The notes under the pieces are model-generated. The model was not told the origin of the DNA. It made no database searches and worked only from the letters and a program-made list of their open reading frames with translations. A stretch of 64,000 bases of DNA from Fusobacterium necrogenes (GTDB lineage Bacteria > Fusobacteriota > Fusobacteriia > Fusobacteriales > Fusobacteriaceae). The stretch is from the NCBI RefSeq assembly GCF_900450765.1, contig NZ_UGGU01000003.1, positions 62,001-126,000 of the forward strand. Reading direction: 5' to 3'. Below are positions 1-64,000 of the stretch, piece after piece (the stretch's first letter is position 1; every line of letters begins with the position of its first letter). Position numbers and translations under genes: made by a program.

Positions 1-714
1 AAGAAGCTTCTTTATATCTTCACAGTTATTATTGTAAATATGTATTGTTTCAGTTAGAATTTTTTTACCATTGACCATATTTTGATAAGAAGTATTATCT
101 TTTTTTAATGAAGATTTTTCTTCTCTATTAAAGAACTTATTTTCCCTTTTCATAGTGATATTTATAGATTTATTCATTTCTGTTAAATCTATTAGATCAA
201 TAATAGGAAAATAGCCTTCTTTTTCAAATTTTACAATATATACAGCTGGATCTATATCATTTAGTAAAAAGTAACCATCATAAGTTGAGAATACAGGCTG
301 AGAAAAGCTATTTATTAGAGTTATTTTCACTCTTTCAAGTCCTTTTTTTGATTCTTCAGATTCCACACGACCAGAGAAGATAAAATTATTATTTTCTCCT
401 CTTTTACTTAAAATAAAGATTTGACCACTTTTAGAAAGTTTAAGATTATAGAGTTGAATAAATGTATTGAGTATATCTTCTAATGAGATATCAGCAGGAA
501 AATAGGTGTTTAAAATAATATCTTTTATCTCATCACTTGGGATTATAGCTACTTTACTTTCTTGACTGATAATATTAAGAGTTTCTCCTAAAGTCATATT
601 TTGTAAATTTAATTCATAAGTGATGTGATTTTTAAGTTTTGTATGATCAAATTGTCCATAACTATTATAACAAATAAAAAAAATTATTAAAAGTATAAGA
701 TTTTTTTTTCTCAT
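1..714 (-). CDS. Secretin-like outer-membrane channel protein, N-terminal part (runs off the window)
   Basis: The first 238 residues of a GspD/PilQ-type protein, open at the left edge. Residues 1-20 form a signal peptide (MRKKNLILLIIFF...). About 25-105 resemble the secretin/TonB short N-terminal (STN) domain, with a LGETLNIISQES stretch. About 115-185 look like a carboxypeptidase-regulatory beta-sandwich (FSGRVESEE...STYDGYFLLNDI...). That sandwich is unusual in a secretin and is discussed as a finding. The channel-forming C-terminal domain would lie beyond base 1, so the secretin call rests on the STN domain and on being the last visible gene of a secretion operon. A TonB-dependent or other STN protein is the alternative. 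The ATG at 714 lies 10 bases after the upstream gene. Confidence 0.6.
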   Translation of the reverse strand, partial: MRKKNLILLIIFFICYNSYGQFDHTKLKNHITYELNLQNMTLGETLNIISQESKVAIIPSDEIKDIILNTYFPADISLEDILNTFIQLYNLKLSKSGQIFILSKRGENNNFIFSGRVESEESKKGLERVKITLINSFSQPVFSTYDGYFLLNDIDPAVYIVKFEKEGYFPIIDLIDLTEMNKSINITMKRENKFFNREEKSSLKKDNTSYQNMVNGKKILTETIHIYNNNCEDIKKLL

Positions 715-724
715 AAAATCTCCC

Positions 725-1510
725 CTAATTTTCAAGTAGTTGTAAAAAAGGGGAGTTGTTTTTAAGAATAATCTTATATCTTAAATTATTGAGTATAACT
801 TCCTCACCCTCATAAAAAATATTTTTACTACCATCTTTATAATTTAGTATTATATAGTTTTTTTTATTAAAGCTTAAATATTTAATATTAGATATTTTTT
901 TATTGCTTAGTTTTGAAATTGTTATAAGTGAGTCTTGATTAATTTCTTGTTCTATTGTATTAAGTACATTAGAAGATATTTTTGTAATAATTTTTCCTCT
1001 AGGAGTAAAGGATATTTTTGTAATACTATCACTAAAAGAAATTTTTTTCTTGTTTTTTTCTAGTTCTTCAAGAAATGATAAGATATCTTTATCTTCACCT
1101 TCTATTATATAAGGTATGTAAATTTTATTGCTGTTATTTACCTTTTCAACCCTACCAATAGTGTTAATAATTAAATGATGAGAGTTAGCTTTTTCGCTTA
1201 TAAATTTCTCAAGGCTACTTATATTTTTAAAACTTTTATTTTTTTCAATCTTTTCAATATTATTTTGAGAAATCTTTAGCTGTTCAAGATTTTCTAATAA
1301 TTTATTGTATCTTTGGGTACTAGCTTGTTTTGTTTTTTGCTCTTTTTTAATTTTAATTTGAAGAGATTTTAAAGCTTCTACTTTTCCTTTATAATCTTTA
1401 AAAGGTAAAAATATTAAGCTATACATAATAAAACCAGCAATAAAGATAGAAATAAACAAAAGAATCTGAGCTTTATATTCATGATAATTAAAATTCTTCA
1501 AGGATATCAT
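725..1510 (-). CDS. GspM/PilO-like inner-membrane assembly protein with a C-terminal beta domain
   Basis: This 261-residue bitopic protein has a short cytoplasmic N-terminus and one membrane segment at about 16-34 (ILLFISIFIAGFIMYSLIF). A coiled coil at about 40-90 follows, then an alpha/beta domain typical of PilO/GspM proteins, which bridge the cytoplasmic ring and the secretin. The last 55 residues (SFNKKNYIILNYKDGS...) resemble a GspC/PilP-type beta domain, so one protein may do the work of two. The start overlaps the upstream GspL-like gene by 23 bases, which implies translational coupling. Family membership is inferred from architecture and operon place, since these proteins are poorly conserved in sequence. 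Confidence 0.6.
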   Translation of the reverse strand: MISLKNFNYHEYKAQILLFISIFIAGFIMYSLIFLPFKDYKGKVEALKSLQIKIKKEQKTKQASTQRYNKLLENLEQLKISQNNIEKIEKNKSFKNISSLEKFISEKANSHHLIINTIGRVEKVNNSNKIYIPYIIEGEDKDILSFLEELEKNKKKISFSDSITKISFTPRGKIITKISSNVLNTIEQEINQDSLITISKLSNKKISNIKYLSFNKKNYIILNYKDGSKNIFYEGEEVILNNLRYKIILKNNSPFLQLLEN

Positions 1511-2648
1511 TTGTCACCTCTATATCTATATTAAACTCATAACTATCATTTTTGAGTTTAATATAGTCATGATTAAATTTTTTAAAAAGTTTATTTTGGA
1601 GAATACTGTTTTGAAATTTATAAATTGCATCTTCAGAGTTAGAAATACCTTGAAGATTAATAATACCATCGCCGTATTCAAAATTAGTAAGTTCTAAATT
1701 TTCATTTTGAGATATAGAAGTCAGAATTTTATGAAGTTTTATTTGATTAAAATATTTTACTTTACTATTTTTTTTGATATTTCTGATCTCTTCTTCTAAT
1801 TTTAATATTTCATCTCTAATTTTTAGATTTTTTTCGTGGATTGAAGAAAAATTTTCTTGATAAGTATAAATTTTGTTGTCAATTGTTTGTCTTAGAAAAT
1901 ATAGTGTGAAAAATAAAATTGAAGATATAATTATAATAAGTGAGATAATGAAAGTAGAAATTTTTAAATTTTTTTTATAATTTTCTTCTAAGATATATTC
2001 GTTAGGAATAAAATTAAAATCAGTTTTTAAAGTTAGTGGATATTCTCTCCAATCTTTGACTTTTAAATTTGGAAAGTATTTAATTATTTCTTTTTGAGCT
2101 TCATAAACAAAGCTTTCACCTTTGAGATTTTCTTCTAGATACTTAGGAAAAGACAATAGTTCATCCTTTTCAAATTCACTTTCTTGAAAATTGACCAATT
2201 TATTTTCTAAAAAGTAATAGAGTCTATATTTTTCATCTTCTATTTCTACATATGTTTTTTCTATATTGTTTTTATTAAAAAGCTCTAATAAAAAGAGTGG
2301 ATATATTCCTAAAAGAGTTATATTTTTTTCTTTTAAATTATCTAGAAGAGTATAAATTTTATCCTTCTCTATTGTAATAAAAAGTATCTTTTCTAAATTA
2401 TTTTCTATTTTTAAGCTTAACTCTTTTTCTAAATAGTAGAGTTCATCATAATCTTCAAAGATATTTTCAAGTTTTTCTATTATTTCAAATTCTCTTTCTC
2501 TTTTATCTATATCTTTAGAAAAGATCATAGGAATGATATGGAAAAAATTACTATCTAGTATAAGAATTCCTTCCTGATAATTTTCAATCTCATCTAAAGT
2601 AAAAAAATTAATTTTCTTTTTTGTTAGAAATTTATCAATTATTTTCAA
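1488..2648 (-). CDS. GspL-like (PilM-PilN fusion type) assembly protein
   Basis: This protein has 386 residues. The first ~215 form a cytoplasmic domain that by position would match the actin-like part of GspL or PilM. One membrane helix follows at about 229-253 (ISTFIISLIIIISSILFF), then a coiled coil (about 255-300) and a small periplasmic ferredoxin-like end, as in PilN. Such proteins recruit the secretion ATPase to the inner membrane. The likely start is TTG at 2648, with AAGGAG about 14 bases upstream, and it overlaps the preceding gene by 14 bases. Sequence identity to known GspL is not obvious by eye, so the call rests on topology and gene order. Confidence 0.6.
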   Translation of the reverse strand: MKIIDKFLTKKKINFFTLDEIENYQEGILILDSNFFHIIPMIFSKDIDKREREFEIIEKLENIFEDYDELYYLEKELSLKIENNLEKILFITIEKDKIYTLLDNLKEKNITLLGIYPLFLLELFNKNNIEKTYVEIEDEKYRLYYFLENKLVNFQESEFEKDELLSFPKYLEENLKGESFVYEAQKEIIKYFPNLKVKDWREYPLTLKTDFNFIPNEYILEENYKKNLKISTFIISLIIIISSILFFTLYFLRQTIDNKIYTYQENFSSIHEKNLKIRDEILKLEEEIRNIKKNSKVKYFNQIKLHKILTSISQNENLELTNFEYGDGIINLQGISNSEDAIYKFQNSILQNKLFKKFNHDYIKLKNDSYEFNIDIEVTNDILEEF

Positions 2649-3231
2649 TGTTAACCACGAACTCCTTTAAAGTTTCTAAATTAGGATTAAGAGGGTTTTT
2701 ATTTCCTTTTTCATAAAGTAAATCTATTTTAGCTAAGAAGGAAATAAGAGTATTATCTTCAGGATTAGAGAGAGTTTTTTTCATCTCTATAGTAACTGTA
2801 TTAATTGTATATGGATTAGAATAAAGATTAATTAGAATAATTTCTTTAAAGTTTACCTTACCGCTATCACTGAATTTATAACAAATTTTTCCATTAAATC
2901 TTAGCCTGTAAAGAAAATATCTATTTTTACTGTAGTTATTATCGTTATTTCCAAACCAAATTCTTGTATATTTCTCATCAATACCTATATACTCAGCTGC
3001 ATTTTCGTAACTTCCAGAAGAAAGAATTTGATCTATTTTATGTAATTCATCGTAGATAAGTATCCTCAAATTGTGAAGTTCAGAGTCTATTTGTATAGTA
3101 GAAAAGTGAGAAGACAATCTTTCTCCTTTTCTAAAAATAATCTTGTAGCCAATCAAAAAATTCCAAGATAAAAAAATAGTAAGTAAGAGTGTACTAAGCA
3201 GTATAAAAGCTTTATTTTTTGAAGTTTTCAT
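2635..3231 (-). CDS. GspK/PilX-like minor pseudopilin
   Basis: A 198-residue protein with a prepilin-like N-terminus: a short basic leader (MKTSKNKA), then FILLSTLLLTIFL and a membrane helix. Cleavage after Ala would leave Phe at +1, but +5 is Ser instead of Glu. Loss of Glu5 is characteristic of GspK, the tip pseudopilin. Its place after two other minor pseudopilins and before the GspL-like gene fits the usual H-I-J-K-L-M order. The remainder is a charged soluble domain I do not recognise. It overlaps the gene before it by 20 bases and the gene after it by 14. Confidence 0.6.
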   Translation of the reverse strand: MKTSKNKAFILLSTLLLTIFLSWNFLIGYKIIFRKGERLSSHFSTIQIDSELHNLRILIYDELHKIDQILSSGSYENAAEYIGIDEKYTRIWFGNNDNNYSKNRYFLYRLRFNGKICYKFSDSGKVNFKEIILINLYSNPYTINTVTIEMKKTLSNPEDNTLISFLAKIDLLYEKGNKNPLNPNLETLKEFVVNIENN

Positions 3232-3799
3232 ATCCTTTTAAACTCCTAACTTTTGATAGATCATTATTCAAAATTTCTATATTGATAATAATGCCAGTAG
3301 TAGTTTTTTCAAAATAACCATGAATATTGTCAGCAATAGAGTTACTATTTTCAACATAAACAATATTATTGTAATTTTTACACTCAATAACTTGTAATTT
3401 TCCAAGATAGAATCTAAATATGACAAAAAAATAAAAAATATTTTTTCCATCACTTGTTGGTAATTCTAAAAAAAGTGTATTTCCCCTATTTGTTTTTTTC
3501 TTGAAAAAATCTTCAGTTAATCCAAGTTGAATTTCTTTATTATAATTTAACACTATAGCAGCATTTTCTAGATATTCCTTACCAATGTAGTTTATTGGCG
3601 CTATTTGGCTATTATCAATACTTTTTTCTATAAGTGATAAGAGTTTTACCGTATCTTTTTCAAAAAGACTTTGATTCATGAGAGAAGTACTTAGATCGTT
3701 AGAGATTTTTAAAAGTGGAAAAATTAATGCAGAAAATATACTTAGAAGACCTAAAGTAAAGATTACTTCTAAAAGTGAAAATCCACGATTTTTTTTCAT
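3212..3799 (-). CDS. Minor pseudopilin (type IV prepilin N-terminus)
   Basis: This 195-residue protein opens with MKKNRG|FSLLEVIFTLGLL, a textbook prepilin peptidase site: basic leader, Gly at -1, Phe at +1 and Glu at +5, followed by the hydrophobic assembly helix. The rest is a globular domain with no recognised motif; size and place suggest a GspJ-type minor pseudopilin. ATG 3799 is chosen because GGTGATTT lies just upstream and it gives the standard short leader; an in-frame start 12 bases earlier would lengthen the leader. It would be processed by the peptidase encoded at 4230-4661. Confidence 0.75.
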   Translation of the reverse strand: MKKNRGFSLLEVIFTLGLLSIFSALIFPLLKISNDLSTSLMNQSLFEKDTVKLLSLIEKSIDNSQIAPINYIGKEYLENAAIVLNYNKEIQLGLTEDFFKKKTNRGNTLFLELPTSDGKNIFYFFVIFRFYLGKLQVIECKNYNNIVYVENSNSIADNIHGYFEKTTTGIIINIEILNNDLSKVRSLKGYENFKK

Positions 3800-3804
3800 A
3801 AAAA

Positions 3805-4227
3805 TCACCATTTATTAACTAAATTCTCGCTTTTAAAACTTTTATTATTATTAATATACATAAAGTTTATTTTTAAATACTCATATTTTTCAATTTCATC
3901 ATGATAGTAAACTTTTGAGATCTCTAATTCTAATTTTGACTCCTTATCTAGCTGATAGGGAAGAAAGAAATTTTTGGTAATATTATCTTTTCCAAAAGTT
4001 TCAAAATTATATTCTTTCTTTCCAATTGAATTTTCTAAAAGTTCAAACTCTTGGACTAGTAGTTGCTTTTCAATAGCTTTAAAATTATAAAAACTTTTTT
4101 CTAAAGAAATGTATCTCCTATTGCTAGAGAATGAAAAGTGAATGTATTTTATCAATGGAAAAATACTTATAAAAAAAAGTGCAATAGATATAACTATTTC
4201 AATAAAACTTAGACCTTTATTTTTCAT
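3805..4227 (-). CDS. Minor pseudopilin (type IV prepilin N-terminus)
   Basis: A 140-residue protein beginning MKNKG|LSFIEIVISIALFFISIF: a short basic leader, Gly at -1 and Glu at +5, then a long hydrophobic helix. This is a class III prepilin signal, though +1 is Leu rather than the usual Phe. The short C-terminal domain fits a GspI-sized minor pseudopilin. The ATG at 4227 follows GAGGTAATT and overlaps nothing; the stop is 5 bases before the next pseudopilin's start. The exact paralogue (H, I or J) cannot be settled by eye. Confidence 0.72.
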   Translation of the reverse strand: MKNKGLSFIEIVISIALFFISIFPLIKYIHFSFSSNRRYISLEKSFYNFKAIEKQLLVQEFELLENSIGKKEYNFETFGKDNITKNFFLPYQLDKESKLELEISKVYYHDEIEKYEYLKINFMYINNNKSFKSENLVNKW

Positions 4228-4229
4228 AA

Positions 4230-4661
4230 TTACCTCAACCAAATAAAAAGGAAAGCAAGAATTAAAAATGGAGAAAAAGGAATTTCTCTTTTTTTTCTTT
4301 TACTAATAAAAAATATTATTCCAACAAATGAAGCTGTGGTAAAAGAGATGAGGTAGTAAAGATAAAGGTCGAAAAAGTTAGTATAACCTAGGATATATCC
4401 TAGAGATAACAAAAGCTTTATATCACCAAAACCAAAAATCTCTTTGTTTAAAATGTCAGAAAGGTATCCATAAAGTAATAGTAATGGAAGTGTATATAAA
4501 CCCATACCTATAATACTATTTTCTATAATTTCGTAATCAAATTTTTTTAAAAATATTCCTACTATAAGTAAAGAAAAATTTAAAAAATTTGGGATATAGA
4601 GTTTTTTAATATCTATAAATATAATAAAAAAAAGTATAATAAAAATTAGTATTCTGTCCAT
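4230..4661 (-). CDS. Prepilin peptidase, catalytic domain only (A24 family)
   Basis: This 143-residue polytopic membrane protein carries the two aspartates of the A24 aspartic peptidases: Asp17 in FIDIKKLYIPN and Asp80 in the GFGDIK motif. It cuts the leader from the pseudopilins encoded around it. The bifunctional PilD/GspO enzymes are about 250-290 residues and carry an N-terminal cysteine-rich domain and methylase region; here only the catalytic half is present, so the protein may not N-methylate its substrates. It overlaps the end of the major pseudopilin gene by 16 bases. Confidence 0.85.
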   Translation of the reverse strand: MDRILIFIILFFIIFIDIKKLYIPNFLNFSLLIVGIFLKKFDYEIIENSIIGMGLYTLPLLLLYGYLSDILNKEIFGFGDIKLLLSLGYILGYTNFFDLYLYYLISFTTASFVGIIFFISKRKKREIPFSPFLILAFLFIWLR

Positions 4662-5143
4662 TTATTTCCTTTTGTATCATACTCTTTATTTTCAGCTGGT
4701 TGAAACCAAATGTATATTCCATCACTTCCACTAGAATCTGTTATATTTGGGTTTTTAAATGTGAGTCCAATAGTTCCGCCGTAGTTTATAGTTTCTTCAA
4801 CTTGAGAATTATCAGGATTTGTAGTTCTACTTCCTCCTATTTCTAGGTTTCCATCTTCTATCTCTTTAAAAGTTTTTTCATCAAGATATGGTTCAAGTTT
4901 TTTTAGAGCTTCTATAGTTGTAGATCCTTCTTCGGGAGTGCCAGTAACATTAGCTGGAGACTCTCCAGTTTCTATAAAATAGAGCTCGCTAGCTGTCCGT
5001 AAAGTGCCTAGGATGGCTATGGCTTTTGTATCTCTTCCAATAGCTATCTGTTTACGCAGTTTTGGAACACCTATACTTGCCATAATTCCAATAAGTGCAA
5101 TAGCAACAGTGACTTCAATTAAACTGAAACCTTTGTTTTTCAT
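4646..5143 (-). CDS. gspG: Major pseudopilin, GspG-like
   Basis: This 165-residue protein opens MKNKG|FSLIEVTVAIALIGIMA, a perfect class III prepilin signal with Phe+1 and Glu+5. The following region (RDTKAIAILGTLRTASELYF...) has the GspG pattern of a long N-terminal helix, and a loop with T-G-T-P-E-E residues and a C-terminal sheet follow. As the major subunit it would form the pseudopilus piston or pilus fibre. The start has GGGGGAA upstream. It sits between the platform gene (gspF) and the peptidase. A type IVa major pilin is the alternative; length and C-terminus fit GspG slightly better. Confidence 0.8.
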   Translation of the reverse strand: MKNKGFSLIEVTVAIALIGIMASIGVPKLRKQIAIGRDTKAIAILGTLRTASELYFIETGESPANVTGTPEEGSTTIEALKKLEPYLDEKTFKEIEDGNLEIGGSRTTNPDNSQVEETINYGGTIGLTFKNPNITDSSGSDGIYIWFQPAENKEYDTKGNKWTEY

Positions 5144-5157
5144 AAAAAAATTCCCCC

Positions 5158-6324
5158 TTATATTATGATTTCTGAAATATTAAATATAGGTAAATAAATA
5201 GCTAAAATTATTATTCCTATAATAATTCCTAAAGTTAGAAGTAAGATAGGTTGTAAAAATGTTGTAAGTTTGAAGAGATAGGCTTCTAACTCTTTTTGCT
5301 CAATAAAAGATATGGAAGCAAAAGCATCACTTAGCTTTCCAGTTTTTTCTCCTACAGAAATAATATCTAACTGATTACTATTGAGTAAAGAACTTAAAGA
5401 AAATGCCTCTTCAATAGAATTCCCAACTTTAATTTTGGATTGAATTTCTTGTAATTCATATTGTAAAAAAATATAGGGTGTAGCTTTTTTTAAACTTTCT
5501 AAGATATCAATAATATTAATTCCAACTTCACTCATTATAGAAAAATTTTGTGTAAGATTAATAAGTAAACTTTTTTTTATAATTTTTCCATAGAGTGGGA
5601 ATTTCAATTTCAAATTTTGAGATTTTTCTAATGAAATTTTTTTAAAAAATAAAATAATTCCAGTTATAAGAAAAAATATAATAAGTAAAATGTAGAGGAT
5701 ATTTTCACTGAGAAAAATTATAAATTCAGTAAGTAAAGGTAATTTTGTATTTGTATTTTTGAATAACGAGATAAAGCTAGGAAAAACAAAGATAAGCATA
5801 AAAAATAATAGAAGTATGGCAAATACAAAAACAATACTAGGGTAGAGCATTGCTTCTTTGATATCTCGTTTAATTTTTTCTTTTAAAATTATATTTTCAC
5901 ATATCTTATCTAGATTTTTTAAAAGTTGACCAGATTCTTCTCCGACTAATAAAAGATTGAGATAGGTATCCCCAAAGACATCCCTATATTCTAAAAAAGC
6001 GAGATAAATATTTTTTCCATTTAAAATTTTATTTTTAATATCATTTATGATACTAGAAAATATATTATTTTTTTCTTGAGAGCTTAAAATATCTAAAACT
6101 GTTGAGATAGTTAGTCCACTTTCTAACAAAGTTTTAAAATTTTTTGTAAAATTTAGAATATCACTTTGCAAAATCTTGTATTTTGGTGTAATTATTTTAT
6201 AAGATATGAGAATTAATTTATTTTTTTTAAGATAATTATGAAAATCTTTTGATGAGTCAAATCCAATTAAATAAGAGAGTTTTTTTCTTTGGCTATCATA
6301 AACTTTAAAGGAGTAAAATTTCAT
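5158..6324 (-). CDS. gspF: Inner-membrane platform protein GspF/PilC
   Basis: About 388 residues with the GspF layout: two similar cytoplasmic helical domains, each followed by membrane helices. The first half has LTISTVLDILSSQE and the second VGINIIDILESLKKATPY, the repeated T2SSF domain. Hydrophobic segments lie at about 165-195, 205-230 and near the C-terminus (LLLTLGIIIGIIILAIYLPIF). The protein couples the ATPase to pseudopilin assembly. ATG 6324 overlaps the end of gspE by four bases; a GTG at 6333 is also possible. Confidence 0.88.
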   Translation of the reverse strand: MKFYSFKVYDSQRKKLSYLIGFDSSKDFHNYLKKNKLILISYKIITPKYKILQSDILNFTKNFKTLLESGLTISTVLDILSSQEKNNIFSSIINDIKNKILNGKNIYLAFLEYRDVFGDTYLNLLLVGEESGQLLKNLDKICENIILKEKIKRDIKEAMLYPSIVFVFAILLLFFMLIFVFPSFISLFKNTNTKLPLLTEFIIFLSENILYILLIIFFLITGIILFFKKISLEKSQNLKLKFPLYGKIIKKSLLINLTQNFSIMSEVGINIIDILESLKKATPYIFLQYELQEIQSKIKVGNSIEEAFSLSSLLNSNQLDIISVGEKTGKLSDAFASISFIEQKELEAYLFKLTTFLQPILLLTLGIIIGIIILAIYLPIFNISEIII

Positions 6325-6326
6325 AA

Positions 6327-7595
6327 TTAACACTGCCTTATAATCTCATCTAAAGAAGTTATTTTGTTTAGTGCTTTTTCTATCCCGTCTTCAATCAAAG
6401 TTTTGACTCCTTTTCTTTTAGTTAAATTTTGTAGATCTTGTAAAGAGATATTTTTTTCTAAAAGATTTCTTATCTCATTGTCAAATAAGAGCAATTCAAA
6501 GATAGCAATTCGTCCTTGATAACCAGTATACTTACATTTTTCACAGCCATTAGCTATATAGAAAACTTTATCTTTGAATGCATTTAAATCAACTTTTAAA
6601 AGCGAAAGTTTTGCTAAGAAGTCTTGATCGATAGTAAGGCAATGTGGACATAATCTTCTAACTAAACGCTGAGCTACTATTCCAATGATTGAAGTAGAAA
6701 CCATATATTTTTCAACTCCGATATTGAGTAGCCTAAATATTCCACTTATAGAATCATAAGTATGTAGTGTAGATAGAACTAGATGTCCTGTGAGAGCAGC
6801 TTTGACTGCTATTTCAGCTGTTTCATAATCCCTTATTTCACCTATCATTAATATATCGGGATCTTGTCGAAGATAAGCTTTTAAGACAGTAGAAAAATCT
6901 CTACCAATTTCTTGGTTGTATTGGACCTGATTAATTCCCTCTATTTCATATTCAACTGGATCTTCAACAGTAGAAATATTAACTTGTCCATTATTTAATT
7001 TTTTTAATATGGAATATATAAAACTACTTTTACCGGAGCCAGTAGGTCCACAAGCTAAAATTATTCCATTTTTTTTATTAATGAGATTAGATATTTTATT
7101 GAAATTTTCTAGATTAAGACCTAGGTTTTCCAATTCGAAACTATAATTTTCTCTATCTAAAATTCTAATAACAGCTTTTTCACCGGTTATAAGTGGAACA
7201 GTAGAGACTCTAAAATCTATATTTTTTTCATCTATCTCCATTCTAAATTTTCCATCTTGAGGAAGTTTTCTTTCCGTAATATCAAGTTTAGAAATAATTT
7301 TTAATCTAGAAATTAAAGAAGAATGAAGAGAAGAGTCAATATTCATTTCTTCATGAAGAATCCCATCTATTCTATATCGAATTCTAGTTCTATCTTTTAA
7401 GGGCTCTATATGAATATCACTAGCTTTTTTCTCTACTCCAGAGAGAATAATAGCACTTAATCCTTTTACAACAATGGGATTATTAGATTCTAGTGAAGAA
7501 TCTATACTAAGTTCAGTAGAAAATTTTGATTTTTTACTATGGGAGCTCATCTCTTTGAAGATATCTTTAATTTTTTCTGAGCTATTTTTTATCAT
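6327..7595 (-). CDS. gspE: Secretion/pilus assembly ATPase GspE/PilB
   Basis: A 422-residue hexameric traffic ATPase. Visible motifs: Walker A GPTGSGKS (183-190), the Asp box beginning EDPVEYE (211), Walker B with DILMIGEIRD (247-256), the His box LSTLHTYD, and a tetracysteine zinc site C316/C319...C351/C354 as in GspE and PilB. PilB and GspE are usually 500-570 residues; here most of the N-terminal domain that binds GspL/PilM is missing and only ~60 residues precede the N2-like domain. No retraction ATPase (PilT) is visible in the window. The start overlaps the end of the upstream small gene by four bases. Confidence 0.92.
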   Translation of the reverse strand: MIKNSSEKIKDIFKEMSSHSKKSKFSTELSIDSSLESNNPIVVKGLSAIILSGVEKKASDIHIEPLKDRTRIRYRIDGILHEEMNIDSSLHSSLISRLKIISKLDITERKLPQDGKFRMEIDEKNIDFRVSTVPLITGEKAVIRILDRENYSFELENLGLNLENFNKISNLINKKNGIILACGPTGSGKSSFIYSILKKLNNGQVNISTVEDPVEYEIEGINQVQYNQEIGRDFSTVLKAYLRQDPDILMIGEIRDYETAEIAVKAALTGHLVLSTLHTYDSISGIFRLLNIGVEKYMVSTSIIGIVAQRLVRRLCPHCLTIDQDFLAKLSLLKVDLNAFKDKVFYIANGCEKCKYTGYQGRIAIFELLLFDNEIRNLLEKNISLQDLQNLTKRKGVKTLIEDGIEKALNKITSLDEIIRQC

Positions 7596-7771
7596 AATTT
7601 TTCACCTACAATAAAAAAAGTATTTGGATTTTCTTTGTTAGATAGTATGACATAGCTAGTATAATTATTTCCCTTTATAAAAATAGTAACTTTAACTATT
7701 TCTTGATCTAGGGATTTTGAAAAAATAAAATTTGGAATGAAGTAAAGAAGAAAAAATAGTATAAACTTCAT
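7592..7771 (-). CDS. Small exported protein of the secretion operon, unknown
   Basis: This 59-residue protein has a clear signal sequence or membrane anchor (MKFILFFLLYFIPNFIFSKS) and a ~40-residue beta-rich tail (VKVTIFIKGNNYTSYVILSN...). I do not recognise it. The tail resembles the short beta regions of PilP/GspC-type inner-membrane-to-secretin connectors, but that is only a suggestion from location. The start at 7771 is set by AAGGAGG ten bases ahead; a longer reading from 7810 lacks a comparable site. It overlaps gspE by four bases, so it is very probably translated with the system. Confidence 0.6.
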   Translation of the reverse strand: MKFILFFLLYFIPNFIFSKSLDQEIVKVTIFIKGNNYTSYVILSNKENPNTFFIVGEKL

Positions 7772-7773
7772 AT

Positions 7774-8325
7774 TTATTCCTCCTTCCACTTTGGATTTGC
7801 AGTAGTCCATTTATTATGAAAAAGTAAAATATTATCATATTTAGCTGTTTTATCATCAATATTTTTATACACATTGATTTGCATATATTTTATCAAATCA
7901 AAACCGTAAAATGAAATTCGATATTTTGCAATATTATCATAACCAAAGATATAAATACTAAAAGATGGAGTGATATTTCCATTTGAAGTAATCTTAGATT
8001 TGAACTTTACTTGTGTTTGCTTTTCAAAGATACTAATGTATTTTAATTTTCTAGGAAGATGAATGACTTCTTTATCTATAACACTCATCTTAGATATAGT
8101 AATCTTTTTTTTAAGGTAATCTAGTTCAATATCATAGCTTGTTCTACTGTTAAAAGCTTTAATAGCATAAGTAGTGAAAACTTCATAGATTTCTGTTTTA
8201 GCTTTTATCAACTCCTCTCTTTCTATAAGTTTTCTAAAATATATTAGACCAAAACTTAATAATAAAAGAACAAGACTTATTTGAAATAGCGTATCTATAA
8301 AATAAAACCCTTTTCTGTTTTTCAT
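7774..8325 (-). CDS. Pseudopilin-like protein, first gene of the secretion operon
   Basis: This 183-residue protein opens MKNRKG|FYFIDTLFQISLVLLLLSFG. The leader, Gly-1, Phe+1 and acidic +5 (Asp instead of Glu) fit a prepilin peptidase substrate. The rest is a soluble domain without recognisable motifs. A second Met/TTG codon lies one position upstream (8328); the ATG at 8325 is preferred. It is the promoter-proximal gene, separated from the others by the gspE/gspF pair, so it may be a specialised tip or adaptor subunit rather than part of the H-I-J-K cluster. Confidence 0.65.
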   Translation of the reverse strand: MKNRKGFYFIDTLFQISLVLLLLSFGLIYFRKLIEREELIKAKTEIYEVFTTYAIKAFNSRTSYDIELDYLKKKITISKMSVIDKEVIHLPRKLKYISIFEKQTQVKFKSKITSNGNITPSFSIYIFGYDNIAKYRISFYGFDLIKYMQINVYKNIDDKTAKYDNILLFHNKWTTANPKWKEE

Positions 8326-8344
8326 CAATTTTTATCTTGCTAAG

Positions 8345-8372
8345 AGTATACCATATTTTTTTCAATAATCAA
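8345..8372 (-). promoter_or_regulatory. Promoter of the secretion operon
   Basis: On the minus strand: TTGATT (8372-8367), a 16-base spacer, then TATACT (8350-8345) with TGG just before it, an extended -10. The start codon of the first pseudopilin is 20 bases further on. No other convincing promoter is seen inside the operon. Confidence 0.55.
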
Positions 8373-8483
8373 GAGTTATTGAGAGAGTTTTAACAATTTA
8401 TTTGTTACGGATTAGGAAAATAATAGAAAAAAAATGAAAAACAAGGTATAATATGGTGAAAAGTATTAAAAATGGAGGAAGTT

Positions 8484-8924
8484 ATGGTTTTAGCAGGAAA
8501 TAAAAAAGCCTATTTTGATTACTTTATTGAAGATAAGTATGAGGCTGGAATAGAGCTAGTTGGAAGTGAGGTAAAATCAGCTAAGGCTGGAAAAATAAGT
8601 ATAAAAGAAGCTTTTGTCAGAATAATAAGTGGAGAAATTTTTATTATGGGGATGTCCATTGTCCCATGGAGTTTTGGGAGTGTTTATAATCCTGAAGAAA
8701 GGAGAGTAAGAAAGCTTTTGCTTCACAAAAAAGAAATTAGAAAATTGCATGATAAAGTTACTCAAAAAGGATATACAATAGTTCCATTAGATATCCATCT
8801 TTCAAAGGGATATATTAAAGTTTCTATTGCTTTAGCTAGAGGAAAGAAAAACTATGATAAAAGAGAAAGTATAGCTAAAAGAGATACACAAAGGGATATA
8901 CAGAGAATGATAAAAATCAGATAG
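8484..8924 (+). CDS. smpB: SsrA-binding protein SmpB
   Basis: This 146-residue protein is the tmRNA partner in trans-translation. It binds the tRNA-like domain of SsrA and delivers it to stalled ribosomes. Recognisable stretches are NKKAYFDYFIEDKYEAGI, GSEVKSAKAGKISIKEAF, and the basic tail KRESIAKRDTQRDIQR, the helix that enters the mRNA channel. ATG 8484 is preferred over the ATG at 8472 because GGAGG lies 5 bases before it and the upstream ATG overlaps that site. The ssrA gene follows within 50 bases, so both halves of the rescue system are adjacent. Confidence 0.96.
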   Translation: MVLAGNKKAYFDYFIEDKYEAGIELVGSEVKSAKAGKISIKEAFVRIISGEIFIMGMSIVPWSFGSVYNPEERRVRKLLLHKKEIRKLHDKVTQKGYTIVPLDIHLSKGYIKVSIALARGKKNYDKRESIAKRDTQRDIQRMIKIR

Positions 8925-8950
8925 AATTTTTTTTTAAAATATGATATACT
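8922..8950 (+). promoter_or_regulatory. Candidate promoter of tmRNA
   Basis: TAGAAT (8922-8927), 17 bases, TATACT (8945-8950) with TGA directly in front. The mature tmRNA 5' end lies 21 bases after the -10, leaving a short 5' leader that RNase P would remove. The -35 is weak and overlaps the smpB stop codon. Confidence 0.5.
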
Positions 8951-8970
8951 AATGTGTAGAATTGAATAAT

Positions 8971-9319
8971 GGGGATGCAAAGGTTTCGACGGGGTTATGA
9001 GGTTATAGATAGCAGGCCAGGTTGACCGCTGTGAGAGGTTAACACATCGTTTAGATGGAAACAGAAATTACGCTTTAGCTGCTTAATAGTCAGCTCACCT
9101 TCAAACTTTCTTTTCTGTAGGAGAGTTTAATATAGGTGTTACTAATATACAGATTACCTTTAGTGATTTCTCTAAGCTTAAAGGGACATATGAGAGGATA
9201 GTTTCAGTCAGCCCTGTCTGTGGGAGTGACTGTAGCGAAATTTAATAACAGACTAAGCTTGTAGAGGTTTATGGCGCTGGTAATTTCGGACACGGGTTCG
9301 ATTCCCGTCATCTCCACCA
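8971..9319 (+). ncRNA. ssrA: Transfer-messenger RNA (tmRNA, SsrA)
   Basis: The 5' end GGGGATG pairs with CATCTCC near the 3' end to form the acceptor stem, followed by A and an encoded CCA. The T-arm (GGTTCGATTCC) and the conserved 5' segment GCAAAGGTTTCGACGGGG are present. The tag frame begins after TTAGAT with GGA at 9057 and ends at TAA 9084-9086. It reads G-N-R-N-Y-A-L-A-A, preceded in the cell by the alanine charged on tmRNA; the YALAA end is the usual protease signal. The 349-base length is normal. The exact resume codon is inferred by comparison with known tmRNAs. Confidence 0.96.
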
Positions 9320-9439
9320 ACCTTAGACATACTTATATGTAGAAAGAATTATATATAAAAAATTTTGTGAATAAGTATACTGACAAAAATATAAAATTGA
9401 ATATTTAAGGATGATTTTTTATTTATTTAAATTAAATTC

Positions 9440-9490
9440 AATCATTATAAAAGCCTGGAATTTTTGAAATTTCAGGCTTTTATAATGATT
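9440..9490. terminator. 24-bp near-perfect hairpin after tmRNA
   Basis: An 18-bp perfect inverted repeat (9440-9457 with 9473-9490) continues inward as six more pairs including one G-U, leaving a 3-base loop. The stem contains TAAAAGCCTG/CAGGCTTTTA. It lies 120 bases after tmRNA and before the hrcA promoter, so it probably insulates the two. It lacks a long T run after the stem. 9320-9439 is otherwise AT-rich sequence in which I see nothing. Confidence 0.6.
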
Positions 9491-9573
9491 ATAGAAATAT
9501 TAAAAAAGTTTTTAATTCAGTATATTTATACATTATAAAAATGAAAAAATTGTAGAATATTATTAAAAAAGTA

Positions 9574-9602
9574 TTGACAAAATAATAAAAATATTATATA
9601 GT
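9574..9602 (+). promoter_or_regulatory. Vegetative promoter of the hrcA operon
   Basis: TTGACA at 9574-9579, a 17-base spacer and TATAGT at 9597-9602. The CIRCE operator begins 13 bases later, covering the expected transcription start, which is the normal arrangement for HrcA repression. Confidence 0.75.
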
Positions 9603-9615
9603 TACATTATAAGAA

Positions 9616-9642
9616 TTAGCACTCTTAATAAGTGAGTGCTAA
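9616..9642 (+). promoter_or_regulatory. CIRCE operator
   Basis: TTAGCACTC - 9 bases - GAGTGCTAA, an exact match to the CIRCE consensus inverted repeat bound by HrcA. It lies between the promoter and the hrcA start codon, so HrcA should repress its own operon (hrcA-grpE-dnaK) until heat shock. No second CIRCE is visible before dnaK or dnaJ. Confidence 0.96.
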
Positions 9643-9659
9643 CAAAAAAGGTGATAAAA

Positions 9660-10688
9660 ATGTCTATAACAGATAGAGAAAAGTTAGTATTAAATGCTAT
9701 AGTAAATTATTATCTGAATTTTGGAGATACTATTGGTTCTAGGACATTGGTAAAAAAATATGGAATTGATCTTTCTTCAGCAACCATTAGAAATGTAATG
9801 GCAGATTTGGAAGACATGGGATTTATAGCAAAGACACATACATCTTCTGGAAGGATTCCTACTGACAAGGGCTATAAATACTATTTAGAAGAGCTTTTAA
9901 AAGTAGAGAAACTTACAAAGCAGGAGAAAGAAAATATTGAGTTAGTTTATGAAAATCGTGTAAATGAATTGGATATGTTGTTACAACAAACTTCATCACT
10001 TCTTTCAAAGTTAACTACTTATGCTGGAATAGCTATGGAACCAGCGGTTATGATTGAAAAAGTTAAAAAAGTTGAACTGGTACATATTGATGATTACATG
10101 ATTATAGCTATTATAGTTTTAGAAAATAGGAGTGTAAAAACTAAAAAAATTATGCTTAAATCTCCTATAACTAAAGATGAGTTAGTAACTTTAACTGAAA
10201 GTATAAATGAAAAATTAAAGCTAGAAGAATTAACTCAAGGAGAGATAGAAGGTTATATAATTGGAGAGAGAAAAATTGTTCCTAGAGCAGCTGAGCATTA
10301 TGAAGATGATGGAAAACTTTTCATAAATAATGTTCCAAGCATATTCAGAGATAAACATGTAAATGAAGTTTCTGAGGTGTTAGAATTATTTCATCATAGA
10401 AAAGATGTTAGAGGAATATTTGAACATATAATAAATACTAAAAATACTACAAATGGAAGAGTAGAGGTAGTATTTGGGGATGAGCTAGGAATAAAAGGCT
10501 TAGAAGATTATAGTTTTGTATATTCTACTTATAATGTAGGAGAAGCTCAAGGTGTAATTGGAGTAATAGGGCCTAAGAGAATGGCTTATTCTAAAACAAT
10601 GGGACTTATAAAGTATGTAACTCAAGAGGTTAATAAGATAATAAATCAAAATCAAATTGAGAGAAAGGAAGAAATTGATGAAGGATAA
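9660..10688 (+). CDS. hrcA: Heat-inducible transcription repressor HrcA
   Basis: This 342-residue repressor binds CIRCE. The N-terminal winged helix has the family signature SRTLVKKYGIDLSSATIRN followed by MADLEDMGFI and HTSSGRIPTDKGYKYY. The C-terminal part is the GAF-like domain with an inserted dimerisation region. The ATG at 9660 follows AAGGTGATAAAA; an in-frame start at 9636 would fall inside the CIRCE element and is rejected. It overlaps grpE by 11 bases. In the family, HrcA activity is tuned by the GroEL chaperonin, whose genes are not in this window. Confidence 0.96.
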   Translation: MSITDREKLVLNAIVNYYLNFGDTIGSRTLVKKYGIDLSSATIRNVMADLEDMGFIAKTHTSSGRIPTDKGYKYYLEELLKVEKLTKQEKENIELVYENRVNELDMLLQQTSSLLSKLTTYAGIAMEPAVMIEKVKKVELVHIDDYMIIAIIVLENRSVKTKKIMLKSPITKDELVTLTESINEKLKLEELTQGEIEGYIIGERKIVPRAAEHYEDDGKLFINNVPSIFRDKHVNEVSEVLELFHHRKDVRGIFEHIINTKNTTNGRVEVVFGDELGIKGLEDYSFVYSTYNVGEAQGVIGVIGPKRMAYSKTMGLIKYVTQEVNKIINQNQIERKEEIDEG

Positions 10689-11274
10689 GATAAAAGAGAT
10701 GTTTGGAAAAAAAGAAGATGAAAAAAAAGAATGTGGATGTAGTCCAGAATGTGAGTGTTCTTGTAAAGACGAAGGAGAAAATACAGAGGAACTAAAGCAA
10801 GAAGATTTATTAGTACAAAAAGATGAGGAAATAGGAAAATTACAGGTAGAAGTAGAGGATTGGAAACAATCGTATCTAAGAAAACAAGCTGAATTTCAGA
10901 ATTTTACAAAAAGAAAAGAAAAAGAAATGGAGGAACTTAGAAAGTTTGCTTCAGAGAAGATAGTAACTAAATTATTAGATGGATTAGACAACTTAGAGAG
11001 AGCTATAGTTGCTTCGAGTGAATCAAAGGATTTTGATGGGTTAGTAAAAGGGATGGACATGATATTAGGACAATTGAAAGGTATTATGGAATCTGAAGGA
11101 GTAGAAGCTATAAAGACTGAAGGAAAATATGATCCTGTATTCCATCATGCTGTGATGGTAGAAGATAATCCAGAGTTTGAAGATGATCAAATTATATTAG
11201 AGTTACAAAAAGGATACACAATGAAAGGAAAAGTAATCAGGCCAGCAATGGTTAAAGTATGTAAAAAAGGCTAA
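10678..11274 (+). CDS. grpE: Nucleotide exchange factor GrpE with a cysteine-rich N-terminus
   Basis: A 198-residue DnaK co-chaperone that releases ADP from DnaK. The coiled coil (DEEIGKLQVEVEDWKQSYL) and the signature RKQAEFQNFTKRKEKE are followed by the beta-wing ending GYTMKGKVIRPAMVKV. Unusually, the disordered N-terminus has five cysteines packed in CGCSPECECSC (about residues 19-29), which could bind metal or respond to oxidation; see findings. The start is ATG 10678, inside the hrcA end; a start at 10657 would add only seven residues and lacks a ribosome site. Confidence 0.95.
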   Translation: MKDKIKEMFGKKEDEKKECGCSPECECSCKDEGENTEELKQEDLLVQKDEEIGKLQVEVEDWKQSYLRKQAEFQNFTKRKEKEMEELRKFASEKIVTKLLDGLDNLERAIVASSESKDFDGLVKGMDMILGQLKGIMESEGVEAIKTEGKYDPVFHHAVMVEDNPEFEDDQIILELQKGYTMKGKVIRPAMVKVCKKG

Positions 11275-11295
11275 ATAATAACTTATAGTAAATAA

Positions 11296-13158
<1,863 letters not shown>

Positions 13159-13187
13159 TAATATAGAAAAGATTCTAGTGAAAGTAG

Positions 13188-13219
13188 AAGGGGAGATGGG
13201 GTTATACCCCTCTTCCCTT
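13188..13219 (+). terminator. Terminator-like hairpin after dnaK
   Basis: AAGGGGAGATGGGG pairs with CCCCTCTTCCCTT across a 5-base loop, with one bulge and one mismatch. Only a short T run follows (AAATTTT), so termination may be partial and allow some read-through into the epimerase gene. Confidence 0.6.
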
Positions 13220-13251
13220 ATCTTAAATTTTCATAAGTTAGGAGAGAAAAT

Positions 13252-14124
13252 ATGGAATTAAAAATAAGTAATAAATTCTTAGAGGTTAGATTAGAAAGTT
13301 TTGGTGCAGAATTGATAGGTCTTAAGGACTTAGTAGATGGAAGAGAGTATATGTGGCAAAAAAATCCAAAATTCTGGGCTAAATGCTCTCCTATATTATT
13401 TCCCTTTATAGGAAGTTTGAAAGATAATCAATATTTATATAAGGGAAAGAGCTATCAAATAACAACAAGACATGGTTTTGCTAGGGATTATAACTTTGAA
13501 ATAAATTACCAAGATGATAAAAGTGTTGAGTTTTTATTTGGAAGCAATGAGGAAACATTAAAAATTTATCCTTTTAATTTTAAACTTTATTTAAAATATA
13601 TTTTAGATGGGAAAAAATTAAGAATGGAATATAAAGTTGAAAATTTAGGAGATAAAAGAATGTATTTTTCTTTAGGAGCTCATCCAGCATTTGCTATACC
13701 TATAGATGAAAAAATAGATTATTCAGACTATTATATAGAATTTGAAAAAGAAGAAACTGGGGATACAAGAGTTTTAAATGGAGTTTTGATAGATTCTAAA
13801 AAAGTAGAGAAAGTTTTTGATGGAAAGAAACTTGTACTAGCAAAAGATAAATTTAAAAATGATGCTATAATAATAGAAAATCCAAATTCTTATAAAGTTA
13901 ATTTAAAAAATGATAAAAACAAATATAACATTAGTTTTACTTATGAAGGATTTAGATATATAGCTTTTTGGAATATAGTTGGAGCAGAATATATATGTTT
14001 AGAACCTTGGTGTGGAATATCTGATTTTGATAATTGTAATGGAAATATTGAAGAAAAAGTAGGAATAGAAACTCTTGAAACAAAAGAAAAATTTGTAAGA
14101 AAAATAGAAATAGAAATTCTTTAA
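13252..14124 (+). CDS. Aldose 1-epimerase family protein
   Basis: A 290-residue GalM-like beta-sandwich protein of the LacX subgroup. Diagnostic stretches are CSPILFPFIGSLKDNQY, TRHGFARDYNF with the expected active-site His, SLGAHPAFAIP with a second His, and CLEPWCGISDFDN near the C-terminus with the catalytic Glu region. Members interconvert sugar anomers or hexose-6-phosphates; the substrate cannot be named from sequence. It sits between dnaK and dnaJ with its own RBS (GGAGAG), interrupting the chaperone genes, and no functional link to them is evident. Confidence 0.85.
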   Translation: MELKISNKFLEVRLESFGAELIGLKDLVDGREYMWQKNPKFWAKCSPILFPFIGSLKDNQYLYKGKSYQITTRHGFARDYNFEINYQDDKSVEFLFGSNEETLKIYPFNFKLYLKYILDGKKLRMEYKVENLGDKRMYFSLGAHPAFAIPIDEKIDYSDYYIEFEKEETGDTRVLNGVLIDSKKVEKVFDGKKLVLAKDKFKNDAIIIENPNSYKVNLKNDKNKYNISFTYEGFRYIAFWNIVGAEYICLEPWCGISDFDNCNGNIEEKVGIETLETKEKFVRKIEIEIL

Positions 14125-14180
14125 TTTTAAAATTTATGATATAATAAATGGGAATATTTTAGAGAAGGAGAGAATATTAA

Positions 14181-15362
14181 ATGGCAGAAAAAAGAGATTA
14201 CTATGAAGTTCTAGGAATATCTAAAGGAGCTTCAGAAGATGAGATAAAAAAAGCATATAGAAAAGCAGCCATGAAATACCACCCTGATAAATTTAGTAAT
14301 GCAAGTGATAAAGAAAAAAAAGAAGCTGAAGAAAAATTTAAAGAGGTAAATGAAGCTTATCAAATCTTATCAGATGCACAAAAGAGAGCTCAGTATGACC
14401 AATTTGGACATGCAGCCTTTGAACAAGGAACTGGTGGATTCGGAGGCGGATTCGGAGGCTTTGGTGGAGGAGCTGGAGGCTTTGAAGATATATTTAGTTC
14501 ATTCTTCGGTGGAGGAGGTTCTGGATTTGGTGGATTCGGAGGCGGATTCGGAGGTTCTTCAAGAAGAAGTTATGTAGAGCCTGGAAGAGATTTAAGATAT
14601 CAGGTTGAGTTAACGCTTGAAGAAGTAGCAACTGGAGTAGAAAAAACTTTAAAATATAAAAGAAATGGAAAATGTAAGAGCTGTGATGGAACTGGAGCAG
14701 AATCTGGAAGCTCAATGAAAACTTGTCCGAAATGTAATGGTAGGGGCTATATAGAAGTAACTCAAAGGACTATACTAGGAAATATGGTAAGTCAAATGGA
14801 ATGTGATGAGTGTCATGGAAAAGGAAAAGTCCCTGAGAAAAAGTGTAAGTCTTGTGGAGGAACAGGAATAGCTAAAGAAACTGTAGAGAAAAAAGTAAAA
14901 ATTCCAGCAGGTGTAGAAACAGGACAAAAATTAAGACTAGATGGAATGGGAGAGGCTAGTGAATCTGGGGGACCAAATGGTGATTTATATGTGATAATAA
15001 AAGTGAAAGAACATTCGATATTTGAAAGGGATGAAATGGATATTTTATGTGAAATTCCTATCAAATTTACAACAGCAGCTTTAGGTGGAGAAGTTGAAGT
15101 ACCAACATTAAAAGGTAAGAAAACTATAAAGATTCCTGCTGGAACTCAAACAGGAAAGAGTTTTAGAATGAGAGGAGAGGGCTTGCCTGCTTTAAGAGGT
15201 TCTATGACAGGAGACGAAATTGTAAAAGTAGTAGTAGAAACTCCAATAGATTTAAATGAAAAACAGCAAGAGTTACTAAAAGCTTTTGAAGATAGTTTAA
15301 AAGAAAAAAATTATAAAAAGCATAAAACTTGGTTGGATAAAGTGAAATCATTTTTTAAATAG
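14181..15362 (+). CDS. dnaJ: Chaperone protein DnaJ (Hsp40, type I)
   Basis: A 393-residue complete DnaJ. J domain 1-70 with the HPD motif (KYHPDKF), then a long Gly/Phe linker of repeated GGFGG units (about 80-130), four CxxCxGxG zinc repeats ([32 protein letters not shown]) and the C-terminal substrate domains. It stimulates the DnaK ATPase. A TATAAT at 14140-14145 preceded by TGA may give it its own promoter. No CIRCE is visible, so its heat control may differ from dnaK. Confidence 0.98.
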
Positions 15363-15363
15363 T

Positions 15364-15392
15364 TTGAAAAAAAAGTTCTTTTATGATATACT
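15364..15392 (+). promoter_or_regulatory. Promoter of yajC
   Basis: TTGAAA (15364-15369), 17 bases, TATACT (15387-15392) with TGA immediately before the -10. It starts right after the dnaJ stop codon. Confidence 0.7.
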
Positions 15393-15428
15393 AGAAAAGA
15401 AGAAAACATAACTAGAGGGGGATGAATG

Positions 15429-15701
15429 ATGGAGCAATTATTAGGTAAATATGGTGGAATGATAATTACTTTTGCTATATGGATAGCAGTATTTTATTTC
15501 CTATTAATATTACCAAACAAAAAAAAGCAAAAGAAACAACAAGAGATGTTAGATTCTATAAAAGAGGGTTCTGAAGTTATAACTGTTGGTGGAATAAAAG
15601 GAACAGTAGTAGCAGTATTAGGAGATTATGTTGAATTAAGAGTAGATAAGGGAGTAAAAATTACTTTTAGAAAATCTGCTATATCAACTGTATTACAATA
15701 A
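15429..15701 (+). CDS. yajC: Preprotein translocase accessory subunit YajC
   Basis: This 90-residue membrane protein has one N-terminal transmembrane helix (IITFAIWIAVFYFLLILP), then the diagnostic NKKKQKKQQEMLDSIKEGSE, and a small beta domain (ITVGGIKGTVVAVLGDYVELRVDKGVK). It associates with SecDF and the SecYEG translocon. secD and secF are often next to yajC but are not in this window. Two consecutive ATG codons (15426, 15429) follow GAGGGGG; the second has the better spacing. Confidence 0.93.
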   Translation: MEQLLGKYGGMIITFAIWIAVFYFLLILPNKKKQKKQQEMLDSIKEGSEVITVGGIKGTVVAVLGDYVELRVDKGVKITFRKSAISTVLQ

Positions 15702-15713
15702 GAAAAGAAATTT

Positions 15714-15755
15714 TAGGAGGGGGTTAAGGAAAAGTTTCCTGACCTCTTTTTTCTT
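15714..15755 (+). terminator. Rho-independent terminator after yajC
   Basis: An imperfect stem centred on AGGAAA/TTTCCT, extended by GAGGGGGTTA opposite TGACCTC, then TTTTTTCTT. It separates yajC from the amidase. Confidence 0.75.
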
Positions 15756-15773
15756 AAATAAATGGAGTGGCAA

Positions 15774-16781
15774 ATGAAAAAAATATTAATATTATTTCTA
15801 ATTATAGGGAGTTTTTGTTTTGCTGGAACAATTAGTTCAGTAAATGAAAAAGGAAGTAACTTATCTTTTGTATTTACAGGAAATGCTAAATCAGCCTACC
15901 AAATAAGCTATGATTCATATAACAGACTCATATTTATAGAATTTCCAGGAAGTAAGCTATCTACCAAGATAAATGATAAAAATTATACTTCAAAATATAT
16001 TGAAGATTTTTCAGTAGTTAATTATGGGAATGCAGTTGGTTTTTTCATAAAATTGAATAAGAATATTTCTTATTCTACAGCTTTTAAAGGAAATGATTTT
16101 GTATTTACTTTTAATGATAAAAGTGGGAAAAAACAATATACAATAGCTATTGATGCTGGTCATGGAGGAAAAGATCCAGGGGCAATTGGATTCAAAAAAT
16201 ATTATGAAAAAAATATTGCTCTTGCTGTGGCTAAATATCTAAGAGATGAGTTAAAGAAGGATTTTAATGTGGTCATGACAAGGGATAAAGATATTTTTGT
16301 AACCTTGGGAGAGAGGCCAAGAATAGCAAATAGAGCTAAAGCAGATATGTTTGTTAGTATACATGCAAATTCAGCTTTAAAAAATACTCTTTCTGGGACA
16401 GAAGTATTTTATTTTTCAAAAAAGTCATCTCCTTATGCTGAAAGAATAGCAGCTTTTGAAAATAGTGTTGGAGATAAGTATGGAGAGAAAACTAACAATA
16501 TAGTTCAGATAATGGGAGAATTAGCTTATAAAAAAAATCAAGAGATATCAATAGGATTCGCTAGAAAAACTTCGGCTGCGTTAGCTAGAGTAATAGGAAT
16601 CAAAGATAGAGGAATACACGGAGCTAATTTCGCTGTACTTAGGGGATTTAATGGACCTGGAGTATTAATTGAGTTGGGATTTATTAATAATAAAGGAGAT
16701 TTAAATAAATTAATAAATACAACAAATCAAAAGAAAATGGCTCAGGAAATAGCTAAGATGATAAGAGAAAATTTCTATTAA
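15774..16781 (+). CDS. N-acetylmuramoyl-L-alanine amidase (Amidase_3)
   Basis: A 335-residue exported cell-wall hydrolase that cuts the bond between MurNAc and the stem peptide. Signal peptide 1-17 (MKKILILFLIIGSFCFAG), an AMIN-like beta domain to about residue 120, then the zinc amidase: IDAGHGGKDPGAIG with the first His ligand, a Glu in KKYYEKNIAL, and VSIHANSA with the second His. The end (GVLIELGFINNKGD) carries the catalytic Glu. Start 15774 is set by GGAGTGG six bases ahead; an in-frame ATG at 15762 lacks a site. A GerMN gene follows after 12 bases. Confidence 0.93.
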   Translation: MKKILILFLIIGSFCFAGTISSVNEKGSNLSFVFTGNAKSAYQISYDSYNRLIFIEFPGSKLSTKINDKNYTSKYIEDFSVVNYGNAVGFFIKLNKNISYSTAFKGNDFVFTFNDKSGKKQYTIAIDAGHGGKDPGAIGFKKYYEKNIALAVAKYLRDELKKDFNVVMTRDKDIFVTLGERPRIANRAKADMFVSIHANSALKNTLSGTEVFYFSKKSSPYAERIAAFENSVGDKYGEKTNNIVQIMGELAYKKNQEISIGFARKTSAALARVIGIKDRGIHGANFAVLRGFNGPGVLIELGFINNKGDLNKLINTTNQKKMAQEIAKMIRENFY

Positions 16782-16793
16782 TAGGAGCGAGGT

Positions 16794-17336
16794 GTGGTAT
16801 TGAATAGAAAATTATTATTTTTAGTTGGTATAATTTGGGGGATTGCTATAATAAGTGCTGTGGGATATTTTCAGCTAAAGAAGTCTTCTGAAAAAATAAA
16901 TATAATTCAATTGGAAAAAAAAGAGAATGTAATAGAAGATGAAGGACGAACAGAAAAAATAAAATTTTATTTTTTGGGAGAAGATAGAAAAAGTTTAATT
17001 TCAAGAGAAGAAGATATTCCTTTATATAGTAGAACTAAGGATAAAGTTAGAAAGATTACTGAAAAGAGTTTAGAAAATCTTTGGAATGTTAAAGTATTAA
17101 AGAATTCTCAAATAGAGATAGGAAATATTTTTATAATAGGTGATATGATATATATTGATATAGATGCTAATATTTTAGAATTAAAACCAGAAAATAGAAT
17201 AAATCTTTTATCTATATACTCTATAGTAAATAGTATTACAGAAGTTGATGGAATTAGAAGAGTTAAGTTTCTAATAGATGGAAAAGAAGAAACAGGAAGT
17301 TTTTCAAAAATATATACTAGAAATACAAATATTTAA
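16794..17336 (+). CDS. GerMN-domain exported protein
   Basis: A 180-residue protein with an N-terminal membrane anchor (LLFLVGIIWGIAIISAVGYF) and a GerMN domain: KIKFYFLGEDRKSL...PLYSRTKDKVRKITEKSLENL...NLLSIYSIVNSITEVDGIRRVKFLIDGKE. GerMN is common in envelope proteins of non-sporulating bacteria despite its name, and its partner to the amidase here suggests work in the cell wall. The start is GTG 16794 or TTG 16800; both lie behind AGGAGCGAGG and I cannot separate them. It is likely co-transcribed with the amidase gene. Confidence 0.8.
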   Translation: MVLNRKLLFLVGIIWGIAIISAVGYFQLKKSSEKINIIQLEKKENVIEDEGRTEKIKFYFLGEDRKSLISREEDIPLYSRTKDKVRKITEKSLENLWNVKVLKNSQIEIGNIFIIGDMIYIDIDANILELKPENRINLLSIYSIVNSITEVDGIRRVKFLIDGKEETGSFSKIYTRNTNI

Positions 17337-17375
17337 TAAATTGGTCTAGTGATTAAGAATAACTTTCGTTCAAAG

Positions 17376-17478
17376 AATAAAGAGCAAGTATGGCTTGGAG
17401 CACTAAGAACACAAAACTCACTTTGTTCAAACAGTTGTGTTTTTTAGTGTCCTCCTTCGCTGACTTGCTCTATTTATT
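17376..17478. repeat. Long imperfect inverted repeat (~103 bp)
   Basis: The left arm (AATAAAGAGCAAGT..., then GGAG-CACTAAGAACACAA) is complementary to the right arm (TTGTGTTTTTTAGTGTCCTCC..., then ACTTGCTCTATTTATT), with small bulges and a ~20-base loop. Folded as RNA it would be one hairpin of about 38 pairs. It could end the GerMN transcript, act as a bidirectional terminator, or be a dispersed repeat. 17479-17560 shows nothing further. See findings. Confidence 0.6.
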
Positions 17479-17611
17479 TTTCTCAATCTCTGTTATTTTA
17501 ATAAAATGTTGCATTTTTAATGGGTAACTATAAATTTAACATAAGATTTACTTTCTTTCTAAATAAATATGGTATAATTAAAATAAAAGAGAGAGCTTTT
17601 AAGGAGGAGAG

Positions 17612-18178
17612 ATGTTGGAAAATTTAAGAGAAATAGTTAAAAATAAAGTGACTGAGAAAAGATATGTACATACTTTAGGAGTAGAAGAAAAAGCTGTGGA
17701 GTTAGCTAAAAAATATGATGTGGATGAAGAAAAAGCTAGAATAGCAGCAATTTTACATGACATAGCTAAAAGTGTAGAAGTTGGAAAACTAGAAGAGGTA
17801 TGTAGAAAATATTTTTCAAATGAATTAACTGAAGAGGATATAAAGATAACTGAGATATTACATGGATTTGTAGGTTATATAATAGTAAAAGAAGAGTTAA
17901 AAATAGAAGATGAAGAGATTTTAGAAGCCATAAAATACCATACAATAGGTAAAAAAGGATTATCTAAGCTGGGGAGAATAATATATATAGCTGATGCAAT
18001 TGAAAAAAATAGAGTTTATCCAAATGTGCATAAAATAAGAGAGATAGTTGATAGAAATTTAGATGATGGAATCATTTATGAGATAGATAAGAAAATAGAA
18101 TATTTAGAAAGTATTGGTGGAAAAATACATAAAAATACTTTAGAGATGGGGGAATGGTTAAAAAATTTTAGGAGGTAG
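17612..18178 (+). CDS. yqeK: YqeK-type HD hydrolase (symmetrical diadenosine tetraphosphatase)
   Basis: This 188-residue protein of the HD superfamily has metal ligands in KRYVHTLGVEEKA, AAILHDIAKS (the HD pair) and EILHGFVGYI, and a further EAIKYHTIG. The pattern matches YqeK, which splits Ap4A symmetrically to two ADP and clears the alarmone made during stress. The N-terminus is right after GGAGGAGAG. A TGGTATAAT extended -10 lies about 20 bases upstream of the ribosome site. The next gene (rnr) begins 4 bases after its stop, so they form one operon. Confidence 0.88.
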   Translation: MLENLREIVKNKVTEKRYVHTLGVEEKAVELAKKYDVDEEKARIAAILHDIAKSVEVGKLEEVCRKYFSNELTEEDIKITEILHGFVGYIIVKEELKIEDEEILEAIKYHTIGKKGLSKLGRIIYIADAIEKNRVYPNVHKIREIVDRNLDDGIIYEIDKKIEYLESIGGKIHKNTLEMGEWLKNFRR

Positions 18179-18181
18179 AAT

Positions 18182-20314
18182 ATGAAAATAGAAAAAGAGT
18201 TAGAAAAATTAAAAGATATATTTAAAAATACAAAGGGAAAAGGATTAAAACTTGATGAGATAACTAAGATGTTAGGATGGTCTCCAAAATTTAAAAAGGA
18301 GAATAGAGAGATAATAGAGAAATGGGTAAGTGATGGTGAGCTTATCAAAAATAATAGAGGAAAGTATAATCTTCCAGAAACACAAGGATATATTAAAGGA
18401 GTATTCAGCATAATAAAGGATAGATTTGCCTTTGTAGATACTGAAGATGAGGGAATATTTATCCCTAAGAGTGGATTTAATGGAGCGCTTGATGGAGATA
18501 CAGTTTTTGTAAGACTTACAGCAGGAATGAAAGGAGATAGAAAAAAAGAGGGAGAAGTAGTAAGAGTAATCAGTAGAGATAAGGATATAGTTATAGGAAT
18601 ATTCCAAAAAAATAAGAACTTTGGTTTTGTAACTCCTACTCACTCTTTTGGTAGAGATATCTATATTCCATCTATAAGAATGAAAAACGCTGAAAATAAT
18701 CAGCTGGTAGTGGTAAGAATAACTTTCTGGGGAGATAATGAAAGAAAACCAGAGGGAGAAATTGTAGAGATACTTGGAAATCCATATGATACCAAAAATA
18801 TGATAGAGGCACTGATTATTCGAGAGGGAATGTCAGAAATTTTTCCAGCTGAAGCAATGGCAGAGGCTAGAAGAATACCTATGGAGATAGGGAAAAAAGA
18901 GTTAGAGGGAAGAAAGGATTTAAGACACTTACCTATTATAACAATAGATGGTGATGATGCTAAGGATTTAGATGACGCTGTCTATGTAGAAAAATTAAAA
19001 AATGGAAACTATAAACTGATTGTAAGTATAGCTGATGTATCTTACTATATTCCTGAAGGTTCAGCACTAGATAGAGAGGCATATAAGAGAGGAAACTCTG
19101 TATATTTAGTAGATAGAGTGTTGCCAATGTTTCCAAAGGAAATATCTAATGGTATCTGTTCTTTAAATCCTAATGAAGATAAACTCACTTTTACTTGTGA
19201 GATGGAAATAGATAAAAAAGGAAAAGTTATAGACTCTGATACATATAAATCAGTTATAAAAACAGCATATAGAATGACATATAATAATGTTAATAAGATG
19301 ATAGCTGGGGATGAGGAAACTTTAAAAACTTATGCTCCAATAAAAGATATGGTAATGGATATGTTAGAACTTTCTAAAATAATTAGAGAGGTAAAATATA
19401 AAAGGGGGAGTATAGATTTTGATATTCCAGAGATAAAACTTGTGTTAGATGAGAAGGGAAAAGTTGAATATATTAAAAGTAGAGATAGAGGGGAATCTGA
19501 AAGAATAATAGAAGATTTTATGATAGCTGCCAATGAAACAGTGGCAGAAAAACTTTTTTGGCTAGAGATACCTTCTGTATATAGAACTCATGAAAAACCA
19601 GATATAGAGAGAATAAAAAATTTAAATGAAACTCTGGCTAAGTTTAAATATAAAATACACTCTTTAGAGGAGATACACCCTAAGCAGTTTCAAAAAATAA
19701 TAGAAGATTCTAAAGAGAGAGGAATAAACCTATTAGTTCATAAGATGATACTGATGGCATTGAAACAAGCTAAGTATACAGTAGAAAATTATGGACACTT
19801 TGGACTTGCTTCAGGATACTATACTCATTTTACTTCTCCAATTAGAAGATATGCAGATTTAACTGTTCATAGAATTTTAAACTCTGTACTTCATGGTTAT
19901 CCAAATAAGAAAACTATTATAAAAAACATGGAGGAGTTACCAGTGACTTGTGCTCATATTTCTAAAACAGAGAGAGCAGCTATGAAAGTAGAAGATGAAA
20001 GCGTAAAAATTAAACTTGTGGAATATATGATGGATAGAATTGGGGAAGAGTATGATGCTACAATTGTTGGATTTAGTAATAAGAGAGTATTCTTTGAAAC
20101 AGAGGATCATGTAGAGTGTTTCTGGGATGTAGTTTCTGCTAAACATTACTATGAATTTGATGAGAAAGATTATGTAATGAGAGATACTGATACTGGCAAA
20201 TTTTATAGTATAGGTGATAGATATAAAGTAACTTTAGTAAGAGCTAGCTTATCAGAGTTAGAAATTGAAGTTACACCTAATTTTGTAATGGACGAGGGAT
20301 TAATTCTGAAATAG
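18182..20314 (+). CDS. rnr: Ribonuclease R
   Basis: A 710-residue 3'-5' exoribonuclease that degrades structured RNA and helps clear tmRNA-tagged transcripts. N-terminal helix-turn-helix (1-65), two cold-shock domains (about 66-200), the RNB domain with the catalytic Asp cluster in DGDDAKDLDDA (256-266), and an RNA-binding S1 domain near the C-terminus (IGEEYDATIVGFSNKRVFFET). AGGAGG precedes the ATG. A functional tie with smpB-ssrA upstream is known for the family; here they are 9 kb apart. The 217 bases after it hold the miaB promoter and a short relic-like ORF. Confidence 0.95.
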   Translation: MKIEKELEKLKDIFKNTKGKGLKLDEITKMLGWSPKFKKENREIIEKWVSDGELIKNNRGKYNLPETQGYIKGVFSIIKDRFAFVDTEDEGIFIPKSGFNGALDGDTVFVRLTAGMKGDRKKEGEVVRVISRDKDIVIGIFQKNKNFGFVTPTHSFGRDIYIPSIRMKNAENNQLVVVRITFWGDNERKPEGEIVEILGNPYDTKNMIEALIIREGMSEIFPAEAMAEARRIPMEIGKKELEGRKDLRHLPIITIDGDDAKDLDDAVYVEKLKNGNYKLIVSIADVSYYIPEGSALDREAYKRGNSVYLVDRVLPMFPKEISNGICSLNPNEDKLTFTCEMEIDKKGKVIDSDTYKSVIKTAYRMTYNNVNKMIAGDEETLKTYAPIKDMVMDMLELSKIIREVKYKRGSIDFDIPEIKLVLDEKGKVEYIKSRDRGESERIIEDFMIAANETVAEKLFWLEIPSVYRTHEKPDIERIKNLNETLAKFKYKIHSLEEIHPKQFQKIIEDSKERGINLLVHKMILMALKQAKYTVENYGHFGLASGYYTHFTSPIRRYADLTVHRILNSVLHGYPNKKTIIKNMEELPVTCAHISKTERAAMKVEDESVKIKLVEYMMDRIGEEYDATIVGFSNKRVFFETEDHVECFWDVVSAKHYYEFDEKDYVMRDTDTGKFYSIGDRYKVTLVRASLSELEIEVTPNFVMDEGLILK

Positions 20315-20437
20315 TATAAAGATAGTAGTGAAAAAATTACTTGATAAAGAATGATAACTATGAGGAAAATAATAGGGATTGATGTAGTTTAAGATATTAC
20401 AGCAATCTCTTTATTTAATTATAAAACTATTTTTTAT

Positions 20438-20466
20438 TTGAAAAATATATAAAAAACTGATAAAAT
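20438..20466 (+). promoter_or_regulatory. Candidate promoter of miaB
   Basis: TTGAAA (20438-20443), 17 bases, TAAAAT (20461-20466) preceded by TGA. It lies 65 bases before the miaB start codon. Confidence 0.6.
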
Positions 20467-20531
20467 TGTAAGATAAGTTATTTAGTTTAAAAATAAAAGA
20501 ATAAAAGTATCATTAATTGGGAGGAAAAATA

Positions 20532-21842
20532 GTGAAAAAAGCTTCAATCATAACTTATGGTTGTCAAATGAATACAAATGAAAGTGCTAAGATAAAAAAA
20601 ATGTTCCAAAATATGGGATATGAAATTACTGATAATATAGAGGAATCTGATATTACATTTTTAAATACTTGTACAGTAAGAGAAGGAGCAGCAACTCAAA
20701 TATATGGTAAATTAGGAGAATTAAAACATATAAAAGAAAATAAGGGAATGATAATAGGTGTGACTGGTTGTTTTGCTCAAGAGCAAGGGGCAGAGCTTAT
20801 AAAAAAATTCCCTCAAATAGATATAGTTATGGGAAATCAAAATATTGGGAGAATACCACAAGCTGTTGACGATATAGAGCATGGTGTAGATAAGCATCTT
20901 GTTTTTACCGATTATGAAGATGAATTACCACCTAGATTAGATGCTGACTTTGATTCTAAAAAAACAGCTTCAATTTCTATAAGTTATGGATGTAATAATT
21001 TTTGTACTTTTTGTATAGTACCATATGTAAGAGGAAGAGAGAGATCTGTTCCTATGTCGGAGATCTTGTATGATGTAAGACAATATGTTACAAAAGGTTA
21101 TAAAGAGATAATATTACTTGGCCAAAATGTAAATTCGTATGGAAAAGAATTTAAAAATGGAGATAACTTTGCAAAGTTACTAGATGAAATTTGTAAGGTA
21201 GAAGGTGATTTTATAGTGAGATTTGTGTCACCGCACCCTAGAGATTTTACTGATGAAGTAATAGATGTAATTGCTAAAAATGAGAAGATAGCAAGATCGT
21301 TACATCTTCCATTACAATCTGGATCTTCTAAAATACTCAAGGCTATGAATAGAGGTTATACTAAAGAGCAGTATATAGCTTTGGCAAATAAAATAAAAGA
21401 AAGAATACCAGGGGTAGCTCTTACAGCTGACATTATAGTTGGTTTTCCTGGAGAAACTGAAGAGGATTTTCAAGATACATTGGATGTAGTAAGACAAATT
21501 CAATTTGAAAATAGTTTTATGTTTATGTATTCTATTAGAAGAGGAACAAGGGCAGCTACTATGGAAGCTCAAATAGATGAAGCAGTTAAAAAAGATAGAC
21601 TTCAAAGATTAATAGATGTGCAGACTATTTGTTCATTGGAAGAGAGTAAGACATATGTAGGTAAGACATTTAGAGTATTAGTAGAAGGAGAAAGTAAAAA
21701 AAATAAAGAAGTACTAAGTGGAAGAACTTCTACTAATAAAGTGGTTCTGTTTAAAGGTGATAAATCATTAGAAGGAACATTTGTGAATGTGAAAGTAAAT
21801 GATTGTAAAACTTGGACATTGTATGGAGAAGTTGTAGAATAG
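20532..21842 (+). CDS. miaB: tRNA-2-methylthio-N6-dimethylallyladenosine synthase MiaB
   Basis: A 436-residue radical SAM methylthiotransferase acting on A37 of tRNAs. The N-terminal UPF0004 domain has three cysteines that hold the auxiliary cluster (YGCQMN, LNTCTVR, GCFAQE). The radical SAM core has CNNFCTFC, the CxxxCxxC motif. A C-terminal TRAM domain (about the last 60 residues) follows. The start is GTG 20532, seven bases after GGGAGGA; an in-frame TTG at 20517 overlaps that site. The gene runs into the rho leader with only 23 bases between. Confidence 0.95.
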
Positions 21843-21865
21843 AAAGAGTTAATATCGAGGTGGGT

Positions 21866-23113
21866 ATGGACAGATTGGATAAGTTTCTTTTAAAGGAACT
21901 TTTAGAGATAGCGAAACAACTAGGGTTGACACTGAAGGTTGGAGCAAAAAAAAATGAAGTAAAGGAGCTCATAGAAGAGGATATTAGCAGTAAAGAAAAT
22001 ACGGATATAGCTTGGGGAACTTTAGAGGTTCTCCCAGATGGTTATGGCTTTTTACGAGAAACCAGTGTGGAAAAAGATATATATGTTTCAGCTTCTCAAG
22101 TAAGAAGGTTCAAGTTAAGAACTGAAGATAAAGTTGTAGGAGAGGTAAGAGAACCTTCAGGAGATGAAAAAAATTATGCACTGAAAAAAGTTTTGTTAAT
22201 AAATGATGGAACTTTAGAAGCAGCTGAATCAAGAGTGCCTTTTGAAGAACTTATACCAGCATATCCTACAGAGAAATTTATATTAGAAACTGATGAAAAA
22301 AATATTTCAGGAAGAATTATAGATTTGATAGCTCCGATAGGAAGAGGGCAAAGAGCACTTATAATTGCTCCACCAAAAGCTGGAAAAACTATGTTAATAA
22401 GTAATATTGCAAACTCGATTATGAAAAATAATAGGGATGCCGAGGTATGGATACTATTAATAGATGAAAGACCAGAAGAAGTTACAGATATAAAAGAGAC
22501 TGTAATAGGAGCCCAAGTATTTGCTTCAACTTTTGATGAAGATCCTAAAAATCATATAAAAGTGACAGAAAGTATACTTGAAAGAGCTAAAAGAAAAGTA
22601 GAAAATGGTGAAAATGTAGTAATACTAATGGACTCATTGACTAGATTAGCAAGAGCTTACAATATTGTGATGCCTTCTAGTGGAAAATTAATATCTGGAG
22701 GAATAGATCCAACAGCTCTTTATTATCCTAAAAATTTTTTTGGAACAGCAAGAAATATTAGAGGTGGAGGAAGTTTGACAATAATTGCTACAGTCTTAGT
22801 CGATACTGGAAGTAAGATGGATGACATAATTTATGAAGAATTTAAGTCAACAGGTAATTGTGATATACATTTAGATAGAAACTTAGCAGAATTGAGATTA
22901 TTTCCAGCAATAGATATTCAACGATCTGGAACGAGAAAAGAGGAATTATTAATTTCTAAAAAGGAGTTAGAATCAATTTGGAAGATAAGAAGACATCTTA
23001 CAAAATTTGATAAAGCTGAAAGTTTAAAGAGATTGGTAGATACATTGAAGAGTACTCAAAGTAATAAAAGCATGTTAGAACAGTTTGAAAAAGGGGTAAA
23101 AGATGAAAGGTAA
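21866..23113 (+). CDS. rho: Transcription termination factor Rho
   Basis: A 415-residue hexameric RNA-dependent ATPase. It has the N-terminal Rho_N helical domain ([20 protein letters not shown]), the RNA-binding CSD ([16 protein letters not shown]...) and the ATPase with Walker A in [10 protein letters not shown] and Walker B in [16 protein letters not shown]. The RNA-binding loops LTRLARAYN and GGSLTIIAT are also present. The RBS GAGGTGGG sits 6 bases before ATG 21866. A longer reading frame to 21812 is not supported. It overlaps the next gene by 11 bases. Confidence 0.97.
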
Positions 23114-24095
23114 AATAAGCTTATTAGTAGTATTAATTATAACTTTTTACATCGGGATATTGGTAGGAACTCCTTTTAAAGCTGAGGTAGTAGATTTGAA
23201 ACAATTTACTGACTATTATGAAGAGGGAGCAGCTGAAAATGGAGGTTGGGAGGTACAAAAAGATAACTTTTATACCTTTTCTAGAGAATATTCTTTAATT
23301 GGAGAAGAGGGTGGAGGTGTTCAAGAGTTACCTAAAATAGATGAGAATGATATACCTGAAAAGAAAACTTATATAGTTCAAAAGGGAGATACTTTATCAG
23401 AAATAGCTGAAGCTTATAATATGGGGCTTAGTGTTCTTATGGCTAATAATCCAGGTGTTTCAGCTAGTAATTTAAGAGTTGGACAAGAGATTACTGTTCT
23501 TACAGGAAATGGAATTTTTTATAAGGTTTCTAAAGGAGATTCTTTAAGTAAAATAGCTGAATTATTTAAAGTCGATGTAGAAGAAATCAAAAAAATAAAT
23601 AAACTAGATTCTAATATGGTTCAATTGGGAGATGTATTATATATAAAAAATCCTAATGTTACTAAATATCTAGGAAGTAGAAGTCCAAATATTGATAATA
23701 GAAGCAATCTTGGATTTATTATGCCGATAAAATATACTGGGATAACTAGTCCATATGGAAACAGATTTCATCCAGTTTTAAAAAGATATATTTTTCATGC
23801 AGGTGCTGATTTAAGAGCACGTTTTATACCGCTATATGCTTCGAAAGAGGGAAAGGTTACTTTTGCTGGGAGCATGAATGGCTATGGGAAAATAATAATT
23901 ATTCAACATAGTGGTGGATATGAAACTAGATATGCTCATCTTGATAAAATTGGAGTGAGAAAAGGTCAATATGTAAAAACAGGTGAATTAATTGGAAAAA
24001 CTGGACAAAGTGGAAGAGTAACAGGGCCACATTTACATTTTGAACTTAGAAAGAATGGAAAGACTTTAAATCCGATGAGATATATGCCAAAATAA
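23103..24095 (+). CDS. LysM-M23 peptidoglycan metallopeptidase
   Basis: A 330-residue envelope protein with an N-terminal membrane anchor ([19 protein letters not shown]). Two LysM peptidoglycan-binding repeats follow: [19 protein letters not shown] (about 92-136) and [19 protein letters not shown] (about 138-183). A C-terminal M23 domain has the zinc ligands in FHAGADLRA and HLHFEL. It would cut peptide cross-links or, if catalytically weak, activate amidases as NlpD/EnvC do; the motifs HxGAD and HLHFEL are complete, so catalysis is likely. It overlaps rho by 11 bases, and ispG follows 18 bases on. Confidence 0.9.
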
Positions 24096-24113
24096 AGGTA
24101 GAGAGAGGAAGTT

Positions 24114-25175
24114 ATGAGTAGAGTAGTAAAGATAGGAAACCTTTTAATTGGAGGAGGGAATCCAATAGTTATACAATCTATGACTAATACTATAACAAGT
24201 GATATAGAAGCAACAGTGAGTCAAATAAAAAAGTTAGAAGCTGTTGGTTGTCAAATGGTAAGAATGACAATAAATAATGAAGGGGCGGCTAAGGCTATCG
24301 AAAAAATAAAAAAAAGAGTAAATGTTCCGTTGTGTGCTGATATTCATTTTGATTATAAATTAGCTCTTTTAGCAATGGAGAATGGAATAGATAAACTTAG
24401 AATTAATCCTGGAAATATAGGTTCTGATGAGAATGTTAAAATTGTAGTGGAAAAGGCGAAAGAAAGAAATATACCTATAAGAATAGGAGTAAACTCTGGT
24501 TCTATTGAAAAACATATACTTGAAAAATATGGAAGACCGACTGCTGATGGAATGGTAGAGAGTGCTATGTATCATATAAATTTATTAGAAAAAAATGGAT
24601 TTAATGATATAGTGGTATCGTTAAAAGCAAGTAATGTTAAGATGATGGTAGAAGCTTATAGAAAAATAAGTGAGCTCATTGATTATCCATTGCACCTTGG
24701 AGTTACAGAGGCAGGAACTGCTTTTCAAGGAACAGTGAAGTCCGCAATTGGAATAGGATCATTATTAGTAGATGGGATAGGAGATACTATTAGAGTATCT
24801 CTCACAGAAGATCCAGTAGAGGAGATAAAAGTTGCTAAGGAGATATTAAAAGTTTTAGGACATATGGAGACTGGAGTGGAGATAATATCTTGCCCTACTT
24901 GTGGAAGGACAGAAATAGATTTGATAGGACTTGCAAAAAAAGTTGAAAAAGAGTTTGAAACTGAAGATAGAAAGATAAAAATAGCAGTAATGGGTTGTGT
25001 AGTAAATGGACCTGGAGAGGCTAAAGAGGCTGACTATGGTGTAGCTGGGGGAAAAGGAGTTGGAGTTCTGTTTAAAAAAGGACAGGTAGTTAAGAAGGTA
25101 ACTGAATCTGAAATATTAGTTGAGTTGAAAAAATTGATAGAAGAAGATGAAGTATTTAGAAATAATGGGAAGTAG
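24114..25175 (+). CDS. ispG: 4-hydroxy-3-methylbut-2-en-1-yl diphosphate synthase IspG
   Basis: A 353-residue 4Fe-4S enzyme of the non-mevalonate isoprenoid pathway, converting MEcPP to HMBPP. The TIM-barrel half has [26 protein letters not shown] and LRINPGNIG. The C-terminal half has the cluster cysteines in [11 protein letters not shown] and [22 protein letters not shown]. The start follows AGAGAGGAAG. In this order (rho-peptidase-ispG) there is no obvious pathway partner. It ends 25 bases before the ECF promoter. Confidence 0.96.
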
Positions 25176-25200
25176 AGATAGGCCTCTAATAAGAAATTTT

Positions 25201-25228
25201 AAACTTTTTTTAGTGGAGTGACGTCTAA
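25201..25228 (+). promoter_or_regulatory. SigmaE-like (ECF) autoregulatory promoter
   Basis: AAACTTTTT (25201-) with a 16-base gap to GTCTAA (25223-25228). In sigmaE-type promoters the -35 has an AACTT core and the -10 has GTCTAA/TCTAA at 15-17 bases, and both elements fit here. It lies 28 bases ahead of the ECF start codon, suggesting the factor drives its own operon. The match is to the family consensus, not proof of use. Confidence 0.55.
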
Positions 25229-25255
25229 ATTAGAAAATGTGAGGGATAAAAATTG

Positions 25256-25705
25256 ATGGACTTTGATGAGATTTTCGAGGAGTATTTTGATAGGATATAT
25301 TACAAAGTTTTAGGGGTAGTAAAAAATCCTGAAGATGCTGAAGACATATCTCAGGAAGTTTTTATGAGTGTTTATAGGAATTTGAAGAGTTTTCGTTCAG
25401 AGAGTAATATATATACTTGGATATACAAGATTGCTATAAATAAAATTTATGATTTTTTTAGAAAAAGAAAGATAGAGTTAGATATTAATGAAGAGATACT
25501 TATGTTAGAAGATAACACTAATATTGATACCCCTATTTTTTTAGAGGAGAGGTTAAAATTGATCTCACTAAAAGAAAGAGAAATTGTAATTTTAAAGGAT
25601 ATATATGGATATAAATTAAAGGAAATAGCTGAAATGAAAGGAATAAATATTTCTACAATAAAATCTATATATTATAAGGCAATCAAGGATATGGGAGGAA
25701 ATTAA
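25256..25705 (+). CDS. ECF-family RNA polymerase sigma factor
   Basis: A 150-residue sigma70-family factor with only regions 2 and 4. Region 2: EDAEDISQEVFMSVYRNLKSF...IYTWIYKIAINKIYDFFRKRK (about 25-80). Region 4: LKEREIVILKDIYGYKLKEIAEMKGINISTIKSIYYKAIKD (about 102-147). ECF factors respond to envelope stress and are usually held by an anti-sigma factor encoded next door. ATG 25256 is used, behind GAGGGATAAAA; an in-frame TTG precedes it. The next gene begins 1 base after its stop. Confidence 0.9.
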   Translation: MDFDEIFEEYFDRIYYKVLGVVKNPEDAEDISQEVFMSVYRNLKSFRSESNIYTWIYKIAINKIYDFFRKRKIELDINEEILMLEDNTNIDTPIFLEERLKLISLKEREIVILKDIYGYKLKEIAEMKGINISTIKSIYYKAIKDMGGN

Positions 25706-25706
25706 A

Positions 25707-26027
25707 ATGACATCACCAAAAGATAGAGTAAAGGCTAATATATATAAAGAGTTATTTGAACAAGAGAAAAGAAGGAACAAAAGGAAATCTATATTTTCTT
25801 TGTCATTATTTTTTCTAGGGATGATTGCAAGTTCTACTTATCAAACATCTTTTAAAGAAACTCCAATAGAATCGACTTTAGACTATGCATTAAATACAAA
25901 TACAGTCAAAGTAAATGACAAAAAAAATGACTTATCAATGGAACATTTCTTTAGTTCAAATTTTTTTGATGATAAAAAAATAGAAATAGATGCTGATGAT
26001 TTATTTGGCTTAGATACTCAGATATAG
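25707..26027 (+). CDS. Small single-pass membrane protein, possible anti-sigma factor
   Basis: A 106-residue protein with a basic cytoplasmic N-terminus (1-28), one membrane helix (about 29-46, FSLSLFFLGMIASSTY) and an acidic periplasmic tail. This topology and its place directly after the ECF gene suggest an anti-sigma or membrane sensor, but I see no HxxxCxxC zinc motif or other known anti-sigma domain. Its cytoplasmic part is short for an anti-sigma domain, so a regulatory adaptor is also possible. The function is not established from sequence. Confidence 0.6.
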   Translation: MTSPKDRVKANIYKELFEQEKRRNKRKSIFSLSLFFLGMIASSTYQTSFKETPIESTLDYALNTNTVKVNDKKNDLSMEHFFSSNFFDDKKIEIDADDLFGLDTQI

Positions 26028-26039
26028 TGGAGGATATCA

Positions 26040-26441
26040 ATGAAAAAAATTATCTATTTTTTTATAAGTTTATTAAGTTCACTAACAATGTTTGCATCTG
26101 AAGGATTAGGAATAGTTTCTGATGAAGATTTTTTAAAGGTTGGAGTTACACCAGAAAATGTGGAAAAAGCTAAGGTAATGGTCGATAAAGTTAGCATAAA
26201 TTATAAAATGTTGATATTAGAGAAAAAGCAGTTAGAACTAGAGGTCAATAAATATGTGTTAGAAGGGGCAGAAACAAATCTTGAAAAGATAGATGCACTT
26301 TTTGACAAAATAGGAGATATAGAAGCAGCTATTTTGAAAGATAGGATAAGAAGTCAAATAGAGATGCAAAAATATATTACTCAAGAACAGTATCTTAAAG
26401 CTAGAGATATTGCAGTAAGAAGATTGAATACCCCAAAGTAA
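26040..26441 (+). CDS. Spy/CpxP-like periplasmic protein
   Basis: A 133-residue exported protein: signal peptide MKKIIYFFISLLSSLTMFAS, then an all-helical domain with heptad patterning and a closing helix ITQEQYLKARDIAVRRLN. That layout resembles Spy/CpxP/ZraP proteins, periplasmic chaperones or stress sensors made under envelope-stress control. The canonical LTxxQ motif is not clear, so assignment is by fold-like pattern and by third place in the ECF operon. It starts 12 bases after the previous stop, with GGAGG upstream. Its transcript ends at the next terminator. Confidence 0.65.
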   Translation: MKKIIYFFISLLSSLTMFASEGLGIVSDEDFLKVGVTPENVEKAKVMVDKVSINYKMLILEKKQLELEVNKYVLEGAETNLEKIDALFDKIGDIEAAILKDRIRSQIEMQKYITQEQYLKARDIAVRRLNTPK

Positions 26442-26455
26442 AGTAGAATTTTATA

Positions 26456-26498
26456 ACTGTACCTAAAATCTTAAAAGGATAGAGGGTGCAGTTTTTTA
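26456..26498 (+). terminator. Terminator of the ECF operon
   Basis: ACTGTACCT pairs with AGGGTGCAGT with one G-U and a small bulge, separated by a ~20-base loop, followed by TTTTTT. Confidence 0.65.
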
Positions 26499-26506
26499 TT
26501 AGATAC

Positions 26507-26535
26507 TTTACTTTATAAAAAAAGTATGATATATT
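26507..26535 (+). promoter_or_regulatory. Promoter of the ATP-grasp/esterase operon
   Basis: TTTACT (26507-26512), 17 bases, TATATT (26530-26535), with TGA immediately ahead of the -10. The gene begins 45 bases downstream behind GGGAGGG. Confidence 0.6.
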
Positions 26536-26579
26536 AAGCTTTAATAGATAAAAAATCAGAGTATTAAGGGAGGGATTTT

Positions 26580-27770
26580 ATGAATTTTATTTTTATTTCA
26601 CCAAATTTTCCAAAAAGTTATTGGAATTTTTGTAGAGGATTAAAAAATAATGGAGTTAACACTCTAGGAATAGGAGATGCTGATTATGACTTTTTAAGTG
26701 ATGAGTTAAAAGAATCATTAAATGAGTATTACAAAGTATCTTCTTTAGAAAACTATGATGAAGTGTACAGAGCTTGTGCTTATTTTGCTTTTAAGTATGG
26801 AAAAATTGATTGGTTAGAATCAAATAATGAGTACTGGTTATTAAGAGATGCACAACTTCGTACAGATTTTAATATTACATCTGGTTTAAAAAATGATAAG
26901 ATAGCTGGAATAAAATATAAAAGTAAAATGAAAGAGTTTTATGAAAAAGCTGGAGTGAAAACAGCTAGGTATCATATGGTTTCAACTTTTGAAGAGGGAA
27001 AAAAATTTACTGATATGGTAGGATTTCCAGTTGTAGTAAAACCTAATAATGGAGTTGGAGCAGCAGCTACTTATAAATTAAGAGATGAAGGAGAGATGAA
27101 ATTTTTCTATGATAATCTAGGAGAAGAGGAGTATATCATGGAGGAATTTATCAATGGAGAGCTTCTTTCTTATGATGGAATAGCTGGTAGAAATAGGGAG
27201 ATTATTTTTGAGACAGCTCATGCATATCCAGTACCAATAATGGAGATAGTAAATAATGGAATGGATGTTATGTATTATTCTTTTAGAGAGATTCCAGAGG
27301 ATTTAAAAGAAGCAGGAAGAAGAGTAGTACAAACTTTTGATACTAATAGTAGATTTTTCCATTGTGAATTTTTTAGATTATTAGAAGATAAACCTGGATT
27401 AGGAAATAAAGGGGATATTATAGGATTAGAAGTAAATATGCGTCCACCTGGAGGATATACACCAGATATGATGAACTTTGCAAATGATATAGATGTATAT
27501 CAAGTTTGGGCAAATATGATAACTTATAATAAAGGATTCTATAATAAAGATTCTAGACCATATTGTTGTGTTTATGCAGCAAGAAGAGATGGATATAGAT
27601 ATGTTCATAGCATAGATACAGTATTAAATAGATATAAATATAATATTGTAATGAAAGAGAGAATGCCTGAAGTTTTATCTGGAGCTATGGGAAATGATAT
27701 GTTAACAGCTAGATTTCCAGAGCAAGAGCAAGCTATGGAATTTATTGATTTTTACTTAAAAAAGATGTAA
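26580..27770 (+). CDS. ATP-grasp family ligase-like protein
   Basis: This 396-residue protein has a pre-ATP-grasp N-terminus (FIFISPNFPKSYWNFCRGLKNNGV) and an ATP-grasp fold: FPVVVKPNNGVGAAATY (phosphate loop, about 155-171), EEYIMEEFINGELLSYDG, and the Mg-binding end IIGLEVNMRPPGGYTPDM. Such enzymes join a carboxylate to an amine or thiol through an acyl-phosphate. The substrate is unknown; it does not match a biosynthetic carboxylase or synthetase I can name. Two esterase-fold proteins follow with gaps of 14 and 9 bases, so the three likely work together. Confidence 0.82.
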   Translation: MNFIFISPNFPKSYWNFCRGLKNNGVNTLGIGDADYDFLSDELKESLNEYYKVSSLENYDEVYRACAYFAFKYGKIDWLESNNEYWLLRDAQLRTDFNITSGLKNDKIAGIKYKSKMKEFYEKAGVKTARYHMVSTFEEGKKFTDMVGFPVVVKPNNGVGAAATYKLRDEGEMKFFYDNLGEEEYIMEEFINGELLSYDGIAGRNREIIFETAHAYPVPIMEIVNNGMDVMYYSFREIPEDLKEAGRRVVQTFDTNSRFFHCEFFRLLEDKPGLGNKGDIIGLEVNMRPPGGYTPDMMNFANDIDVYQVWANMITYNKGFYNKDSRPYCCVYAARRDGYRYVHSIDTVLNRYKYNIVMKERMPEVLSGAMGNDMLTARFPEQEQAMEFIDFYLKKM

Positions 27771-27784
27771 CTAGGGGGAGTTTT

Positions 27785-28537
27785 ATGCATGTAAATCATT
27801 ATAAACAGTACAGCCATAATTTAGGAAGAGAGATGGAATTTTTAGTATATGGACATAGTGGAAGACCAATTGTTGTTTTTCCAGCTCAAGATGGAAGATT
27901 CTATGATTTCTATAATTTTGGAATGGTAGATGCAGCTGCTGACTATATAAATCAAGGAAAGATTATGTTATTTTGTGTAGATAGTATAGATGGAGAATCT
28001 TGGTCTAGACTTGGAGAGAATTATGAGGCTAGAATAGAGCAACATAATAGATGGTTTAAATATATAGTAGATGAAGCTATACCTAAATTTAAGCAGATAT
28101 ATGGAGATAGAACAGGAGATTACAACTGTAAATTTATGACAACAGGTTGTAGTATGGGAGCTTACCATGCTTTGAACTTTTTCTTACGTTGCCCAGATAT
28201 TTTTGATGGAGTAATAGCTTTAAGTGGATTATATCATGCAGGTTATTTCTTCCCAAATTACAACAATGGAATGATTTATGAAAACTCTCCAAATGATTAT
28301 ATGAGAAATATGTCTTGGAATCATGAGTTTTTAGGAAAATATAGAAATTCAGATATTATCTTATGCTGTGGTCTAGGTAGATGGGAAGAGGAGTGTATAA
28401 AAGATACTGGAGATTTAAAAAAGGAATTTGATAGATTACAAGTTCCTGTTTGGATAGATTTCTGGGGTTATGATGTAGATCATGACTGGCCTTGGTGGAA
28501 AGTACAATTCCCTTATTTTTTACAATATGTTATATAG
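27785..28537 (+). CDS. Esterase-fold alpha/beta hydrolase (first of two)
   Basis: This 250-residue protein of the putative esterase (Fes/EstD-type) class has no signal peptide. Its nucleophile elbow is TTGCSMGAYHAL with Ser123, and the C-terminal half has WIDFWGYDVDHDWPWW, which should hold the catalytic Asp and His. It begins 14 bases after the ATP-grasp stop, with GGGGAG upstream. It resembles the intracellular esterases of unknown substrate that are often next to ATP-grasp genes. It is unlike a lipase, since no lipid-facing lid is evident. Confidence 0.8.
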   Translation: MHVNHYKQYSHNLGREMEFLVYGHSGRPIVVFPAQDGRFYDFYNFGMVDAAADYINQGKIMLFCVDSIDGESWSRLGENYEARIEQHNRWFKYIVDEAIPKFKQIYGDRTGDYNCKFMTTGCSMGAYHALNFFLRCPDIFDGVIALSGLYHAGYFFPNYNNGMIYENSPNDYMRNMSWNHEFLGKYRNSDIILCCGLGRWEEECIKDTGDLKKEFDRLQVPVWIDFWGYDVDHDWPWWKVQFPYFLQYVI

Positions 28538-28546
28538 GAGTTAAAT

Positions 28547-29311
28547 ATGATACTAAAAGAAAATATATATATTGAACCTTTTAAATTACATAGAACATTA
28601 CATATATACCTTCCAGATGATATACAACCAGATGAAAGATTTCCAGTTATATATATGTTTGATGGACACAATCTATTTTGTGATTCAGATGCTACATATG
28701 GGAAATCATGGGGAATAAAGGATGCTCTTGATACTCATAATCAAAGAATTATAGTGGTAGGATTAGAGTGTAATCATGAAGGAAATATGAGACTTTGTGA
28801 ATTTTCTCCATACTCTTTTAAAGACAAATTTTTTGGAAAGGTTACAGGACTAGGTAAAACTACTACAGAGTGGATATGTGAAACTTTAAAACCATATATA
28901 GATGAAAAATTTCCAACTAAACCTGAGAGAGAGTATACAGCAATAGGTGGAAGTTCAATGGGAGGTTTAATGTCAGTATATGGTCTTGCAGCTAGGTCGG
29001 ATATATTTTCAATGGGAATATGTGTATCTCCTTTTTATGAGCATATTTTTAAAAAATTAGTAGATGATATTTCTAAATTTAAAATTTATAAAAAGACAAA
29101 AGCTTATATTAGCTGGGGAAGATATGAGTTTCACACTAAAAAACAACTAGCAGTTGGAACAGAAAAAAATATGATAGTAACCAGAATTTTTTCACAAAAG
29201 GGAGTTACTGTATATCCTCATATGATGGTAGAGGGAGATCATAATGAGGAATCTTGGGCAAAAGAAACATTGGTTTGGCTTTCTGAAATGGGATTATATA
29301 GAGAGAGATAA
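28547..29311 (+). CDS. Esterase-fold alpha/beta hydrolase (second of two)
   Basis: A 254-residue protein of the same broad class but from a different branch, so it is not a duplication of the first. It has PVIYMFDGHNLF (the early strand-turn with the oxyanion region), the elbow GGSSMGGLMS with Ser137, and VEGDHNEESWAKE with the likely catalytic His. It may act on siderophore or small ester substrates, as related enterochelin-esterase-like proteins do, but that is only a family guess. It starts 9 bases after the previous stop. Confidence 0.8.
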   Translation: MILKENIYIEPFKLHRTLHIYLPDDIQPDERFPVIYMFDGHNLFCDSDATYGKSWGIKDALDTHNQRIIVVGLECNHEGNMRLCEFSPYSFKDKFFGKVTGLGKTTTEWICETLKPYIDEKFPTKPEREYTAIGGSSMGGLMSVYGLAARSDIFSMGICVSPFYEHIFKKLVDDISKFKIYKKTKAYISWGRYEFHTKKQLAVGTEKNMIVTRIFSQKGVTVYPHMMVEGDHNEESWAKETLVWLSEMGLYRER

Positions 29312-29335
29312 GGATGATACAATATTAATAAAAGA

Positions 29336-29364
29336 TTTACAAAGTTTCTAATTTGTGATAAAAT
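29336..29364 (+). promoter_or_regulatory. Promoter of ychF
   Basis: TTTACA (29336-29341), 17 bases, TAAAAT (29359-29364), with TGA ahead of the -10. Start codon 35 bases later. Confidence 0.6.
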
Positions 29365-29399
29365 TTAGAGTAATAAAAAGTTTTAGGAGGAGTTTTTTA

Positions 29400-30497
29400 A
29401 TGATTGGAATAGGAATAGTAGGACTTCCAAATGTAGGGAAATCTACACTTTTTAATGCTATAACAAAAGCTGGGGCAGCAGAAGCAGCGAACTATCCATT
29501 TTGTACAATAGAACCAAATGTAGGAATGGTAACTGTACCAGACTCAAGATTAGATGAATTATCAAAGATAATCAATCCACAAAGAGTAGTTCAAGCAACA
29601 GTGGAGTTTGTGGATATAGCTGGACTTGTAAAGGGAGCAGCAAAAGGAGAGGGACTTGGAAATAAATTTTTGTCAAATATTAGAACAACGGCAGCTATTT
29701 GCCAAGTTGTAAGATGTTTTGAAGATGATAATGTAATCCATGTAAGTGGTTCGGTAGACCCTATAAGGGATATAGAGGTAATTAATACAGAGTTAATTTT
29801 TGCTGATATGGAAACTGTAGATAAAGCTATAGAGAAACATAAAAAATTAGCTATGAATAAAAATAAAGAGTCGATGGCTCTTATGCCAGTTTTAGAAAAG
29901 TGTAAGCTTCACTTAGAAAGCTTTCAACTTTTAAAAACATTATCAATGAATGATGAAGAGTTAGAGTTAGTTAGAACATATCAATTACTAACTTTAAAAC
30001 CTATGATATTTGCAGCTAATGTAGCTGAAGATGATTTAGCAACAGGAAATGAACATGTAGAAAAAGTTAGAGAGTATGCAAAAAAATTAGGGTCAGAAGT
30101 TGTAATAGTATCTGCTAAGGTTGAAGCAGAATTACAAGAGATGGATGATGAAGAGAGTAAAAAAGAGTATTTAGAAGCTTTAGGAGTGGAAGAAGCTGGG
30201 CTTAATAGACTTATTAGGGCTGGATACAAGTTATTAGGACTTCAAACATATTTTACTGCTGGAGTAAAAGAGGTAAGGGCTTGGACAATAAAAATAGGAG
30301 ATACAGCACCAAAAGCAGCAGGAGAGATACATACAGATTTTGAAAAAGGATTTATTAGAGCAAAAGTGGTATCTTTTGATGACTTTATAAAGTATTCTGG
30401 ATGGAAGGGAGCACAAGAAGCTGGTGTTCTTAGGCTAGAAGGAAAAGAGTATATAGTACAAGATGGAGATTTAATGGAATTTTTATTTAATGTGTAG
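29400..30497 (+). CDS. ychF: Redox-regulated ATPase YchF (Obg-like GTPase family)
   Basis: A 365-residue Obg-family protein that prefers ATP. P-loop [13 protein letters not shown] (residues ~8-20), G2 region [13 protein letters not shown]3 [19 protein letters not shown], a coiled-coil insertion, and a TGS-like C-terminus ([32 protein letters not shown]). It associates with ribosomes and regulates stress adaptation. The start at 29400 follows AGGAGGAG; the frame continues 45 bases upstream without a ribosome site. Confidence 0.97.
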
Positions 30498-30527
30498 AAT
30501 AAAAAATACTTTGTTAAGAAAAATTAC

Positions 30528-30556
30528 TTGACAATATCTAAAAAAGTTAGTAAAAT
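30528..30556 (+). promoter_or_regulatory. Promoter of the yceD-rpmF operon
   Basis: TTGACA (30528-30533), 17 bases, TAAAAT (30551-30556). It lies 30 bases before the yceD start. Confidence 0.75.
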
Positions 30557-30585
30557 ATCTAGGTGTACGATTGGAGGAAATTGTT

Positions 30586-31068
30586 TTGAAATTAGAGATT
30601 AAAAATTTTCAAAACCAAGTTATGAAGTTTGATTTTTATATTAATAATATGGATGATGTTGAACTTCTAGGAAAAGTACATGTTATTGGAACAGCTGTAA
30701 ATAACAATGGAAAGATTGAAATAAATGGGCATTACTCTGTGAGATTAAGAATGCAATGTGTTAGATGTTTGAAGGAGTTGGAGTTAGGATTAGAAAATGA
30801 CTTTACAGGAACTTTTTTGGACGAAATTCAATATACTCAGTATCTAAAGAGCTTGAATACTGAGTGTGTAATTGATAAAAATGAAATCTATGATCCGGTT
30901 GAGAATGGAATTATAGATTTAGCAAACTTAGTGAGAGAGTATATAATATTAGATATGCCACCGTATCCACAGTGTGAACCTGATTGTGAAGATAGTTCAG
31001 AGATAAAAAAACACAGTGATAATGGAATAGATCCACGTTGGCAACAATTATTACAGATAAAAAATTAA
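30586..31068 (+). CDS. yceD: YceD family protein (DUF177)
   Basis: A 160-residue DUF177 protein. The family core CVRCLKELELGLENDFTGTF is present, followed by a cysteine pair (QCEPDCED) and the RWQQL end. YceD is almost always upstream of rpmF, as here, and is thought to act in 23S rRNA or 50S assembly. The start is read as TTG 30586, seven bases after GGAGG; an upstream TTG at 30571 overlaps the site. It is followed by L32 after 36 bases. Confidence 0.9.
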   Translation: MKLEIKNFQNQVMKFDFYINNMDDVELLGKVHVIGTAVNNNGKIEINGHYSVRLRMQCVRCLKELELGLENDFTGTFLDEIQYTQYLKSLNTECVIDKNEIYDPVENGIIDLANLVREYIILDMPPYPQCEPDCEDSSEIKKHSDNGIDPRWQQLLQIKN

Positions 31069-31104
31069 TTTTAAATAAGAATGTAAGTAGGAGGGTAACT
31101 TAAG

Positions 31105-31287
31105 ATGGCAGTACCTAAGAAGAAAACATCTAAAGCTAAGAAAAATATGAGAAGATCTCATCATGCTTTAACTGGAACTGGATTAACAATTTGTGAGAAA
31201 TGTGGAGCTCCAAGAAGACCTCATAGAGTATGTCTTTCATGTGGAGATTACAATGGAAAACAAGTTCTAGTAGGACAAGCTGAGTAA
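31105..31287 (+). CDS. rpmF: 50S ribosomal protein L32
   Basis: A 60-residue L32 with the standard N-terminus [22 protein letters not shown] and a full zinc-binding set, CEKCGAP...CLSCGDY. The four-cysteine form is the zinc-containing version. AGGAGGG is 7 bases upstream. It is in an operon with yceD and ends at a clear terminator. Confidence 0.98.
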
Positions 31288-31312
31288 TTAGATGTTTAGT
31301 TAGATAGAAAAG

Positions 31313-31338
31313 GACAAGATAAGCTCTTGTCTTTTTTT
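31313..31338 (+). terminator. Terminator of yceD-rpmF
   Basis: GACAAGA - 5-base loop - TCTTGTC, followed by a T run of seven. Confidence 0.85.
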
Positions 31339-31420
31339 ATTACAAATCATAGAAAATATTTTTAAATTTTATAAATATGATGTATAATAAAGAGAGATAA
31401 TTTTTTATAGGAGGATTGTA

Positions 31421-32440
31421 ATGAAAGTAGCCTTGGATGCTATGGGTGGGGATAAGGCACCTTTTGAAACTATAAAAGGAGCTATGAAAGCTCTAGAAGA
31501 AATAGAAACTTTACATCTTGTATTTGTTGGAAAAAAAGAGAGTATAGAGGAAGAATTAAAAAGATATAAATACGATTCTTCAAGAATTGAGATAGTAGAT
31601 GCAAGAGAAGTTATAGAGATGACAGATGAACCTGTAACAGCTGTAAAAGCTAAAAAAGACTCTTCTATGAATAGAACTTTGGAATTAGTAAAGGATGGAG
31701 TTGTAGATGCCTCTGTATCAGCTGGAAATACTGGTGCTTTAATAACAGCAAGCCAACTTAAATTAAAAAGAATAAAGGGAGTACTTAGACCAGCTATTGC
31801 AACAATGTTTCCTAATAAAAAAGATAAAATGTTGATATTAGATGTTGGAGCAACAGCAGATTGTAAACCAGAGTTTTTAAATCAATATGCTATTATGGGA
31901 TCAAAATATTTAGAAATACTATTAGGAATGAAAAATCCAGCTGTAGGATTACTTAATATAGGGACAGAAGAAGGAAAGGGAAATGAAATTACAAGAGAAG
32001 CATATAATCTCTTAAAAGCAAATAAAGGGATAAATTTTGTTGGAAATGTAGAAGGAACAGAAGTAATGAATGGAAAGATAGATGTTGTAGTTACTGATGG
32101 TTTTACTGGAAATATGGTATTAAAAACAGCTGAAGGAGTTGCAAAGGTTATAGTTTCATCTTTAAAAGAGGAAATAAATAAATCTTTTATCTATAAATTG
32201 GGAGCGCTATTGGTGAAACCTGCTATAAAGCGTTTAGGGAAAAAAGTTGATTCTTCTGAATATGGAGGAGCTATGTTTTTAGGGCTGAATGGTCTTTCTA
32301 TCAAGGCGCATGGAAACTCAGATTCAAATGGTATAAAAAATGCTATTAAAGTAGCAAATAAGTTTGCAGAAATGAATTTTGTAGAAGAGTTAAAAAATGC
32401 TATAGATATGGGAGATAGTGACGAAAAAAACCTAGATTAG
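31421..32440 (+). CDS. plsX: Phosphate acyltransferase PlsX
   Basis: A 339-residue enzyme that makes acyl-phosphate from acyl-ACP to start phospholipid synthesis. Conserved stretches: VALDAMGGDKAPFETIKG at the N-terminus, SAGNTGALITASQ, RPAIATMFPN, LLNIGTEEGKG and VTDGFTGNMVLKTAEG. GGAGG precedes the ATG by six bases. It is the first gene of the plsX-fabH-fabD-acpP-fabF-rnc cluster, and fabH starts 8 bases after it. Confidence 0.97.
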   Translation: MKVALDAMGGDKAPFETIKGAMKALEEIETLHLVFVGKKESIEEELKRYKYDSSRIEIVDAREVIEMTDEPVTAVKAKKDSSMNRTLELVKDGVVDASVSAGNTGALITASQLKLKRIKGVLRPAIATMFPNKKDKMLILDVGATADCKPEFLNQYAIMGSKYLEILLGMKNPAVGLLNIGTEEGKGNEITREAYNLLKANKGINFVGNVEGTEVMNGKIDVVVTDGFTGNMVLKTAEGVAKVIVSSLKEEINKSFIYKLGALLVKPAIKRLGKKVDSSEYGGAMFLGLNGLSIKAHGNSDSNGIKNAIKVANKFAEMNFVEELKNAIDMGDSDEKNLD

Positions 32441-32448
32441 GAGGAAAA

Positions 32449-33441
32449 ATGAAGTTTAAAAGTGTAGGTATAAAAGGATTAGGGTATTATGTACCAGAGA
32501 AAAAAATGACTAACTTTGATTTTGAAAAAATAATAGATACAAGTGATGAGTGGATAAGAACAAGAACAGGAATTGAAGAAAGAAGATTTGCTGCTCCAGA
32601 TCAGGCTACTTCAGATTTATGTGTAGAAGCAGCTAGAAAAGCAATAGAAGCTTCAGGAATAGTAAAAGAGGACATAGACATGATATTAGTAGCTACATGT
32701 AGTCCAGATTATCTTGTTCAGGCTACAGCTTGTTTAGTTCAAAAGAAATTGAATTTGAAGAGTATACCAGCCTGTGATTTGAATGCTGCTTGTAGTAGTT
32801 TTATATATGGACTTACTGTAGCAACAGGGATGATAAAAGGAGGAGTGTATAAAAACATTCTAGTTATAGGTGCCGAAACTCTTTCAAGAATAATAGATAT
32901 GCAAGATAGAAACACTTGTATATTATTTGGTGATGGGGCAGCTGCAGCGGTAGTGGGAGAAGTAGAGGATGGGTACGGAATTTTATCTTCATATCTAGGA
33001 GCTGAAGGAGAAGATGAAGAAGTTTTAAGAACTCCAGCTGGTGGAACAAAGAAACCAAATACCATGGAAACAATAGCAAATAGGGAGAACTTTTTAAAAA
33101 TGAAAGGGCAAGAGGTATTTAAATTTGCAGTACATGCTTTACCTAATGCAACAAGTCAAGCATTAGAAAAAGCTGAAATAAAAGCTGAAGATTTATTTAT
33201 GGTATTCCCGCATCAAGCAAATGTGAGAATAATAGAATCAGCAGCAAAAAGATTGAATTTGCCTATTGATAAATTTTATATGAATTTACAAAGATTTGGG
33301 AATACATCGTCTGCTTCTGTAGGATTAGCATTAGGAGAAGCGTTGGAAAAAGGAATGATAAAAAAAGGAGATATGATAGCTCTTACAGGATTTGGAGCCG
33401 GACTTACTTATGGTTCTATAATTATGAAATGGGCATACTAA
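32449..33441 (+). CDS. fabH: 3-oxoacyl-ACP synthase III (FabH)
   Basis: A 330-residue initiating condensing enzyme of type II fatty-acid synthesis. The catalytic Cys is Cys115 in NAACSSFIYGL. The His is in FPHQANVRI and the Asn in RFGNTSSASV, completing the Cys-His-Asn triad. An opening GIKGLGYYVPEKKMTN and DTSDEWIRTRTGIEERR are typical. It condenses acetyl-CoA (or a branched starter) with malonyl-ACP; the starter specificity cannot be read from sequence. AGGAGG is 7 bases before the ATG. Confidence 0.97.
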   Translation: MKFKSVGIKGLGYYVPEKKMTNFDFEKIIDTSDEWIRTRTGIEERRFAAPDQATSDLCVEAARKAIEASGIVKEDIDMILVATCSPDYLVQATACLVQKKLNLKSIPACDLNAACSSFIYGLTVATGMIKGGVYKNILVIGAETLSRIIDMQDRNTCILFGDGAAAAVVGEVEDGYGILSSYLGAEGEDEEVLRTPAGGTKKPNTMETIANRENFLKMKGQEVFKFAVHALPNATSQALEKAEIKAEDLFMVFPHQANVRIIESAAKRLNLPIDKFYMNLQRFGNTSSASVGLALGEALEKGMIKKGDMIALTGFGAGLTYGSIIMKWAY

Positions 33442-33462
33442 ATATAGTTATGCCAATAAATA

Positions 33463-33491
33463 TTGACATATTTAAAATGCTATGATATATT
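33463..33491 (+). promoter_or_regulatory. Promoter of fabD
   Basis: TTGACA (33463-33468), 17 bases, TATATT (33486-33491), TGA before the -10. It gives the fabD-acpP part its own start, inside the larger cluster. Confidence 0.75.
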
Positions 33492-33523
33492 AAAAGACAG
33501 GTGTTTTATTTAAGGAGGGAAGT

Positions 33524-34435
33524 ATGTCGAAAATAGCTTTTGTTTTTCCGGGACAAGGGACCCAATATGTTGGAATGGGAAAAGAACTATATGAGAATAA
33601 TGAAATAGCTAAACAGGAATTTGATAACTTATTTTCAAAATTAGATTTTGATTTGAAAACAGTTATGTTTGAAGGACCGGAAGAAATATTAAAAGAGACT
33701 AAGAATACGCAGCCAGCAATAGTATCTATGAGCTTAATTTTAAAAAAACTATTAGAGGCCAAGGGAATAAAAGCTGATTATGTGGCAGGACATTCAGTTG
33801 GAGAGTATGCTGCTTTTGGAGCAGCTGGCTATTTATCAATAGAAGATACGGTGAAACTTACTTCAGCTAGAGGTAAATTTATGAGTGAGGTAGCTCAGAA
33901 AATAAATGGAGGAATGGCTGCTATAATTGGATTAGATTCTGATAAAATAGTTGAAGTCTTAAAAGGTGTAGAAGGAGTAGTAGAAGCTGTAAATTTTAAT
34001 GAACCTAAGCAAACTGTAATAGCTGGAGAAAAGGAAGCTATAGCAAAAGCTTGTGAGGCTTTAAAAGAAGCTGGTGCGAAAAGAGCTATGCCATTAGCTG
34101 TATCAGGACCATTTCATTCATCACTTATGAAAGAAGCTGGAGAGAAATTAAAAGATGAGGCTGAAAAATATGAATTTAATATGACTGATATAAAGTTAGT
34201 AGCAAATACAACAGCTGAAATTTTGACATCAATAGAAGCTATAAAAAATGAAATATATAGACAGAGTTTTGGACCAGTAAAATGGGTAGATACTATAAAA
34301 AAATTGAAATCTGAGGGAGTAACAACTATTTACGAAATAGGCCCTGGAAAGGTATTAGCTGGACTTATAAAAAAAATTGATAAAGAAATTGAAGTAAAAA
34401 ATATAGAAAAACTTGAAGATTTGTTAAATATATAG
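33524..34435 (+). CDS. fabD: Malonyl-CoA:ACP transacylase FabD
   Basis: A 303-residue enzyme that loads malonate onto ACP. Conserved stretches: FPGQGTQYVGMGKELYE, the active serine in GHSVGEYAA (Ser91), the arginine in SARGKFM, and the His in VSGPFHSSLM. It starts behind GGAGGGAAG. The ACP gene follows 60 bases on. Confidence 0.96.
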   Translation: MSKIAFVFPGQGTQYVGMGKELYENNEIAKQEFDNLFSKLDFDLKTVMFEGPEEILKETKNTQPAIVSMSLILKKLLEAKGIKADYVAGHSVGEYAAFGAAGYLSIEDTVKLTSARGKFMSEVAQKINGGMAAIIGLDSDKIVEVLKGVEGVVEAVNFNEPKQTVIAGEKEAIAKACEALKEAGAKRAMPLAVSGPFHSSLMKEAGEKLKDEAEKYEFNMTDIKLVANTTAEILTSIEAIKNEIYRQSFGPVKWVDTIKKLKSEGVTTIYEIGPGKVLAGLIKKIDKEIEVKNIEKLEDLLNI

Positions 34436-34495
34436 TAAAATCTATTATATATAACGTTTTTTAAATATAAAGAAAAAATTAAGGAGGAAGAAAAA

Positions 34496-34717
34496 ATGTT
34501 AGATAAAGTAAGAGAAATAGTAGTTGAGCAATTAGGAGTAGATCCTGAGCAAGTAGTACCTGAGGCAAATTTTGTAGAGGATTTAGGAGCAGACTCACTA
34601 GATACAGTTGAATTAATAATGGCTTTTGAAGAGGAGTTTGATGTAGAAATTCCTGATACAGATGCTGAAAAAATTAAAACAGTTCAAGACGTTATTGATT
34701 ATATCGAATCTAAATAA
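34496..34717 (+). CDS. acpP: Acyl carrier protein
   Basis: A 73-residue ACP. The phosphopantetheine attachment serine is in the motif [12 protein letters not shown]. The protein is very acidic, as expected, and its end ([18 protein letters not shown]) is typical. AAGGAGGAAG lies 7 bases before ATG. It is the carrier for FabD, FabF and, in phospholipid synthesis, PlsX. Confidence 0.98.
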
Positions 34718-34725
34718 TAAAAAAA

Positions 34726-34747
34726 ACGGGGTATGAAAGTACCCCGT
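34726..34747 (+). terminator. Hairpin between acpP and fabF
   Basis: ACGGGGTA - 6-base loop - TACCCCGT, with an A run just before it and only weak T content after it. On the plus strand it may be a partial terminator or attenuator that raises acpP over fabF, as ACP is needed in excess. The A run makes a better terminator for the opposite strand. Confidence 0.65.
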
Positions 34748-34790
34748 TGCTTATATATACTTATATCTATAAAAAAATTGAGGTGGTATT

Positions 34791-36029
34791 GTGAATAGAG
34801 TAGTAGTTACAGGAATAGGACTTATAACTGCATTAGGAACGGGTATTGAAAAGAGTTGGAAAAGAATTATAGCTGGGGAAACAGGAGTAGGGAAAATAGA
34901 ATCTTATGATGCTACTGATATGTCTGTACAAATAGCAGCCGAGGTAAAAGATTTTGATCCTATTGAATTTGGAATTGAGAAAAAAGAGGTAAAAAAATTA
35001 GCTAGAAACACTCAGTTTGCTATTGCAGCTACAAAGATGGCATTGGAGGATTCTAAATTAGTAATTGATGAAAATAATGCTGAAGATGTAGGAGTAATAG
35101 TTTCTTCTGGTATAGGTGGAATTGAGATATTTGAAGCTCAACATCAAGCAATGTTAGAAAAGGGAGTAAAAAGAATATCTCCATTTACTATTCCAGCTAT
35201 GATAGCTAATATGGCTTCTGGAAATATAGGAATATATTTTGGGGCAAAAGGACCTAATAAATCGATAGTTACAGCTTGTGCATCAGGAACACATTCAGTA
35301 GGAGATGCTTTTGAAATAATAAAAAATGGAAGAGCAAAAGTTATGATAACTGGAGGAACTGAAGCAGCTATTACTCCATTTGCTATGAATGGATTTGCTA
35401 ATATGAAAGCTTTGTCTACAAGAAATGATGAGCCAGAAAAAGCTTCAAGACCTTTTAGTGCTGATAGAGATGGATTCGTAATGGGAGAAGGAGCGGGAAT
35501 ATTAATTCTTGAAGAACTTGAATATGCAAAGGCAAGAGGAGCAAAAATTTATGCTGAGGTGGTAGGATATGGAGAAACTTGTGATGCTTACCATATTACA
35601 GCTCCAGTAGATGGTGGGGAAGGAGCTGCAAGATCATTTAAAATGGCTCTTAAAGAGGGAAATATAAATTTAGAGGAAGTAACGTATATAAATGCACACG
35701 GAACATCTACCCCTGCAAATGATAAAAATGAAACAGCAGCAATAAAAGCTGTATTTGGAGATCATGCTAAGAATTTAATGGTTTCATCAACAAAAGGGGC
35801 AACAGGTCATGGATTAGGTGCAGCTGGAGGAATAGAAGCCGTTATTATAGCTAAAGCTATATTTGAAGGAGTAGTTCCACCTACAATAAATTATGATAAT
35901 CCAGATGAAGACTGTGACTTAAATTATGTGCCAAATGTAGCAGTAGAGAAAGAGATAGATGTAGCTATGTCAAGTTCATTAGGTTTTGGAGGGCATAATG
36001 CTGTAATAGCTATGAGAAAATATAAATAA
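34791..36029 (+). CDS. fabF: 3-oxoacyl-ACP synthase II (FabF)
   Basis: A 412-residue elongating condensing enzyme with the Cys-His-His triad: VTACASGTHSVGDA, NAHGTSTPANDKNE and GATGHGLGAAGG. GTG start after GAGGTGGTATT. It extends acyl chains, and with temperature-dependent activity in some bacteria adjusts unsaturation. Next gene 17 bases on. FabF is the last fatty-acid gene in the cluster; fabG, fabZ and fabI/K are not in this window. Confidence 0.97.
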   Translation: MNRVVVTGIGLITALGTGIEKSWKRIIAGETGVGKIESYDATDMSVQIAAEVKDFDPIEFGIEKKEVKKLARNTQFAIAATKMALEDSKLVIDENNAEDVGVIVSSGIGGIEIFEAQHQAMLEKGVKRISPFTIPAMIANMASGNIGIYFGAKGPNKSIVTACASGTHSVGDAFEIIKNGRAKVMITGGTEAAITPFAMNGFANMKALSTRNDEPEKASRPFSADRDGFVMGEGAGILILEELEYAKARGAKIYAEVVGYGETCDAYHITAPVDGGEGAARSFKMALKEGNINLEEVTYINAHGTSTPANDKNETAAIKAVFGDHAKNLMVSSTKGATGHGLGAAGGIEAVIIAKAIFEGVVPPTINYDNPDEDCDLNYVPNVAVEKEIDVAMSSSLGFGGHNAVIAMRKYK

Positions 36030-36045
36030 GTTTTTAGGAGGAAAA

Positions 36046-36768
36046 ATGAAGAAAAATTATTTAGATTTTGAAAAAAATCTTGGTTATTCTTTCAAAAATA
36101 AAGAACTTCTAAAAAATTCACTTATTCATCGTTCGTTTGGAAATGAGCATAGAAGATATAAAAAAATAAGTAATGAAAGACTAGAACTGCTAGGAGATGC
36201 AGTTCTAGATCTTGTTGTTACTGAATATTTATACAGAAGTTATGCTAACTCAACAGAAGGAGATCTAGCAAAAGTCAAATCGATGGTAGTGAGTGAACCA
36301 GTTTTAGCTGGAATTTCTAAAAAATTACAAGTAGGGAAGTATCTTTTGCTTAGTAGAGGAGAAGAACTAACTGGTGGAAGAGAAAGAAGTTCTATACTAG
36401 GAGATGCTTTTGAGGCTATCTTAGGAGCTATATATATGGATTCAAATTTTGAAACTGCTAAGGAATTCGTATTAACACATATAAAAAATTTGATAGATAC
36501 AGTTGATAGTAATGAGGAAATTTTAGATTTTAAAACAATTCTTCAAGAATATAGTCAGAAAATTTATAGAGTTATTCCAGAATATGTAGTTGTAAAAGAG
36601 ATAGGTCCAGATCATCAAAAAATGTTTGAGATAGAAGCAAAAATAAATAATGGTATAGATGAAGAACAGTCAGATATAGGGACTGGGAAAAATAAAAAGA
36701 CTGCCGAACAGGCAGCGGCAAAAGCATTATGTAAAAAATTGGGAGTAAAAATTCATGAAACATTATAA
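36046..36768 (+). CDS. rnc: Ribonuclease III
   Basis: This 240-residue double-strand-specific endonuclease processes rRNA precursors. The catalytic signature is NERLELLGDAVLDLV with the metal-binding Glu/Asp, and a second acidic site sits in GDAFEAILGAIYMD. A double-stranded RNA-binding domain (about residues 165-235, FKTILQEYSQKIYRVIP ... KKTAEQAAAKALCKKLG) follows. AGGAGG is 7 bases before ATG. It overlaps the radical SAM gene by 14 bases, implying coupling. Confidence 0.97.
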   Translation: MKKNYLDFEKNLGYSFKNKELLKNSLIHRSFGNEHRRYKKISNERLELLGDAVLDLVVTEYLYRSYANSTEGDLAKVKSMVVSEPVLAGISKKLQVGKYLLLSRGEELTGGRERSSILGDAFEAILGAIYMDSNFETAKEFVLTHIKNLIDTVDSNEEILDFKTILQEYSQKIYRVIPEYVVVKEIGPDHQKMFEIEAKINNGIDEEQSDIGTGKNKKTAEQAAAKALCKKLGVKIHETL

Positions 36769-37807
36769 TATTCCAATATTTATAAGTCATTTTGGTTGTC
36801 CTAACTCATGTGTTTTTTGTAATCAGAAAAAAATAAATGGGAGAGAGACAGATGTTACAATAGAAGATTTAAAAAATACAATAGAGATGTACTTAGAAAC
36901 TCTTCCAAAGAATTCCAAAAAAGAAGTGGCTTTTTTTGGTGGAACTTTTACAGGAATTTCTATGAAGTTACAAGAAGAGTATTTAAAAACTGTATATGAA
37001 TATATTAAAAAAGGGGATATTAATGGAATCAGGCTATCTACTAGACCAGATTATATTAATGATGAAATAGTAGCACAACTAAAAAAGTATGGAGTAACTG
37101 CTATTGAACTTGGAGTTCAGTCATTAGATAAAAAGGTTTTATTAGCAACAGAGAGGTTTTATCCTGTTGAAATAGTAGAAGAAGCTTGTAAAATTATAAA
37201 GAAATATGAGATTGATTTAGGGATACAATTAATGATAGGTTTACCTAAGTCCACATTTGAATCTGATTATCTAACAGCTGTTAAAATTCTTGATATGAAA
37301 CCAGAGATGGCAAGAATATATCCCACGTTAGTAATAAAAAATACTAAGATGGCTCAGATGTTTTTTACAGGAGAATATCATGCTTTAACTTTAGATGAAG
37401 CAGTAGAACGTACAAGAAAAATTTATTCTTTATTAGAAAGTGAAGGAATAAATATAATAAGAGTAGGATTACAACCTAGTGAAGATTTAAGAGAAAATGG
37501 AGTAGTTATAGCCGGTCCTTTTCATCCAGCCTTTAGAGAGGTTGTTGAAACAGAAATATATTATGATTTTTTTAGAAAAATATTAGAAAATGAAAAAAAG
37601 TTAGATATATTTGCTAATGAAAAAAGTATTTCGAAATTGCTGGGAATAAAAAAAGTAAATAGAATAAGATTAAAAAAATATTTCCATATAGACATAGATA
37701 ATTCAATAGATAGAAATGATGTAATTATAAATGGAAGGAAATATTCTAGGTTAGATGTATTGAGGGGAGAACTAACAAATGAATCAAATAGTAATCAACA
37801 TAGATGA
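36755..37807 (+). CDS. Radical SAM protein (Elp3-like subgroup)
   Basis: This 350-residue radical SAM protein has the cluster motif CPNSCVFC (CxxxCxxC), then FFGGTFTGI (Gly-rich AdoMet contact) and IRLSTRPDYI, and ELGVQSLDKKVL, the ELP3/radical SAM style. It lacks the GNAT acetyltransferase domain of true Elp3 tRNA-modifying enzymes. Homologues beside rnc are common in low-GC bacteria, but the substrate is not known. Its end overlaps the rng start by 29 bases, so rnc-radical SAM-rng form one translation-coupled unit. Confidence 0.85.
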   Translation: MKHYNIPIFISHFGCPNSCVFCNQKKINGRETDVTIEDLKNTIEMYLETLPKNSKKEVAFFGGTFTGISMKLQEEYLKTVYEYIKKGDINGIRLSTRPDYINDEIVAQLKKYGVTAIELGVQSLDKKVLLATERFYPVEIVEEACKIIKKYEIDLGIQLMIGLPKSTFESDYLTAVKILDMKPEMARIYPTLVIKNTKMAQMFFTGEYHALTLDEAVERTRKIYSLLESEGINIIRVGLQPSEDLRENGVVIAGPFHPAFREVVETEIYYDFFRKILENEKKLDIFANEKSISKLLGIKKVNRIRLKKYFHIDIDNSIDRNDVIINGRKYSRLDVLRGELTNESNSNQHR

Positions 37808-39245
37808 GCTTCAGTCAAGAGCCGCTATTATTGAGAATGGGAAAGTGGTTGAAATTCTTATAGAAAGAGAAGAAGAAAGAAGGATAAATTCGAATATTTA
37901 TAAGGGAAAAGTGGCAAATGTACTTCCTGGAATGGAATCAGCTTTTGTAAATATAGGCTTAGATAAAAATGCATTTTTATATGTTAATGATTTAAGAGAA
38001 TTTGAAGAGAAATATTTAGATGGAATTTGTAATAGTGATAGACCTATAGAAGATATTTTAACTGTAGGAGATGAGGTAGTAGTTCAAATTTTAAATGAAC
38101 CACGTGGGACAAAAGGTGCAAGAGTGACTACTCACTACACAATTCCAGGAAAATATTTAGTACTTATGCCTAATAATAATCATATAGCTATTTCAAAAAA
38201 AATAAAAGAAGAGGAAGAAAGAGAAAGACTAGAAGAAATAGTGAAAGATTTAAAGCCTGAAAATATGGGGGTTATTATAAGAACAGCTGCTCAAGGGAAG
38301 GAGCCGTTTCATTTTGAAAAAGAGATAGAGTATTTGGTAAAAAAATGGGAAGATATAGAAAAAAAGACAAGTGCAGCAAAGATAGGGGAAGTATTATATA
38401 AAGATAATGGAATACTGACAACGATACTAAGAGATATATTTTCGAACGATATAGATGAACTTATTGTAGATAGTGAAGAGGTATACTGGGAAGTTATAGA
38501 CTATATGAATGCCTTTAGTGAAAAGACTTTGAAGACAAAGATAAAGCTTTTTAATAAGGATGAAGGGAGTATTTTTGAAAAATATAATATTGAAAGAGAA
38601 ATAGGAAACGCTCTAGAAGAAGAGGTTAGGTTAGAGTGTGGAGGTTATCTAGTTATACAAAAAACGGAAGCTTTGATAAGTATAGATGTCAATACAGGAA
38701 AAAATACTGGAAGCTATAATTTAGAGCAAACAGTTTTAAATACAAATTTAGAAGCTGCTATGGAAATACCAAGGCAACTTAGACTTAGAAATTTAGGGGG
38801 AATTATAATAATAGATTTTATAGATATGAGATCAGAAGAAGATAAAAATAAAGTATTGGAAACTTTAGAAAAGAATTTATCAAAGGATAGAATAAAAAAT
38901 AATATAGTACATTTTACAGATTTAGGATTGATAGAGATGACTAGAAAAAGAAGTGGAAGACCTTTGTATAGTTATTTTCAGGAGAAGTGTCCTATTTGTG
39001 AAGGAACAGGAAGGATAAAATCTAGGGATACTATAATACACGAGATGATATCAGAGATAAAAGAGTGTACAAAAGATGAAGATATTACAATTATAAAATT
39101 AATTCTATCAAAAAAATTGAAAATAGCTTTTAAGGAATTATACTTTGATCTTGTTGAAAGTTTTATAAGAGAAAGAAAGAAAAAACTTATGTTGGAAGAA
39201 AATATTCAAAATGATTATAGTTACGAGATTATTTTAATGAAATAG
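37779..39245 (+). CDS. rng: Ribonuclease G/E family protein
   Basis: A 488-residue endoribonuclease of the RNase G size class (RNase E is much longer). S1 domain 35-120 (YKGKVANVLPGMESAFVNIGL), the catalytic region with IDVNTGK and IIIDFIDMRSEEDK (metal Asp residues), and the zinc-link motif CPICEGTGR at about 400. It lacks the C-terminal scaffold of RNase E, so it would not build a degradosome. It begins inside the previous gene. Confidence 0.92.
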   Translation: MNQIVINIDELQSRAAIIENGKVVEILIEREEERRINSNIYKGKVANVLPGMESAFVNIGLDKNAFLYVNDLREFEEKYLDGICNSDRPIEDILTVGDEVVVQILNEPRGTKGARVTTHYTIPGKYLVLMPNNNHIAISKKIKEEEERERLEEIVKDLKPENMGVIIRTAAQGKEPFHFEKEIEYLVKKWEDIEKKTSAAKIGEVLYKDNGILTTILRDIFSNDIDELIVDSEEVYWEVIDYMNAFSEKTLKTKIKLFNKDEGSIFEKYNIEREIGNALEEEVRLECGGYLVIQKTEALISIDVNTGKNTGSYNLEQTVLNTNLEAAMEIPRQLRLRNLGGIIIIDFIDMRSEEDKNKVLETLEKNLSKDRIKNNIVHFTDLGLIEMTRKRSGRPLYSYFQEKCPICEGTGRIKSRDTIIHEMISEIKECTKDEDITIIKLILSKKLKIAFKELYFDLVESFIRERKKKLMLEENIQNDYSYEIILMK

Positions 39246-39256
39246 AGGATAGTAGT

Positions 39257-39751
39257 ATGAGAATAGGTGTATATGCTGGAAGTTTTGATCCAATAACAAA
39301 GGGACATTTTGATGTGATAAAAAAATCTTTGAAAATTACAGATAAACTTATAGTAGCTGTAATGAATAATGTCAATAAAAAATGTTGGTTCTCTTTAGAA
39401 GAGAGAAAGAGACTTATTGAGATTTTAGTAGCGGAGTTTGGAGAGAAAATTGAGGTTAAAAATTTTGATGGACTCTTAATAGATTTTATGAAAGAAAATA
39501 AAGCAGAAATAATTATAAGAGGTTTAAGAGCTGTATCAGATTTTGAATATGAGTTGGGATATGCTTTTGTAAATCATGATTTATCATATGGAGAAGTTGA
39601 GACAATATTTGTACCAGCTGCTAGAGAGTACATGTATTTGAGCGCTAGTTCAGTAAGAGAAGCTGCGACTGTAGGAGCTAGATTAGATATATTTGTTGAT
39701 GAAAGAATTATAGATATCATAAAAAGGAAAGCAGACAGTTTAAAAGGATAG
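39257..39751 (+). CDS. coaD: Phosphopantetheine adenylyltransferase CoaD
   Basis: A 164-residue nucleotidyltransferase making dephospho-CoA from phosphopantetheine. The (T/H)xGH site is GSFDPITKGHFDVI, and the second nucleotide motif is in YMYLSASSVREAA (a variant of ISST). LIIRGLRAVSDFEYELGYAFVN is a family block. It begins 11 bases after rng, without a strong ribosome site (GAGGATAGT), so coupling to rng is possible. Confidence 0.97.
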   Translation: MRIGVYAGSFDPITKGHFDVIKKSLKITDKLIVAVMNNVNKKCWFSLEERKRLIEILVAEFGEKIEVKNFDGLLIDFMKENKAEIIIRGLRAVSDFEYELGYAFVNHDLSYGEVETIFVPAAREYMYLSASSVREAATVGARLDIFVDERIIDIIKRKADSLKG

Positions 39752-39759
39752 GGTTATAT

Positions 39760-41145
39760 ATGGCGAAAACTAAAAGTTTTTATGTATGTAATGAGTGTGG
39801 ATATAAGGCGACTAAATGGACAGGGAAGTGTCCACAGTGTGGTAGTTGGGGAAGTTTTGAAGAAGAAGTGGAATTAACTTCTTCAATTGGAGCTTCTATT
39901 GGACCATTGGGAAATTCTTTGAAAGAAGTTGCAGGAAAAGTATTTTCTTTTGATGATGTTATAATGGAAGAAAATAATAGGTATAGGACAAAAATTGGAG
40001 AGTTTGATAGAGTTTTAGGAGGAGGATTACTATGTGGAGAGGTAGTTTTAATAACTGGAAATCCTGGGATAGGTAAATCTACTCTATTATTACAAGTGGC
40101 TAATGAATATACTATATATGGAGAGGTAATTTATATATCTGGAGAAGAATCTCCTGCTCAGATAAAAAATAGAGGAGAGAGATTAAAAATAAAAAATAAA
40201 AATCTTTTTTTAATGTCAGAAACGGATATTTCTAAAATATATGAGTACTTAATTTCTAAAAATCCTAAAGTTGTTATTGTGGATTCGATACAAACTTTAT
40301 ATAATTCAGTTATAGATTCTATTCCAGGAACCCCTACGCAGATACGGGAATGTACCTTAAAAATTATAGAGTTAGCTAAAAAATATGGAATATCATTTTT
40401 TATAGTGGGACATATTACAAAGGATGGTAAGGTAGCCGGGCCTAAACTATTAGAGCACATGGTGGATGCTGTATTTAATTTTGAAGGAGAAGAGGGACTT
40501 TTTTATCGTATTTTGAGAAGCACTAAAAATAGATTTGGATCAACAAATGAAATAGCAGTATTTAACATGGAAGAAGATGGAATGAAGGAGATAAAAAATT
40601 CTTCAGAATATTTTTTAAGTGAGAGGGAAGAAAAAAATATAGGAAGTATGGTTGTTCCTGTGCTAGAAGGAACAAAGGTTTTTCTTTTAGAGATACAAAC
40701 TTTACTTACAGAGGTAACAATAGGTATTCCGAAAAGAATTGTACAAGGATTTGATAGAAATAGGATACAAATACTTACAGCTATTGCAGAAAAGAAAATG
40801 AATATAAATCTCTCTATGAAAGATCTATTTGTTAATATTCCAGGTGGATTAAATATAGAGGATCCAGCAGCTGATTTAGCTGTTTTAATATCAATGCTTT
40901 CCATATCTAAGGGTGTAGAGATAAGTCAAAAGATAGCTGCTATCGGAGAATTAGGACTTAGAGGAGAGATAAGAAAAGTTTTCTTTATGGATAAAAGGCT
41001 CAGGGAGTTAGAAAAACTTGGCTTTAAGGGAGTATACATTCCTGAAGCTAATAGGAAAGAGATAGAGAAGAATAAATATAATTTAAAGTTAATATATTTA
41101 AAGAATTTAGAAGAACTTCTAGAAAGGATGAATAAAGATGGATAG
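39760..41145 (+). CDS. radA: DNA repair protein RadA
   Basis: A 461-residue RecA-like helicase that promotes branch migration. Zinc finger C10-C13...C24-C27 (CNECG...CPQCG), Walker A in GNPGIGKSTLL, Walker B in VVIVDSIQT, the RadA motif STKNRFGSTNE, and a C-terminal Lon-like domain (from about 330: GIPKRIVQGFDRNRIQILTA). It is followed by disA with an 8-base overlap; the radA-disA pairing links recombination to c-di-AMP signalling and is widespread in low-GC bacteria. Confidence 0.97.
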   Translation: MAKTKSFYVCNECGYKATKWTGKCPQCGSWGSFEEEVELTSSIGASIGPLGNSLKEVAGKVFSFDDVIMEENNRYRTKIGEFDRVLGGGLLCGEVVLITGNPGIGKSTLLLQVANEYTIYGEVIYISGEESPAQIKNRGERLKIKNKNLFLMSETDISKIYEYLISKNPKVVIVDSIQTLYNSVIDSIPGTPTQIRECTLKIIELAKKYGISFFIVGHITKDGKVAGPKLLEHMVDAVFNFEGEEGLFYRILRSTKNRFGSTNEIAVFNMEEDGMKEIKNSSEYFLSEREEKNIGSMVVPVLEGTKVFLLEIQTLLTEVTIGIPKRIVQGFDRNRIQILTAIAEKKMNINLSMKDLFVNIPGGLNIEDPAADLAVLISMLSISKGVEISQKIAAIGELGLRGEIRKVFFMDKRLRELEKLGFKGVYIPEANRKEIEKNKYNLKLIYLKNLEELLERMNKDG

Positions 41146-42190
41146 TAAAAAGTTAGAAGAGATGCTATCATTTGTTACTCCAGGTACAGCCTTAAGAGCA
41201 GGATTAAATAATATATTAGAGGCTGGCTTGGGAGCTTTGATAGTAGTAGGTTTTGATGAAAATGTAAAGAAAATAACAGATGGTGGATTCTTTTTAGACT
41301 GTGATTTTACGCCGGAAAGAGTATATGAGTTAGCTAAAATGGATGGGGCTATTATTTTGGATGGAGAGTGTCAAAAAATAATGTATGCTAATGTCCATCT
41401 ACAACCAGATAGAAAATATAAGTCAACTGAGAGTGGAACCAGACATAGAACAGCACAAAGAACAGGACAACAAACCGGAAAACTTGTAATTGCTGTATCA
41501 GAAAGAAGAAATGTAATAACTATTTATAAAGATGAGATAAGATATAGATTAAAAGATGTAGCTTCAATAGAGAGTGAAGCATCTCAAGCTATAAAGACAA
41601 TGGAGAGATATAAATCTGTATTAGATAGAGCATTGGCTAATTTGACGATTCTTGAGTTAGATAATACAGCTACCCTTTATGACGTAGCTACAGCACTTCA
41701 AAGATTTGAAATGCTTAGAAGGATTGGAGATGAAGTCAATAGTTGTGTAGTAGAATTAGGGATAGAAGGAAGATTATTAAATTTACAATTTCAAGATTTG
41801 AACCAAGATATAGAAGAAGATGAATATGACTTAATAAGGGACTATATGGAAGATAATATAGAATATAAAGAAGTTAAAGATAAAATGAAAAATTTAGATG
41901 ATGAAGAGTTACTTGAAGTAGAGAATTTTTCACATGCTCTTGGTTATGGTAAAAGCTATAGTTTTTTAGATAATGAAGTTAGTCCAAAAGGTTATAGATT
42001 ACTTGGAAGAATAAGTAAATTAACTAAGAAGGATATTGAAAAGTTAATTAGTAAATACAATAGTATATCTAAGCTTCAAGACGTTCCTGATGAGGAATTA
42101 TCTGATATGAAGATTAGTAAGATTAAGATAAAAGCGCTTAAAAGTGGACTGAAAAGATTGAAATTGACTGTTGAATTAGAAAAATCATAG
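41138..42190 (+). CDS. disA: DNA-integrity scanning diadenylate cyclase DisA
   Basis: A 350-residue c-di-AMP synthase. Catalytic DGA at residues 69-71 (MDGAIILDGE) and RHR at 102-104 (SGTRHRTAQR), a helical linker, and C-terminal helix-hairpin-helix motifs (about 280-345) that bind branched DNA. It makes c-di-AMP and stops when it meets stalled or recombining DNA. It is coupled to radA, and its transcript ends in a 12-bp terminator. Confidence 0.97.
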   Translation: MDSKKLEEMLSFVTPGTALRAGLNNILEAGLGALIVVGFDENVKKITDGGFFLDCDFTPERVYELAKMDGAIILDGECQKIMYANVHLQPDRKYKSTESGTRHRTAQRTGQQTGKLVIAVSERRNVITIYKDEIRYRLKDVASIESEASQAIKTMERYKSVLDRALANLTILELDNTATLYDVATALQRFEMLRRIGDEVNSCVVELGIEGRLLNLQFQDLNQDIEEDEYDLIRDYMEDNIEYKEVKDKMKNLDDEELLEVENFSHALGYGKSYSFLDNEVSPKGYRLLGRISKLTKKDIEKLISKYNSISKLQDVPDEELSDMKISKIKIKALKSGLKRLKLTVELEKS

Positions 42191-42213
42191 TATTAATAAA
42201 ATTTTTAATAAAG

Positions 42214-42250
42214 GGACTGTTACAAGATATTGAATTGTAACAGTCCTATT
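42214..42250 (+). terminator. Terminator after disA
   Basis: GGACTGTTACAA - 9-base loop - TTGTAACAGTCC, a perfect 12-bp stem, followed by TATTTG. It could also serve the opposite strand, whose gene ends at 42294. Confidence 0.75.
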
Positions 42251-42293
42251 TGTATTGATATAATTTTATTTAATTTATTGAATAAGAGTTATT

Positions 42294-43052
42294 CTAGTTA
42301 GATTTTGACTTATATTCATAATATTTATTAATTTTATCAGGGAAATATTTTTTTAATATTTCAATATATACTCCATTTGAATCGAGTTTTAAAATTGCTT
42401 GATTAATTTGTTCTGCTAATTCTGTTTCACCTTTTCTTAGGGCGATAGATGCACCTGGAAAGTTTTCTTCCACTACATCAATTTTTTTAATTCCCTTCAT
42501 AGTTTTTAAATACTCTTCTCCACTTACATCAGCAATGATTACAGCATCAATTTTATTTTGTTGTAAGTCCATTAGAGCACCAGTCCAAGAGTTATAAAGT
42601 TGAGGTAATCCACCTAAATCTTTAGCAAATTCCTCTTGCATAGTTCCAATTTGTACTCCAATTTTTTTACCATTTAATTCCTCTTTTTTCACATAATTAC
42701 TCTCTTCATTAACTATTACATAGTGCTCATCTGATGAGAAAAGTAGATAAGGCATAGAGAAGGTAACAGCTTTTTGTCTTTCAGGTGTTTGAGACATTCC
42801 AGCTATGACAGCATCAATTTTTTTCATTTGAAGAGCAGGAAGTAGTCCATCAAAAGACATATTATTCCAAACTATTTCATATCCTAACTCTTCTCCAATA
42901 GCATCCATAAGTTCGATATCAAATCCTACCATTTTTCCATTTTCTAAATATTCATAAGGAGCAAATTCGGCATTAGTTCCAACATATAATTTTTTAGCTG
43001 CAAATGATAGTGAAGATAAAATTAACATTAAAAATAAAATAACTTTTTTCAT
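42294..43052 (-). CDS. Amino-acid ABC transporter substrate-binding protein
   Basis: This 252-residue family 3 periplasmic binding protein has a signal peptide MKKVILFLMLILSSLSFAA. The opening KLYVGTNAEFAPYEYLENGKMVGFDIELM is the classical ArtJ/HisJ/FliY signature, with later blocks VIAGMSQTPERQKAVTFSMPY. The ligand cannot be told. No permease or ATPase gene is adjacent, so it would use a transporter elsewhere. It shares a leader and promoter with the M20 gene upstream. ATG 43052 is fixed by GGAGTTTT just before it. Confidence 0.9.
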   Translation of the reverse strand: MKKVILFLMLILSSLSFAAKKLYVGTNAEFAPYEYLENGKMVGFDIELMDAIGEELGYEIVWNNMSFDGLLPALQMKKIDAVIAGMSQTPERQKAVTFSMPYLLFSSDEHYVIVNEESNYVKKEELNGKKIGVQIGTMQEEFAKDLGGLPQLYNSWTGALMDLQQNKIDAVIIADVSGEEYLKTMKGIKKIDVVEENFPGASIALRKGETELAEQINQAILKLDSNGVYIEILKKYFPDKINKYYEYKSKSN

Positions 43053-43082
43053 AAAAAACTCCTCCATATTTTATATAAATTT

Positions 43083-44255
43083 TTATTTAGAACTATTTTT
43101 GAATTCTTCTTTTATCTCTTGTAAAAGTTGAGGATTAGTAAATATATCCATAGCTGTAAGAGCCATTGCTATTGCAGCTTCTTTCATTCCTTTATAAGCT
43201 TCTGGTTGTATAGTAGCACAAGCAAATTCTATACTGTGTCCAGTTAAATGATTTGTAGTAAGTGGGAAAGATGGATGTATAGTTGGACAACAATGACTTA
43301 CATCTCCCATATCAGTAGAACCAAATCCCTCTTTATCAACAATTTTTGTAACCCCTTGAAGTATTAGATTTTTTTCATAAGTTTCAGATAATTTCTTATT
43401 TGTAACAAGGTTAGCAAAACTTGTTTCATAGTTTTGCATTTCTAAAGTAGTTCCAGTAGCAAGAGCAGCTCCTCTAGCACAGTTTTTTACTCTTTCTACT
43501 AATTCTTTAAGGTAAGAAAGTGTTTGAGCTCTTACATAAAAGTTAGCAACTGCTAAATCTGGAATAATATTAGCTGCCTTTCCACCATTGCTTATAATTC
43601 CATGAATTCTAGCTGTTTCTAAAGTTTGTTGTCTTAAAGCATTGATAGAGTTAAATAACATAAGAACTCCATCAAGAGCATTTATTCCCTCATGTGGAGA
43701 ACCAGCAGCATGAGCTGTTTTTCCTTTAAATGTGAATTGTATAGCTTCCATAGCTTGAGATTTTCCACTTCTAGTATGAGCTTCACCAGTAGGATGTACA
43801 GCCATAGCTATATCTATATCATTAAATATTCCAGCTTTAGCCATATCTACTTTAGCTCCACAAGTTTCTTCTGCAGGAGTTCCAATTACTAATACTTCTC
43901 CTACAACATCTCCCATAATCTCTTTTAAAAGTATACCAGCTGCTACACTTGTAACACCAAATATATTATGTCCACAACCATGTCCAATACCAGGTAAAGC
44001 ATCATATTCAGCAAGGATAGCTACCTTAGCTCCACCATTTCCAGATTTATATTTACCAATAAAAGCAGTAGGTATTCCTACATAGTTATCACTAGTTTCA
44101 AAGTTGTGTTTTTTTAATAGATTAGTTAGAGCTTCACAAGCTTTAAATTCTTGATGTCCTAATTCAGGGTTATTATATATATATTCATTAGCTTTTTTAA
44201 AATCTTCAAAATATTTATCAAAAAGTATTGATAATTTATCTTTTAAATTTTCCAT
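43083..44255 (-). CDS. M20 family amidohydrolase/peptidase
   Basis: A 390-residue zinc hydrolase of the M20 (AbgB / Xaa-Arg dipeptidase) branch. Metal and catalytic motifs: LAEYDALPGIGHGCGHNIFG, VIGTPAEETCGAKVDM with the general-base Glu, a dimerisation domain with FKGKTAHAAGSPHEGINA, and a late TDMGDVSHCCP. Pairing with an amino-acid binding protein suggests it trims N-acylated or dipeptide substrates to feed uptake. GGAGG precedes ATG 44255. Its upstream leader suggests attenuation; see findings. Substrate is inferred only at family level. Confidence 0.87.
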   Translation of the reverse strand: MENLKDKLSILFDKYFEDFKKANEYIYNNPELGHQEFKACEALTNLLKKHNFETSDNYVGIPTAFIGKYKSGNGGAKVAILAEYDALPGIGHGCGHNIFGVTSVAAGILLKEIMGDVVGEVLVIGTPAEETCGAKVDMAKAGIFNDIDIAMAVHPTGEAHTRSGKSQAMEAIQFTFKGKTAHAAGSPHEGINALDGVLMLFNSINALRQQTLETARIHGIISNGGKAANIIPDLAVANFYVRAQTLSYLKELVERVKNCARGAALATGTTLEMQNYETSFANLVTNKKLSETYEKNLILQGVTKIVDKEGFGSTDMGDVSHCCPTIHPSFPLTTNHLTGHSIEFACATIQPEAYKGMKEAAIAMALTAMDIFTNPQLLQEIKEEFKNSSK

Positions 44256-44271
44256 TTTTCCTCCTAGTATT

Positions 44272-44311
44272 AAAAAATAAAAAAGTCAATACATACCTAG
44301 ATGTATTGACT
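44272..44311 (-). terminator. Leader intrinsic terminator (attenuator) of the M20 operon
   Basis: On the minus strand AGTCAATACAT - 6-base loop - ATGTATTGACT, an 11-bp perfect stem, followed by a T run. It lies in the 5' leader, 17 bases before the M20 start codon, so it would stop transcription before the gene unless opened. The loop base run TAGGTAT can pair with ATACCTA at 44383-44377 upstream, which would compete with the stem. Confidence 0.75.
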
Positions 44312-44404
44312 CTTAAAAATCCAAAATATATTAAAATATACTAAGTAAAAATTTTAGTAGATAGAGTAAATAAAAGTAGGTATATTTAAAGATAAGATAT
44401 ATAA

Positions 44405-44446
44405 TTATTCATTGAATTTCCTTAACTTTAAGATACTAGATAACAT
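44405..44446 (-). CDS. Short leader peptide ORF upstream of the attenuator
   Basis: A 13-codon reading frame (M-L-S-S-I-L-K-L-R-K-F-N-E, then TAA), reading minus strand from ATG 44446, with AGGAG seven bases before it. It sits between the promoter (44507-44479) and the terminator hairpin, the classical layout of a translated attenuation leader. The sequence is not dominated by one amino acid, which argues against simple starvation sensing. It is too short to be judged by similarity, so the call rests on layout and ribosome site. Confidence 0.5.
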   Translation of the reverse strand: MLSSILKLRKFNE

Positions 44447-44478
44447 TTTATTTCTCCTCTTAAAAATTTTTATTTAAA

Positions 44479-44507
44479 TATATATCATATTTGTGAAAAA
44501 ATGTCAA
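44479..44507 (-). promoter_or_regulatory. Promoter of the M20-SBP operon
   Basis: On the minus strand TTGACA (44507-44502), 17 bases, TATATA (44484-44479), with TGA before the -10. It lies just after the phoU stop codon, so the two minus-strand operons are adjacent but separate. Confidence 0.75.
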
Positions 44508-44514
44508 ATTATTT

Positions 44515-45201
44515 TTAAATTTTTTTTTCTTCAAGTAATTCTATTTTTCTCATATTTTCACCTTTTAGAATATAAATCAGGTCAAATACTAGATGAAGAA
44601 TATGATCAGCAAATCTTTCAAGTTTTTTACAGAGTAAAATTAAGTCAGCACCACTTTGAATATTTTCAGGTTTTTTCTTCATAAGTTCAATAATACATTC
44701 AGTATCTTCTTTAGTTAAAGTATCTATCTCTTCATCCATGGTTAAAAGTGAAAAAAGAGCTTTTTCATCACTTTTTATAAAAGCATTAATATATCCTTCG
44801 TAGATATTCTTTGTTTTAATAGCTATTGGGTAGATAATATTTTTTAATTCTTTTTTCATTTCAGGAGAATCCTTTTCAATAGTTTTTATAATTTTTAAAT
44901 TAGCTTTTAGAATATCTCCCATTCTCTCTATAAGCCTAGCACTATTGATAAGCATAATAAGTAGCCTTAAATTTCCAGCTGCAGGTTGAAATCTTGCCAT
45001 TGTAAAGATAGAGTCTTCCTTGATTTTTACTTCAAAGTTATTAATAGTATCCTCAAGTATTAGACATTCACCATAAAGAGTTTTATCAAATGATGATTTT
45101 TCAAACATCTCAATATTGATATCTAAAACTCTATTCAGACTTTTTAATAATTCCAAGTAATGTTCTCTTAATCCTTTAATACTTTCATCTAAGTTTTTCA
45201 T
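44515..45201 (-). CDS. phoU: Phosphate-specific transport accessory protein PhoU
   Basis: A 228-residue all-helical protein made of two PhoU repeats, each a three-helix bundle. Typical stretches are LNRVLDINIEMFEKSSFDKTLYGECLILEDTINNFEVKI and RMGDILKANLKIIKTI. It signals phosphate status from the Pst transporter to the histidine kinase PhoR and limits uptake. It is the last gene of pstC-A-B-phoU. The next promoter (for the M20 operon) starts 8 bases before its stop end, with no terminator seen between. Confidence 0.93.
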   Translation of the reverse strand: MKNLDESIKGLREHYLELLKSLNRVLDINIEMFEKSSFDKTLYGECLILEDTINNFEVKIKEDSIFTMARFQPAAGNLRLLIMLINSARLIERMGDILKANLKIIKTIEKDSPEMKKELKNIIYPIAIKTKNIYEGYINAFIKSDEKALFSLLTMDEEIDTLTKEDTECIIELMKKKPENIQSGADLILLCKKLERFADHILHLVFDLIYILKGENMRKIELLEEKKI

Positions 45202-45210
45202 AATATCCTC

Positions 45211-45975
45211 CTATCCAAATTTTCCTGTTATATAGTCTTCTGTTTTTTTCTTATGTGGGGTTGTAAATATCAGTTCTGTTTTATCAAACTCTTCTAATAC
45301 TCCTTGATAGAAGAAACCAGTATATTCAGATATTCTAGAAGCTTGTTGCATATTGTGAGTTACAATTATGATACTGTATTCTTTTTCAAGTTGCCTAATA
45401 AGTTCTTCAATTTTTGATGTAGAGATTGGGTCAAGAGCTGATGTAGGCTCGTCCATTAGTAATATTTCAGGTCTTATAGAGATAGCTCTAGCTATACATA
45501 ATCTTTGTTGTTGTCCTCCGGAAAGTCCTAATGAGGATTTGTAAAGTTTATCTTTAACTTCATCCCAAAGAGCAACTGATTTTAAAGAAGTTTCTACAAT
45601 CTCATCTAATTTATCTTTATCTTTTTCTCCATGTAACTTAGGGGCATAAACAAGATTTTCATAGATGCTCTTAGGAAATGGATTTGGTTTTTGGAAAACC
45701 ATTCCTATTTTTTTTCTAAGTTCCACAATATCGTATTCTTTATCAAAGATATTTTTTCCATCAAAAATAATATTTCCTTCGTATTTTATATTAGGAATTA
45801 AGTCATTCATTCTATTTATTGATCTTAAGAATGTAGATTTTCCACAACCAGAAGGTCCAATTAGAGCAGTAACTTTATTTTTTTTGATTTCCATATTGAT
45901 ATCTTTTAATGCTTTAAAGTCACCATAATAAAAGTTAAAATCTTTTACTAAAATTCTTGTATCATTAGAATTCAT
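45211..45975 (-). CDS. pstB: Phosphate ABC transporter ATP-binding protein PstB
   Basis: A 254-residue ABC ATPase. Walker [20 protein letters not shown], the ABC signature LSGGQQQR with LCIARAI, Walker [13 protein letters not shown] and the His switch VTHNMQQA. The RINRMNDL stretch after Walker A and FDKTELIF end are the PstB specifics. It powers high-affinity phosphate uptake with PstC and PstA. Its stop and the phoU start are 9 bases apart. Confidence 0.97.
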
Positions 45976-46005
45976 ATTTCCTCCTAAAAATCTATATCTA
46001 TATCA

Positions 46006-46854
46006 TTATTTATTTTTTGAATTAAATTTTTGTCTGATAAAAGCACCAAATAAGTTGAAGCTAAGTGTTATAACTACAAGTATAAATAGTGTTCCATTGA
46101 TAAAAGATGATGGCATATTAGGAACTTGTGTAGATATAACATATAGGTGGTATGGTAATGCCATTACTTGATCCCAATATGAAATTGGTAAGAATGGTAG
46201 ATAGAAAGCAACTGCTGTAAACATTATTGGAGCTGTTTCTCCAGCTGCTCTAGATATACTTAGAATAACTCCAGTTAAAATTCCTGGCATAGCTGCTGGT
46301 AAGATTACCTTAGTTATTGTTTCCCATTTTGTAGCTCCAAGAGCAAGAGAAGCTTCTCTTAAATGATTAGGTATTGCAAGTAGAGATTCTCTAGTAGCTG
46401 TAATAATAACTGGTAAACACATTATTCCCAAAGTTAATGAACCAGAAAGTATTGAAACATCAAATCCTAAGAAAATAACAAATAGTGCCATACCAAATAA
46501 TCCATAAATTATACTTGGAATACCAGCAAGGTTTATTATTGTTAAATTAATGATTCTAGTTAGAAAATTATCTTTAGCATATTCTACTAAATAAACACCA
46601 GTAAAAATACCAAATGGAACAGCTACAATGATTGTTCCAAGTGTTAAGCAAAGGGTTCCAACTATTGCTGGAAATATTCCTCCAGCTCTCATTCCGTCAG
46701 TAGGCATCTCACTTAAAAATTCCCAAGATATTGCAGGAATACCAGTATATATTATATAACCAATTATTAAAAATACAGGAACTACAGCAACTAAAGTCAT
46801 TATTTTTATCAATATTTCTAAAAAATTAGCTTTTGATTTTTTTATAATTAACAT
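46006..46854 (-). CDS. pstA: Phosphate ABC transporter permease PstA
   Basis: A 282-residue integral membrane protein with about six helices and the BPD-transp motif with the EAA-like loop (REASLALGATKWETITKVILPAAMPGI). It pairs with PstC to form the channel. GGIFPAIVGTLCLTLGT is another PstA block. GGAGG is the ribosome site. It sits between pstB (30 bases on) and pstC. Confidence 0.94.
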   Translation of the reverse strand: MLIIKKSKANFLEILIKIMTLVAVVPVFLIIGYIIYTGIPAISWEFLSEMPTDGMRAGGIFPAIVGTLCLTLGTIIVAVPFGIFTGVYLVEYAKDNFLTRIINLTIINLAGIPSIIYGLFGMALFVIFLGFDVSILSGSLTLGIMCLPVIITATRESLLAIPNHLREASLALGATKWETITKVILPAAMPGILTGVILSISRAAGETAPIMFTAVAFYLPFLPISYWDQVMALPYHLYVISTQVPNMPSSFINGTLFILVVITLSFNLFGAFIRQKFNSKNK

Positions 46855-46871
46855 TATTTTTCCTCCTAAAA

Positions 46872-47744
46872 TTATAACTCTCTTGCTTTTCTTATAAATT
46901 TATCAGCTATGCAGTTAGTTATAAAGCTTATTATGAAAAGTACAATTCCAATTGTAAATAGTGCATAGTAGTGAGTACTTCCTTGAACTACTTCTCCCAT
47001 CTCAGCTGCTATTGTAGCTGTAAGAGTTCTTACTGCAGAAAGTGGGGTAGTAGCTAAAATTGGAGAGTTACCAGTTATCATGAGAACAGTAAGTGTTTCT
47101 CCAATTATTCTTCCAAATCCTAGCATAATACCAGCAAATATTCCTGGAAAAGCAGCAGGAAGAAGAACATTAAAAATAGTTTCTATCTGATTAGCTCCAA
47201 GAGCAAGAGAAGCTTCTTTGTAAGATTTATCAAGAGCTTCTAATGAGTCATCTGCTATACTTACTATTGTAGGAAGGGCCATAAAAGCAAGCATTATTCC
47301 ACCAGTTAAAGCAGTTAGTCCACTAGGAAGATTAAATAGATTTTTTATAGGACCAGATAATACATATAACCCGATAACTCCTAAAACAACTGATGGTATA
47401 GCTGACATTGTTTCAATGATAATCTTTAAAAATGTTCTTACTTTAGGAGTAGCATATTCAGCTATATAAATAGCTGTTAAAATTCCAACAGGGACAGCAA
47501 TAACTAAAGCTACTATTGTTACCCAAAATGAACCGACTAAAAGAGGCAAAAGTCCATATAACTCTGAAAGAGAAATCCATTTTTTCCCAAAAAAGAAATC
47601 AGAAACAGAGTATGAATCAAAAAATTTTAATCCATTTACAACTATAAATAAAAATATTAGAAAGATTATAACTATATTTGAAATTCCTATTCCAAATAAA
47701 ATATGCTTCATTCCATTATCTTTAATTTTTCTAAGACATTGCAT
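46872..47744 (-). CDS. pstC: Phosphate ABC transporter permease PstC
   Basis: A 290-residue permease, first gene of the operon. EAA loop: YKEASLALGANQIETIFNVLLPAAFPGI. Also LPLLVGSFWVTIVALVIAVPVGILTAIYIAEYA and the LGFGRIIGETLTVLMITGNSP end block. ATG 47744 is set by GGAGGTTTTT ahead of it; the frame extends further upstream without a site. The promoter lies in the divergent region with pstS (47757-47941). Confidence 0.94.
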   Translation of the reverse strand: MQCLRKIKDNGMKHILFGIGISNIVIIFLIFLFIVVNGLKFFDSYSVSDFFFGKKWISLSELYGLLPLLVGSFWVTIVALVIAVPVGILTAIYIAEYATPKVRTFLKIIIETMSAIPSVVLGVIGLYVLSGPIKNLFNLPSGLTALTGGIMLAFMALPTIVSIADDSLEALDKSYKEASLALGANQIETIFNVLLPAAFPGIFAGIMLGFGRIIGETLTVLMITGNSPILATTPLSAVRTLTATIAAEMGEVVQGSTHYYALFTIGIVLFIISFITNCIADKFIRKAREL

Positions 47745-47851
47745 AAAAACCTCCAAAAATATTTCAATTACATTAATTTAATAACAAAATAATATTAAAA
47801 TATTAATGTAAAAGAGATATTAATTCAATGTTAAAATAGTGTAAAAAAAAT

Positions 47852-47890
47852 TTTACATGAAATTTACAATGTCTTAATATTGTCTTAACA
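47852..47890 (+). promoter_or_regulatory. Pho box array (four 11-bp-spaced repeats) before pstS
   Basis: TTTACA (47852), TTTACA (47863), TTAATA (47874) and TTAACA (47885) are spaced exactly 11 bases apart, one turn of DNA. This is the PhoP-box pattern of TTAACA-like hexamers with 5-base gaps. It lies 67 bases upstream of the pstS start. The region 47757-47941 is also the divergent pstC promoter space, so the array may serve both directions. The pattern is seen; the protein that binds it is inferred to be the PhoB-like regulator at 48936. Confidence 0.8.
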
Positions 47891-47956
47891 TGGAAAGAAT
47901 ATATTTTACTCGTAAACGTAAAGAAATGATAAAAATTTAATTTGGAGGGAATAAAA

Positions 47957-48802
47957 ATGAGTATTTTTAAAAAAGGTTTATTAGGAATGTTAGTAGCAGT
48001 GGGAATAATTTTAAATACTGATGTAGCAGAAGCTAGATCAAGAGTTATTCAAGCTAAAGGATCAGACACTATATTAAATGTATCTCAATCGATAGCAGAA
48101 AATTATATGAAAGAAAATAGAAAAGCAAGAATAGCAGTAACAGGTGGAGGATCAGGAGTAGGAATTTCATCTTTAATTAATGGAACAACAGATATAGCTA
48201 TGGCTTCAAGAAATATAAAAGCTAAAGAACTTGAACAAGCTAAAGCAAAAGGATTAGAGGTAAAAGAAGTAGTATTAGGTTTTGATGGAATAACAATAAT
48301 AGCTAATCATGCAAATACTATAAAAGATATTGATGATATAACTTTAGGAAAAGTATTTAGAGGAGAGATAACTAACTGGAAAGAATTAGGGGGAGATGAC
48401 GCTCCAATCGTTGTACTATCAAGAGATTCATCATCAGGAACTCATGAATTTTTTAAAGAACATATAATAAGAGAAAATAATACTAAAAAAGATTTAGAAT
48501 ATGGACCTAAAACTCTATATATGCCATCTAATGAAGCTATAAAACAAGAAGTTAAATCAAATAAATATGCAATTGGATATATTGGAATGGGATATATGGA
48601 TGACTCAGTAGAAGCTATAAAAGTAGATGGAGTAGAGGCAAGTGTTGAAAATGTGGCAAGTAAAAAATATCCAATAGCGAGAGAAGTATACTGGTACGTT
48701 GATAATGCTGCTTCAGAGGATATAAATAAACTTGTAGATTATGCACTTTCTTCAAAAGGACAAGAGTTAATTAGAGAAGAAGGGTTTGTTCCTGTAAAAT
48801 AA
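47957..48802 (+). CDS. pstS: Phosphate ABC transporter substrate-binding protein PstS
   Basis: A 281-residue periplasmic phosphate-binding protein. Signal peptide with AEA cleavage (about 1-25), then IQAKGSDTILNVSQSIAENY, GGGSGVGISSLINGTTDIAMASR (phosphate contacts), VLSRDSSSGTHEFFKEH, and SKGQELIREEGFVPVK at the end. It is on the opposite strand to its permease genes, an unusual split; in most genomes pstS leads pstCAB. ATG 47957 follows GGAGGGA by 5 bases. Confidence 0.95.
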   Translation: MSIFKKGLLGMLVAVGIILNTDVAEARSRVIQAKGSDTILNVSQSIAENYMKENRKARIAVTGGGSGVGISSLINGTTDIAMASRNIKAKELEQAKAKGLEVKEVVLGFDGITIIANHANTIKDIDDITLGKVFRGEITNWKELGGDDAPIVVLSRDSSSGTHEFFKEHIIRENNTKKDLEYGPKTLYMPSNEAIKQEVKSNKYAIGYIGMGYMDDSVEAIKVDGVEASVENVASKKYPIAREVYWYVDNAASEDINKLVDYALSSKGQELIREEGFVPVK

Positions 48803-48833
48803 AATATAAAAGATAAAATAATATCTATAATTT

Positions 48834-48899
48834 AGAGAGAACTCAAAAAATAGTTAAAAGTTATAAATTTTCTTTTACTTTTTGAGTTCTCTCTTTTAT
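48834..48899 (+). terminator. Terminator of pstS
   Basis: AGAGAGAACTCAAAAA pairs with TTTTTGAGTTCTCTCT, a 16-bp perfect stem, with a 29-base loop and a T run. The phoB gene follows after it, so pstS is largely insulated from phoB-phoR. Confidence 0.85.
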
Positions 48900-48935
48900 A
48901 ATTTAAGTATAAATTATAAGATCAGCGGAGGCAAA

Positions 48936-49622
48936 ATGAGAATATTAATAGTTGAAGATGACAAGGAGATACAGGAACTAATAACATATTTTCTTTCCAA
49001 AGAAGGATACGAAGTGGATCAAGCAGATGATGGGTTAGAGGGTCTTAAACTTTTGAAAGAAAAACAACATGACTTAATAATATTAGATTTAATGTTACCT
49101 AATTTAGATGGAAAAAATTTTACTAAAATAGTAAAGGGAATATCTTCAGAGTATGGTAATCCAGCTATTATTATGTTAACTGCTAAAACAGAAATAGAAG
49201 ATGTATTAGAAGGTTTAGAAATAGGTGCTGATGATTATATGAAAAAACCTTTTGATCCAAGGGAGTTAGTTTTGAGAGTTAAAAGATTTTCCAAAAAAGA
49301 GGAGAGAAGAGAGGAAGAGTTTAAGAAAAAATATGAATTTTTAGATTTGGTAATTGAAGATGATAAGCATAGGGTTCTTTATAAAAACAAGGAGATAGAG
49401 TTTTCAAAAAAAGAGTATGATTTATTACTTTTACTAGTATTAAATAAAAATTTAGTTATAACAAGGGAAAAAATACTAGATGAGATTTGGAAGAGTAATT
49501 ACTATACTGGAGATAGAACAGCAGATGTATATATATCTAAGCTAAGAGACAAACTTCCTGGAATAAGTGAATGTATAAAAACAATAAAAGGAGTGGGATA
49601 CAAATTAGAAGAAAAGAGATAG
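48936..49622 (+). CDS. phoB: Phosphate regulon response regulator PhoB-like
   Basis: This 228-residue OmpR-family regulator has a receiver domain 1-120 with the phosphoacceptor Asp in LIILDLMLPNLDGKNF, the conserved Lys in MKKPFDPRELVLRV, and acidic residues at VEDDKEI. A winged-helix DNA-binding domain (about 130-228) ends in GDRTADVYISKLRDKL and IKGVGYKLE. The start is ATG 48936 behind GCGGAGGC. The phoR-like kinase starts 51 bases before its stop. Confidence 0.9.
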   Translation: MRILIVEDDKEIQELITYFLSKEGYEVDQADDGLEGLKLLKEKQHDLIILDLMLPNLDGKNFTKIVKGISSEYGNPAIIMLTAKTEIEDVLEGLEIGADDYMKKPFDPRELVLRVKRFSKKEERREEEFKKKYEFLDLVIEDDKHRVLYKNKEIEFSKKEYDLLLLLVLNKNLVITREKILDEIWKSNYYTGDRTADVYISKLRDKLPGISECIKTIKGVGYKLEEKR

Positions 49623-51298
49623 CGATATTGATAATGATATTAATATTAGAAGGAATATTTGTAGGTATAAATTCACAAATACTTTCAAATTTATATCAAG
49701 AAAGGTCAAAGCAAATTTTAAAAGAAGATACAATATTAGTGAAGTTAGTAGCAGAAGGTAATCCACGTACTAAATATCAAGAGCTGTTTTCAAATAATGC
49801 TTTGAGATTTACATTGATAGATTTAACTGGAAAAGTGGTATTTGATTCTAAGAAAACAGAAGAAGAAGAAAAAAGGATGGAAAATCACCTTCAAAGACAA
49901 GAAATTCAAGAAGCGATAAAGGAAAAAGAGAGCTTTGTAATTAGATATAGTAAAACTTTTGAGACGGTGATGGCATATTATGCTATTTCTATTAAAAATA
50001 GTGAAGGGGAAGAATATATACTGAGGACAGCTAGTGAATATAATAAAGAGCTCATGCAAATAAGAGAGTTTCTTTTGATACAGATCATTTTTTTCTTAAT
50101 ATTAAATTATGTCATACATTTTTTTTATAAAAATTATATAAAAAGAGATTTTTATACTAAAATTAAAAGAATGAGAAAATTTCTTGAAAGTGGAGAGATG
50201 GAAAAGATAAATTATTCTAAAGATGAGTATTGGCTTTTTGAATTTTGGGATATTTTAAAAGAGTGGCAGGGAAAAAATTTAAAAAATATTTCAAGATTAG
50301 AAAAAGAAAGAAGAATACTTTCTGAAGTTTTACATTCTGCAGATTCGTTTATAGGATTGTTGGATAGTGAAGGTAGATTTATCATAAAAAATACTTCATT
50401 AAAATATATAGTAGATCCATATGAAGAGCGTTATTTAGAAGCAATAAAGTATTTAGAATTAATAATTCCAATAAAAAATGGATTGCTGAGTAAGAAAGAG
50501 TATAGAGAAGATATTTATATACAGAGTTTGAAAAAATATTTCCTATTTACAATGAAATATTTGGAGTTTAGCAATAGATTTATTATTACGGTTAAAGATA
50601 TAACGAGTACGAGAGAAGCAGTAGAGGTACAGAAAACATTTATAAACAATGTAAGCCATGAATTAAAAACACCACTTACTAATATAAAAGGCTACTTAAT
50701 AGCTTTGGAGGATGCTCCTGAGATAATGAGAAGGAAGTTTTTAAATACTATTAAGACAAATGTTGAAAAATTAGAAAATATAGTATTAGATTTTTTGAAT
50801 ATTTCGAAGATAGAAAATTCAAACTTAGTTAATATTTCACAAGTTGGAGTTGAGAAGTTAAAAAAAGAACTTTTGGATATTCTTTCAGTAAAGATATATG
50901 AAAGAGGAGCTAAAGTGGAGTTTTTATTTCAATTGACTGATGGAAGAGATTACTTAAAAGTAGATTTTGAGAAGATAGTTATGATATTAAAAAATCTTAT
51001 TGAAAATGGGGTAATATACAATAAGAACTCTAATCCAAAAGTAGTGGTTCAAGTATTAGAAAAAGGAGATAGATATGAGATAAGTGTGATAGATAATGGT
51101 ATAGGAATACCTATTTATGAACAAGATAAAGTTTTTGAGAGATTTTATAGAGTAGATAAAGCTAGAACAAGTAATCTAGGTGGAACTGGGTTAGGGCTTT
51201 CAATAGTAAAGACTCTTATTGAAAAATGTGGTGGTGGACTTATAATAGATTCTAAAGAAGAAAAAGGAACAAGATTTTCTTTCTATATTTTAAAATAA
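49571..51298 (+). CDS. phoR: Phosphate regulon sensor histidine kinase PhoR-like
   Basis: A 575-residue membrane histidine kinase. N-terminal helix (about 17-37), a periplasmic sensor segment, a second helix near 166-184 (FLLIQIIFFLILNYVIHFFY), a PAS-like region (260-345), HisKA with the phospho-His in VSHELKTPLTNIKGY, and HATPase with NGVIYN, DNGIGIP and GTGLGLSIVK. The exact start is unclear: ATG 49571 lacks a good site and overlaps phoB; a start nearer RRKEIAIL is possible. No terminator follows directly. Confidence 0.88.
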   Translation: MYKNNKRSGIQIRRKEIAILIMILILEGIFVGINSQILSNLYQERSKQILKEDTILVKLVAEGNPRTKYQELFSNNALRFTLIDLTGKVVFDSKKTEEEEKRMENHLQRQEIQEAIKEKESFVIRYSKTFETVMAYYAISIKNSEGEEYILRTASEYNKELMQIREFLLIQIIFFLILNYVIHFFYKNYIKRDFYTKIKRMRKFLESGEMEKINYSKDEYWLFEFWDILKEWQGKNLKNISRLEKERRILSEVLHSADSFIGLLDSEGRFIIKNTSLKYIVDPYEERYLEAIKYLELIIPIKNGLLSKKEYREDIYIQSLKKYFLFTMKYLEFSNRFIITVKDITSTREAVEVQKTFINNVSHELKTPLTNIKGYLIALEDAPEIMRRKFLNTIKTNVEKLENIVLDFLNISKIENSNLVNISQVGVEKLKKELLDILSVKIYERGAKVEFLFQLTDGRDYLKVDFEKIVMILKNLIENGVIYNKNSNPKVVVQVLEKGDRYEISVIDNGIGIPIYEQDKVFERFYRVDKARTSNLGGTGLGLSIVKTLIEKCGGGLIIDSKEEKGTRFSFYILK

Positions 51299-51370
51299 AG
51301 TATGGACTAGAGTTATAAAAATATGGTATTATTTAATGGTGTATAAAGTACAGAGAAAAGGGGTAAAAAA

Positions 51371-52108
51371 ATGGTAAAAGTAAAACATGTAATAACAGCT
51401 TATAAAGCACAAATGAATCCACAAGTGAATGGAGTTATAGATATATTTGGAGAATTTGATAATCTTATTCAACCTATGTTTCCATTTCCAATGGCAAATC
51501 TTTCAGTAGTAGTAACTGTAGAAAATTTACAAAGACCTACTATGTTTGAGGTAAGACTTAATGCTCCAGATGATACATTAATAACTAAAGGAGAATTTGG
51601 AATTTTACCAGATCCATTTGGAGTGGGAAAGAAAATTTTAGATTTAGAGAAGTTTCTAGTTGGAGAAAGAGGAAAATATACAATAGATATATTTGAAAAA
51701 GTTGCTGAAGATAAGGTTAAATTTCTCTCAACAGAGGACTTATTTATAGCTGATTATCCACCACAAAGAAGGATGTCTGATGAAGAAAAAGCTAAGATAT
51801 TAGAAACTGAAGGTGTAATTAAAACTGTAAGAACAGAATTTAAAGCTGGTGAAGAAGTTATAAAGCTTCAACTAAACTTGGATAAAAATGCACCTATAGA
51901 TGAGGGACATATAGCTATTCCAGCCAATGATAGATTAACAGTAGGAGATAGAATTTTTGATCTAACAGGAATTAGAAGACAAATAGAGTGGCTATTTGGA
52001 AATCCATTACCAAAAGCTCCAGAGAAAAAGGAAGAAAAAGCTAATAAAACAGTTGAAAAAGAAGAAGAAGTTAATAAAACAGTTGAAAAAACTGAAGAAA
52101 AACAATAA
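51371..52108 (+). CDS. Hypothetical cytoplasmic protein, DUF6941-like
   Basis: This 245-residue protein has no signal peptide or membrane helix. Residues 1-110 form a beta-rich domain (VKVKHVITAYKAQMNPQVNGVIDIFGEFDNLI...) that I link tentatively to DUF6941. A second half (about 110-200) has DRLTVGDRIFDLTGI. The C-terminal 30 residues are lysine/glutamate-rich with two near copies of NKTVEK(E/T)EE, a low-complexity tail that may vary in copy number. It is a monocistron between phoR and rplM with its own RBS. The function is unknown. Confidence 0.6.
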   Translation: MVKVKHVITAYKAQMNPQVNGVIDIFGEFDNLIQPMFPFPMANLSVVVTVENLQRPTMFEVRLNAPDDTLITKGEFGILPDPFGVGKKILDLEKFLVGERGKYTIDIFEKVAEDKVKFLSTEDLFIADYPPQRRMSDEEKAKILETEGVIKTVRTEFKAGEEVIKLQLNLDKNAPIDEGHIAIPANDRLTVGDRIFDLTGIRRQIEWLFGNPLPKAPEKKEEKANKTVEKEEEVNKTVEKTEEKQ

Positions 52109-52115
52109 AAAATCC

Positions 52116-52144
52116 TTGACATAATTGAGGAAAACTAATATAAT
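52116..52144 (+). promoter_or_regulatory. Promoter of the rplM-rpsI operon
   Basis: TTGACA (52116-52121), 17 bases, TATAAT (52139-52144), a consensus promoter. The leader to the rplM GTG is about 77 bases long. Confidence 0.85.
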
Positions 52145-52160
52145 AGTAAGGTATATTAAA

Positions 52161-52204
52161 CCTTTCCCACAAAGGACCGTTGCGTTATATTAGAGAGATA
52201 TAAC
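52161..52204 (+). promoter_or_regulatory. Structured rplM leader (two hairpins), possible L13 autoregulation
   Basis: CCTTT - CCCAC loop - AAAGG (52161-52175), then GTTATAT - 7-base loop - ATATAAC (52184-52204). Both are in the 5' leader upstream of the rplM RBS. Ribosomal protein operons often carry such leader binding sites, but the identity of the ligand is only inferred. Confidence 0.45.
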
Positions 52205-52227
52205 ATAATTCAGGAGGAAATTTTAAA

Positions 52228-52662
52228 GTGAAAAAGTATACTTTTATGCAAAGAAAAGAAGATGTTGTTAGAGAATGGCATCACTATGACGCTGAAGGAA
52301 AAATATTAGGAAGATTAGCAGTTGAGGTTGCTAAAAAATTAATGGGTAAAGAGAAGTTAACTTTTACTCCACATGTTGATGGAGGAGACTTCGTAGTAGT
52401 TACTAACATTGAAAAATTAGTTGTAACTGGTAAAAAATTAACTGATAAAAAATATTATAATCACTCAGGATTCCCAGGAGGAATAAGAGAAAGAAAATTA
52501 GGAGAAATTCTAGAAAAAAAGCCAGAGGAACTATTAATGCTAGCTGTTAAGAGAATGCTTCCAAAGAATAAATTAGGAAGACAACAATTAACTAGATTAA
52601 GAGTATTTGTTGGAGCAGAGCATGCTCATACTGCACAAAAACCAGTAAAGGTAGAATTTTAA
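52228..52662 (+). CDS. rplM: 50S ribosomal protein L13
   Basis: A 144-residue L13 protein with conserved REWHHYDAEGKILGRLAVEVA near the N-terminus, GDFVVVTNIEKL, YNHSGFPGG and AVKRMLPKNKLGRQQLTRLRVF. GTG start behind AGGAGG. It is followed 10 bases later by rpsI, the universal partner of L13. Regulated together, probably through the leader hairpins. Confidence 0.98.
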   Translation: MKKYTFMQRKEDVVREWHHYDAEGKILGRLAVEVAKKLMGKEKLTFTPHVDGGDFVVVTNIEKLVVTGKKLTDKKYYNHSGFPGGIRERKLGEILEKKPEELLMLAVKRMLPKNKLGRQQLTRLRVFVGAEHAHTAQKPVKVEF

Positions 52663-52672
52663 TAGGGGGTAA

Positions 52673-53077
52673 ATGACAGTGGCTGAAATGATTCAATATA
52701 GAGGAACTGGTAGAAGAAAAACTTCTGTAGCAAGAGTAAGACTAATTCCTGGAGGAAAAGGAATTGAAATAAATGGGAAAACTATGGCTGATTATTTTGG
52801 AGGAAGAGAAATCCTTTCTAAAATAGTTGAGCAACCTTTAGCTTTAACTGAAACTTTAGATAAATTTCAAGTTAAAGTTAACGTAATTGGAGGAGGAAAC
52901 TCTGGACAGGCTGGAGCTATAAGACATGGAGTAGCAAGAGCTTTAATATTAGCTGATGAGACTTTAAAAGGAGCTTTAAGAGAAGCTGGATTCTTAACTA
53001 GAGATTCAAGAATGGTTGAAAGAAAGAAATACGGAAAGAAAAAATCAAGAAGATCTCCTCAATTCTCAAAAAGATAA
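52673..53077 (+). CDS. rpsI: 30S ribosomal protein S9
   Basis: A 134-residue S9 protein. Typical [22 protein letters not shown], a middle block [19 protein letters not shown], and the basic tail [20 protein letters not shown] that reaches into the ribosomal P site. ATG 52673 follows GGGGG by a few bases. The last codons (FSKR then stop) are part of the direct repeat that bounds the downstream island, marking this gene's 3' end as an integration site. Confidence 0.98.
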
Positions 53078-53132
53078 TTGCATGGAATTATATACCTCAC
53101 AAACTCAATGTTTGTGGGGCTTTTTTCTTTAT
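53061..53132. repeat. Left attachment repeat (attL-like), end of rpsI with its terminator
   Basis: A 72-base direct repeat of 63279-63350, differing at one base (C 53081 vs T 63299). It begins in the last codons of rpsI and covers the stop codon and terminator stem (53095-53119). It fits a tyrosine-recombinase att site in the rpsI 3' end that leaves the gene intact after insertion. Confidence 0.85.
53095..53131 (+). terminator. Terminator of rpsI (left copy)
   Basis: CCTCACAAAC - TCAAT loop - GTTTGTGGGG (one T-G pair), then TTTTTT. Repeated exactly at 63313-63349. Confidence 0.9.
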
Positions 53133-53166
53133 CTAAGATTTTAAAAAAATGAGAAAAATGGCACTC

Positions 53167-53199
53167 GTAGGTAACAAGTAGCCAACAAGTAGGTAACAA
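53167..53199. repeat. Three 11-bp tandem repeats inside the left island end
   Basis: GTAGGTAACAA (53167), GTAGCCAACAA (53178) and GTAGGTAACAA (53189), back to back. Two related units (GTAGGTAACAC, ATAGGTAACAA) lie at 63222-63243 inside the right end. Arm-type integrase binding sites have this layout. 53200-53377 otherwise shows nothing. Confidence 0.7.
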
Positions 53200-53377
53200 A
53201 ATTATTTTTCTTTAACTAGCTAAAAATAGTACTTTGTAAAGAATTTTTAAGGAATCTTAAAATTTTGATAAATTAGAAATAAATATGTTTTAAAATTCTT
53301 TAAAAAATATTATTTAACTCAATAAAAAATGGAAATCTATATACCTAGAAATAGATATATAAATTTCCACAGTAGAA

Positions 53378-54712
53378 CTATTTATTTAATTTTTTCAAAG
53401 CTATATCAATAAGCTTTTTACTATAATCTGCCATAAATAGAGGTATATTTAGTAAATCATCATCAAGAGTTAAATTATCAAAAGAAAATCTTACTCTTAA
53501 TTTTATATCATCTGAATACTTTTCTCTGAATTTAAAAAGACTTCTACTCTTAGTATTTTTCTCAGCTTTAACTTCAATAGGGAAAACATCATTCTCATTT
53601 TGAATGATAAAATCTACCTCATATACATTATCAGACCAATATCTAGGAGAAACTTCAAATTGAGGGATTAAGCTTTGAAGGATATAATTTTCTGTTAAAG
53701 CTCCTTTAAACTCTGTGAATAATCTATTTCCTTCTCCAAATGCTGAAGGGGAAAGAAAAGATAATCTACTAAGTAATCCAACATCAACTAAATATATTTT
53801 AAAAGCTGATAAATCATCATAGGCAGATAGTGGTATTCTAGGAGCAGAACTTCTAAATACTTTAGTTACTAAATTAGCATTTACAAGCCATTGTAAAGCA
53901 TCTTCATACTCTCTTGCCCTTGCTCCTTCTTTAACAACCTTATAAATAAATTTCTTATTCTCACGACTTAATTGAGAAGGAATGGATTTCCATATCATTG
54001 AAATTTTAGGAAATTCTTTAACATTTGGGTATTTAGCAAAATCTCTTTCGTATGCTTCAATAATATTATTTAGACTTTTTACTATCAATTCTGTATCTCT
54101 CTCTTTAGTCCACATATATACAGGCTCTGGCATACCACCAGTGATATAATACATTTTTAATTTTTCATATAAAGGATTATAAAAAGCATCTGGTATTTTT
54201 TCAATATCTTCTATACTATCCAAAAAAAGTTTTAAATTTTCGTCTCCATTAGCTATTAAAAATTCACTAAATGTCATAGGATAAATATTTAAGAAGTCAA
54301 CTTTACCAACTGGAAAAGATGAGGGCTTAGCTAATGTTATTCCTAAAAGAGAACCTGCACAAGCTATGTGATACTCAGGAGCATTTTCATAAAAATACTT
54401 CAAAGAGTTAATAACTTCTGGGCAATCTTGTACTTCATCAAATATTATCAAAGTATTGTGTGGTTCTATTTTTTGATTACTTATTAATATTAGATTTTGT
54501 AATATTCTGTTTATATCCTTTGTTGTTTCAAAAAATTGACGATATTCCATATTTTCATCAAAGTTGAAGTATGCGACATTCTCATAACATACTTTTCCAA
54601 ATTTTTTTAAAATCCAAGTTTTTCCAACTTGTCTAACCCCTTTTAAAATAAGAGGTTTTCTATATTTAGAATCTTTCCATTTTATCAAATCATCTAATAT
54701 AAATCTTTTCAT
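53378..54712 (-). CDS. ATP-binding protein, AAA_14 + DUF4143
   Basis: A 444-residue protein: AAA_14 ATPase with Walker A GVRQVGKT (25-32), Walker B LIIFDEVQDCPE and ACAGSLLGITLAK sensor region. The C-terminal DUF4143 has the PD-(D/E)XK-like VYEVDFIIQNENDVFPIEVKA (Asp then Glu-x-Lys). Such proteins are abundant in fusobacterial and Bacteroides genomes; their function is unknown and a defence or toxin-antitoxin role is only a guess. ATG 54712 follows GGAGGTAAT. It is cargo at the left of the island, facing leftward. Confidence 0.8.
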   Translation of the reverse strand: MKRFILDDLIKWKDSKYRKPLILKGVRQVGKTWILKKFGKVCYENVAYFNFDENMEYRQFFETTKDINRILQNLILISNQKIEPHNTLIIFDEVQDCPEVINSLKYFYENAPEYHIACAGSLLGITLAKPSSFPVGKVDFLNIYPMTFSEFLIANGDENLKLFLDSIEDIEKIPDAFYNPLYEKLKMYYITGGMPEPVYMWTKERDTELIVKSLNNIIEAYERDFAKYPNVKEFPKISMIWKSIPSQLSRENKKFIYKVVKEGARAREYEDALQWLVNANLVTKVFRSSAPRIPLSAYDDLSAFKIYLVDVGLLSRLSFLSPSAFGEGNRLFTEFKGALTENYILQSLIPQFEVSPRYWSDNVYEVDFIIQNENDVFPIEVKAEKNTKSRSLFKFREKYSDDIKLRVRFSFDNLTLDDDLLNIPLFMADYSKKLIDIALKKLNK

Positions 54713-54750
54713 TATTACCTCCAAACTTTCTTTTTTTATATTATATCACA

Positions 54751-55014
54751 TTATTTTATAGAAAAGTGTGGAAAATTACACATTTTTTTAAAGAATATTG
54801 TGAAAATTTCCACATAATTTATTATTTTATTAATTCTACATTTTTTTCTTAACTCTTCAATATCCTTATGAGTATAGATTTTTTCAGTAGTAGCATAGCT
54901 TTCATGTCCTATCATCTTCTTAATAGCTGTAGCATTTGCATTAGCATTACTGAGAAGAGTAGCAAAGGTATGACGGCAATCGTGAGGTCTATGTTTCATA
55001 TTTAGTTGCTCCAT
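54751..55014 (-). pseudogene. C-terminal remnant of a tyrosine recombinase (integrase)
   Basis: The last 87 residues of a phage-type integrase: NMKHRPHDCRHTFATLLSNANA with the catalytic HxxR region, then KKMIGHESYATTEKIYTHKDIEELRKK, with the second His and the tyrosine nucleophile region. About 200 or more N-terminal residues, including the first catalytic Arg, are missing. It is cut at about 55033-55036, where it abuts the nuclease pseudogene on the other strand. The Arg in DCRHTF has the preceding Cys in place of the usual L/T, a minor variation. It is the fossil integrase of this island, so the element is now immobile on its own. Confidence 0.85.
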
Positions 55015-55034
55015 AATGGGAATGAATATTTCTT

Positions 55035-56248
55035 AGCTTGAAAGGAATAACTGGTAATACATGGAAAGATATAATTATAGAAATCAAAGGTAAAATATTT
55101 AAGATATATAATCAATTTGAGGAAATAATTACTCCTATTTTATCAGAAAGTGAAAGTAAAATATTTAAAAGATTACTCAATAAAGAAAGTGATGAAGGAG
55201 AATTAAAAACTGCATTATCATTCTTAACACTATTATTATACAAATATTATAATCAAAAGGTAATTGTATTAATAGATGAGTATGATTCTCCAATAATATC
55301 AGCTTCTGAAAAAGGTTATTATACAGAGATGAAAGATTTTTTAAAGGCTTTCTATGGAGAGGTACTTAAAACTAATGATTACTTACAGATGGGAGTTCTT
55401 ACAGGAATAATAAGAGTAGCTCAAGCAGGAATATTTTTGGACTTAAATAACTTTACAAACTACACAATATTAAATAATGAGTATAGCAATAGTTTTGGAT
55501 TAGTAGAAAATGAAGTGAAAGCTATGTTAGATTATTATGATATAGGTTACGAGATGCCAGAAGTAAAAGAGTGGTATGATGGTTATAGTTTTGGAAAAGA
55601 TGAAATATACAATCCTTGGAGTATTTTAAAATATGTACAAAGTAGGGAGTTAAAATCTCATTGGGTAAATACTTCTGGAAATGCTTTAATATTAAATATG
55701 TTATTAGCCTCAAACTCAACTGTATTTGATAACTTAAATGATTTGATAAATGGTAAGGATATAATGGTATATATCAATGAAAGTATAAGAATGGGAGATA
55801 ACCTTTCTCCTAATAATATTTGGGAGATTATGTTATTCTCTGGATATTTGACGGTTAAAGAAAAACTTAGTGAAACAATGTTTACCTTAAGAATACCTAA
55901 TAAAGAAATACAAAAACTATTTAAAGGTTTATTTGTAGATGCTATTTTTAGAGAGAGTAATTAGGGGGATTTTTATATGCTTTAGATGATTACTATATAA
56001 TGCATCCTAATATGGAGAGTGGTTATGGTAGAGCTGATATAATATTCACTCCAAGAAATAAAGCTTGGGCAGGATATATTTTAGAACTAAAAAGAGCTAA
56101 TACTAATGATATAGAAAAAGAAGCAGAAAAAGCTTTTAATCAAATAGAAGATAAAAAATATGAAACTCTATTAAAGAAAAACGGAGTAAAAGATATAGTA
56201 AAAATTGGTTTAGTTTTTGATGGGAAAAAAGCTATAGCTTATTATTAA
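55035..56248 (+). pseudogene. Broken AAA-ATPase-like / PD-(D/E)XK nuclease (DUF1703 family)
   Basis: The N-terminal P-loop part is absent and the text begins near SLKGITGNTWKDII. Residues up to 55964 give the middle (VLIDEYDSPIISASEKGYY, GVLTGIIRVAQAGIFLDLNNF, EVKEWYDGYSFG). A stop (TAG 55962-55964) follows FRESN. The reading frame resumes in another frame with GFLYALDDYYIMHPNMESGYGRADIIF, then ILELKRAN, the nuclease motif, ending at 56248. The stretch that normally joins these is missing, which implies deletion of about 60-100 residues with a frameshift. Homologues are many in fusobacteria. Not functional as encoded. Confidence 0.85.
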
Positions 56249-56291
56249 AAAGAGAAGTTATTATCATTGATAATATAGTGTTAATGAGTTA

Positions 56292-56330
56292 CTAAAATAG
56301 TGGAGGGTAAAATCTTTCACTATTTTTTAG
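56292..56330 (+). terminator. Terminator-like hairpin before the defence operon
   Basis: CTAAAATAGTG pairs with CACTATTTT(TT)AG around a ~15-base loop, then AGTATAATAGG. It ends the pseudogene transcript or insulates the defence operon. Confidence 0.6.
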
Positions 56331-56347
56331 TATAATAGGGTATAATA

Positions 56348-56376
56348 TAGAATTTTATTATGTTCTATGATATAAT
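56348..56376 (+). promoter_or_regulatory. Candidate promoter of the defence operon
   Basis: TAGAAT (56348-56353), 17 bases, TATAAT (56371-56376), TGA before the -10. The first gene starts 38 bases downstream. Confidence 0.55.
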
Positions 56377-56414
56377 CAAAGGAAGAAATATAGACTAAAA
56401 ATGGAGGATATAGC

Positions 56415-57710
56415 ATGAAAATAGAGAAACTTAAAATCCAAAACTTTCGTTGTTATGAGAATATAGAGTTAGAATTAAAAGATAACTATACAGTTCTAAT
56501 TGGAATAAATGGAGCAGGTAAAACTACTATTTTAGATGCAATCTCCATAGCTTTAGGTGGTTATATTTCTAATTTTGATGGAATGGGAATACATGGAATC
56601 AGTAAAAGTGATTCTCACTATAAAATGTATGAACTAGGAAGTAGAATAGAAAGAGAGCATCAATTTCCTGTTAAGATTTTTGCTGTTGGAAAGATAGGTA
56701 ATCATGAGATAGAATGGACTAGAAGTCTAAATAAAGAAAATGGAAGAACTACTAATATAGGAGCAAAGGAAATTATAGCTTATGCAACAGAGATACAGGA
56801 AAAAGTAAAATCAGGAAATAAAGAGGTGATTTTACCACTAATAGCTTATTATGGAACTGGTAGACTTTGGATGCAAAAAAGAGAAAAAAATAGTAAAAAG
56901 AGCCAAGAAAATTTTTCTCGTTTAAAAGGTTATATTGATTGCTTGGATTCTGCTTCTAATGAAAAAATGATGTTAAGATGGTTTGAGAAAATGACCTATT
57001 TAGAATTACAAGAAGGGGAAAAAATTCCAGAACTTGAAGTTGTAAGAAAAGCTTTAAATAATACTTATGAAATAATAGATGAGAGCATAGAGAAAGCTAA
57101 TTTTAATTATAAGGTTAAGAGTGGAGAGCTAGAAGTTAGTATTAAAAGAAAAAATGGAACAGTAGAAAGCCTTCCACTTAGAATACTTAGTGATGGTATA
57201 AAAAGTACTATGAGTATGATAGCTGATATAGCATATAGAATGGCTATATTAAATCCTCAACTATTAGATAACATTTTACAAGAAACTTCTGGAATAGTTC
57301 TTATAGATGAAATAGATATGCATTTACACCCAAGTTGGCAAAGCAAGATAATAAAAGTTTTAACTAAGACATTTCCAAAGGTACAATTTATATTTACAAC
57401 ACATTCTCCTAGTGTATTGTCAAATATCTCCAATGAAAATATCTTGATTTTAAATAACTTAGAAATATATAAATTAACAGATAAAACTTATGGAAGAGAT
57501 ATAGAAAGTATAGTTCATCAAATAATGAGAACAGAAGTTAGACCTCAAGAGATAGTGGAGAAATTGAAAAAATTTAATAATCTATTAGATGAAGGTAAGA
57601 TAGATGAAGCAAAAAAATTATTAGAGGAATTAGAAGAAGTATTAGGACAAAATGATACTAATATCATAGATGCAAGAATTTCACTAGATTTAGAAGAAAT
57701 GGGTATATAA
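56415..57710 (+). CDS. Septu-like AAA ATPase (PtuA-type)
   Basis: This 431-residue SMC/RecF-like AAA protein has Walker A GINGAGKTT (30-38) and signature LSDGIKSTM (257-265). Walker B is GIVLIDEIDMHLHPSW (292-307), with a TTHSPSVLSN His switch (327-). It resembles the ATPase (PtuA) of the Septu anti-phage system and of retron Ec78, which works with an HNH nuclease. That match is strengthened by the nuclease gene 2 bases downstream. The ATPase has no nuclease domain itself. It starts behind GGAGGATA. Assignment as Septu is by architecture and pairing, not similarity search. Confidence 0.8.
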   Translation: MKIEKLKIQNFRCYENIELELKDNYTVLIGINGAGKTTILDAISIALGGYISNFDGMGIHGISKSDSHYKMYELGSRIEREHQFPVKIFAVGKIGNHEIEWTRSLNKENGRTTNIGAKEIIAYATEIQEKVKSGNKEVILPLIAYYGTGRLWMQKREKNSKKSQENFSRLKGYIDCLDSASNEKMMLRWFEKMTYLELQEGEKIPELEVVRKALNNTYEIIDESIEKANFNYKVKSGELEVSIKRKNGTVESLPLRILSDGIKSTMSMIADIAYRMAILNPQLLDNILQETSGIVLIDEIDMHLHPSWQSKIIKVLTKTFPKVQFIFTTHSPSVLSNISNENILILNNLEIYKLTDKTYGRDIESIVHQIMRTEVRPQEIVEKLKKFNNLLDEGKIDEAKKLLEELEEVLGQNDTNIIDARISLDLEEMGI

Positions 57711-57712
57711 CA

Positions 57713-58333
57713 ATGATACTAATTAGAAAAAATCGTATTCCTTCATCTTTAGTTGAATATAAACGAACTATAAATGCTTCCTTTGATAATTTATCTAAAG
57801 AAGTAAAAGATAAATTGAGAACTTCTTTATTAAAAGAACAAGGATATATTTGTGCTTATTGTATGAGAAAATTGGGAGATGATTCTTCGAAAGTAAAAAT
57901 AGAGCATTATGTTGCAAGAAATGAGGAGAATGAATTAGAATATAAGAATTTACTTGCTGTTTGTAAAGGAAATGAGGAAGAATCTTTTGAAAGACAGACT
58001 TGTGATACAAGAAAAGGTAATAGAGAAATAAAAATAAATCCTCAAGCAAATAGTGATATTTTAACTATTAGTTATACAAGTAATGGAGAAATAAAATCAA
58101 GTAATTCAGATTACCAAAAAGACTTTGATGCTACACTGAATCTTAATGATATTTTTGGATTAGTAGAGGCTAGGAAAGAAGCTTTAAATTCACTAAAAAG
58201 AAATCTTAGTAAAAGCAAAACTCATTTAACAGAAGATACAATAAGAAGAATATATACACGATACTTAGAAGCAGAAATAAAAGAGTCATATGTTGGAATA
58301 TTATTATGGTATCTTCAGAAAAAAATAAGATAA
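57713..58333 (+). CDS. HNH endonuclease (PtuB-type, TIGR02646-like)
   Basis: A 206-residue nuclease with an HNH core: CAYCMRKL (Cys47, Cys50), KIEHYVARNEENELEYKNLLAVC (His65, Asn79, Cys84) and QTCDTRKGN (Cys97). The four cysteines likely hold zinc. Blocks like NLLAVC and CDTRKGN are typical of the retron/Septu HNH proteins. It would be the DNA- or tRNA-cutting effector when the ATPase senses infection. Weak ribosome site at the end of the ATPase gene implies coupled translation. 28 bases follow before the Mod gene. Confidence 0.85.
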   Translation: MILIRKNRIPSSLVEYKRTINASFDNLSKEVKDKLRTSLLKEQGYICAYCMRKLGDDSSKVKIEHYVARNEENELEYKNLLAVCKGNEEESFERQTCDTRKGNREIKINPQANSDILTISYTSNGEIKSSNSDYQKDFDATLNLNDIFGLVEARKEALNSLKRNLSKSKTHLTEDTIRRIYTRYLEAEIKESYVGILLWYLQKKIR

Positions 58334-58361
58334 ATTTGAGTTTATATAATTATTTGCTAAA

Positions 58362-60527
58362 ATGCTATATAGAATTAAAAATAAGGAGTTGAAAAAATTG
58401 CTAGCTAAAATTGTAAAAGATACATTACAGCAAGATGAGAGATTAATTGAAAATGATGAATTTAATATGATTAAATTTTTTGATTTATTGGAAAAATATG
58501 ATACAAAAATATTAGAATTATTGTATCAAAATGAGGAGATAAAAAATAAATTTTTTTTAGAAATAAATGGAATAAATATTTTTAAACAAGAAGAGTTTAA
58601 ATTTTTTATTCAACAACAAAAACCTTTTAAAAATGGTTGGACAAAATTAAAAAATAGAATAGGATTATGTGATGGAAAGTATTTTTTACAAGATACACAA
58701 GATATAGTTTTAAATTTTCCATTTAAAGATTGTATTTTAGAAGGAGGACAATCAACAGATGAAGGAATAGATAGTTATTTTAACTACGAAATAACTGAAT
58801 TTAAAGACCAAGAAAAAGCAAATAAGGTAGAGCTAGTTGGAAAAGAAACTAAGGTAAAAGTATCAGCTAGAGGAAAAGAAAATTATGTTATTTCTGGATT
58901 TAAAGAATACAAAACTAAAAGAAAAGAAATATTTTTTAATGAAATTTTAGCAAAAGATGAGATAGATAGATTATTAGAAAGAAAAGCTTTTACTGGTTGG
59001 AAAAAATATTCAGAAACTGGAGAAGAAATCATTGAAAATATAAGAAGAGATGAAAATGGAGTAATTAAAGAAAATTTAATAATTAAAGGAAATAATCTGT
59101 TGGCTCTTCATAGTTTAAAAAAAGAATTTAATGGAAAAATAAAATTGATATATATTGACCCACCATATAATACAAAGAATGATAGTTTTGCATATAATGA
59201 TAACTTCAATCATTCGACTTGGTTAACTTTTATGAAAAATAGACTTGAGGTAGCGAGAGAACTTTTAAGAGAGGATGGATTTATATGTATTCAAGTTGAT
59301 AAGAATGAAGTTCATTATTTAAAAGTTCTTATGGATGAAATATTCGACAGAGAAAATTTTATAGCTGATATTTCTATAAAATCGTCAAATATTTCAGGAA
59401 ATAAAACTTCTCATAAAGAAAAGACAATTTTAAAAAACAAAGATAATTTACTTGTTTATTCAAAAAATTATTATAACATATATATACAGCCACAATATAT
59501 TAAAAAAAATGATTGGGATACACATTATAATAAGTTTTTAGTTCAATATGAAAATAAAGGAAAAATAGAATATAGAATAGAATCTTTTAAAGATATATTG
59601 CTTGCTAATAAAATAATAGATGAAAAAGATAAAATAACTCCACAAAGTAACCAAAATGAACTTTTTAATAAATTTGTTTTTGAAAATAGAGATAAAATTT
59701 TTCGTTTTGTTAATTCTATTTCTCCAGAATTAAAAAAATTGAGTATATTAAATCCTAATAAAATTGTAGAGAAATATAATGAGAAAACTTTAAAAACTGA
59801 AATGGCAATAAATGGACAACGTATTAATAAATTAGAGAAAACTTATAACTTAGTTGATGGTGATTTAGTACAAGCACAATTAATAGGAGATTTTTGGTGG
59901 GATTTAGACTTTCAAAATACACAAAATGAAGGAGGTAAAGGTGTTTCTTTACCAAATGGACAAAAGCCTGAAAAATTAATGAAAAGAATAATAGAAATGT
60001 TCACAAATAAAAAAGATATAATTTTAGATTTCCATTTAGGAAGTGGAACAACTTGTGCAGTAGCTCACAAACTTGGAAGACAATATATAGGAATAGAGCA
60101 AATGGACTATATTGAATCTTTAAGTGTCCAACGTTTAAAAAATGTAATTGAAGGAGAACAAGGGGGTATTTCTAAAAATATTAATTGGCAAGGTGGAGGA
60201 GAATTTTTATATTTAGAGTTTGCTAAATATAATGAAGAAGCCAAAGAAAAAATAAAAAATTGTGAAACTTCAGAAGAATTAGAAAATTTATTCGATGAAT
60301 TGTACAATAAATACTATTTAAATTATAATTTAAATATTAAAAATTTTAAAAAGTTAATAATAACTTCTGAATATAAAAATCTTTCACTAGATGATAAAAA
60401 GAAAATGTATTTATCAATGCTAGATTTAAATAGTATGTACATTAATTATGAAGATATGGAAGATGATAAATTTAAGTTATCAGATAGTGATATAAAATTA
60501 ACAAAGCAATTTTATGGAGGAAAATAA
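58362..60527 (+). CDS. mod: Type III restriction-modification methyltransferase (Mod)
   Basis: This 721-residue beta-class DNA adenine methyltransferase has motif IV IYIDPPYN (263-270) ahead of motif I LDFHLGSGTT (555-564). The long region between, about 280-530, is the target recognition domain, which sets the sequence methylated. It also has the Mod N-terminus (DTLQQDERLIENDEF). A TTG at 58398 sits behind AAGGAG and may be the real start, giving 709 residues; ATG 58362 lacks a site. It forms a complex with Res. The stop and the Res start are adjacent, so the pair is translationally coupled. Confidence 0.93.
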   Translation: MLYRIKNKELKKLLAKIVKDTLQQDERLIENDEFNMIKFFDLLEKYDTKILELLYQNEEIKNKFFLEINGINIFKQEEFKFFIQQQKPFKNGWTKLKNRIGLCDGKYFLQDTQDIVLNFPFKDCILEGGQSTDEGIDSYFNYEITEFKDQEKANKVELVGKETKVKVSARGKENYVISGFKEYKTKRKEIFFNEILAKDEIDRLLERKAFTGWKKYSETGEEIIENIRRDENGVIKENLIIKGNNLLALHSLKKEFNGKIKLIYIDPPYNTKNDSFAYNDNFNHSTWLTFMKNRLEVARELLREDGFICIQVDKNEVHYLKVLMDEIFDRENFIADISIKSSNISGNKTSHKEKTILKNKDNLLVYSKNYYNIYIQPQYIKKNDWDTHYNKFLVQYENKGKIEYRIESFKDILLANKIIDEKDKITPQSNQNELFNKFVFENRDKIFRFVNSISPELKKLSILNPNKIVEKYNEKTLKTEMAINGQRINKLEKTYNLVDGDLVQAQLIGDFWWDLDFQNTQNEGGKGVSLPNGQKPEKLMKRIIEMFTNKKDIILDFHLGSGTTCAVAHKLGRQYIGIEQMDYIESLSVQRLKNVIEGEQGGISKNINWQGGGEFLYLEFAKYNEEAKEKIKNCETSEELENLFDELYNKYYLNYNLNIKNFKKLIITSEYKNLSLDDKKKMYLSMLDLNSMYINYEDMEDDKFKLSDSDIKLTKQFYGGK

Positions 60528-63191
60528 ATGTATCTCTATGAAGAATTAAATAATGCTAAAAAATATGTGTCAATAAAAATTTCAGATTATATAACTTCTA
60601 ATTTAAAATATGAATTGTTTTTTTGGCAAAAAGAGGCACTAGAAAATCTTATTTTATTGGAAAGTAAAGAAGTTAAAAATCATTTAATGTTTAATATGGC
60701 AACTGGAAGTGGAAAAACTTTAGTAATGGCATCACTTATTTTATATTATTATATGAAAGGGTATAAAAATTTTTTATTTATAACAAATCAAAATAATATA
60801 ATAGAAAAAACAAAGTTAAATTTTTTACAAAGTTATTCCAATAAATATTTATATAAGGATAAAATTATTATAGATAATAAAGAAGTAAAGATAAAGGAAG
60901 TTGATAATTTTAGTTCAAATATTGATGAAAATACTATTGAAATAAAATTTTCAACACTACAACAGTTATACTTAGATATAAACCAAGAAAAAGAAAATCA
61001 ATTAACATTAGAAGAGTTACTTGATAAAGATATTATAATTTTAGCAGATGAAGCACATCATTTGAATAGTAATACAAAACAAGGAAATTTAAGATTTAAA
61101 CCTGAATCTCTTGAAGGAAAAGGAATTAAAGAAGAAGATGTAGAGACTTTTGGTTGGGAAAATATGGTTAGAGAACAACTTTTAGAAAAAGAAGGAGCAA
61201 CTTTAAGAGGCAATAAAAATAAATTAATAGAATTTACTGCAACAATACCAACAGAAGAAGAAGTTGTAAGAAAATATACAGATAAAATTGTATATAAGTT
61301 TGATTTAAAAAGATTTCTTCAAGAGGGATATACAAAAGAAATAAATTTAATTTCTTCAACTTTTGATAAAAAACAAAGAATAATTCATATGCTTTTAATA
61401 AATTGGTATAGACATGACATTGCATTAAAAAATAATATTCCTAATTTTAAGCCTGTAATTTTGATTAAAAGTGAAAATATAGAAAATTCAACAGCAGATT
61501 ATAATAGTTTCTTAGAAATTATAAAAAATATAACAAATGATGATTTTAAATTTTTAGAGATATTAAAAAATAAAATAATTGGAATTAATGAAATTAATCA
61601 AAATGGATACACTATAACAGAGAAAGTCTTAAATAAATTAAATGGGAATTATGATGAAGTTGTAAAATATATAAAAAATAATTTTAAGGAAGAAAATATA
61701 ATTGTAACAAATTCTAAAATAAACTTAGACTCTTCCACTGAAATAAAATTAAATTCACTAGAAGATCCAAATAATATCATAAGAGTTATTTTTACAGTGG
61801 ATAGATTAACTGAAGGATGGGATGTTCTAAATCTTTATGAAATTGTAAGAATGAAAGAAACTCAAAACTCAGGAGGGAATAATAAAGGAAAATCTAGTCC
61901 TACAACCGTAGAAGAAAAGCAATTGATTGGAAGAGGAGTAAGATACTACCCATTTGAATACTTAGATAAAGAAAAAAATAAAAGAAAATTTGATAATGAT
62001 ATTGAAAATGAATTAAGAATGTTAGAAGAATTATTTTATTATACTTATGATGAAGAATCTAGATATATAACAGATTTAAAAAATGAACTAAAAAAAGATG
62101 GTTATATACCTGAAAATAGTGAAAAAGTACAAAAAAAATTTGGTTTGAAAAATAGCTTTAAAGAAACTAGATTTTATACTGATTTCAAAATAATGGGAAA
62201 TAAAAAAGTAAAAAATGAAATAACTAGAAAGATGACATTAGAAGAATTAAAAAGTACAAAAATTGAGATAAAACTAAACTATAGTTTAAAAGAAGAAGAT
62301 AAAATTTTTGATAATGAAAGACATTTAGAGTTAGAAAGTGACATTCATCAATTAGAAATCAAGATAAAAGATATACCTAAACATGTATTTTTTAAAGCTT
62401 TAAATCGATGTATAAGTGTAGATAAAAATATATTTAAATTTGAAATTTTAAAAAATAAATTAGGAATTAAAACTGTTGATGAGCTTTTAAAGGATGAATA
62501 TTTAGGAGAATTTAAAATATCAATTAATTCAAAAAATGTTTCTTTGGAAAGTATTAGTGGAGAAGATTTTTTGCAAATAACAGAAAAGGGACTGAAGAAA
62601 ATTTTTTATGATTTAGAAACTAATTTTTATGATGAAAGAGGAACTGAATTTGAACCATTATATTCTATTGAAGAATTATTTGGAAAAGAAAAAGTAAAAA
62701 TAATAAAAAAAGAAAATATAGATAAATCTGCTTCTTTAAATTCAGAGTTAGTAAATAGACCTTGGTATGTTTTAAACTCTTTTGTAGGAACAAGTGAAGA
62801 AATATCTTGTATAAATTTTTTGAAAGAAAATTTATTTTTATTAGAAGAAAAATATGAAGAAGTTTATTTATTGAGAAATGAAGAGATTTATAAAATATAT
62901 GATTTTAGTACAGGAAGAGGATTTCAACCAGATTTTTTACTATTTTTAAAAGAAAAGGGTAATAAAAAGTATTATCAAATTTTTATTGAACCAAAGGGAA
63001 GTCATTTATTAGAAAATGATGAATGGAAAAATAATTTTTTAAAAGAAATAACAAAACGTTATGAAAATAAAAATTTATTTGAAAATTATACTATAGAAAG
63101 TGAAGAATATATTTATAGAATAGTTGGCTTACCTTTGTATAACACAGAGAAGAATGAAGAGTTTAAAGAAGCTTTTGAAAACATAATTTAA
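60528..63191 (+). CDS. res: Type III restriction enzyme (Res)
   Basis: An 887-residue DNA-translocating endonuclease. The SF2 helicase has Walker A ATGSGKT (58-64), DEAH at 174-177 (LADEAHHLN), and later motif VI VEEKQLIGRGVRYYPFEY. The C-terminal nuclease has PD at about 801-802 and EPK (821-823): GFQPDFLLFL ... FIEPKGSHL, the type III PD...(D/E)xK pattern. It cuts when two unmodified sites are seen, and Mod supplies the specificity. Reading frame appears intact. It ends 31 bases before the arm repeats of the island. Confidence 0.93.
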   Translation: MYLYEELNNAKKYVSIKISDYITSNLKYELFFWQKEALENLILLESKEVKNHLMFNMATGSGKTLVMASLILYYYMKGYKNFLFITNQNNIIEKTKLNFLQSYSNKYLYKDKIIIDNKEVKIKEVDNFSSNIDENTIEIKFSTLQQLYLDINQEKENQLTLEELLDKDIIILADEAHHLNSNTKQGNLRFKPESLEGKGIKEEDVETFGWENMVREQLLEKEGATLRGNKNKLIEFTATIPTEEEVVRKYTDKIVYKFDLKRFLQEGYTKEINLISSTFDKKQRIIHMLLINWYRHDIALKNNIPNFKPVILIKSENIENSTADYNSFLEIIKNITNDDFKFLEILKNKIIGINEINQNGYTITEKVLNKLNGNYDEVVKYIKNNFKEENIIVTNSKINLDSSTEIKLNSLEDPNNIIRVIFTVDRLTEGWDVLNLYEIVRMKETQNSGGNNKGKSSPTTVEEKQLIGRGVRYYPFEYLDKEKNKRKFDNDIENELRMLEELFYYTYDEESRYITDLKNELKKDGYIPENSEKVQKKFGLKNSFKETRFYTDFKIMGNKKVKNEITRKMTLEELKSTKIEIKLNYSLKEEDKIFDNERHLELESDIHQLEIKIKDIPKHVFFKALNRCISVDKNIFKFEILKNKLGIKTVDELLKDEYLGEFKISINSKNVSLESISGEDFLQITEKGLKKIFYDLETNFYDERGTEFEPLYSIEELFGKEKVKIIKKENIDKSASLNSELVNRPWYVLNSFVGTSEEISCINFLKENLFLLEEKYEEVYLLRNEEIYKIYDFSTGRGFQPDFLLFLKEKGNKKYYQIFIEPKGSHLLENDEWKNNFLKEITKRYENKNLFENYTIESEEYIYRIVGLPLYNTEKNEEFKEAFENII

Positions 63192-63221
63192 GAAAATTTA
63201 AAAATATCTAAAAATACCCTT

Positions 63222-63243
63222 GTAGGTAACACATAGGTAACAA
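63222..63243. repeat. Two 11-bp repeats inside the right island end
   Basis: GTAGGTAACAC and ATAGGTAACAA in direct tandem, matching the 53167-53199 units. They lie 35 bases inside the right direct repeat. Confidence 0.65.
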
Positions 63244-63278
63244 AAGGTATATTTATACCAATAAAATCAAGGATTTCA

Positions 63279-63350
63279 AATTCTCAAAAAGATAATTGTA
63301 TGGAATTATATACCTCACAAACTCAATGTTTGTGGGGCTTTTTTCTTTAT
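63279..63350. repeat. Right attachment repeat (attR-like)
   Basis: The second copy of the 72-base repeat (71/72 identical to 53061-53132), in the same orientation. It holds a partial rpsI end (the FSKR-coding bases) and the complete terminator (63313-63349). Confidence 0.85.
63313..63349 (+). terminator. Terminator, right copy
   Basis: Identical to the rpsI terminator at 53095-53131, now lying after the restriction operon and able to end its transcript. Confidence 0.85.
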
Positions 63351-63367
63351 AAATTATTTTCATGATT

Positions 63368-63418
63368 CTATATTTTTTCTAGCTTTTCAATATATTTATG
63401 AGTATATATTTCTTTAAT
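63368..63418 (-). pseudogene. Fossil C-terminus of a second integrase
   Basis: On the minus strand: I-K-E-I-Y-T-H-K-Y-I-E-K-L-E-K-I then TAG. It matches the end of the 54751-55014 integrase (KIYTHKDIEELRKK) at most positions. Only these 16 codons remain. It lies just outside the right repeat, as an older element's integrase would. Confidence 0.65.
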
Positions 63419-63419
63419 A

Positions 63420-63488
63420 GATAGTAAAATAGAGAGTATAGAAAAAGAGCTTGAGGGATTAAAAAAGTTTAAAAAAGGATTATTTTAA
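63420..63488 (+). pseudogene. Fossil C-terminus of a type I restriction specificity subunit (HsdS)
   Basis: D-S-K-I-E-S-I-E-K-E-L-E-G-L-K-K-F-K-K-G-L-F then TAA. That is the typical end of HsdS, the coiled coil at the tail of the second target domain. No upstream HsdS sequence is present. The segment is abruptly joined to the integrase fossil at 63418-63420 and followed by a strong terminator. Confidence 0.7.
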
Positions 63489-63502
63489 GAGTTAGTTGAA
63501 GA

Positions 63503-63532
63503 AATCAGTAACATATGTTACTGATTTTTTTT
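63503..63532 (+). terminator. Terminator after the HsdS fossil
   Basis: AATCAGTAACAT/ATGTTACTGATT, a 12-bp perfect palindrome, followed by a run of T. Confidence 0.85.
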
Positions 63533-63585
63533 GTAGTATATAATATAATGTTTACGAAAATAGAAAAGATTAAATGGAGGAGATT

Positions 63586-64000
63586 ATGAGATATATACAT
63601 GAGAATATGACACTATTAGAGATATGTGAAAAATATCCAGAAAGTATAGAATTTTTAGAGTCAAAAGGATTTAATAATTTGAATAATGAAAGTATAAAAA
63701 GTATGTTAGGAAAGTTGAGCTTAAAAAATGCTTTAGTATCTAAAAAAATAAATGTAGAAACTTTTGTAGAGATGCTAAATGAATTTATTAATCAAAGTAG
63801 AGACAGTGTAGATATTACGATGAAAAAAAATATTGTTAAAGATGAAGAAATAACAGTTATGGGACTTTTACCTTGTCCAATAAGAATACCACTATTAGAA
63901 GGTTTTACAAAATTTTTAGAAGAAAACCCAGATATAAAAGTAAAATATGAATTAAAAGCTGCATCAGCTGGACTTGATTGGCTAAAAGATGATGTCATAA
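63586..64000 (+). CDS. DUF1858-like plus substrate-binding protein, partial
   Basis: The first 138 residues of a protein that leaves the right edge. N-terminal ~65 residues look like DUF1858 (MTLLEICEKYPESIEFLESKGF...). The next part, from VMGLLPCPIRIPLLEGFTKFLEENPDIKVKYELKAASAGLDWL, looks like the start of an ABC substrate-binding domain (iron or similar). Such DUF1858-SBP fusions are seen in anaerobes. It has no signal peptide in this part. GGAGG is 7 bases upstream of ATG 63586. The rest is outside the window. Confidence 0.6.
   Translation, partial: MRYIHENMTLLEICEKYPESIEFLESKGFNNLNNESIKSMLGKLSLKNALVSKKINVETFVEMLNEFINQSRDSVDITMKKNIVKDEEITVMGLLPCPIRIPLLEGFTKFLEENPDIKVKYELKAASAGLDWLKDDVI

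Follow-up and report, generated by a model that had tools for sequence, protein, structure and literature searches.

Arginine appears to be sensed by RNA in a bacterial family that lacks the usual arginine repressor

The locus described here lies in a 64-kb stretch of Fusobacterium necrogenes DNA (64,000 nucleotides, hereafter the window, numbered from its first letter), on whose minus strand a leader region sits between phoU (44515-45201) and a two-gene operon encoding an M20-family amidohydrolase and an SBP_bac_3 protein (Table 1). The best model for the latter is lysine/arginine/ornithine-binding, with a score below that model's cut-off. A phosphate locus adjoins the arginine-type operon: positions 44515-51298 include phoU, genes for Pst-type phosphate transport and, farther along, a pair made up of a response regulator and a sensor kinase. 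The promoter of the leader, directly behind phoU, has a TG preceding TATATA and is thus of the extended -10 type; it was not listed by a consensus scan of the window region because its -10 ends in A. TTGAC(A/T) with TATAxx is found at the equivalent position upstream of most related leaders, and a GGAG-type ribosome-binding site upstream of nearly all of them. The promoter, the 13-codon open reading frame (ORF) with its own ribosome-binding site and the 11-bp terminator are all where the first-pass annotation of this DNA had placed them. The T-rich tail of the terminator extends to 44272, 16 bases ahead of the M20 start codon at 44255, and shuffling the region yielded 0.0 such terminator sites (sd 0.2).

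Table 1. Features of the leader and of the operon that follows it (window coordinates).
Feature	Position	Strand	Sequence or basis
Promoter	44479..44507	(-)	TTGACA 44507-44502, 17 nt, TATATA 44484-44479
Ribosome-binding site of leader ORF	44454..44458	(-)	AGGAG; sequence
Leader ORF MLSSILKLRKFNE*	44405..44446	(-)	ATG 44446 to TAA 44405, 13 codons
Region 1 (Arg-codon part of ORF)	44420..44438	(-)	TAGTAT 44438-44433 and AAAGTTAAGG 44429-44420; alignment, pairing with region 2
Region 2	44364..44396	(-)	CTTATCTTTAA 44396-44386 pairs with region 1
Region 2, antiterminator part	44377..44383 and 44364..44372	(-)	ATACCTA 44383-44377 and TATTTACTC 44372-44364; pairs with region 3
Region 3	44293..44312	(-)	GAGTCAATA 44312-44304 and TAGGTAT 44299-44293; terminator 5' arm and loop
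Intrinsic terminator	44272..44311	(-)	11-bp stem 44311-44301 / 44294-44284, loop CTAGGT (6)
Gene 1, M20-family amidohydrolase (390 aa)	43083..44255	(-)	TIGR01891 above cut-off; M20_dimer
Gene 2, amino-acid ABC transporter substrate-binding protein, SBP_bac_3	42294..43067	(-)	profile match

An alternative structure could displace the terminator. It had been proposed that ATACCTA, upstream, pairs with TAGGTAT, which covers the terminator loop and two bases at the start of the 3' arm; the two are indeed complementary, but the helix is longer than was claimed, since TATTTACTC also pairs with GAGTCAATA of the terminator 5' arm. This 2:3 helix has a predicted energy of -17.4 kcal/mol in the window copy (z = -4.3, with 0/200 dinucleotide shuffles as good), and the fold of the stalled form likewise gives region 3 as the partner of region 2. 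An antiterminator (2:3) and a terminator (3:4) that exclude each other, with a run of T ahead of the gene, are thus present. A further, competing helix (1:2), absent from the first-pass annotation, lies upstream and joins the CTTATCTTTAA / ATAC segment (44396-44381) to GTAT, TTAAAG and TAAG of the ORF. In the window copy this helix is weak (-8.9 kcal/mol, p = 0.2 versus shuffles), and in most relatives it is strong.

The meaning of the ORF emerges from its relatives. M20 orthologues were located by protein similarity, without use of the leader, and their upstream regions were then read. This gave 20 distinct M20 leaders in which ORF and ribosome-binding site are conserved between promoter and structural gene; a 21st M20 leader, in G019 (L177), was found by the covariance model described below. 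Most M20 leaders share the promoter, the GGAG-type site, an ORF of 17-31 codons, regions 1 and 2, and a terminator before the M20 gene. The leader ORF and both pairing segments are therefore kept in related genomes, and the attenuation proposal withstands the refutation by lack of conservation that the first-pass annotation had set for it. The peptides (MLLRTLKLRK..., MLFNKLRIRN..., MFFSRLRIRK..., MLLRNRKLRN..., MMLLRRRQLN... and MRKIRMRHRR) vary at most residues but not at arginine (MLLRTLKLRKFN, MLLRNRKLRNLN, MLFNKLRIRNRK, MFFSRLRIRKNE, MMLLRRRQLNIN, MLKNTRRQRNIK, MKLSVRRQLNIK, MRKIRMRHRRTK). Every one of the 20 M20-anchored ORFs contains Arg, 19 contain at least two Arg codons, and Arg makes up 11.9% of their codons. 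AGG accounts for 46 of their 58 Arg codons (79%) versus 68/601 (11%) in the genes of the 64-kb window, which served as the background, although RNA pairing accounts for part of this bias, since AAGG is required in region 1 and codon choice cannot vary independently of structure. The leaders of the family are thus enriched in codons for the amino acid that the operon supplies, while the window copy has a single Arg codon (AGG, codon 9, 44422-44420). One tRNA-Arg(CCT) gene and three tRNA-Arg(TCT) genes were found in this genome, which also carries a selenocysteine tRNA gene (anticodon TCA; L267 182-273, in G000:C3 near 585482).

Region 2a, the segment ATACCTTATCTT, retains its nucleotides although it is read in different frames, encoding NTLSF in L002 and KYLIFF in L008, which argues for constraint on the RNA. 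This segment can pair with the Arg codons, AAGGAUAAGG matching CCUUAUCUU in one group of leaders and AAGGAGACAA matching UUGUCUUU in another. Across 22 leaders from several genera, 93.8% of the cells of helix 1:2 are paired, a one-column slide cuts pairing to 49-59%, and five of the eight base pairs have changed on both sides. The covariation score was 0.511, versus 0.279 for shuffled data, with none of 500 shuffles as high; the underlying alignment was built manually from the two segments and is to that extent biased towards structure, and the common descent of the leaders inflates the p-values. Within the close group there is pairing with no double changes, and covariation emerged once the other genera had been added. 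Duplex tests, which are independent of the alignment, gave mean energies for helix 1:2 of -15.7 kcal/mol with its own partner versus -10.1 kcal/mol with partners swapped in from other groups (mean z of -3.4 versus dinucleotide shuffles), and for helix 2:3 of -14.7 versus -8.5 kcal/mol (mean z of -2.6). Weak scores were obtained for helix 2:3 of L012, L122 and L124 and for helix 1:2 of L124 and L130. A pairing of regulatory codons with a downstream segment is thus found over the family; taken alone, that of the window copy does not stand out from chance (p = 0.2).

In L008, helix 1:2 begins at the start codon (AUG) of the ORF, includes AGCA and reaches AAGGAUAAGG; its region-2 strand, UGCU..GACAUUAU, also pairs with AUAAUGUC..AGCA of the terminator. 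Because the same strand pairs with either, regions 1 and 3 compete for region 2, just as they do in classical attenuators. When leaders were folded with region 1 masked and the 3' arm absent, the terminator 5' arm paired with region 2 in most of them, that of the window included. Conservation, covariation and swap tests together support the earlier proposal that a translated leader and RNA structures that exclude each other bring about attenuation.

A covariance model built from 14 orthologous M20 leaders was used to search 61 genomes of the family. It places a leader ahead of M20 in 12/12 genomes of the genus, and in the same 12/12 a sister leader precedes an amino-acid ABC permease; other sister leaders precede Lys/Arg/Orn-type substrate-binding proteins, these transporters being arginine-like by family only, below equivalog cut-offs. 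Of the further leaders that the model found beyond those of M20, 38 were read in sequence. The genome of the window has two of its own, L165 (G000:C3:782366-782470) before an operon of permease, ATPase and binding protein, and L193 (G000:C3:55163-55271; MLMITLLRNRKYNTT) before a binding protein, the latter with a 2:3 helix of -20.9 kcal/mol (z -5.2). Leaders also precede biosynthetic operons: argC-argJ-argB-argD-argF in G075 (MMLLRNFRIMTKHNK) and argC-argJ-carA-carB in G035 (MLFRIRRMRRNKK), where argC, argJ, argB, argD, ornithine carbamoyltransferase and carA score above NCBI's cut-offs and carB is named from sequence and place only. In one argC leader, both helices recur (1:2 z -6.6, 2:3 z -4.2), so that its architecture is that of the M20 leaders. 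In G021, a single leader (MLRIRN...) is followed in one row by permease, ATPase, M20 and binding protein, and the M20 enzyme is tied to the transporter by this common leader; we consider the M20 amidohydrolase a probable part of arginine acquisition.

Nearly every leader examined thus has amino-acid transport or arginine synthesis genes downstream. The exception is L276 (G002:C1:2646209), where the gene after an AGG leader (MLLRHERHGISNL) encodes a multi-pass membrane protein (MENYGFLSILPIIIAVAMAIKTKNVILSLF...) whose first 123 residues have no NCBIfam match and which is possibly another arginine-related transporter. In G019, the permease and M20 leaders (L176 and L177) are each separated from their gene by a similar stretch, in opposite orientations (GTCTCTGACGTTCGTATTAGTT / CTAATATGGACGTCAGAGAC), that resembles a dispersed repeat which has inserted behind both attenuators. 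The model found nothing credible in other families of the order. Weak hits (L277, L279, L282-L285) and those on the Leptotrichiaceae side (L287-L289) lie in genes or have no leader anatomy, and were set aside as chance. Other searches were discarded as well, a strict DNA pattern (CTAAGG..TTAAGG..ACCTTATCTTT) matching four close relatives only, a loose one (GGAGG..ATG..AGGNNNAGGA) being swamped by glycine-rich gene starts, and a scan of named genomes returning mostly Firmicutes M20 relatives that were uninformative on leaders.

ArgR and T-boxes were examined as other possible arginine sensors. The ArgR family (PF01316) was found at cut-off in 0/61 Fusobacteriales genomes by a search that was positive in E. 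coli, B. subtilis and others, and 11 of the 12 genus genomes have no T-box. The sole T-box among the 12 (G007:C53:5272-5519) is possibly a contamination, since that assembly is incomplete and fragmented. An Rfam scan of the window brought only tmRNA to a gathering score, with no match to a T-box or to an amino-acid leader (Trp, His, Leu, Thr and others), and a scan of 44200-44560 at a weak threshold gave chance hits only.

Taken together, these observations lead us to propose, with a probability of roughly 0.85, that the leader is a ribosome-mediated transcription attenuator sensing arginine through the charging of tRNA-Arg. From its architecture we infer stalling, read-through and the direction of the response as follows. 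RNA polymerase would start at the promoter and a ribosome would load on the short ORF. When charged tRNA-Arg is short, the ribosome would stall on the AGG codons of region 1 and keep this region unpaired; with region 1 masked, region 2 would pair with region 3 (the terminator 5' arm and loop), the terminator would be blocked and the M20/substrate-binding-protein operon transcribed. With ample arginine, the ribosome would clear region 1, either entering region 2 or departing so that 1:2 pairs, and region 3 would then pair with the terminator 3' arm and stop transcription. The window peptide had prompted the suggestion that the leader responds to something other than the simple charging of a single tRNA. 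This finds no support in the relatives, whose leaders are rich in Arg codons, mostly AGG, ahead of arginine genes; the suggestion was drawn from one eroded copy, and the signal is most likely ordinary tRNA-Arg charging.

The window leader is indeed the most eroded of its family, with one AGG codon left. The first AGG has been lost (CTAAGGACA in relatives versus TCTAGTATC here) and codon 14 is TAA, where the nearest relative has AAA; this stop explains why the ORF has 13 codons versus 25-31 in the relatives of the genus, and together the two changes make the arginine signature invisible in this copy. The M20 leader of this genome is therefore weakened and may respond poorly or be partly constitutive, while the other two leaders found in this genome still have two or three of these codons. 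One could go further and consider the family to be arginine attenuators but the window copy a decayed relic, leaving its M20 operon constitutive or poorly regulated; besides the lost AGG and the nonsense codon, the weak 1:2 helix and the lowest model score of any M20 leader in the genus agree with this. We nevertheless think such decay less likely than not, as the promoter, ribosome-binding site, AGG codon 9, antiterminator (z -4.3) and perfect terminator are all retained, and TAGTAT, though altered, remains complementary to ATACCTA apart from a single bulge, which means that pairing has been conserved through base change. A second short ORF, MNNYISYL (44386-44412, minus strand), overlaps the stop codon of the leader (ATGAATAA) and ends just before region 2b. 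It is not conserved; re-initiation there could carry ribosomes into region 2 in this genome, which would also speak against a relic.

The remaining alternatives to tRNA-Arg charging differ in what the ribosome or the RNA would recognise. The first-pass annotation leaned towards ribosome stalling or a ligand as the signal. The short, basic peptides with their repeated +X+ pattern (LRIR, KLRK, RRQR) might suggest stalling that depends on the nascent peptide or on a ligand in the exit tunnel, be it free arginine, ornithine or some other, in the manner of TnaC or of SpeFL, which senses ornithine. Apart from Arg, however, the peptides share little identity, with even the frame of the C-terminal half varying, and a peptide signal leaves the use of AGG over the common, synonymous AGA unexplained. 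Moreover, stalling is expected to turn these leaders on; were it to happen at high arginine, argCJBDF would be induced amid plenty, the wrong sign for a biosynthetic operon, and we hold this mechanism to be improbable. The same AGG bias is left unexplained if the RIR/RLR-like tripeptides seen in many leaders serve, as +X+ peptides (RLR, RIR), to stall macrolide-carrying ribosomes, as has been proposed for the hflX uORF motif (PMC8632094); the genes downstream of the leaders examined are mostly for amino-acid transport and arginine biosynthesis, with no resistance or ribosome-rescue gene among them, making an antibiotic sensor extremely improbable. A terminator with an alternative pairing would equally fit a riboswitch, a T-box or a protein-binding leader in which the ORF is incidental. 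That the ORF, its ribosome-binding site and its AGG codons are conserved, that region 1 lies inside the ORF and that no such Rfam family reaches a gathering score here make this very improbable too.

The arginine attenuator proposed here resembles the classical attenuators of Proteobacteria (trp, his, leu, thr, ilv, phe) in its translated leader with codons for the pathway amino acid in region 1, its alternative helices 1:2, 2:3 and 3:4, and its intrinsic terminator ahead of the operon. It differs from them in that the Fusobacteriaceae leaders read arginine through dispersed codons (AGG NNN AGG) instead of a run, often include the start codon of the ORF in the 1:2 helix, have no Rfam match, and precede uptake genes besides biosynthetic ones. 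Leader peptides that respond to arginine are known elsewhere. That of S. aureus rbfL senses arginine shortage via rare AGA/AGG codons, but acts on translation by covering the rbf ribosome-binding site, with short arginine lowering expression and no terminator switch (PMC13009471). Salmonella orf34/speFL, before speF, has two arginine codons and an RNA that folds differently at low and high arginine, but works via Rho, ribosome-site access and RNase G, and controls ornithine decarboxylase (PMC6386406). T-boxes, named as RNA regulators of arginine genes in a survey of Actinobacteria (PMC1262725), and ArgR similarly place arginine genes under the control of arginine supply; unlike the Fusobacterium leader, the T-box reads the tRNA directly, without translation, and ArgR is a protein repressor. 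Comparative genomics has also revealed leader-peptide attenuators beyond Proteobacteria and Actinobacteria, namely the histidine leader peptides before hisS/hisZ of Firmicutes, which differ from those described here in amino acid (histidine), host (Bacilli) and genes (tRNA synthetases) (PMC2965389). Our search of the openly accessible literature turned up neither a transcription attenuator that uses arginine codons nor a leader-peptide attenuator of any kind in Fusobacteria. One scan took in Fusobacteria among 26 genomes (PMC8632094), and an earlier listing of such leaders there, without a name, is possible. The mechanism is thus a classical one, while its arginine specificity, its multi-operon regulon and the phylum appear undescribed in that literature.

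Fusobacteria are amino-acid fermenters and include oral and gut pathogens. With the usual repressor missing, there is no obvious answer to how they sense arginine, and the proposed arginine attenuator provides a concrete, testable one that names the genes involved. We consider it rather probable that the Fusobacteriaceae run a whole arginine regulon (uptake, M20 amidohydrolase, argCJBDF and carAB) by independent leader-peptide attenuators that are tuned to a single rare codon, AGG, and replace ArgR and T-boxes, and which would form an arginine-specific class of ribosome-mediated attenuators in a phylum where none had been described. Leader-peptide attenuators would thereby be known for one more amino acid, arginine, and for one more phylum, a point relevant to the question of their repeated origin.
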